A stretch of 35,771 bases of DNA, from the NCBI GenBank assembly GCA_031259605.1, contig JAIRLE010000185.1, forward strand, positions 1 to 35,771, read 5' to 3'. The stretch is from Zoogloeaceae bacterium (GTDB lineage: Bacteria; Pseudomonadota; Gammaproteobacteria; Burkholderiales; Rhodocyclaceae). Position 1 is the stretch's first letter. The number at the start of each line of letters is the position of its first letter. A program made the position numbers and the translations under genes. A model generated the notes under the pieces. The model was not told the origin of the DNA. It was given only the letters and a program-made list of their open reading frames with translations, and searched no databases. This document shows, piece by piece, positions 1 to 35,771 of this stretch.

Positions 1-62
1 GGATTATAGAGTCTGGCGCGGCGACGCGCAATGTTTGTTCGGGAGGGAATCGCATGAATGCT

Positions 63-90
63 CACCCTCTCCCGCAAGCGGGAGAGGGTG
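63..90. repeat. Perfect 13-bp inverted repeat (REP-like hairpin)
   Basis: The arm CACCCTCTCCCGC is followed by a 2-nt AA centre and its exact complement. This CCCTCTCCC/GGGAGAGGG style of palindrome is common in intergenic DNA of many proteobacteria. It lies 3' of lgt copy 1, just beyond a dispersed repeat, so it could end that transcript, but there is no T-tract on either side. Bases 1-62 contain no gene I can support. Confidence 0.6.
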
Positions 91-102
91 GCCCAGTCCC
101 AG

Positions 103-250
103 CAAGAAATTAGCGGCAGAGCCCTTCAGGGCTGCCGGTCTAACGTCATTGGGAAGGGGGTTCTCTCTCCTCGAGAATGGCTACGGTCGAACCCCCGGCC
201 TTCGCGCCTTTCTTACGGGCGGGGTTTCAAAAACCGGAGTTCGTTTTACG
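103..250 (+). repeat. Dispersed repeat, copy A (with internal insertion)
   Basis: It runs from CAAGAAATTAGCGGCAG to CCGGAGTTcgTTTTACG and matches copies B (10764) and C (32010). The head hairpin is GGCAGagCCC-TTCA-GGGCTGCC with two extra bases. Copy A also carries about 30 extra bases in its middle, which contain their own small inverted repeat (TTCTC...GAGAA). The right half is translated on the minus strand as the C-terminus of lgt copy 1. No transposase is encoded, and no terminal inverted repeats or target duplications are obvious. Confidence 0.85.
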
Positions 251-1050
251 TTGAAAGCGGTGTCGTCTTGCGCCCTCAGGAAAGCGCGCCCGGCGCGCCA
301 AAGCAGAAAAAGACCGGCGATAATCATCGGCAGGGAGAGCCACTGCCCCATGCTGATGGTGTAGGAAAAGCCGAAAATGCCCGCATCCGGCTCGCGGAAG
401 AATTCAACAAGCGCGCGAAAAACGCCATACCCCAGCAGGAAAGCGCCGGAAACCGCGCCCGTGGGACGCGGTTTTCTCGAATACATCCAGAGAATGACGA
501 ACAGCGCCAAGCCTTCCATCGCGGCATGGTAGAGTTGGACCGGATGACGGGGCAAGCGGTCGACATGCGGGAAAATCATCGCCCAGGGAAGCGCGGGGTC
601 GGCCACGCGTCCCCAGATTTCCCCGTTGATGAAATTGCCGATGCGCCCGAGCAGCAAACCCATGGGCGCCAGCGGCGCGACGAAATCGCCGACTTCCAGC
701 CAACCCCTGCCGTGCCGCCTTGCCCAGAACAGGGCGGCGAGCAAGACGCCGACAAGCCCGCCGTGAAAACTCATGCCGCCTTTCCAGATTTGCAGGATGT
801 CCAGCGGGTTGGCGAAATAGTATTCCGGCGCGTAAAACAATACCTGTCCCAGGCGGCCGCCAATCACCAGGCCGATGAATAGGGTAAACATCAGGCTTTC
901 CAGCGTTTCCACGCCCCAGCCCTGTCGTCCGCGCAGACGCGCCAACCACAAGGCGAGCAGGTAGGATGCCAGATACATGACGCCATACCAGCGAATGGAA
1001 AATTCGCCAACGGAAAAAGCAACGGGATCGATGTCGGGATAAATCAGCAT
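181..1050 (-). CDS. lgt: Prolipoprotein diacylglyceryl transferase (copy 1)
   Basis: Inner-membrane enzyme that transfers diacylglycerol from phosphatidylglycerol to the lipobox cysteine of prelipoproteins, the first step of lipoprotein maturation. It has 289 residues and several hydrophobic segments. The family signature GRIGNFINGEIWGR is at about residues 135-148. The conserved SFHGG histidine is H96, FFREPD is around R219, and SMGQWLS follows near residue 233. The N-terminus MLIYPDIDPVAFSVG is canonical, which supports the start. The last 22 residues (VKRTPVFE... to the stop) are encoded by a dispersed repeat and are not part of the normal family. The gene lies 65 bp downstream of a second lgt on the same strand. 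Function is near certain; whether the odd tail matters is unknown. Confidence 0.95.
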   Translation of the reverse strand: MLIYPDIDPVAFSVGEFSIRWYGVMYLASYLLALWLARLRGRQGWGVETLESLMFTLFIGLVIGGRLGQVLFYAPEYYFANPLDILQIWKGGMSFHGGLVGVLLAALFWARRHGRGWLEVGDFVAPLAPMGLLLGRIGNFINGEIWGRVADPALPWAMIFPHVDRLPRHPVQLYHAAMEGLALFVILWMYSRKPRPTGAVSGAFLLGYGVFRALVEFFREPDAGIFGFSYTISMGQWLSLPMIIAGLFLLWRAGRAFLRAQDDTAFNVKRTPVFETPPVRKARRPGVRP

Positions 1051-1115
1051 TTCAGGATGGCCGGGGTGCGCAAAATGCGGTCATGTACAAAAATTTCATA
1101 TACTGCGTCGGTGGT

Positions 1116-2165
1116 TCATGTTGCGTCGCGCGGCGCTTGCGTTCTTGCGCCGAAATCCGGATTCAACAGCGCATATACCCGCGCCGCCGCCGCGCGGTCC
1201 GGAGTGTAGGCCGTCCACAACAGCAGGCCGCCCAGCGCCATCATCAGCAAGGAAAGGCATTGTCCCATGCTCAGGATGCTGTTTTCTTCCAGCACCATGC
1301 CGCCGCCGCTCAGGTCACGCACCAGTTCGATCAGGGCGCGCAGCACGCCATAACCAAGAAAGAACGCGCCCGGCACGGCAAGGAACCAGCGCCTTGTCCT
1401 GTCGGCATACCAGAGGAGCGCAAGACTGGCGGCAATCAATGGACAGGAAAGCCATGGCCCCCACTCGACCCCATACGACGCGGCAAAAATGCCTTTGTCC
1501 GGCTCACGGAAGAATTCGACGATAAAGCGGAAAAAACCATAACCCAGCAGAAAAACGCCGGAGACCGCGCCCGTGGGACGCGCCTTGCCCGCAAAAATCC
1601 ACAGGATGACAAACAGCGCCAATCCTTCCAGCGCCGCATGGTAGATCTGTACCGGATGCCGTGCCAGCGCGTCGGCTTTGGGAAACACCATCGCCCAGAG
1701 CAACGCGGGATTGGCGGCGCGCCCCCAGAGTTCGCCATTGATGAAATTGCCGATGCGCCCGAACATCAGGGCAAGGGGAATCAACGGCGCGATGAAGTCC
1801 GTGGCCACCCACCATTCGCGCCGCAACTTCCAGGCAACATACAACAAGGCGAAAATGACGCCGAAGAATCCTCCGTGAAAACTCATGCCGCCTTCCGAAA
1901 AGGCAAGAATCGCCCAGGGGTGCGCCAGGTAATATGCCGGGTTGTAGAGCAGCACATAGCCCAGTCTGCCGCCCAGTCCAACGCCGAGAAACACATAAAA
2001 AGCCGCCTCGTTGATCTGCCTTGGCGTACATGCCGGTTGCCGCCGCACATGCACATGCGCCAGCCACCAGGAAGAAAGGAACGCCAGCAGATACATCAGC
2101 CCATACCAGCGCATGACCAGATGGCCGAGGGTAAACGCAACGGGATCGGGTTGGGGGTGGATCAT
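1116..2165 (-). CDS. lgt: Prolipoprotein diacylglyceryl transferase paralogue with duplicated C-terminal module
   Basis: A second Lgt-family protein of 349 residues, about 60 longer than its neighbour. All core motifs are present: MRWYGLMY near residue 18, SFHGG with H97, GRIGNFINGELWGR at about 136-149, and FFREPD with R220. The extra length is an internal duplication. FLLGYGFFRFIVEF (from about residue 205) is echoed by FFLGYGVLRALIEL (from about 268), each followed by another hydrophobic segment. The first unit keeps the REPD motif but has lost SMGQ. The second keeps SMGQCLS but has LVRDLS in place of FREPD. Two extra membrane spans are therefore predicted. The intact active-site residues suggest it could still be an enzyme. 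No clear Shine-Dalgarno is seen; the start rests on alignment with copy 1. Confidence 0.9.
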   Translation of the reverse strand: MIHPQPDPVAFTLGHLVMRWYGLMYLLAFLSSWWLAHVHVRRQPACTPRQINEAAFYVFLGVGLGGRLGYVLLYNPAYYLAHPWAILAFSEGGMSFHGGFFGVIFALLYVAWKLRREWWVATDFIAPLIPLALMFGRIGNFINGELWGRAANPALLWAMVFPKADALARHPVQIYHAALEGLALFVILWIFAGKARPTGAVSGVFLLGYGFFRFIVEFFREPDKGIFAASYGVEWGPWLSCPLIAASLALLWYADRTRRWFLAVPGAFFLGYGVLRALIELVRDLSGGGMVLEENSILSMGQCLSLLMMALGGLLLWTAYTPDRAAAARVYALLNPDFGARTQAPRDAT

Positions 2166-2245
2166 CGGGGGTCGGGAATCAGGAGCACGGCGAATGCCGC
2201 TGCGGACGACGGGACGGGTAATTTAACCTGTTGCGCGGATTCTGT

Positions 2246-2258
2246 CACGCCATGCGTG
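2246..2258 (-). other. Small hairpin between the spermidine-synthase-like gene and lgt2
   Basis: CACGC-CAT-GCGTG forms a 5-bp stem just after the stop codon of the spermidine-synthase-like gene. No T-run follows, so it is at best a weak terminator. The rest of 2166-2261 shows nothing I can identify. Confidence 0.25.
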
Positions 2259-2261
2259 CCT

Positions 2262-3014
2262 TCAAAGCCGTAGTCTGCCATCGGGCGCGGCAAGGGTCAG
2301 TTGCAGGCGGGAGAGAGCGGGGCGCAGATCGAGGCCGGTTCGGTTCTTGAGGGAAAGGGCGCGTTCGCGTAATTCTGTCAGCGGAAAATCCTGTGGCGCG
2401 TCGGCAAACCCCATGGCCACCACATTGCCGTTGTCGCCGGAGGGAAAGTAGAGACTGCGCCCCGAAAAGGCGCGGCGGATGCGCCGCAAATTGGCCTGGA
2501 AGCCCCGGCGATACCCCAGGAGATTGCAGACAAAAGCGCCGCCCGCACCCAGCGCCGCGCGGCAACGCGCGTAAAATGCCGCGCCGGAAAGCGCGCCGCT
2601 GCTTCCCGCCGCGTCGAAGCCATCCTGGAGAATCAGATCGAAGCAGGCTTGCGGTGTGTTGGTCGTCATCCACGCGGCGGCATCGTCAATGATGATGTCA
2701 ATCCTGGGTGAATCCGGCAATTTGAAAAGCTGTCGCGCCACGGGCGGCACGTCGGGATTGATTTCGAGCACGCAAAAGCAGGCGTCCGGAAAATGCCGGT
2801 AGAGAAACTTGAGTTGCGAAGCCGCGCCCAACCCCACCAGCAGACAGCGCCGCAACGGTTTGGCGTTGAGCAGGAGCGGCAACAGCATTTCCCGCGTATA
2901 GGCGATTTCCAGCGCCCAGGGCCGCGCAATCCGCATCGCGCCCTGTATCCACTCCGAGCCAAAATGCAGGTAGCGCACACTTTCCGTCTCGCTCACCTCG
3001 ATTGAATACTTCAT
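2262..3014 (-). CDS. Spermidine/spermine synthase-like protein
   Basis: A 250-residue protein with the Rossmann-type fold of polyamine aminopropyltransferases and related class I methyltransferases. The nucleotide-binding loop reads LLVGLGAASQ, followed by the acidic strand end CVLEINPDV and then DIIIDDAAAW and FDLILQDGFDA, the usual order for this family. The loop is not the GGGDG of classical SpeE, so the substrate may differ and I leave the symbol blank. The ORF opens 22 codons earlier, but the ATG at 3014 has a strong AAGGAGAGGA just upstream, so I start there. It precedes lgt2 on the same strand and diverges from tig. Family confidence is good; enzymatic role is uncertain. Confidence 0.8.
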   Translation of the reverse strand: MKYSIEVSETESVRYLHFGSEWIQGAMRIARPWALEIAYTREMLLPLLLNAKPLRRCLLVGLGAASQLKFLYRHFPDACFCVLEINPDVPPVARQLFKLPDSPRIDIIIDDAAAWMTTNTPQACFDLILQDGFDAAGSSGALSGAAFYARCRAALGAGGAFVCNLLGYRRGFQANLRRIRRAFSGRSLYFPSGDNGNVVAMGFADAPQDFPLTELRERALSLKNRTGLDLRPALSRLQLTLAAPDGRLRL

Positions 3015-3217
3015 TCCTCTCCTTGATCCATTGCGTATGGCGGCACATGTCCATGCCAGCCCGTACCGCGATTCTGCCATGCCGTTGCGCGGAACATATC
3101 GATTCTACGATCCTTGACGCGCCGCCCATGCAGGCTGTAGCGAACAGACCAAACTACGCGCCGTTTCCTCTGCTGTTCATTGCGTCTCGCGCATGAATGT
3201 CCCCATGTCTGTCGCTG

Positions 3218-3226
3218 TGCTATATT
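3218..3226 (+). promoter_or_regulatory. Extended -10 promoter for tig
   Basis: TGCTATATT fits an extended -10 element (TGn followed by a TATAAT-like hexamer). It would start transcription about 30 bases before the tig ATG. No convincing -35 box is seen. The rest of the 251-bp divergent gap (3015-3265) holds no gene I can support. Confidence 0.5.
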
Positions 3227-3265
3227 TGCGCGTTTCTGTTTTTGGCTCTTGTGCAAGGACTTTTC

Positions 3266-4579
3266 ATGGAAAACACCGCCCAGAATATCAATCCGCTGGA
3301 ACGCAGCCTGGATATTTCCGTGCCGCTGGATGCGCTCAATACCGCTATCGACGAGCGGTTGCGGCGCATGAGCCGTTCCGTGAAAATGCCTGGATTCCGT
3401 CCCGGCAAGGCGCCGCTTGCCATCATGCGCCAGCAGTATGGCGGCAAGGCGTATGGCGACGCGCTGGAAGATGCCGTGAAGATGGCCTTTGGCAAGGCCG
3501 CCGCAGAACAGAAATTCAATGTGGCGGGCTATCCCCGCATCGAACCCAAGCCGCATCAGGAAGCCAATGACAAGACGCTGGAATTCTCCGCCATTTTCGA
3601 GGTTTTCCCGGAATTCGTTCCCGGCGACATGTCCGGCGCCCGGATCGAGCGTCCGGTACTGGAGGTCACCGATGTCGAAGTCGATAAAACCATCGACATC
3701 CTGCGGCGGCAACGGGTGCGCTACAACCCTGTCGAGCGCGGCGCGGCCAAGGACGATCGCGTGGTGGTCAGTTTCTGCGGCAAGAAGAACGGTGAAGCCT
3801 TTGAAGGCGGCAGCGCCGAAGAATTCCCTTTCGTGCTTGGCAAGAACACGATGCTGCCGGATTTCGAGTCCGCCGTGGAAGGCTTGAAAGCCGGGGAATC
3901 GAAAGCCTTTGATCTTGTCTTCCCGCAGGATTACGCCACCGGGCATCTGGCGGGCGAGACGGTACAGTTCGAGGTGACGGTCAAACAGGTGATGGCACCG
4001 GCCCTGCCGGAAGTGGATGCGGAATTCGCCCGAACCCTGGGGGTCGAGGATGGCGACATCGCCAAGATGCGCGCCGAAATCGAAGGCAATCTGAAGCGCG
4101 AAGTGAAAAAGCGCATCGATGCCCGTCTCAAGGAACAGGCGCTGGACGCCCTGCTGAACGCCAATCCGATCCCCGTGCCGCAGACGCTGGTCGACATGGA
4201 AGTACGGAACATGATGGAAAATGCCCGTCATGACCTTGAAAAACGCGGCGCGGACAGCAAGAAATTCCCCATGCAGCCAGAATGGTTCGCGGAACGCGCC
4301 AAACGCCGCGTAACGCTCGGCCTGGTTTTTGCCGAAGTGATCAAGATCGGCGGTCTGCGCGCCCGGCCAGAACAGATCCGCGCCTTGATCGAAGAGGCCG
4401 CCGAAACCTACGAAACGCCGCAGGAAATGGTGAAATCCGTATATGCCAATGCCCGCGCGCTGGCCGACGTGGAAAATACGGCGACGGAAAACAACGTGGT
4501 CGCCTGGACGCTGGAGCGCGTCACGGTCACGGAGAAGGCGGTTGCCTTTGAGGAACTGATGGGGCTGCAACCCGTCTGA
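3266..4579 (+). CDS. tig: Trigger factor
   Basis: Ribosome-bound chaperone and peptidyl-prolyl isomerase that meets nascent chains at the exit tunnel. It has 437 residues, the usual length. The ribosome-docking signature GFRPGKAP is at residues 43-50. The FKBP-like domain lies roughly at 150-245, with the C-terminal arms after it. The ORF track starts 23 codons upstream, but the ATG at 3266 begins [17 protein letters not shown] like the family and has AAGGAC 6 nt upstream. It is followed after 28 bp by clpP and then clpX, the conserved tig-clpP-clpX order. Function is secure. Confidence 0.97.
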
Positions 4580-4607
4580 ATGGACAACACACGCAAGGAA
4601 AACAATC

Positions 4608-5228
4608 ATGGAATACGACGCAACGAAACCCAGGGCGTTGGGACTGGTGCCGATGGTGGTGGAACAAAGCGGTCGTGGCGAGCGCGCCTACGACATTTAT
4701 TCCCGCCTGCTGAAAGAGCGGGTGGTGTTTCTGGTCGGGCAGGTGACGGACGACATGGCCAACCTAGTGGTGGCGCAACTCCTCTTCCTGGAGGCGGAAA
4801 ACCCTGACAAGGATATTTCCCTGTACATCAACTCACCTGGCGGTTCGGTGACGGCGGGGCTTTCCATCTATGACACCATGCAGTTCATCAAGCCCGACAT
4901 TTCCACCCTGTGCATGGGGCAGGCGGCTTCCATGGGCGCATTCCTGCTGTGCGCCGGCGCGAAAGGCAAACGCTACGCGCTGCCCAACGCGCGGGTAATG
5001 ATTCACCAGCCGTTCGGCGGCTTCCAGGGCCAGGCTTCCGACATCGCCATTCATGCCAAGGAAATCCTCGCCATCCGCGAAAAGCTGAATCGCATCATGG
5101 CCGAGCATACCGGGCAGCCGGTCGAGCGCATCGAGAAGGATACCGACAGGGACAACTTCCTTTCCGCGCCGGAAGCCGCGGAATATGGCCTGATTGACCA
5201 GGTGATGACGCGCCGCGACGCGGCGTGA
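4608..5228 (+). CDS. clpP: ATP-dependent Clp protease proteolytic subunit
   Basis: Serine peptidase that forms the double-heptamer barrel degrading proteins fed in by ClpX or ClpA. It has 206 residues, the normal length. The catalytic serine is S108 in [11 protein letters not shown], the histidine is H133 in MIHQPFGG, and the aspartate is D182 in [11 protein letters not shown], spaced as in E. coli ClpP. A short N-terminal propeptide is expected ([10 protein letters not shown] marks the mature start region). AAGGA precedes the ATG. It sits 28 bp after tig and 29 bp before clpX. Confidence 0.97.
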
Positions 5229-5257
5229 TCTTTTAAAAACCCGCTGGAGACGCCCAA

Positions 5258-6529
5258 ATGACGGACAAGGATAAACGCGGCAGCGAAAAACTGTTGTATT
5301 GCTCGTTCTGCGGCAAGAGTCAGCATGAGGTGAAAAAGCTGATTTCCGGGCCGCCTTCCGTATTCATCTGCGACGAGTGCGTTGCGCTTTGCAACGACAT
5401 CGTTCGCGACGAACTGCCCGCCGATCAGCTCCTGCATCATGAGGAGGACAGCCTGCCCTTGCCGCGCGACATCGCCAGGCATCTCGACGATTACGTCGTC
5501 GGCCAGGAAACCGCCAAGCGCGTCCTGGCGGTGGCGGTGTACAACCATTACAAGCGTCTGCGCTATCGGGGCAAGGTCGATGACGTGGAACTGACCAAGA
5601 GCAACATCCTGCTCATCGGCCCCACCGGTTCCGGCAAGACCCTGCTGGCGCAAACGCTGGCGCGCATGTTGCACGTCCCCTTTGCCATGGCCGACGCCAC
5701 CACGCTCACCGAAGCGGGCTACGTCGGCGAGGATGTGGAAAACATCATTCAGAAGCTCCTGCAAACCTGCAACTACGATGTCGAAAAGGCGCAGCAGGGC
5801 ATCATCTACATCGACGAGATCGACAAGATCTCGCGCCGTTCGGAAAACCCGTCGATTACCCGCGATGTCTCCGGAGAAGGCGTGCAGCAGGCGCTGTTGA
5901 AGCTGATTGAGGGCACCATTGCCTCCGTCCCGCCGCAGGGCGGGCGTAAAAAGCCCAACCAGGATTTCGTCCAGGTGGATACCTCCAACATCCTGTTCAT
6001 CTGCGGCGGCGCGTTCGACGGGCTGGAAAAAATCATCCAGGCGCGTTCCGAAAAAAACAGCATCGGCTTTGCCGCCATGGTGAAAGGCAAAAACGAAAAG
6101 CGGATTGGCGACGTGCTGCGCGGCGTGGAACCCGACGACCTGATCAAGTTCGGCTTGATCCCGGAACTCATTGGCCGTCTGCCAGTGGTCGCCGCCTTGC
6201 AGGAACTGGAAGAATCGATGCTGGTGCGCATCCTGATCGAGCCGAAAAACGCGATGATCAAGCAATACCAGAAACTTTTCGATATGGAGGCCGCGGAACT
6301 GGAAGTGCGTCCCGCCGCGCTGGCCGCCATTGCCCAACAGGCGTTGGACAGGAAGATCGGCGCGCGTGGCCTGCGTTCCATCCTGGAAAAGGTATTGCTC
6401 GACATCATGTACGATCTGCCGGGCATGGAGAACGTAACCAAGGTGGTGATTGACGAGAACATGGTGCGCGGCGACGCCAAGCCCTTGCTGATCTACGCCG
6501 ATCAACCGAGGATTTCCGGCTCCAATTGA
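5258..6529 (+). CDS. clpX: Clp protease ATP-binding subunit ClpX
   Basis: AAA+ unfoldase that recognises tagged substrates and threads them into ClpP. It has 423 residues. The N-terminal zinc-binding domain has C15, C18, C38 and C41 (CSFCGK, CDEC). Walker A GPTGSGKT is at 121-128 and Walker [10 protein letters not shown] at about 182-190. The ClpP-docking loop contains SIGF. GGAG lies upstream of the start. A hairpin directly after the stop suggests that the tig-clpP-clpX unit ends here and that lon is separately expressed. Confidence 0.97.
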
Positions 6530-6536
6530 AGACGCT

Positions 6537-6569
6537 GCCAGCGCGCGTATTTGCGATTTGCGCGCTGGC
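6537..6569 (+). terminator. Perfect 10-bp hairpin after clpX
   Basis: GCCAGCGCGC is followed by a 13-nt loop and GCGCGCTGGC. It lies 7 bases after the clpX stop codon. The downstream bases TTGAAAAATTC are AT-rich but not a true T-tract, so termination may be partial. Its last base overlaps the first base of the lon heat-shock promoter. Confidence 0.55.
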
Positions 6570-6596
6570 TTGAAAAATTCATTATCATCCCTATTT
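6569..6596 (+). promoter_or_regulatory. Sigma-32 (heat-shock) type promoter for lon
   Basis: A perfect -35 element CTTGAAA, a 13-nt spacer, and CCCTATTT match the sigma-32 consensus CTTGAAA-N(11-16)-CCCCATNT at all but one informative position. It lies about 40 bases before the lon start. The same DNA can also be read as a sigma-70 promoter (TTGAAA, 16 nt, TATTTT). Heat-shock control of lon is established in E. coli; here it is inferred from sequence. Confidence 0.7.
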
Positions 6597-6636
6597 TCGT
6601 CACTGCCCTTCTCTCCCATACCTTCAAGGCGTCCCC

Positions 6637-9063
6637 ATGTCCAACAGTCCCCGCTTTCCGGAAAACCAGTCTTTCGCGTTGCCGCTTTTGCCCCTGCGCG
6701 ATGTCGTGGTTTTCCCCCACATGGTCATTCCGCTTTTTGTCGGGCGTCCCAAGTCCATCAAGGCGTTGGCGCAGGCAATGGAGAGCAAGCGCGCCATCGT
6801 GCTGGTGGCGCAGAAATCCGCCACCCAGGACGAACCGGTGGCGAGCGACCTGTATCAGGTCGGTTGTCTGGCAGCTATACTGCAACTGCTGAAATTGCCG
6901 GACGGCACGGTCAAGGTGCTGGTGGAGGGACAACAGCGGGTGCGCATCGAAGCGGTGGAAGACAATGCGGATTGCTTCATCGCCCATACCGTCGCCCTGG
7001 CCGAGGAAAGCGAAGGCGATTACGAGCAGGAAGCCCTGCGCCGCACCGTATTGAACCAGTTTGACCAGTATGTGAAGCTGAACCGGAAAATCCCGCCGGA
7101 AATTTCCGCTTCCATCGGCGGCATCGAGGACGCCGGGCGTCTGGCGGACACTATCGCCGCGCATTTGCCCCTGAAACTCGATCAGAAGCAGGACATTCTC
7201 GAACTCATGGGCGCGCGCGCGCGCATTGAGCGTCTGTTGTCGCAACTGGAATCCGAGATCGACATCCTGCAGGTGGAAAAGCGCATTCGCGGGCGCGTCA
7301 AACGCCAGATGGAAAAAAGCCAGCGCGAGTATTACCTGAATGAACAGGTCAAAGCCATCCAGAAAGAGCTGGGCGAAGGCGAGGACGGCGCGGACCTGGA
7401 AGAACTGGACAAGAAGATCCTGTCCGCCGGCATGAGCAAGGAGGCGCTGACCAAGGCGCAGGGCGAACTGAAAAAATTGCGCCTGATGTCGCCCATGTCC
7501 GCCGAAGCGACGGTGGTGCGCAACTACATCGATACGCTGGCGGGACTGCCCTGGCGCAAAAAGACCCGCACCAGCAAGGACTTGCGCGCGGCGGAAAAAA
7601 TCCTCAACGCCGATCATTACGGTCTGGAAAAGGTCAAGGAACGCATCATAGAATATCTGGCCGTGCAGCAGCGGGTCGACAAGGTCAAGGCGCCCATACT
7701 TTGCCTGGTCGGGCCGCCGGGCGTGGGCAAGACCTCGCTTGGAAAATCCGTCGCCAGGGCGACGGGCCGCAAGTTCATCCGCATGTCGTTGGGCGGTGTG
7801 CGTGATGAAGCCGAAATTCGCGGCCATCGGCGCACCTATATCGGCTCCATGCCAGGCAAGATTTTGCAGAGCCTGGGTAAATCCGGTGTGCGCAATCCCC
7901 TGTTCCTGCTCGACGAAGTCGATAAGCTGGGACAGGATTTTCGCGGCGATCCGGCTTCGGCGCTGCTGGAAGTGCTCGATCCTGAACAGAACCACACCTT
8001 CCAGGATCACTACGTGGAAGTGGATTTCGATCTCTCCGACGTGATGTTCGTGGCAACGGCCAATACCCTGAATCTTCCGGCCGCCCTCCTGGATCGCATG
8101 GAGATCATCCGTCTTGCGGGGTATACCGAAGATGAAAAGATCAATATCGCCACGCGCTACCTGCTGCCCAAGCAGATGAAAAACAATGGCGTCAAGGCGA
8201 CCGAACTGAGCGTTGCCGACAGCGCGATTCTCGACATCGTGCGCTACTACACCCGCGAAGCCGGGGTACGCAGCCTGGATCGGGAAATTTCCAAAATCTG
8301 CCGCAAGGTGATCAAGACCCTGCTGATGAAAAAGCGTAGCAGCAAGCTCATCGTCAATTCAAAAAATCTGGAAAAATTCCTGGGTGTGCGCCGTTACAAC
8401 TTCGGCATGGCGGAAAAGGAAAACCAGACAGGACAGGTCACCGGTTTGGCGTGGACCGAGGTGGGCGGCGAATTGCTGACCATAGAATGCGCGGTCATGC
8501 CCGGCAAGGGCAATATCCTGCGCACCGGCTCACTGGGCGACGTGATGAAGGAATCGGTGGAGGCCGCGCGCTCCGTGGTGCGTGCCCGCGCCGAACGCCT
8601 GGGCATCCGTCCCGAAATTTTCGAGAAACAGGACATTCACATCCATGTGCCGGAAGGCGCAACGCCCAAGGATGGGCCTTCCGCCGGCGTTGCCATGACC
8701 ACGGCGCTGGTTTCCGCACTGACGGGTATTCCCGTGCGCTGCGAGGTCGCCATGACCGGCGAGATTACCCTGCGCGGCGAGGTGCTGGCGATTGGCGGCC
8801 TGAAGGAAAAACTGCTGGCCGCCGTGCGCGGCGGGCTGAAGACCGCCCTGATCCCGCAGGAAAACACCAAGGATTTGATGGAGATACCGGACAACATCAA
8901 GAACCGTATCGAGATTGTGCCGGTCAAGTGGATAGACGATGTGCTCGAACGCGCGCTGGAACGGTGTCCCGAAGCCCTGCCGGAAGCGCCGCATCCGGTC
9001 GTGTTGTCCACTGAAAGCGTACTGGAAAACAAGGAAAACGAGGCGCTTCTGGTCAAGCATTGA
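6637..9063 (+). CDS. lon: ATP-dependent protease Lon
   Basis: Cytoplasmic homohexameric AAA+ serine protease that degrades misfolded and regulatory proteins. It has 808 residues. The N-terminal substrate-binding domain starts at [17 protein letters not shown]. Walker A is GPPGVGKTS. The protease domain holds the Ser-Lys dyad: S682 in PKDGPSAG and K725 in GGLKEKLL, 43 residues apart as in E. coli. AAGGCG lies upstream of the ATG. It follows clpX after a hairpin and a heat-shock-like promoter, and precedes HU, the conserved clpX-lon-hup order. Confidence 0.97.
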
Positions 9064-9225
9064 TCTGCGGCACACGCCAAAAGAATATGCCGGAGACTGT
9101 TGTCTGGCGGCAGTTTGGGGTAGTATTGCCGCTGGTCGGGTTTGGGGCTTGCATCCTGTTTTCGCCTTGGGACCTTGCCAGATGTCTTGTGCTTTTTTTC
9201 CATCGAACTACAGGGGGTTTGTGAA

Positions 9226-9507
9226 ATGAATAAATCGGAATTGATTGACGCCATTGCCGCCGAAGCCAAGCTGTCCAAGGCCGCCGCCGGCAACGCGCTG
9301 GATGCGACCATCAAGGCGGTGACCGGCGCGCTGAAGAAGGGGGATCGCCTCTCCCTGGTCGGTTTTGGTTCTTTCTGGGTGGGCGATCGCGCCGCGCGCA
9401 CGGGGCGCAACCCGCAAACGGGCAAGCCGCTGAAGATCAAGGCAAGCCGCGTACCCAAATTCACGCCCGGCAAGGCGCTGAAAGAACTGGTCAACAAAAA
9501 GAAGTGA
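9226..9507 (+). CDS. hupB: DNA-binding protein HU
   Basis: Small basic nucleoid protein that bends and compacts DNA, acting as a dimer. It has 93 residues. The helical dimerisation part [18 protein letters not shown] is followed by the beta-arm with the HU signature [18 protein letters not shown] and the DNA-intercalating proline region GRNPQTGK. The ORF track opens 28 codons earlier; the ATG at 9226 gives the normal N-terminus and has a G-rich AGGGGG upstream. The 162-bp gap after lon holds only a weak possible promoter (TTGTCT, 15 nt, TAGTAT) and no gene. tRNA-Val follows 6 bases after the stop, so the two may be cotranscribed. Confidence 0.95.
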
Positions 9508-9513
9508 AATTCC

Positions 9514-9589
9514 GGGCGCTTAGCTCAGTTGGTAGAGCGTCGCCCTTACAAGGCGAATGTCGGCGGTTCGAACCCGTCAGCGCCCACCA
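9514..9589 (+). tRNA. tRNA-Val (anticodon TAC)
   Basis: A full cloverleaf can be drawn. The acceptor arms GGGCGCT and AGCGCCC pair, the D-arm is TAGCTCAGTTGGTAGAGC, and the anticodon stem TCGCC/GGCGA carries the loop CTTACAA with anticodon TAC at 9547-9549. The T-arm carries GGTTCGAACC. Discriminator A and an encoded CCA end the gene. It starts 6 bases after the HU stop, and a strong terminator follows. Confidence 0.97.
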
Positions 9590-9595
9590 GTTCAG

Positions 9596-9630
9596 AAGGA
9601 TACGGTTGCAAGACCGTATCCTTTTGTTTT
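9596..9630 (+). terminator. Rho-independent terminator after tRNA-Val
   Basis: AAGGATACGGT, a 6-nt loop, and ACCGTATCCTT form a perfect 11-bp stem followed by TTGTTTT. It lies 6 bases after the tRNA CCA and ends the lon/HU/tRNA block. Confidence 0.9.
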
Positions 9631-9697
9631 CGGAAACGACATGCGTGTCGTGACACGCGGGCGTTTCCGCTTCCCGTTTTGAGTTTTGTGAACGGGA
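9631..9697. other. Two further stem-loops between tRNA-Val and the receiver/GGDEF gene
   Basis: The first structure pairs CGGAAACG (9631) with CGTTTCCG (9662-9669) and has a perfect inner stem GCGTGTC-gt-GACACGC. The second pairs TCCCGTT (9672-9678) with AACGGGA (9691-9697). They follow the tRNA terminator without a gap, and the second overlaps the predicted promoter of the next gene. They could be a bidirectional barrier, an operator, or part of a small RNA; I cannot tell which. Confidence 0.6.
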
Positions 9698-9706
9698 TGG
9701 CATAAT
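9679..9706 (+). promoter_or_regulatory. Sigma-70-like promoter for the receiver/GGDEF gene
   Basis: TTGAGT, a 16-nt spacer, and CATAAT lie about 28 bases before the start codon. The -35 box and spacer fall inside a TCCCGTT/AACGGGA inverted repeat, which could be a protein-binding site. Confidence 0.5.
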
Positions 9707-9733
9707 CCTGCCGCTGTTGTCGAGAGGCGCAAG

Positions 9734-10696
9734 ATGAAAAACAATGTTTTGCTGGTTCATGAATCCAATGTGATCCGCGCGGTTCTGGCGCACCATCTGG
9801 CAGGCCGGTACAAGGTGGTCGAGGCGCTCGAGGGTGAATTTGCGTGGCATACCGCGATGCTGAATCACGATATTTGCGTGATCATTTCCGGTCTGGATTT
9901 GTACCGGCTGGACGGCATGTCGCTCCTGGAGCGTCTGCGTCACAGCAGTCTGGAACGGCTGAAGAAACTTCCCTTTTATTTCATCGGTTCGGAAAGCCGC
10001 ATCGCCGCCATTGAGGATCAGGCCAAAAAGGAGGGCGTAACGGGGTTCATGTTCAACGGCATCGGCAAGGATGAAGTGCTCGCCGTCATGGCGCAGCACA
10101 CGGAAGGCGCGCCGCCTGCGGTTGCGCCCGCTCCACCCGCCCCGCCTCCGGTGCCGCAACCCAAGCCGTCGTTGATTGCGGATCGCACTGCCACTCGCGG
10201 CAAGGGCAAGATGGGCAAGACGCCGCACAGCGCCGCGTTGCTGTCCGAAACCCTGTTTGCGGATGGCGTGCGCCGCATGTGTTCGCGTCCTGGCATGCAA
10301 AACGCCGTGCTGGTTTTCGCCCTGGATGGCTATACCGCCATTGCCGCCAGTCTGGGCGCTCCCATCGCGGGCAGGATTGTCGAAAGACTGGCGCGTCTGG
10401 TGCAGGAAAAAATCGGCGTCAGCGACATCATTGGCCATGATCGTCCCGGTTCCTTCGCCGTCGTCACCCAGAACAGCAGCATGGAAGCCTGCGCCGGGTT
10501 TGCCAAGCGGGTCGTCCGGGGGCTTTCCGCCGCCGATATCGTCTATCATGGCAAGCCTGTCGTCATCAGTATCAGCGTGGGCATTGCCAGTCGTCCGGAA
10601 GACGGCGATCTGGACGGCGACGCCCTGCTGGCGCTGGCGCGTTCGCGGGCGACGGGAGCCAGCAAGGCGGGCGGTGGGCGCATCCGCACGAAGTGA
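9734..10696 (+). CDS. Degenerate receiver domain fused to a degenerate GGDEF domain
   Basis: A 320-residue protein in three parts. Residues 4 to about 115 look like a response-regulator receiver (LLVHESNVIRAVLAHHL ... LYRLDGMSLLERL), but the position of the phospho-acceptor aspartate reads as glycine (IISGLDLYRLDG) and only one of the two acidic residues remains (HES). A Pro/Ala-rich linker (about 125-145) follows. The C-terminal part (about 185-320) has the diguanylate-cyclase layout, ending in ISVGIASRPEDG, but where GGDEF belongs it reads GHDRPGSF. It is therefore unlikely to be phosphorylated in the usual way or to make c-di-GMP. A sensor or scaffold role is an inference. GAGAGGCG upstream supports the start, and a terminator follows the gene. 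Confidence 0.75.
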   Translation: MKNNVLLVHESNVIRAVLAHHLAGRYKVVEALEGEFAWHTAMLNHDICVIISGLDLYRLDGMSLLERLRHSSLERLKKLPFYFIGSESRIAAIEDQAKKEGVTGFMFNGIGKDEVLAVMAQHTEGAPPAVAPAPPAPPPVPQPKPSLIADRTATRGKGKMGKTPHSAALLSETLFADGVRRMCSRPGMQNAVLVFALDGYTAIAASLGAPIAGRIVERLARLVQEKIGVSDIIGHDRPGSFAVVTQNSSMEACAGFAKRVVRGLSAADIVYHGKPVVISISVGIASRPEDGDLDGDALLALARSRATGASKAGGGRIRTK

Positions 10697-10720
10697 GCCT
10701 TCCTGTTTTTTCAACCCTTT

Positions 10721-10748
10721 GCGCCGTCTCTTCCTGGCGCGCTTTTTT
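10721..10748 (+). terminator. Rho-independent terminator
   Basis: GCGCC, a 10-nt loop, GGCGC, then GCTTTTTT. It lies 24 bases after the stop of the receiver/GGDEF gene and separates it from slyD. Confidence 0.75.
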
Positions 10749-10763
10749 CACGAACTCGCTTGG

Positions 10764-10880
10764 CAAGAAATTGGCGGCAGCCCTTCAGGGCTGCCGGTCA
10801 AACTCCATTGGGAAGGGGTTTCGACCTTCGCGCCTTTCTTGCGGGCGGGGTTTCAAACCGGAGTTGCTTTTACGATGAAT
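10764..10880 (+). repeat. Dispersed repeat, copy B
   Basis: A cleaner copy of the family, about 117 bp from CAAGAAATTGGCGGCAG to TTTTACGATGAAT. The head hairpin GGCAGCCC-TTCA-GGGCTGCC is perfect. GGGGTTTC occurs twice, the second time within GGTTTcAAACC. The terminal ATGAAT is shared with copy C, and here the ATG is the start codon of slyD. Confidence 0.88.
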
Positions 10881-11402
10881 GTACAAGTCCATAAGAACAC
10901 CGTGGTCACGCTGGATTACAACGTCACCGATCTGGAAGGAGAATTGCTCGACGCGGGCCAGGAGTCGCTGGTTTATCTGCATGGCGGCTATGACGACATT
11001 TTTCCCAATATCGAAGAGGCGCTGCATGAAAAGCGCGTGGGCGATACCGTCACGCTCAAGCTGCAACCGGATAACGCCTTTGGCGAATACGACGCCAGTC
11101 TGGTGCAGGTTGAGCCGCGCGCCAGCTTTCCGCTCGGCATTGAAGTCGGCATGCAGTTCGAAGGCGCGCCGGATGGCACGGAGGACGATGATTTCATTTT
11201 GTACCGCGTGACCGAAATTACCGGCGATACGGTTGTGCTGGACGGCAATCATCCGCTGGCGGGCATGGCATTGATTTTTACCTGCACCATCACCGCCGTG
11301 CGTCCCGCCAGCACGGAAGAGATCGCGCGCGGACACGCGCGCGGCGCGGAGGACGACGACGATGACGACGACGGCAACGCGCCAGCGCGCCACTGTCACT
11401 GA
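10875..11402 (+). CDS. slyD: FKBP-type peptidyl-prolyl isomerase, SlyD-like
   Basis: Cytoplasmic two-domain chaperone and prolyl isomerase; SlyD proteins also bind nickel through a His-rich tail. It has 175 residues. The split FKBP domain begins VTLDYNVTDLEGELLD and returns at GNHPLAGMALIFTCTI, which is diagnostic, and the insert-in-flap domain lies between (NAFGEYDASLVQVEPR). The C-terminus is short and acidic (a run of seven Asp) with only a few His/Cys (RHCH), so metal binding is probably weaker than in E. coli. The frame is open far upstream, but homology starts at the ATG at 10875. That ATG and the CCGGAG before it belong to a dispersed repeat. The 3' end overlaps the next gene by 41 nt. 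Confidence 0.92.
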   Translation: MNVQVHKNTVVTLDYNVTDLEGELLDAGQESLVYLHGGYDDIFPNIEEALHEKRVGDTVTLKLQPDNAFGEYDASLVQVEPRASFPLGIEVGMQFEGAPDGTEDDDFILYRVTEITGDTVVLDGNHPLAGMALIFTCTITAVRPASTEEIARGHARGAEDDDDDDDGNAPARHCH

Positions 11403-11850
11403 ACCGCGGCGTTGGCGCTGCGTTTGTCTCATGCTGCCGCTGTTGCTGGGCGCGGGACTGTTTTTTTCCGCGTGCAGCCGCACGCAACCGCAGGCCGCAT
11501 TGGATGCCAGTGTCCGCAAGCTGCAATCCGCGCTGGAGGAAAAGAACATCCAGGGTGTTCTTTCCCTCCTGGACGAGGATTTTGCCGCGCCCGCGCCGGA
11601 AGACGGGCGGGAATGGGCGCGCAGAACCATGCTGCTGATGTTTTCCCGGTATCGGAACATCCGCATCATGGTCTTGAGCAGCGAAAACCGCATCGACGCC
11701 CAAGCGCCCGACCGCGCCGCCAGCAACGCCAGGGTCGCCCTGATCGGCGCGGAAGGATTGATTCCCGAAAATGCCCGCCGGTTCCAGGTGCGCCTGGGCT
11801 GGATCAAGCGCGACAGGGACTGGAAACTTACCCGTATGGAATGGGAATGA
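11362..11850 (+). CDS. Putative small lipoprotein with an NTF2-like domain
   Basis: A 162-residue protein that I do not recognise by name. The basic N-terminus RRWRCVCLM is followed by the hydrophobic segment LPLLLGAGLFFSAC. FSAC is a slightly atypical lipobox (Phe at -3), so export and lipidation by the Lgt enzymes are likely but not certain. The rest (ALDASVRKLQSALEEKNIQGVLSLLDEDF ... RLGWIKRDRDWKLTRMEWE) has the length and closing strand pattern of NTF2/SnoaL-like folds. The ATG lies inside the Asp-repeat of slyD, with GGAGG 9 nt upstream, so the two genes overlap by 41 nt in different frames and are probably translationally coupled. No terminator is evident in the 70 bp before amiC. Confidence 0.75.
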   Translation: MTTTATRQRATVTEPRRWRCVCLMLPLLLGAGLFFSACSRTQPQAALDASVRKLQSALEEKNIQGVLSLLDEDFAAPAPEDGREWARRTMLLMFSRYRNIRIMVLSSENRIDAQAPDRAASNARVALIGAEGLIPENARRFQVRLGWIKRDRDWKLTRMEWE

Positions 11851-11920
11851 CCGGACTATCTCTTTTGAACGAAAAACAAACGCGCCCTTGGATTGCCCAA
11901 CATCCGCGCCGCTGCTTTCA

Positions 11921-13237
11921 TCAAGCGATGGGGGATTTGATGGCGGGGGGGTTTTGCGACAGGTAGCGCAGGATGCCGCGCGCCAGGGCTTCCGCGAGCT
12001 GGTTCTGGTATTTTTCGTCCGCGAGCTTGCGTTCTTCTTCCGGATTGGAGATGAAGGCGGTTTCCACCAGGATGGAGGGAATGTCCGGCGCTTTCAAAAC
12101 CGCGAAACCCGCCTGTTCCACGCTGGCCCGGTGCAGACGATTGACGCCGCCCAGTTCGCCCAGCACCAGCTTGGCCAGACGCAGGCTGTCATTCTTGGTG
12201 GCGGTCTGCGAAAGATCGAGCAGGGTGCGCGCCAGGAACGGGTCCTTGACGTTGATATTGACGCCGCCCACCAGATCGGCGCTGTTTTCCTTCTGTGCCA
12301 GCCAGCGGGCGGCGGAACTGGAAGCGCCTTTTTCGGAAAGCACGAATACCGAAGAGCCACGCGCCTCCGGCTTGATCCAGGCGTCGGCATGAATGGAAAC
12401 AAAGAGATCCGACTGTACGCGCCGCGCCTTCTGGATGCGCGCGCCCAACGGCACGAAAAAGTCGCCGTCGCGGGTCAGGGCGACGCGCACGTTGGGATCG
12501 CGCTCCAGTTTGGTTTTCAGGCGGCGGGCAATGGCCAGGGTCACGGTTTTTTCACGGTTGCCGCGGCGTCCGACCGCGCCTGGGTCTTCGCCGCCATGAC
12601 CGGGATCGAGGGTGATGGTGATCCGCTGCGGCAACTTGCTGTCCGGCTTGGGCGAGGCGGCGTTGCCGGCGGCGCTGTTTTTCGCGGGAGCGGAAGTTTT
12701 TTCCTCCGGCGCGTCGTCCAGGCGGATTTCCTCGCCCGGCGGATAATGGTTGTCGCGCTGTTCCTGCAACAAGGCCAGCAAGGGGTCGAGCGGAATTTCC
12801 GGATACACGTCCAGCACCAGCCTGTGCCCGTAATCGCCCACCGGTTGCAGGGTAAAAATTTGTGGTTTTACGCGCGTCTTCAGTTCCATCACCAAGCGCA
12901 CGATGCCGGGTTTGTATTGTCCGGCGCGCAGGATCCGGATATACGGATCGTTGGCGGTTACCTTGTTGGCAAGGCTTTTCAGCACGGCGTTGAATTCTAT
13001 GCCTTCGATATCCACGACCAGGCGATCCGGCGCTTCCAGCGTAAAGTGGGAAAAGCGCACATCAGCATTGAGTTCCAGTGTGACGCGCGTGTATTCCTCC
13101 GCCGGCCAGACGCGCACGGCAAGCAATGTGGGACGCGCGCCCGCTGCGGAAACGGGCGTCACCGACAAAACCAGGGTTGCGCCAACAAAATTCAGGAAGC
13201 GGCGGCGCGCCATGCGGCAAGGAGTCTTGTCAGGCAT
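11921..13237 (-). CDS. amiC: N-acetylmuramoyl-L-alanine amidase, AmiC-type
   Basis: Periplasmic zinc amidase that cuts the amide bond between MurNAc and the stem peptide, splitting septal peptidoglycan during cell separation. It has 438 residues from the ATG at 13237, which has AGGAGGGG upstream. A twin-arginine signal (ARRRFLNFVGA, residues 10-20) is present. An AMIN targeting domain spans about 40-145, then a linker, then an Amidase_3 domain from about 205. Metal ligands are H214 (DPGHGGEDPG), E229 and H283 (SIHADA); E392 in VETAFISN is catalytic. Its start overlaps the end of tsaE by 46 nt. The tsaE-amiC pairing is common in proteobacteria. Confidence 0.95.
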   Translation of the reverse strand: MPDKTPCRMARRRFLNFVGATLVLSVTPVSAAGARPTLLAVRVWPAEEYTRVTLELNADVRFSHFTLEAPDRLVVDIEGIEFNAVLKSLANKVTANDPYIRILRAGQYKPGIVRLVMELKTRVKPQIFTLQPVGDYGHRLVLDVYPEIPLDPLLALLQEQRDNHYPPGEEIRLDDAPEEKTSAPAKNSAAGNAASPKPDSKLPQRITITLDPGHGGEDPGAVGRRGNREKTVTLAIARRLKTKLERDPNVRVALTRDGDFFVPLGARIQKARRVQSDLFVSIHADAWIKPEARGSSVFVLSEKGASSSAARWLAQKENSADLVGGVNINVKDPFLARTLLDLSQTATKNDSLRLAKLVLGELGGVNRLHRASVEQAGFAVLKAPDIPSILVETAFISNPEEERKLADEKYQNQLAEALARGILRYLSQNPPAIKSPIA

Positions 13238-13683
13238 CTTCGCCCCTCCTCGCTGTTGGCGGCGAATGCGCAACGGCGTCCCGCCCCGTCCTCACGCAGG
13301 GAAAGGACGAGGTCGGCGGACGGAACGTAGCCGAACGCCTTGTCCGGCCATTCCACCAGGCATATCGAGTCTTCACGGAAGTACTCGTCCAACCCCGCAT
13401 CGAGAAACTCCTCTGGCAGCATGAAACGATAAAAATCAAAGTGATACAAGTATAATCTCGAAACTACATAAACTTCAACCAACGCATAAGTCGGACTTTT
13501 GACCGGCCCTTCGTGACCCAATGCATAAAGCAATGAGCGTGCCAGCGTGGTCTTGCCCGCGCCCAGATCACCTTGCAGGTAAATTACCAGTCCGGGATGC
13601 AGGCAGGCCGCCAGCGCTTTCCCCAGAGCTTCGCTGGCGGCAAGATCGGGCAGATTGATTTCAGACAAGGGTTTTTTCTCCAT
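13192..13683 (-). CDS. tsaE: tRNA threonylcarbamoyladenosine biosynthesis ATPase TsaE
   Basis: Small P-loop ATPase that works with TsaB and TsaD in the t6A37 modification of ANN-decoding tRNAs. It has 163 residues from the ATG at 13683. Walker A GDLGAGKTT is near residue 38, and SPTYALVEVY and HFDFYRF are typical of the family. The ATG has no Shine-Dalgarno. An alternative is the TTG five codons downstream (13668), which has GGAG 9 nt before it. The ATG overlaps that of the divergent queG within the sequence CATG. The stop lies inside amiC. Confidence 0.93.
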   Translation of the reverse strand: MEKKPLSEINLPDLAASEALGKALAACLHPGLVIYLQGDLGAGKTTLARSLLYALGHEGPVKSPTYALVEVYVVSRLYLYHFDFYRFMLPEEFLDAGLDEYFREDSICLVEWPDKAFGYVPSADLVLSLREDGAGRRCAFAANSEEGRRCLTRLLAAWRAAAS

Positions 13684-14776
13684 GCACAATACCGACGCGC
13701 TTACGCAACTGACCGCCCAACTGGCAAACTGGGCGGCGGAACTTGGGTTTTCCGCGCTGGGGATTGCCGCCGTTCATGACGCGGAACTGAAAGACGCCCA
13801 TGCCCGTTATGCCGACTGGATCAAACAGGGGCGGCACGGGGAGATGGATTATATGGCGCGCAACGCCGATTTGCGCGCCCGACCGGAAGCCCTGTTGCCG
13901 GGTACGCAAAGCGTCATCAGCGTCACGCTGGCGTATTGGCCGCAACAAGGTCTTGCGCCGGCCATTTCCACCTTGGCGCATCCCGAGCGCGCCTACATTT
14001 CCCGTTACGCCTTGGGGCGCGATTATCACAAGATCATGCGCCGCCGCCTGAGCGCGCTGGCGCGGCGCATGGAAAGCGTCGTCGGTGCCTTTGCCTGGCG
14101 CGTCTGCGTGGATTCCGCGCCCGTCCTGGAAGTGGCGTTCGCCCGGCAGGGCGGTTTGGGCTGGCGCGGCAAACATGCGCTGCTGCTTTCCCGGCAAGGC
14201 TCGTTTCATTTCTTGGGCGAGCTGTATACCAGTTTGCCGCTGTCCGCCAATTTTTCCCGGACTTCGCCGCATTGCGGCACGTGTAGCCGCTGTCTGCGCG
14301 CCTGTCCCACGCAGGCGATTGTCGCGCCCTACATAGTGGACGCCCGCCGCTGCATTGCCTATCTCACCATCGAACATCCCGGAAGCATCCCGGAAACCTT
14401 GCGTCCCGCCATCGGCAACCGTATTTACGGCTGTGACGATTGCCAACTCGTCTGCCCCTGGAATCGCGCCGTTCCGGCGGGCGACACCGCTTTTTCCCCT
14501 CGGCATGGTCTTGAGACCGCCACGCTTGCCGAACTCATGGCCTGGGAAGAAAGCACGTTTCTGGACAAACTCGCGGGCAGTCCCATCCGCCGCATCGGGC
14601 ATTCGCGCTGGCTGCGCAATATCGCGGTCGCCCTGGGTAATTGCGCGTCGATCCAGCCGGACGCCTTGCGTGTCCTGAAAGCCAGGGCAGACCATCCTTC
14701 CGCGCTGGTGCGCGAGCACGTCGCCTGGGCGCTTGCGCGGAGAGAGAAGGCGAATATGGAGACGAAAACGCCGTAG
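13682..14776 (+). CDS. queG: Epoxyqueuosine reductase
   Basis: Cobalamin-dependent iron-sulfur enzyme that makes the last step of queuosine in tRNA, reducing epoxyqueuosine to queuosine. It has 364 residues. The catalytic-domain motif VDSAPVLE is near residue 143. Two [4Fe-4S] motifs follow: C198, C201, C204 and C208 (CGTCSRCLRAC), and C251, C254 and C258 (CDDCQLVC). A HEAT-like C-terminal part completes the protein. The start has a modest AAGGG about 10 nt upstream. It is divergent from tsaE with overlapping start codons, and convergent with purD (22 bp apart). Confidence 0.95.
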   Translation: MHNTDALTQLTAQLANWAAELGFSALGIAAVHDAELKDAHARYADWIKQGRHGEMDYMARNADLRARPEALLPGTQSVISVTLAYWPQQGLAPAISTLAHPERAYISRYALGRDYHKIMRRRLSALARRMESVVGAFAWRVCVDSAPVLEVAFARQGGLGWRGKHALLLSRQGSFHFLGELYTSLPLSANFSRTSPHCGTCSRCLRACPTQAIVAPYIVDARRCIAYLTIEHPGSIPETLRPAIGNRIYGCDDCQLVCPWNRAVPAGDTAFSPRHGLETATLAELMAWEESTFLDKLAGSPIRRIGHSRWLRNIAVALGNCASIQPDALRVLKARADHPSALVREHVAWALARREKANMETKTP

Positions 14777-14798
14777 AGGCAGGCCATCCGGACAACGC

Positions 14799-16097
14799 TC
14801 ACCGGTCTTCCGTCTTCTGCCCCCGGACGATCCCCCGGCGACCGATGTCCTTGCGGTACTGCATTCCTTTCCAGGAGATTTTGGCGACGGCGGCATAGGC
14901 GTTTTTTTGCGCCTGACGGAGGTTTTCGCCCAGCGCGGTGACGCAAAGCACCCGACCGCCCGCAGTGACGACCTTGCCGTTTTTTACCGCCGTGCCCGCG
15001 TGGAATACGTGGGCGCCGTTGTCGAAGCGGTTCTGCGCGGGCAGGCCGGAGATGACGTTTCCTTTTCGCGGCGCGCCGGGATAATTCGCGGCGGCGAGCA
15101 CCACGCCCAGGGCCGCGCGCCGGTCCCACTCGGCTTCGACCCGATCCAGCGTGCCGTCGATGGCGTGTTCGATGAGCTTCGTCAGGTCGGATTTCAGGCG
15201 CATCAGGATCGGCTGCGTCTCCGGGTCGCCCATGCGGCAGTTGAATTCCAGCGTTTTGATGCTGCCGTCTTCGCCGATCATCAGGCCCGCGTAAAGAAAG
15301 CCGGTGTAGGGAATGCCATCGTCCGCCATGCCCTTGACGGTTGGCAGGATGATTTCGCGCATGACTTTGGCGTGGATTTCCGGCGTCACCGCCGGCGCGG
15401 GCGAATACGCGCCCATGCCGCCGGTGTTGGGGCCGGTGTCGTTGTCGCCGACGCGCTTGTGATCCTGGCTGGTGGCCAGCGGCAGCACATGTTTGCCGTC
15501 GGCCATGACGATGAAGCTGGCTTCCTCGCCTTTCAGGAATTCCTCGATCACCACCCGCGCCCCGGCCTTGCCCAGTGTGTTGCCGGAGAGCATGTCGTCA
15601 ATGGCGGCATGGGCTTCGGCGAGTGTTGCCGCCACGACCACGCCCTTGCCCGCCGCCAGCCCGTCGGCCTTGACGACAATCGGCGCGCCCTCTTTTTCCA
15701 CATACTCATGCGCGGCGGTCGCCTCCGAAAAGGTTTCAAAAGCGGCGGTGGGAATGTGGTGCCGCATCATGAATCGCTTGGCAAAATCCTTGGAGGATTC
15801 AAGCTGCGCCGCGGCTTTCGTTGGCCCGAAAATCCTGAGACCCCGCGCGCGAAAGATATCGACGATACCCGCGGCCAGAGGCGCTTCCGGGCCGACGACG
15901 GTCAGATGGATATTGTTGTGCTGCGCGAAATCGGCAAGCGACTCCGGATCGGTGATCGGCAGGTTTTCGACTTCGTGCTCCCGCGCCGTTCCGGCATTGC
16001 CCGGCGCGACATGGATTTCCTGCAAACCGGGCGTCTGCGCCAGTTTCCAGGCCAGCGCGTGTTCACGTCCGCCGGAGCCGATGACGAGAAGTTTCAT
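14799..16097 (-). CDS. purD: Phosphoribosylamine-glycine ligase
   Basis: Second step of purine synthesis: joins glycine to phosphoribosylamine using ATP. It has 432 residues. The N-terminal GSGGREHALAWKL loop, the ATP-grasp core (VVKADGLAAGKGVVVA), and FNCRMGDPETQ are diagnostic. The ATG at 16097 has AAGGA about 10 nt upstream; the ORF track's longer start is not supported. It lies 102 bp downstream of purH and is probably the last gene of the dusB-fis-purH-purD unit. Confidence 0.96.
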   Translation of the reverse strand: MKLLVIGSGGREHALAWKLAQTPGLQEIHVAPGNAGTAREHEVENLPITDPESLADFAQHNNIHLTVVGPEAPLAAGIVDIFRARGLRIFGPTKAAAQLESSKDFAKRFMMRHHIPTAAFETFSEATAAHEYVEKEGAPIVVKADGLAAGKGVVVAATLAEAHAAIDDMLSGNTLGKAGARVVIEEFLKGEEASFIVMADGKHVLPLATSQDHKRVGDNDTGPNTGGMGAYSPAPAVTPEIHAKVMREIILPTVKGMADDGIPYTGFLYAGLMIGEDGSIKTLEFNCRMGDPETQPILMRLKSDLTKLIEHAIDGTLDRVEAEWDRRAALGVVLAAANYPGAPRKGNVISGLPAQNRFDNGAHVFHAGTAVKNGKVVTAGGRVLCVTALGENLRQAQKNAYAAVAKISWKGMQYRKDIGRRGIVRGQKTEDR

Positions 16098-16129
16098 GGT
16101 ATGTAATCCTTTGTTGAAAGTTGACAACT

Positions 16130-16148
16130 GCAATTTGAATCGCAATTT
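16130..16148. other. Short direct repeats in the purH-purD gap
   Basis: GCAATTTGAATC is followed at once by a second GCAATTTG, a 12-bp period, in an AT-rich stretch of the 102-bp gap. Nearby CAATTTGTGACTTCGAATTG is an imperfect palindrome. This could be a regulatory site or an internal promoter for purD; I see no good match to a known purine operator. Confidence 0.3.
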
Positions 16149-16199
16149 GTGACTTCGAATTGTCCGTGCGTGTTCAGACGAATCGCCGTCCGCCAGGAC

Positions 16200-17792
16200 T
16201 CAGTGGCGGAAATGGCGCGCGCCGGTGAAGACCATGGCCAGGCCGTGTTCGTCGGCGGCGGCGATGACTTCTTCGTCGCGCACCGAGCCGCCGGGCTGGA
16301 TAACGGCGACCGCGCCTGCCTCGGCGAGCACGTCCACGCCGTCGCGGAACGGGAAAAAGGCGTCCGAGGCGACCACGGAACCGGAAAGCGCGAGTCCGGC
16401 GTTTTTTGCCTTGGCAGTGGCGATGCGGGTGGAATCGACGCGGCTCATCTGGCCCGCGCCCACGCCCAGGGTCATGCCGCCGCCGCAGAAGACGATGGCG
16501 TTGGATTTCACGAATTTGGCGACGCGCCAGGCAAAAAGCAGGTCTTCGATCTGCGCGGGCGTCGGTGCTTTTCGGGTGGCGACTTTCAGGTCTTCCGGCT
16601 TGACGTTGAAGTTGTCCGCCGTCTGCGCGAGCAGGCCGCCGCCGATGCGCTTCATTTCCAGCGCATGCCCGCCATGATCGAGCGGGACTTCAAGCACGCG
16701 CAGATTCTGCTTCGCGGATAAAAGCGCCTTGGCGGCATCGGTGAAGGCGGGGGCGATCAAGACTTCGACGAAGTGTTTGCGCGCATTCATTGCTTCCACC
16801 ACATCGGCGTCTACTTCGCCGTTGAAAGCGATGATGCCGCCGAAGGCGGAGGTGGAGTCGGTCTTGAAGGCTTTTTCGTAGGCTTCCGCCAGACCGAAAG
16901 CGATGGCGACGCCACAGGGGTTGGCGTGTTTGACGATGACGCAGGCGGGCGCGGCGAAGGTCTTGACGCATTCCCAGGCCGCGTCGGAGTCGGCAATGTT
17001 GTTGTAGGAGAGTTCCTTGCCTTGCAATTGGCGGTAGGCGGCGATGCCGCCGGAGGCGGGCAGGGGGTCGCGGTAGAAGGCGGCTTGCTGGTGCGGGTTT
17101 TCGCCATAGCGGAGGATTTCGGCGCGGTCGAAGGCCAGTTGCAGGCGTTCGGGGAAGCGCGCCGGGACGGGGGCGGGTTTTTCCGGCGCGGCTTCCACGC
17201 CTTCGGGTTCGCCGGTGAGCCAGTTGGCGATCATGCCGTCGTAGCGGGCGGTGTGGGTGAAGGCTTTCCTGGCGAGCGCGAAACGGCTGGCGAGCGTCAG
17301 CGCGCCATCGCCCGTGTTCATCTCTGCCAGCACGGAGGCATAGTCCGCCGGGTCGGTGACGATGGCTACGCCCGCGTAATTCTTGGCGGCGGAACGCACC
17401 ATCGCCGGGCCGCCGATGTCGATGTTTTCGATGGCGTCAAAGAGCGTCACGTCGGGTTTGGCGACGGTCTCCCGGAATGGGTAGAGGTTGACGCAAACGA
17501 GGTCGATCGGCGGGATGCCGTGTGCTTTCAGCGTCGCCAGATGCGCGGGCAGGTCGCGGCGGGCGAGGATGCCGCCGTGCACTTTCGGATGCAGGGTTTT
17601 CACCCGGCCATCGAGCATTTCGGGAAAGCCGGTGTAGTCGCCGATCTCGGTGACGGCAAGTCCCGCGTCCTGCAAAAGCCTGGCGGTGCCGCCGGTGGAA
17701 AGCAGCTTGACGCCGAGGGCGGCGAGTCCTTGGGCGAATTCGAGCACACCCGATTTGTCGGAAACGGAGAGGAGGGCTTGCTGGATTTTCAT
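16200..17792 (-). CDS. purH: Bifunctional AICAR formyltransferase / IMP cyclohydrolase
   Basis: Catalyses the last two steps of IMP synthesis. It has 530 residues. The N-terminal IMP cyclohydrolase domain (1 to about 200) begins [18 protein letters not shown] and contains LLSTGGTA and [14 protein letters not shown]. The AICAR transformylase domain follows with [17 protein letters not shown] and STSAFGGI. The C-terminal GARHFRH is typical. Its ATG overlaps the fis stop codon in an ATGA arrangement, which suggests translational coupling. Confidence 0.97.
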
Positions 17793-18067
17793 GGGGATCC
17801 GATCAGTTGAAATTCAATGAGTTTTTTTCTCAGCGTATTCCGGTTGATGCCGAGCATTTCCGCCGCCAGTCTCTGGTTGCCGCCCGCTTCTTTCAGCACG
17901 ATTTCCAGCATGGGACGCTCGATGCATTTCATCACCATCGCGAAAATGTCGTTCGGTTCTTCGCCATCGAGATCGCGGAAGTACTTTTCCAGCGCGCTGA
18001 CGACACATGCGGACAAGTCCGTATGGTGACAGATGAAATCCGTCCGCCTGTCTTGATTCGGATTCAT
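17789..18067 (-). CDS. fis: Fis family DNA-binding regulator
   Basis: Nucleoid-associated, DNA-bending regulator of rRNA and growth-phase genes. It has 92 residues, close to the E. coli length. The C-terminal helix-turn-helix reads [22 protein letters not shown] (about 62-83). It lies between dusB and purH with 4-nt ATGA overlaps on both sides. The dusB-fis pair is widely conserved. Confidence 0.95.
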
Positions 18068-19074
18068 GCGACGAATGCCTCTTTGTCTTCAAAGTGCGCC
18101 GGACGCGTCGCCAGGCGCTCGAAAAAATCTTCCGTCGCTCGCTGCTGCGCGGTGACGGAAGCCAGCGTGTTCATGTGCTGGCGAAAAGCCGCCGACCCCG
18201 AAAGGCCCCGCGTGTACCAGGCAATGTGCTTGCGCGCGATTTTCACGCCGGTCTCTTCGCCGTAGAAGGCATGGATTTCCTGCAAATGCGCGCGCATGAG
18301 GGCGAGGATTTCGCCGGATTTCATCGGCGGCAGCCTTTTTCCGTGTTGCAAAAAATGTTCGATCTCCCGGAATATCCACGGATGCCCTTGGGCGGCGCGG
18401 CCAATCATCAGGCCGTCCGCGCCGGTGTAATCGAGCACCTGCCTGGCCTTTTCCGGCGAGTCGATGTCGCCGTTGGCGATGACCGGAATGCCGGCGCGCG
18501 TCTTGATTTCGGCGATGGTATCGTATTCCGCCTTACCCGCATACTGGTCGGCGCGGGTGCGTCCGTGGATGGTCAGGGCGCGGATGCCGGAGTCTTCGGC
18601 GATGCGGGCGATGGCGGGCGCGTTCTTGTGGGCGCGATTCCAGCCGGTGCGGCATTTCAGGGTGACGGGCGTTTTCGGCACGGCCTTGACCACGGTCTCC
18701 AGGATGCGCGCGACCAAGTTTTCGTCCCGCATGAGCGCCGACCCCGCCATGACGCTGCATACCTTCTTGGCCGGACAGCCCATGTTGATGTCGATGATCT
18801 GCGCGCCGTTCTCCACGCTGAACCGCGCCGCTTCCGCCAGTAGACGCGGATCCGCTCCGGCGATCTGCACGGCGACGGGTTCGGCCTCACCCGCGTGATC
18901 CGCCCGCCGCCTGGTCTTGGCGCTGCCGTGGAGGAGCGAGTTGGAAGTCACCATTTCGGAGACCGCCAGTCCCGCGCCCAGCCGTTTGCATGACTGGCGA
19001 AAAGGCCGATCCGTCACGCCCGCCATGGGGGCGACGAAAAGGTTGTTGCGCAAGGAAAAGCCACAGAAATACAT
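18064..19074 (-). CDS. dusB: tRNA-dihydrouridine synthase B
   Basis: FMN-dependent enzyme that reduces specific uridines to dihydrouridine in tRNA. It has 336 residues from the ATG at 19074. The FMN-binding start NLFVAPMAGVTDRPFR, the catalytic cysteine C100 in NMGCPAKKVC, and VIANGDIDSPEKA and DGLMIGRAAQGHPWIF are diagnostic. The ORF track extends the gene 97 codons upstream through a repeat and non-homologous sequence; I reject that. No Shine-Dalgarno is visible before the chosen ATG. It is probably the first gene of dusB-fis-purH-purD. Confidence 0.93.
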   Translation of the reverse strand: MYFCGFSLRNNLFVAPMAGVTDRPFRQSCKRLGAGLAVSEMVTSNSLLHGSAKTRRRADHAGEAEPVAVQIAGADPRLLAEAARFSVENGAQIIDINMGCPAKKVCSVMAGSALMRDENLVARILETVVKAVPKTPVTLKCRTGWNRAHKNAPAIARIAEDSGIRALTIHGRTRADQYAGKAEYDTIAEIKTRAGIPVIANGDIDSPEKARQVLDYTGADGLMIGRAAQGHPWIFREIEHFLQHGKRLPPMKSGEILALMRAHLQEIHAFYGEETGVKIARKHIAWYTRGLSGSAAFRQHMNTLASVTAQQRATEDFFERLATRPAHFEDKEAFVA

Positions 19075-19145
19075 GGGAAGCGACAAAGATAACAAGAGGC
19101 GAAAGGATACAGGAGACGCGGCGCCAAGAATAGAAAACTTCTGAG

Positions 19146-19224
19146 GGAAGCGTGCCGAAGCGGAGGAAATTCCGCCCAAAGCGAGACGCAGGGGCAGCCC
19201 TGAAGGACTGCCGTTGATTTCTTG
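19146..19224 (-). repeat. Dispersed repeat, diverged copy D
   Basis: Read on the minus strand, CAAGAAATCAACGGCAG and the hairpin GGCAGTCC-TTCA-GGGCTGCC match the head of copies A-C. After that the similarity is weak (TTGGGCGGAATTTC against ATTGGGAAGGGGTTTC). The left boundary is approximate. It lies in the divergent region between dusB and gltB, upstream of the gltB promoter. Confidence 0.6.
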
Positions 19225-19246
19225 CTGCCCCGCTTTGTTCGTGTGC

Positions 19247-19276
19247 TTGAAAAGCCCTGTGATTTGGCGGTATATT
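19247..19276 (+). promoter_or_regulatory. Sigma-70 promoter for gltBD
   Basis: TTGAAA, an 18-nt spacer, and TATATT lie about 75 bases before the chosen gltB start. This is the best sigma-70 match in the dusB-gltB gap. Confidence 0.6.
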
Positions 19277-19352
19277 CGCGGCTTTTCCCCTGACGCTGCG
19301 GGGAGTGGTTCCGGTTCGACAAAACGCCGGAAATATGAGGGAACAAGCACAA

Positions 19353-23981
<4,629 letters not shown>

Positions 23982-23982
23982 A

Positions 23983-25452
23983 ATGGGCAAGCCGACGGGG
24001 TTTCTCGAGTTTGAGCGCCAGGAAGAAACGTGCGAAGCCGTAAAAACGCGGCGCACGCACTACCGGGAATTCGTGCGTGTCCTGAGCGACGAAGCGGCGG
24101 TGACGCAAGGCGCGCGCTGCATGGATTGCGGCATTCCCTTCTGCAACAATGCCTGTCCGCTGGGCAATATCGTTCCCGACTGGAACGATCTGGTCTACAA
24201 AGGCGACTGGCAAAGGGCGCTGGAAGTGCTGCATTCCACCAACAACTTCCCGGAATTCACTGGGCGCATCTGTCCCGCGCCCTGCGAATCCGCCTGTACG
24301 CTGGGCATCAACGCCGCGCCGGTCGGCATACGCTCCATCGAGCGCGCGATTATCGACAAAGCCTGGGAGACCGGCCGGATCGCGCCGCAGATCGCCGCCA
24401 TACGGAGCGGCAGAAAAGTCGCCGTCGTCGGCTCCGGTCCCGCCGGTCTGGCCGCCGCGCAACAACTGGCCAGGGCCGGACATGACGTCACCGTCTTTGA
24501 AAAGAGCGGGCGCATCGGCGGCCTGCTGGGTTTTGGCATTCCCGACTTCAAACTGGACAAATCCGTCATCGATCGCCGCGTCGCGCAAATGCAAGCCGAA
24601 GGCGTCACCTTCAAGACCCGCGTGCTCGTCGGCGACGGGAATCTGCCCGCAGCCATCCACAGCGACGCGAACGAAGTCGTGTCCGCCGCGGAACTGCGCG
24701 CGGCTTTCGATGCCGTCATCCTTGCCGCCGGATCGGAGACGCCGCGCGATCTGCCCGTGCCGGGACGTGAATTGCAAGGCGTCCATGCGGCGCTGGAATT
24801 CCTGATTCCACAAAACAAGGAAGTGCAGCAAGGCGTGACGAACCCTGTCAATGTCAGGGACAAGCACGTCATTGTCATTGGCGGCGGTGATACCGGCTCC
24901 GATTGCGTGGGCGTCAGTTATCGCCAGGGCGCGGCTTCCGTTGCCCAGTTCGAGTTGATGCCCATGCCGCCGAAGGACGAAAACAAGGCGCTGACCTGGC
25001 CTTACTGGCCACTGAAGCTGCGGACTTCCTCCTCGCACAGGGAAGGCGACACCAAACGCGAATTTTCCGTCGCCACCAAGGCGTTCGTCGGCGACGATCA
25101 AGGTCGCGTCAAGGCGATCAAGGCCGTGCGCGTAAAATGGGAAAATGGTCGGATGCACGAAATGCCCGATACGGAATTCGAGCTTCCCTGCGACGCCGCC
25201 TTCCTCGCCCTGGGATTCCTGCACCCGGTCGCCGGATTACTCGACGCCTTCGGCATAACGAAGGATGCGCGCGGCAATGCGCAGGCGGATACGGAAGGCG
25301 AAAACGCCTATGCCACCAATGTCGCGGGCGTCTTTGCCGCCGGTGACGTGCGCCGCGGTCAATCCCTCGTCGTCTGGGCGATCCGCGAGGGCCGCCAGTG
25401 CGCCAGGGCGGTGGACGCGTTCCTGATGGGCGGATCGCTCTTGCCGCTTTGA
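23983..25452 (+). CDS. gltD: Glutamate synthase (NADPH) small subunit
   Basis: FAD flavoprotein that takes electrons from NADPH and passes them through iron-sulfur clusters to GltB. It has 489 residues. The N-terminal cysteine motifs [16 protein letters not shown] and [12 protein letters not shown] bind [4Fe-4S] clusters. The FAD site [17 protein letters not shown] and NADPH site [13 protein letters not shown] follow, and [18 protein letters not shown] closes the flavin site. The ATG at 23983 is preceded by AGAGGAGG inside the end of gltB. The ORF track's earlier start overlaps gltB and is rejected. Confidence 0.97.
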
Positions 25453-25486
25453 GACCCTCTGTTCACGATTCCCGATAAGCCGCAAT

Positions 25487-25563
25487 CCAGGCCATCTCCG
25501 CCTGGCGGGAGAGCGTGCCCCGTCAGGGGCGAGAGATAGCCGTTCCTCCGGCGCAAAGCGCCG
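25487..25563. other. Cluster of three hairpins between convergent gltD and fliI
   Basis: Within 77 bases there are CCAGGC-7-GCCTGG (25487-25505), GCCCC-4-GGGGC (25517-25530) and CGGCGC-AAA-GCGCCG (25549-25563). None has a T-tract. They fill much of the 132-bp gap between two convergent genes and may act as a two-way transcription barrier. Confidence 0.5.
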
Positions 25564-25584
25564 CAAACTTATTCCGTCCTCTGA

Positions 25585-27039
25585 TCAAAACAGACTTTCC
25601 AGTCCGGATTTGCTGGCGGCGAACAGGGCGCTTTCGCCGAAATCCTGTTGCAGGTACTTCTCCATGGCCGGATACAGGCGGATGGCCTCATCCAGCACCG
25701 GGTCGGAACCCGCCACATAAGCGCCGACGGCAATCAGATCGCGGGCGCGCTGGTAACGGGAAAACAGGAGCCTGAAATGACGCGCCAGGTTCAGATGTTC
25801 CGGCGTAATCAGATTGACCATCGCCCGGCTGATCGACTGTTCGACATCAATGGCCGGATAATGTCCGGCGTCGCCCAGGGCGCGGGTCAGCACGATATGA
25901 CCGTCGAGGATGGCGCGCGCCGCGTCGGCAATCGGATCCTGCTGGTCGTCGCCTTCCGCCAGCACCGTATAGAATGCCGTGATCGAGCCGCCGCCTTGCG
26001 CGCCGTTGCCCGCGCGTTCCACCAGTTGCGGCATGCGCGCGAATACCGAAGGCGGATAACCGCGCGTGGCGGGCGGCTCGCCGATCGCCAGCGCAATCTC
26101 CCGTTGCGCCATGGCGAAACGGGTGAGCGAATCCATGATCAACAACACATGCCTGCCCTGATCACGAAAATATTCAGCCAGCGTGGTGGCGTAAGCCGCG
26201 CCTTGCAGGCGCATCAGGGGGCCGGTATCGGCGGGCGCGGCAACCACCACGGCGCGCGCCATGCCGGGTTCGCCGAGTATCTGGTCGATGAATTCCTTCA
26301 CCTCGCGCCCGCGCTCGCCAATCAGCCCGACCACGATGACCTCCGCCGTGGTGTAGCGCGCCATCATCCCCAGCAGCATGGATTTGCCGATGCCGGAACC
26401 GGCGAACAAGCCCATGCGCTGTCCGCGTCCGATGGTCAACAGGCCATTGATGGCGCGCACGCCCACATCCAGCACATGCTCGATTGGCGCGCGCCCCATC
26501 GGATTGTAGGGACGGCTTTGCAGGGATCGCTGCGCCTCCGGGTACAACGCGCCCCGGTTATCCAGCGGACGCCCGACGCCGTCCAGCACCCGCCCCAGCA
26601 AGGATTCGCCCACCGGAACCTGGCGGGCGCGATCGCTGGCGCGGCGGCGCTTCTGAGGAACGCCCACGCGCGGATGCGCCAGCGGCGGCTCCACCAGCAT
26701 GACGCGCGCCCCGGGAGACAATCCATAAACGTCGTCCGAAGGCATGAGAAACAGTTTTTCACCCGCGAATCCCACCACTTCGGCTTCCACTGGCGCGCCC
26801 TGATTGGGTTGAATCCTGCATGTGCTGCCCAGCGGCAGCTTCAGCCCGGAGGCTTCCACCACCAGCCCGTTGATGCGCGTCAGGTGGCCGCTGGCCAGGA
26901 AGGGTTCGGCATGACGCGCGGCCTCTCCCGCCTGCGCCGCCAGGGAACGCCAGCGTTGCAGACGGGCATGGGCGATGGATTCGACGATTTCGGCCTTCGG
27001 GTCTTCCGCTTTGCCTGCCGCGTCCGGCACCGTGTTCAT
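25585..27039 (-). CDS. fliI: Flagellum-specific ATP synthase FliI
   Basis: ATPase of the flagellar type III export apparatus. It has 484 residues from the ATG at 27039. The P-loop AGSGIGKS is at 213-220. [26 protein letters not shown] and the ATPase signature region are typical. A basic stretch ([14 protein letters not shown], about 128-141) precedes the core. The ORF track's extra 133 residues are an out-of-frame reading of fliH. The start overlaps the fliH stop by 4 nt (ATGA). fliJ, which usually follows, is absent; gltD is next and convergent. Confidence 0.96.
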
Positions 27040-27776
27040 GGCTGTCGCGCCAGCCATTCCGGCGTCACGCCGATGGCTTCCAGTACCCGCCGCCAGCGGG
27101 TTTCCAGAGTGGCGTCGATCTCGCTGTTGTCGGCGCGCAGACGACAGCCGCCAGGAGCAAGCTCCGGGTCTTCCTGGATGATCCAGCCGGACTGGGCAAA
27201 TTGACCCTCCAGATGTTCGCGCGCCAGGGCGGCCTCCGTCGGCGCGACCAGCAGTGTGACCGGCCCGTGCCGTAACGGCAAGGCGGCAAGCGCCTCGCGG
27301 ATAATGGGCAACAGGATTTCGGGATGGACGCGGATGACGCCGCGCGTGATTTGTCCGGCAACTTCCAGCGCGCAGGCCAGCACGGCTTCGGCCATCTCCT
27401 GATCCAGCGCCTGCGCCGCTTCCTCCACGCCCCGGCACAGGCTTTGCAGATTCCCGGCATAGACCTGCGCGGCCGCCAGTCCGCTTTGCCGCCCCTCTTC
27501 ACCGCCCGCCTGGAGTCCCTCGGCATAACCCGCCTGGTAGCCGCTCTGCCGGGCATCTTCGTGCATGCGCTCGATGTCTTCGGCGGTAGGCAGACTGAAG
27601 GCGACGCCGGATTGAACACGCACCGCCGCCGCTTCGCCTTCCGCCGCCCCTTCGGTTTTCGCCGTCGGCGCGGCCTGGGCGGCGTCCGCCGTTTCCGGGA
27701 CGGCGGGCGCGCCAAAATCGTCCGCCTGCCAGCGGGTATAGGCGGGAAGCGCCTCCTTGGGAATGAAATCCGCCAC
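27036..27776 (-). CDS. fliH: Flagellar assembly protein FliH
   Basis: Binds FliI and regulates its ATPase at the export gate. It has 246 residues. The start is a GTG at 27776 with GGAG 8 nt upstream. The Ala-rich N-terminal region is followed by the typical GxxxG-type helix ([21 protein letters not shown], about 79-99) and a C-terminal domain with [18 protein letters not shown]. It lies 13 nt after fliG and overlaps fliI by 4 nt. Confidence 0.93.
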
Positions 27777-27789
27777 GCGCCGGTCTCCG

Positions 27790-28785
27790 TCAGATCATCT
27801 GCTCGCCGCCCGCGCCGCCCAGGACGATCTGTCCTTCATCGGCCAGCCGACGCACCACTTTGAGGATTTCCTTCTGCTCGGCTTCCACTTCGGAAAGCCG
27901 CACCGGCCCCTTGGATTCCAGGTCTTCGCGCAACATTTCGGCGGCGCGTTGCGACATGTTCTTGAAGATTTTTTCCCGCAATTCCTCGGATGCGCCCTTC
28001 AAGGCCATTACCAGCGCATCCGACTGGATTTCCCGCAACAGCATCTGCACGGAACGATCATCGAGATCCAGCAGGTTTTCAAAGACGAACATTTCATCCA
28101 GAATGCGCTGCGCCAGATCCGGGTCGTATTCCTTGATGGCTTCGATGACCGAGTTTTCTTCCGCTGTGCCGCTGAAATTCAGGATTTCCGCCACGGTGCG
28201 CACCCCGCCCATCGCGGTCTTCTTGATATTGGCGGAACCGGAAAGAAGTTGCAGCATGACCTCGTTCAACTCCTTCAGGGCTTGCGGCTGTATGCCTTCC
28301 AGCGTGGCGATGCGCAGCACCACGTCATTCCTCAGTCGCTCGGAGAACAGGCCGAGAATTTCACTGGCATGATCGTGTTCCAGATGTACGAGGATGGTGG
28401 CGATAATCTGCGGATGCTCGTTCTTGATGAGGTCGGCCACGGTGCTGGCGTCCATCCACTTCAGTCCCTCGATGCCGCTGGTCTCGCCGCCGTGCAGGAT
28501 GCGGGAAATGAGGTTGGCGGCCTTGTCGTCGCCCAGCGCCTTGTTGAGCACGGTGCGAATGTAGGCGTCGGTATCCACATGCAGGGCGGCCTGTTCCGCC
28601 GTGGTGGTGAGGAATTCATCCAGCACGGTTTCCACCTTGGCGCGCGGCACGGTTTTCAGGCTGGCCATGGCGTGCCCCAGCTTTTGCACTTCGCGCGGCC
28701 CCAGGAGCTTCAGTACTTCGGCGGCATGATTCTCTCCCAGCGTCACCAGCAGGATGGCGCTTTTTTCCAGACCTTCATCCGCCAT
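27790..28785 (-). CDS. fliG: Flagellar motor switch protein FliG
   Basis: Rotor protein that couples the stator to rotation and sets direction together with FliM/FliN. It has 331 residues, the usual length. EHPQIIATIL marks the middle domain. The C-terminal torque helix region (LDDRSVQMLLREIQSDALVMALKGA) has the charged residues of the family, and FKNMSQRAAEMLREDLE follows. AGGAG precedes the ATG. It is 42 nt downstream of fliF. Confidence 0.97.
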   Translation of the reverse strand: MADEGLEKSAILLVTLGENHAAEVLKLLGPREVQKLGHAMASLKTVPRAKVETVLDEFLTTTAEQAALHVDTDAYIRTVLNKALGDDKAANLISRILHGGETSGIEGLKWMDASTVADLIKNEHPQIIATILVHLEHDHASEILGLFSERLRNDVVLRIATLEGIQPQALKELNEVMLQLLSGSANIKKTAMGGVRTVAEILNFSGTAEENSVIEAIKEYDPDLAQRILDEMFVFENLLDLDDRSVQMLLREIQSDALVMALKGASEELREKIFKNMSQRAAEMLREDLESKGPVRLSEVEAEQKEILKVVRRLADEGQIVLGGAGGEQMI

Positions 28786-28827
28786 GTCCGTTCTCCTGAA
28801 AAAACCTGTTCACTGATCGGGCACCGT

Positions 28828-30627
28828 TCAATTCAGACCCATCCAGTCCTTGATCATGTTGGCGACCACTTTCGGATCGCCTTGGGCAAGTTCCTTGGCC
28901 TTGCCGATTTTTCCGGCAAAGCTGTTGAGTTCTTCCGACACGCCTTCTCCGCCATCTACCCGGAAACCGCCGGTGCCGCCCACGCCTTCGCCCGCGCCGC
29001 CGCCCACGCCTTCCTTGTCATGCGGAGGGCGCATGGCGCGCAATACCGGACGCAGCATGACGAAGTAAATGGCAAACAGGATGCCCGCGATGACCACATA
29101 CTTCAGAATATCCAGGCCGCGCGCGACGGTCTCCGGGTCTTTCCACAAGGGGATGCCCGCATCTTCCGCCCGCGCGTCCGCCGTGAAGGAGACGTTGGCA
29201 ATCGACAAGGAATCGCCGCGCGCTTCGTTGTAGCCCATCGCCTCGCGCGCCAGGCTGCGGATTTTCTCGATTTCTTCCTCCGGCAGCGGCCCCGGCGTTT
29301 CCACGCCGCTCCTGTTCTTGACCATACGGTAATTGACCACCACCGCCGCCGTCAAACGCCGTACCGTGCCCGCCGATTGGCGCGTATAGCGGATGGTCTT
29401 GTCCACCTCGTAATTGGTGGTCACACCCTTTTGCGCCGCCAGCGGCGGCGATACAGGATCCAGCGGCGCGTACACGCCCGCCGCGTCGACCTGCCCGCGG
29501 TTGGGATCGCGCGGATTGGCCGTTCGCGGCGCAACCGCAGGCCCGCCCGCTTCGCCTGCGGGCGGCGTCACCGCCGGTTGGGAAAGCGGCGCGGTGGCGG
29601 GTACGGGCGCCTGATTGGTGAGCGCGCCGGGAATCCCGCCCGGCGGCGGCTGATTGAGATTGGCGGATTCCGACACCTGTTCGCTGCGAATGCTGGCGAC
29701 TTCACGATTGGCGTTGGGGCCAAAGGTTTCCGCAGTCTGCTCGACATGCGAAAAATCCAGATCGGCGGCAACCTGGGCGCGATAATTGCCCTCGCCCAAC
29801 ACCGGCGTGAGAATGTTCTGGATACGCTCGATGATGCTGTTTTCCACGTCGCGCACATATTTGAGCTGATTGGAATCCAGTCCGGCCTCGGTGAGCCTGT
29901 CCTTGATCTGCGAGAGCAGGTTGCCGTTCTGGTCGACGATATTGACGTTGGAAAGCGGAAGCTGCGGCACGCTGGAAGCGATCAGATGGCCGATGCCCGC
30001 CACTTGCGCCGCATCCAGCGATCTGCCGGGAAAGAGATGCAACAGCACGGAAGCCGTGGGCTTTTGCTCTTCACGCACGAAGACGCTGGGTTTGGGAATG
30101 GCGAGGTGCACCCGCGCCGACTGCACGGCGGAGATGGATTCTATGGTGCGCTCCAGTTCGCCCTGCAAGGCGCGCTGGTAATTGACCTGCTCGATGAACT
30201 GGCTGGCACCGAATTTCTGGTTCTCCATCAACTCAAAGCCAATCGAGCCGCCGCGCGGCAACCCCTGGCTCGCCAGCCGCAAACGCACGTCATGCACTTG
30301 CGCGGCAGGCACCAGAATCGCCGTGCCGTTTTCGGAATAACGATAAAGCACATTCGCCTGATCCAGCGCGGCAATGATCGCGCCGCCATCCTTTTCGGAA
30401 AGATTGGCGAACAATACCCGGTAGTCCGGCTGCCGCGCCCACAGATACGTGCCCGCCAATATGGCGACGATGGCGGCGACGGCAACCGCCAGCATGAGTT
30501 TCTGCTGGCTGTTCAGGCGGTCGAGGGATTCGCGCAAACGCGCGAGTGTGTTTGCATTGCCGGGAGGGCTGACTGCGGTGCTGGCCGCTTCCGTCGCGTC
30601 TGCCGTGATTTCTGGATTTGCCGCCAT
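28828..30627 (-). CDS. fliF: Flagellar M-ring protein FliF
   Basis: Forms the MS ring in the inner membrane, the base of the flagellum. It has 599 residues. Membrane segments are at about 44-62 (LMLAVAVAAIVAILAGTYL) and near 520-540 (YVVIAGILFAIYFVMLRPV). The periplasmic YscJ-like region holds ARVHLAIPKPSVFVREE. A long Pro/Ala-rich loop (about 330-390) is typical. A Gly-rich stretch (GVGGGAGEGVGGTGG) precedes the C-terminal FliG-binding helix (KVVANMIKDWMGLN). fliE, normally just upstream, is missing. Confidence 0.97.
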   Translation of the reverse strand: MAANPEITADATEAASTAVSPPGNANTLARLRESLDRLNSQQKLMLAVAVAAIVAILAGTYLWARQPDYRVLFANLSEKDGGAIIAALDQANVLYRYSENGTAILVPAAQVHDVRLRLASQGLPRGGSIGFELMENQKFGASQFIEQVNYQRALQGELERTIESISAVQSARVHLAIPKPSVFVREEQKPTASVLLHLFPGRSLDAAQVAGIGHLIASSVPQLPLSNVNIVDQNGNLLSQIKDRLTEAGLDSNQLKYVRDVENSIIERIQNILTPVLGEGNYRAQVAADLDFSHVEQTAETFGPNANREVASIRSEQVSESANLNQPPPGGIPGALTNQAPVPATAPLSQPAVTPPAGEAGGPAVAPRTANPRDPNRGQVDAAGVYAPLDPVSPPLAAQKGVTTNYEVDKTIRYTRQSAGTVRRLTAAVVVNYRMVKNRSGVETPGPLPEEEIEKIRSLAREAMGYNEARGDSLSIANVSFTADARAEDAGIPLWKDPETVARGLDILKYVVIAGILFAIYFVMLRPVLRAMRPPHDKEGVGGGAGEGVGGTGGFRVDGGEGVSEELNSFAGKIGKAKELAQGDPKVVANMIKDWMGLN

Positions 30628-30790
30628 GAAGGTTACAAGCCGTCAATATGCCGTTGCAAGATTGAGTGGACAGGCAAAGCCTGCAAAACAAACGCCTCAC
30701 CGCAAAATTCCGCAGTCTAGGCGCAAAAACAATGTTTATTCTACTATTATCTAGTCTTGCCGCCCCAGTAATTTGCAGCGCAATTTTTTC
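30628..30790. promoter_or_regulatory. Divergent fliF / histidine-kinase intergenic region
   Basis: A 163-bp gap with an AT-rich core (TTTATTCTACTATTATCTAG) and a small hairpin CAGGC-AAA-GCCTG at 30671-30683. Promoters for both directions must lie here. I looked for sigma-54 (GG-N10-GC), sigma-28 and sigma-70 patterns and found none that is convincing. Confidence 0.35.
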
Positions 30791-32020
30791 ATGACGCCGA
30801 CCTTCACGCCCCTCCCCGACGTTCGCACGGACGCCGCCGCAACGCCGCCCGCCGAGGCAAAAGCGCAGACACTGGAATTGCAGCGGGCGTTCACCCTGTT
30901 CAACCAGGTTTCCGCCGAACTTACGCAAGCTTATGCCGCACTGCAACAGCAAGTGACTTCGCTTACCGGGGAACTCGCCGTCGCCAACGGCGAATTACGC
31001 CGCCAGTATCAGGAGAAAGAGGCGCTTTCCGAACGTTTGCGCCTGTTGCTCGACGCCTTGCCCGCCGGCGTGGTGGCGTTGAATGGCGCGGCGCGCATCA
31101 CTGAAGCCAATCCTGTTGCCCGTGACATGCTGGGCGCGAATATCGAAGGCCGCCACTGGGGTGAAGTCGCGCGCGAACTGCTCGAACCCAGCCTGACGCT
31201 GGGCGAATGGCAACTGGGAGACAAGCGCCTGAACCTCGCGGAAAGCCCGCTGGACTCTTCCGGCGGCAAATTGCTGCTGCTGCATGACATTTCCGTCGCG
31301 CACCAGATGAAGACCGAACTCGAACGCAATCAGCGTCTGGCGGCAATGGGCGAACTTGCCGCTTCACTGGCGCATCAACTGCGCACACCGCTGGCGACGG
31401 CGCTGCTTTACGCGGGCAACCTGGGGCAGGCCGAACTCTCCGACGCGGCGCGTCGCCGCTTTGCCGACAAGGTCGCCGCGCAACTCAAACGTCTGGAACG
31501 GCTGATCCAGGATGTGCTGCTCTTTGCGCGCGGCGAAAGCATAGGCCGGGACGTGATTTCCGTCGCCGATCTGTTCCTTGAAGCGGGGCAGGCGCTGGAA
31601 CCACTCCTGAAAGCGCGGGAAGTGCGGCTGGAAACACGGTCGCCCGCGTCGGACGTTCGCATCGTCGGCGGCAGAAAGGCGCTATCCGGCGCGCTGGTGA
31701 GCCTTCTGGAAAACGCCTTGCAGGTCAGCGCGCCCGGAAAGGCCATCCGGCTTTGCGCCGATTACGGCAACGATGAAATCCGCCTGTCGGTTGCGGACGA
31801 AGGTCCCGGCATCCCGAAAGATTTGCAGACGCGCATCTTCGAGCCTTTCTTCACCACCACGCCGCAGGGTACCGGACTGGGACTGCCGATCGCGCTGGGC
31901 GTCGCCCGCGCCCACGGCGGCAGCCTCACCGTCGAATCGACGCCGCCCGGCGGCGCGCGCTTCATCCTCTCGCTGCCGGCACAATCCGCCGGGAAGGAAG
32001 GCGGCAGTTATTCATCGTAA
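30791..32020 (+). CDS. PAS-containing sensor histidine kinase, FleS/FlrB-like
   Basis: A soluble two-component kinase of 409 residues. Order of parts: coiled coil about 30-85, PAS domain about 86-170 (LLDALPAGVVALNGAARI), HisKA with phospho-acceptor H195 (SLAHQLRTPLATALLYAGN), and HATPase with ENALQ, DEGPGIP and GTGLGLPIA. The lack of membrane segments and the place next to fliF fit the FleS/FlrB kinases that control class III flagellar genes. The response regulator (FleR/FlrC) that normally follows is not here. The last two codons and the stop come from repeat copy C. No clear Shine-Dalgarno is seen; a TTG 6 codons upstream is an alternative start. Confidence 0.85.
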   Translation: MTPTFTPLPDVRTDAAATPPAEAKAQTLELQRAFTLFNQVSAELTQAYAALQQQVTSLTGELAVANGELRRQYQEKEALSERLRLLLDALPAGVVALNGAARITEANPVARDMLGANIEGRHWGEVARELLEPSLTLGEWQLGDKRLNLAESPLDSSGGKLLLLHDISVAHQMKTELERNQRLAAMGELAASLAHQLRTPLATALLYAGNLGQAELSDAARRRFADKVAAQLKRLERLIQDVLLFARGESIGRDVISVADLFLEAGQALEPLLKAREVRLETRSPASDVRIVGGRKALSGALVSLLENALQVSAPGKAIRLCADYGNDEIRLSVADEGPGIPKDLQTRIFEPFFTTTPQGTGLGLPIALGVARAHGGSLTVESTPPGGARFILSLPAQSAGKEGGSYSS

Positions 32021-32125
32021 AACCAACTCCGGTTTGAAACCCCGCCCGTAAGAAAGGCGCGAAGGTCGAAACCCTTTCCCAATGACGTTAGACCGGTAGC
32101 CCTGAAGGCTGCCGCTAATTTCTTG
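32010..32125 (-). repeat. Dispersed repeat, copy C
   Basis: Minus-strand copy of the family, from CAAGAAATTAGCGGCAG (32125 end) to TTTTACGATGAAT (32010 end), closely matching copies A and B. The head hairpin has one change (GGGCTaCC). One end contains the kinase stop codon. The other abuts the broken end of an IS5-family transposase remnant. Confidence 0.88.
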
Positions 32126-32471
32126 CTTTCGTCGTATTCCGCCAGACCTTTTTTCCAGATCGCCGCGAACAGCCCCGCTTTGCCCATTGCTGGAAACGGG
32201 CATGCAGGGCAGACGAACCCGGACACTCGAACTTCTCCCGGGGAAAGGCGTTCCAGACGATTCCCGTTCGCAGCACATGCACGATCCCCGAAAAATACAG
32301 CCGGTCACTGTACTTTGCCTTCCTGCCTCCGCCCGGCTTGCGTTTGCAGCCGTGCCGCGCGTCCTGCCGATTCGCGGGCAACAGCGGCTCGACAGGCGCC
32401 CGGAATTTATCTGGAATTCCCCATGCGCGTGTCCTGACAATCTGTCGTTCCTCTTTGCCCGTTCCATTCAC
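32126..32471 (-). pseudogene. IS5-family transposase remnant (N-terminal part)
   Basis: About 115 codons resembling the N-terminus of IS5-family transposases: WGIPDKFRAPVEPLLP, then GGGRKAKYSDRLYFSGI, VHVLRTGIVWNAFPREKF and HARFQQWAK. Near 32182 the frame breaks; a single missing base restores AGLFAAIWKKGLAEYDES in the next frame. The gene is cut off right after this motif, where repeat copy C begins, so the DDE catalytic region is missing. A GTG at 32471 is the likely original start. Of the 594-bp stretch between the kinase and the next gene, the remainder (32472-32614) shows nothing I can identify beyond a weak GGGG/CCCC hairpin. Confidence 0.8.
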
Positions 32472-32614
32472 CTGACATGCACAGCATAGCGGGAAATAGC
32501 TCGTTCGGCTAGAATTGTTTGCGGATAAGTAAAAATGTTCGGTTCCGTTGCCCAGGTTTTGCAAAGGCAAGCGCTAAAATTGTGCCGCCAAATGACGGGG
32601 CCAAACACCCCTGA

Positions 32615-33604
32615 TCAGTACAACAGCAAGTCCGTAAAATCCTTGAAACGCGCGGAATCCCGGCCATCCTGGGTGATATCGTGAAAGATGGCCTCGAGGA
32701 CGCGCTCCGGGTATTTCCGCTTGAATTCGGCGTAGATTTCCGGGTCGCTTTCGCCGGTGTCGCCCACGAGGATGAATTTTCGTTGCGGGTAGGCGGCGAA
32801 CAGACGTTCGATGGCCTGGCGTTTGTGCGCCCTCAGTTTCTTTTGCGTGGAAATGAAATCGTGCGCGTCCGTGGTTTCACGCAAGTGAAAACTGCCGCGC
32901 GGAAAATTTTCCCGTGTGAAGAATTCCTGCAATACCGGATAAAGCTGTATGGGACTGGACGAGACATAATGAAAAGCGTCCGCTTTTTCCCGCAGGCGCG
33001 TCATGATCGTCTCAATACCCGCAACCGCCTTGTACTCATTCAAAAAGGTATTGATCAGCAACGCTTTCTTGTTCATGACATTAGAATCCTTGACGGTATC
33101 GTCAATATCCAGAATCACGGAAACGCCTTGCGGCGCGGCATAAAAGGCAATCCCCTCTTCCACGTTTTCCGGAAATTCGGGCAGATCCACCGCAAAACGG
33201 ATTTCCTTTTGCGGCGCATCCGGTTTCTCCAGGCGAACACGCCGCGCGCTCTTGCCGTCGCTGGTCTTCGGCATGGCATGGACGCTGCCGTCGGCAAAAC
33301 GCACGGCAAAGGCTTTATTGCCCTCGAAATCGACGCGAAACAGCGCGCTTCTTTCGTCAAGCGTCTGCTTTTGCCGCGCCGTGACCTCCTCCATGCCGAT
33401 CTCCGTCAAGACGGACAGTGCGAGCTTCACCAGAGGACGGCTTTCCTTTTCATAGACGTAAGCATGAACCTCGGCTTCGACCAGGCTGTTGCCCGCGTCA
33501 TAGGCAATGCCGGGAATGAAGCGCACGTATTCGTCCGCCTTCAATTCGCTGGCCTGTGCCGGAAGCGCGGTGACCATGATCAACAGTAAAAGAAGCTGGC
33601 GCAT
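32615..33604 (-). CDS. Exported App1-type phosphatase (DUF2183 family)
   Basis: A 329-residue protein with a Sec signal peptide (MRQLLLLLIMVTALPAQAS). The C-terminal half matches the App1/DUF2183 catalytic domain of the HAD superfamily. The nucleophile motif DIDDT is at 166-170, followed by VKDSNV, then HYVSSSPIQLYPVLQEFF (motif II serine region) and KFILVGDTGESDPEIYAEF (motif IV). Yeast App1 is a phosphatidate phosphatase; the bacterial substrate is not established, but the signal peptide puts this one in the periplasm. It starts 7 nt after gltX, without a clear Shine-Dalgarno, so cotranscription is likely. Confidence 0.85.
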   Translation of the reverse strand: MRQLLLLLIMVTALPAQASELKADEYVRFIPGIAYDAGNSLVEAEVHAYVYEKESRPLVKLALSVLTEIGMEEVTARQKQTLDERSALFRVDFEGNKAFAVRFADGSVHAMPKTSDGKSARRVRLEKPDAPQKEIRFAVDLPEFPENVEEGIAFYAAPQGVSVILDIDDTVKDSNVMNKKALLINTFLNEYKAVAGIETIMTRLREKADAFHYVSSSPIQLYPVLQEFFTRENFPRGSFHLRETTDAHDFISTQKKLRAHKRQAIERLFAAYPQRKFILVGDTGESDPEIYAEFKRKYPERVLEAIFHDITQDGRDSARFKDFTDLLLY

Positions 33605-33611
33605 GGCGGGA

Positions 33612-35000
33612 TCAATTCATCGCCTGGATGCGTTGTCGTGTGCGCTCCCTGCCCATCAGGGCGATCAGGGCATCGACGGGAGGCGTTTGTGTCTGTCCGG
33701 TGAGCAGTACGCGCAGGGGCATGGCGAGCTTGGGCATCCTGATCCGGTGCGTTTCCAGCGTTTCCTTGAGCAACGCGCCAATCGCGGCGACATTCCAGGG
33801 AACATCGGCCAGCTTCCGGGTGAAATCGGCAAGGGCGGGGCGCGCTTCCATGTCCAGATATTGACGCACAAGCTCCGGCGCGGGGCGAACCCCGGCATAC
33901 AGGACCCGTAGCGCTTCCGCCAGCGCCTTCAGGGTGTTGCAGCGGTCGACGTACAGGGCGACGGCTCGCGCCAGATCGGGGCCGTCATCCAGGTTTGCGC
34001 CAAGCGCCACGAGGCGCGGGGCGACTTTCGCGGCAAGCTCGGCCTCCGACAGGGATTTCATGTAGTGCTGATTGAGCCAGAGAAGTTTTTCATTATTGAA
34101 CTGGGCGGCGGAAGGCGTGATGCGCGTGAGGTCGAACCATTGCACGAACTGTTCGCGGCTGAAAACCTCGTCGTCGCCATGCGCCCAACCCAGCCGCGCG
34201 AGATAGTTGATGACGGCATCCGGCAGGAATCCGTCGCCATCGTATTGCAGGACGGAAACCGCGCCATGCCGCTTAGAAAATTTCGTGCCGTCGGGGCCGT
34301 TGATCATGGAAAGATGCGCGTATTGCGGCGGCGTCGCGCCCAGTGCCTTGAGGATGTTGATCTGGCGCGGCGTGTTGTTGACATGGTCGTCACCGCGGAT
34401 GACCTGGGTTATGCCCATGTCCCAGTCATCGACCACCACGCAGAAGTTGTAGGTGGGCGTGCCGTCGGCGCGGGCGATGACGAGATCGTCGAGTTCGCTG
34501 TTGGCGAATTCAATCTGCCCCTTGACCAGATCGTTCCAGGCGGCCACGCCGTCGCGGGGATTCTTGAAACGGATCGCGGGCGCAACGCCGGGCGGCGGAT
34601 CCGGCAAGGTTTTGCCGGGTTCGGGACGCCAAGCCCCGTCGTAGCGGGGCTTTTCGCCGCGCGCGCGCTGTTGTTCGCGCAGGGCGTTCAGTTCTTCGGG
34701 GGACATGTAACAACGATAGGCCGTACCCGCCGCCAGCATTTCCTGAATGACTGCCCGGTAGCGTTCCATGCGCCTGGTCTGGTAAAACGGCCCTTCATCA
34801 TGGTCGAGACCCAGCCAGTCCATGCCGTCCAGGATGGCTTTGACCGCTTCCGGCGTCGAGCGTTCCCGATCGGTATCCTCGATGCGCAGGATGAACTGGC
34901 CGCCGTGATGCCGGGCATATGCCCAGGAGAACAGCGCCGTGCGCGCGCCGCCAATATGCAGATAACCGGTGGGACTGGGAGCGAAACGAGTACGGATCAT
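33612..35000 (-). CDS. gltX: Glutamyl-tRNA synthetase
   Basis: Class I aminoacyl-tRNA synthetase that charges tRNA-Glu. It has 462 residues. The HIGH motif is [13 protein letters not shown] (15-18), and the KMSKS-like motif is [15 protein letters not shown] and [15 protein letters not shown] are typical. The cysteine set that binds zinc in E. coli GluRS is largely absent (RCYMSPEEL). AAGG lies upstream of the ATG. The start codon overlaps, in an ATGA arrangement, the stop of an ORF that runs in from the adjacent prophage. Confidence 0.96.
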
Positions 35001-35476
35001 GGCAAGCCTTGCGCAACAAGGAAAAGGCCGAACGCCTTGTATTGAATGAATTTCCGGCCTTTATCGGACTGCATAGGGCTGGTGATTGGTGGGTGGTACT
35101 GGATTCGAACCAGTGACCCCTGCCGTGTGAAGGCGGGGTTTACTTGGGCGTTGTCCTTCGCTTCCGTGCCGTTTGTCATAAGGCTGGCGGTTACGGCCAG
35201 CGCCAGAATGCTGGCCGCTTTCGCGTGTTCCACGAAAGGGAGCCAAAAAGCGCGTTTTTCGGGCTTTTTCTCCGTCGCCAGTTCAGAGGCGGCGATAACC
35301 TCCAGCGGGTCGGCGTCAATGATTTTTGCAAGCTTTATGCATGCATCGTTGGGAAGTCCTCTTTTGCCTCTGTTTGCTCCTCTTAGGTCTTCTGCATAAA
35401 GTCCTAAGTGTTCCGCTAAGGCTTTTTGGCTGCCGGTTTTTTCTGTACCTGTGCCTATGTAGTCGCGCAATTTCAT
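34997..35476 (-). CDS. Phage HTH regulator, C-terminus replaced by host sequence at the att site
   Basis: A 159-residue ORF. The N-terminal ~90 residues ([37 protein letters not shown], ... [23 protein letters not shown]) form a helix-turn-helix domain like the small regulators (DUF3693-like) found in filamentous phages. A hydrophobic segment ([13 protein letters not shown]) follows. From about residue 115 the reading frame goes through the tRNA fragment ([14 protein letters not shown]) and then the old tRNA-gltX spacer, ending in an ATGA overlap with gltX. AGGAGG lies 8 nt before the ATG. It is divergent from the ssDNA-binding gene with two palindromes between them, an arrangement like RstR in CTX phage. 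Family assignment is from memory of such proteins, not from a search. Confidence 0.7.
35024..35038 (-). terminator. Short hairpin with T-run between the tRNA remnant and gltX
   Basis: On the minus strand AAGGC-GTTCG-GCCTT is followed by TTCCTTG. It may be the original terminator of the tRNA gene that once stood here, or a leader hairpin of gltX. The stem is only 5 bp. Confidence 0.4.
35087..35134 (-). other. 3' fragment of tRNA-Val (CAC): prophage attachment-site remnant
   Basis: The 48 nt match the 3' part of a tRNA: part of the anticodon stem, loop TTCACAC with anticodon CAC, variable loop, T-arm ACTGG-TTCGAAT-CCAGT, acceptor strand ACCACCC, discriminator A, and CCA. There is no 5' half; upstream of GCC the sequence no longer pairs (C-A mismatch at 28-42) and is phage-like. 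This is the pattern left when an element integrates into a tRNA gene and displaces its 3' end. The intact tRNA-Val(CAC) should be at the far end of the element, beyond the window. Confidence 0.75.
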
Positions 35477-35497
35477 TTTTTTCCTCCTGCGTGTTGA

Positions 35498-35515
35498 CAG
35501 AGTAAATTTACTCTG
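35498..35515. promoter_or_regulatory. Perfect 18-bp palindromic operator (O1)
   Basis: CAGAGTAAATTTACTCTG is a perfect palindrome, 22 bases before the regulator start. It overlaps a TTGACA (35494-35499) that could be the -35 box of a rightward promoter, although no good -10 follows at the usual distance. It is a likely binding site for the adjacent HTH protein. Confidence 0.7.
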
Positions 35516-35530
35516 TTAGCGTCACTATTA

Positions 35531-35548
35531 CAGAGTAATTTTGCTCTG
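35531..35548. promoter_or_regulatory. Imperfect palindromic operator (O2)
   Basis: CAGAGTAATTTTGCTCTG repeats O1 with changes near the centre and in one arm. Its centre is 33 bp (about three helical turns) from that of O1, which would place two bound dimers on the same DNA face. Confidence 0.65.
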
Positions 35549-35581
35549 CATTTCCTCTCTCAATTTTAGGCCATGTAGCCG

Positions 35582-35677
35582 ATGAATGAAAGGATTCTGC
35601 TGTTGTTTCGCGGCTGCGTGATGTTTGGTTTGCCCTGTGATGGGGCTTTTTTACCGGGGTTTCCCGGGATTTCCTGA
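35582..35677 (+). CDS. Possible 31-residue phage ORF
   Basis: MNERILLLFRGCVMFGLP... ends at a TGA 13 nt before the next gene. No clear Shine-Dalgarno is seen. Small ORFs are common at this place in filamentous phages, but this may be chance. Confidence 0.25.
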   Translation: MNERILLLFRGCVMFGLPCDGAFLPGFPGIS

Positions 35678-35690
35678 AGGAGTAGAAGCC

Positions 35691-35771
35691 ATGAGCATCA
35701 AGATCGAAGTTAGGAGTGAAGAGTTGGACGTTAAGGCGGGTGTGAGCCAGAAGAACGGCAAGCCGTACAAC
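35691..35771 (+). CDS. Probable phage ssDNA-binding protein (5' part, cut by window end)
   Basis: The first 27 residues, MSIKIEVRSEELDVKAGVSQ then KNGKPYN, resemble the N-terminus of the small gene-V-type ssDNA-binding proteins of filamentous phages (a beta strand of type KIEV, then a TGK/NGKPY turn). GAAGGAG lies just upstream. Its position after a divergent HTH regulator fits an inovirus early region. The rest lies outside the window, so the call is tentative. Confidence 0.5.
   Translation, partial: MSIKIEVRSEELDVKAGVSQKNGKPYN

Follow-up and report, generated by a model that had tools for sequence, protein, structure and literature searches.

Mobile promoters and Correia-type or MITE elements are short repeats that alter the 5′ regions of genes, and most mobile elements that change expression bring promoters or break genes. 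Non-autonomous derivatives of IS200/IS605 elements (palindrome-associated elements) and REP/REPIN families occur in high copy number, have no coding capacity, carry hairpins near their ends and insert without target duplication beside a fixed short flank. REP/REPIN families are described as being mobilised by TnpA-REP (PMC2817692, PMC3116915, PMC8266576). ISC elements, with IscB/IsrB and a HEARO omega-RNA (RF02033), have NTGA on their 3′ side and structured RNA-like sequence from their 5′ end; the target-adjacent motif recognised by IsrB is NTGA and lies 3′ of the target, TTGA and ATGA both permitting cleavage (PMC9581776).

Here we analyze a repeat found in a 35,771-nt stretch of DNA (‘the window’) from a Zoogloeaceae bacterium, where one copy directly precedes a slyD gene. 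The repeat apparently represents an abundant, undescribed family of structured mobile elements. It has all of the features listed above for IS200/IS605 derivatives and REP/REPIN families, and it shares a hairpin with the end of a resident IS605-like element. Unlike those families, it is not a 20–40 bp palindrome but a unit of ~165 nt with five or six helices, and its target, (A)TGA(A), often lies on start codons, to which the element brings its own GGAG. It resembles ISC elements in its NTGA side and its RNA-like structure, but it is much smaller and neither a HEARO covariance match nor an iscB/isrB gene was found in the searches described below. In contrast to mobile promoters and Correia-type or MITE elements, its junction lies exactly at the start codon, so that the ribosome-binding site is replaced rather than the promoter; it also lacks the terminal inverted repeats and target duplication of Correia-type and MITE elements. 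A literature search on mobile promoters, TTCAT motifs and the host group found nothing useful.

A family of structured repeats

The genome containing the window (G000) is a 2.36-Mb draft in 210 contigs, 93.7% complete. The core of the repeat’s 3′ module, GCGCCTTTCTTGCGGGCGGGGTTTCAAACCGGAGTTGCTTTTACG (10830–10874 on the plus strand in the slyD copy), has 184 matches in this genome at ≤3 mismatches, compared to none for a reversed control, and the 5′ module has 94. Copies B and C of the window have 99 nt in common at 93% identity. The repeat is thus confirmed as a real family, and the likeness of these two copies is far beyond chance. Family matches were present in 16 of the 61 genomes searched, all 16 from the same genus – the element was found in most sampled genomes of this genus and in none from other genera. 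Among GTDB contigs, an exact 37-nt pattern was restricted to MAGs titled Zoogloeaceae or Accumulibacter and to ‘Betaproteobacteria bacterium MS502-56’; the MAG series that carries it presumably originates from termite guts. A PLSDB search returned no match, and we rejected plasmid spread on this ground.

We extracted 98 copies from G000 and counted flanking bases for 96 of them (95 at the fifth base). Most full copies are ~165 nt and run from AGCAA(G/A)AAATTAGC(G) via hairpins to CAAACCGGAGTTGGTTTTACG, with the unit end (GGAGTTGGTTTTACG) directly before ATGA in most copies. A short form, to which copies B and C belong, has one hairpin fewer. The element is non-coding, with five or six conserved hairpin stems; AGCAAGAAATT at one end and GGTTTTACG at the other do not form an inverted repeat, and the covarying hairpins are subterminal. 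GGAG is kept in 88 of the 96 copies, including copies distant from gene starts. End-to-end spacing clusters at ~145 nt. Three outliers of 254, 311 and 488 nt are too short for a typical transposase gene; the idea that these ends also bound a longer, autonomous form was rejected on this ground.

The fold of the element is conserved with covariation. We aligned 42 divergent copies taken from the genus and proposed a structure of six helices from this alignment. Its pairs were formed in 90.4% of cells, compared to 38.8–61.2% when the structure was slid along the alignment. Changes on both sides of a pair occurred in 16 of the 41 pairs (shuffle mean 7.5, a value of 16 being reached in 0 of 500 shuffles) and in 64 cells (shuffle mean 20). 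Compensatory changes were found in helices 1, 2 and 4 and not in helices 3, 5 and 6, and the RNAalifold consensus for the alignment is partly unlike the six-helix proposal. At C55:6103-6148, C96:5464-5509 and C186:5686-5731 of G000, plus- and minus-strand matches to the 5′ module overlap. These sites are solo, near-perfect palindromes of ~46 nt (GCAAGAAAT...ATTTCTTGC) that possibly constitute a separate REP-like or terminator-like family.

Besides the slyD copy, the window contains three other copies. Copy A (101–250, plus strand) has partly lost helix 4 and, as an exception to the flank pattern described below, is followed by TTGAAA. A second repeat, CCCTCTCCCGC...GCGGGAGAGGG, lies 3′ of ATGAATGC at several loci (window 48–92 and the 3′ flanks of several copies, e.g., L013, L027 and L106); before copy A stands ATGAATGCTCACCCTCTCCCGC without the element, likely an empty site within this second repeat. 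Nearby, two 300-nt stretches in neighbouring minus-strand open reading frames (374–673 and 1486–1785) are 77% identical and probably represent tandem paralogues. Partial copy D (19193–19226, minus strand) consists of the 5′ hairpin module alone. Copy C (32016–32127, minus strand) has the same short form as copy B and is followed on its own strand by ATGAAT (32015–32010). Read in reverse, copy C provides the TAA stop codon (32018–32020) of a plus-strand histidine kinase gene (30773–32020), the junction (32016–32020) reading ...TCA TCG TAA. The element can thus also end genes.

The copy upstream of slyD

Copy B (10763–10874, plus strand; the consensus first base would fall at 10762) is 112 nt long and lies immediately 5′ of slyD. 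It lacks helix 4, apparently lost by deletion between two GGGGTTTC direct repeats. Helix 1 (GGCGGCAGCCCTTCAGGGCTGCCG; 10773–10796, plus strand) carries compensatory changes and is conserved genus-wide, and copy B alone, as RNA, folds with z = -3.55. The copy ends in CCGGAGTTGCTTTTACG, and ATGAAT (10875–10880) then begins a gene for an FKBP-type, SlyD-like peptidyl-prolyl isomerase (10875–11402, plus strand; Pfam FKBP_C) that has orthologues with the same start in the genus; the best NCBIfam match of its product, PRK10737, scores under that model’s cut-off. As the original prediction for this locus had stated, the tail of the copy places GGAG at the slyD start; this candidate Shine-Dalgarno sequence (10860–10863, plus strand) lies 11 nt before the ATG. 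We found no sigma-70-like promoter around the copy.

The same prediction held that the repeat includes the start codon. At slyD this proved incorrect. Repeat-free relatives have the same start – ...cacgagaacagaatttaccc/ATGAATGTACA in G002 and ...cacgaaaacagaatctaccc/ATGAATGTACA in G011, compared to ...cacgaactcgcttg/repeat/ATGAATGTACA in G000 (slashes mark junctions) – and the slyD start codon thus predates the insertion. The ATGA at 10875–10878 (plus strand) is ancestral and is at once the start of slyD and the target next to which the element inserted. This junction is not an exact one: on the 5′ side a few bases have been altered or deleted. In G010 (L058), an independent copy of the element lies ~90 nt before the slyD start in the opposite orientation.

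Insertion occurs directly 5′ of ATGA

We observed a strongly constrained 3′ flank. The bases after TTTTACG are A in 94/96 copies, T in 92/96, G in 91/96, A in 93/96 and A again in 84/95, after which the sequence is random (sixth base A22, T21, G19, C33). ATGA directly follows 85 of the 96 copies and ATGAA 75. The ATGAAT that copies B and C have in common, which the prediction had read as a shared end of the repeat, is thus a family feature as far as ATGA(A), while its final T is a coincidence. The 5′ flank is random among the extracted copies. Approximately 17 copies (e.g., L005, L009, L019 and L146) share AACAGG and a few similar bases past ATGA and end in ATGAACAGG(T/C)(T/G)CT; some of their 5′ flanks contain the complementary CCTGTTC, which suggests insertion into another repeated sequence.

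We looked up orthologues of genes that begin at a copy, searching two chimeric protein queries against six congeners and then reading the upstream DNA. At 17 of the 19 gene-start copies tested, a repeat-free relative already has the ATG, and 16 of these 17 ancestral ATGs are ATGA. The genes, some named by Pfam/NCBIfam and the remainder by reading their sequence, are slyD, hypD, purM, ylqF, rsmD, those for dsbE-like, iorB-like, sco1-like, UPF0114, Nudix, MltD-like, transglutaminase-like, enoyl-CoA hydratase and Sel1-like proteins, two NtrC-type regulators and one uncharacterised gene. Because the ATG pre-exists at these sites, ATGA is mainly the insertion target rather than cargo, and the claim about the start codon fails at 16 genes in addition to slyD; it may be right at the two remaining sites.

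Empty sites in repeat-free relatives showed no target duplication; several are exact, and at others a few 5′-flanking bases have been altered or lost. At purM, G015 reads ttatttcggagccttgcgc/ATGAT and G000 reads ...ccttctcgc/element/ATGAT. The iorB-like site in G012 is ccacggaaaact/ATGAACC, and the site at one NtrC-type regulator is acgagaatacccc/ATGAATG. For the other regulator, three relatives read gaggaaagacgc/ATGAAAC (one has aaggaaagacgc) and G000 reads gaggaaagacgc/element/ATGAAAC – the flank is identical, and nothing was duplicated or lost. Some insertions are old, as hypD and one regulator in G015 have orthologous copies in a decayed state. Terminal inverted repeats and target duplication were seen in neither the extracted copies nor the empty sites, which sets the element apart from a classical MITE derived from a DDE transposase.

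Two further loci bear on gene boundaries. At L003 (G000 C109; minus-strand copy at ~13754–13873), the Nudix gene sits between two copies, runs into the 5′ end of the next one and stops at its TAG (GCAAGAAATTAG), a further case in which the repeat provides the end of a gene. At L133 (G000 C149), an open reading frame for a YgjP-like protein without its N-terminal part starts exactly at a copy’s ATG; the upstream YgjP part is absent across the repeat, and we dropped this locus as an example of intragenic insertion and did not use it as evidence.

Association with start codons and translation

Other genomic copies abut start codons as well: about 20 of the 98 sampled copies do so (slyD and ~18 other genes in the sample), though most sampled copies do not precede a gene start. 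Using a simple codon-usage gene call (26 genes), we counted 277 ATGA sites on both strands of the window, of which 243 are inside genes, 23 are intergenic and 11 are at starts. Starts thus make up ~32% of tolerated sites, compared to the ~20/98 copies observed, a comparison that rests on a crude gene call in a small window and serves as an adequacy check rather than a precise test. ATGA targeting combined with loss of insertions inside coding sequence is quantitatively adequate to explain the start-codon association, and a start-seeking mechanism is unneeded. The idea that the element had captured slyD likewise requires no special mechanism, since starts represent about one third of tolerated ATGA sites in the window.

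At gene-start copies, >100 nt now separate the native ribosome-binding region from the start codon, and its position is taken by the element’s GGAG-N11-ATG, with a spacing of 11 nt that is long. purM and asd are normally needed genes, and the element end therefore probably initiates translation at genes such as these. The suggestion that the repeat inserts as a ready-made translation start is partly supported: the element supplies a GGAG-N11 and takes the native leader away from the start codon, and an ATG was seemingly made at two sites. Overall, the original prediction was partly supported – right in spirit on the ribosome-binding site and wrong on the start codon for slyD and most other sites.

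Relationship to IS200/IS605-type elements

Transposition by IS200/IS605 HUH enzymes is marked by a fixed one-sided target, no target duplication, no inverted repeats and subterminal hairpins, all of which characterize the element. A 15-nt hairpin segment of the 3′ module (CCTTTCTTACGGGCG) is common to the tnpA-side end of an IS605-like element in G010 (the longest match in 300 shuffles was 11 nt), and alternative hairpin forms, CGCCCTAAAGGGCG and CGCCCTGAAGGGCG, are present in both families. The anatomy and the end hairpin found in both families point to a non-autonomous element of IS200/IS605 type; we propose that it works like one, without claiming proven membership. The resident IS605-like elements apparently use a TTGA(C/T) flank, not TTCAT. 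Their ends read GGATGTCAA and GGGCGAGGCTTGCCGCGCAC(C/T)GG, and IS605-like TnpB genes sit at contig edges (the first 350 bases of G000 C144 and C128; G010 C42), which argues that a multicopy IS605 element is present.

A search with PF01797 found no intact Y1 transposase with matching ends that could partner the element: G000 yielded a single match, the decayed remnant of an IS200-like element, and G012 a gene truncated at its N-terminal end. Matches to PF07282 were rejected as mobilisers; they are IS605-like TnpB genes from elements with other ends and another target. Assignment to REP/REPIN, defined by a 20–40 bp palindrome, a conserved tetranucleotide and a TnpA-REP gene, was rejected on the ~165-nt multi-helix unit and the absence of an intact Y1 gene in G000. 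IS608-like elements have a known lagging-strand bias. Such a bias is not visible within the contigs of this draft genome, where neighbouring copies form 13 same-orientation and 17 opposite pairs.

Alternative explanations

Two genes, asd and one encoding a SpoU-type methyltransferase, suggest that the element may contribute to the start codon. In relatives, the native asd ATG is preceded by TTGAAATAC or GTTGAACAC; G000 has ATGAAACAG there, which places an extra in-frame ATG 9 nt ahead of the native start. At the methyltransferase gene, most relatives read ATG CTGA and one reads ATG ATA; in G000 the element stands between the old ATG, on its 5′ side, and a new ATG on its 3′ side. Both genes have NTGA at the insertion point in most relatives. 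Here the element may have supplied an A that created a new ATG, and its target may accordingly be read as TGA(A). Among the tested sites only these two are free of a prior ATG, and only they can reveal an element-borne A, because start codons are constrained to A. A portable translation-initiation cassette, in which the ATG or at least its A belongs to the element and insertion at NTGA makes or overwrites starts, would also fit the A at the first flank position in 94/96 copies; with a pre-existing ATG kept at 17/19 start-site insertions, and with two sites being few and open to ordinary substitution prior to insertion, we find it doubtful. It is likewise unlikely, and slightly more so, that the element manufactures translation starts – that its GGAG and terminal A, placed 5′ of TGA(A), convert NTGA to GGAG-N11-ATGA and so replace or create starts genome-wide. 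If it did, a start-making element would act also on genes likely to be essential.

Descent from ISC elements would make the repeat a miniature IscB/IsrB derivative whose fold is an omega-RNA scaffold and whose ATGA is a 3′ target-adjacent motif. The covarying, RNA-like fold, the random 5′ flank and an NTGA side that fits the IsrB motif (ATGA in 85/96 copies) are as expected of such an element. The mostly A fifth base suggests a pentamer instead, and searches with Rfam HEARO (RF02033) were negative for the window at the gathering score and, at E ≤ 1, for nine loci with intact copies and for 21 genomes; no RRXRR (PF14239) protein was found in the 21 genomes, with control genomes silent too. We did not assign the element to HEARO/ISC and regard this origin as quite improbable. 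Selection for raised expression, as opposed to a by-product of targeting, might account for placement at start codons, given the retained GGAG and the presumably important genes, such as purM and asd, that carry the element. This seems very unlikely to us: the ~20% of copies at starts does not exceed the 32% of tolerated ATGA sites there, GGAG is kept away from starts too, and slyD yielded no promoter-like site. An ancient, immobile 5′ leader or riboswitch-like regulator of unrelated genes would explain the conserved fold and the ~20 copies directly before genes, but it is hardly credible. Most sampled copies are away from gene starts, orthologues in close relatives lack the element and the flanking genes have no obvious common function; we rejected it on the copies away from genes and on the empty sites in relatives, which already contradict it.

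Mechanism and implications

We therefore consider it probable that this ~165-nt repeat moves non-autonomously, targets ATGA, survives between genes or at starts and is mobilised in trans by an HUH enzyme. The copies show insertion immediately before (A)TGA(A) and always in one orientation, which on the opposite strand corresponds to a position right after TTCA(T). Mobilisation would most likely depend on an IS200/IS605-type single-strand transposase. As ATGA occurs inside genes, between genes and on starts, intragenic insertions would be lost and the survivors would be intergenic or on starts. At slyD, insertion kept the ancestral ATGAAT, displaced the native leader and removed part of it, and translation presumably now starts from the element’s own GGAG-N11-ATG.

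An insertion target that coincides with gene starts allows a translation-initiation region to be replaced while the protein is untouched. The sampled half of the copies includes ~20 genes with a replaced leader, for which close relatives provide empty sites for comparison. The family thus offers a natural experiment in how freely ribosome-binding sites can be swapped.
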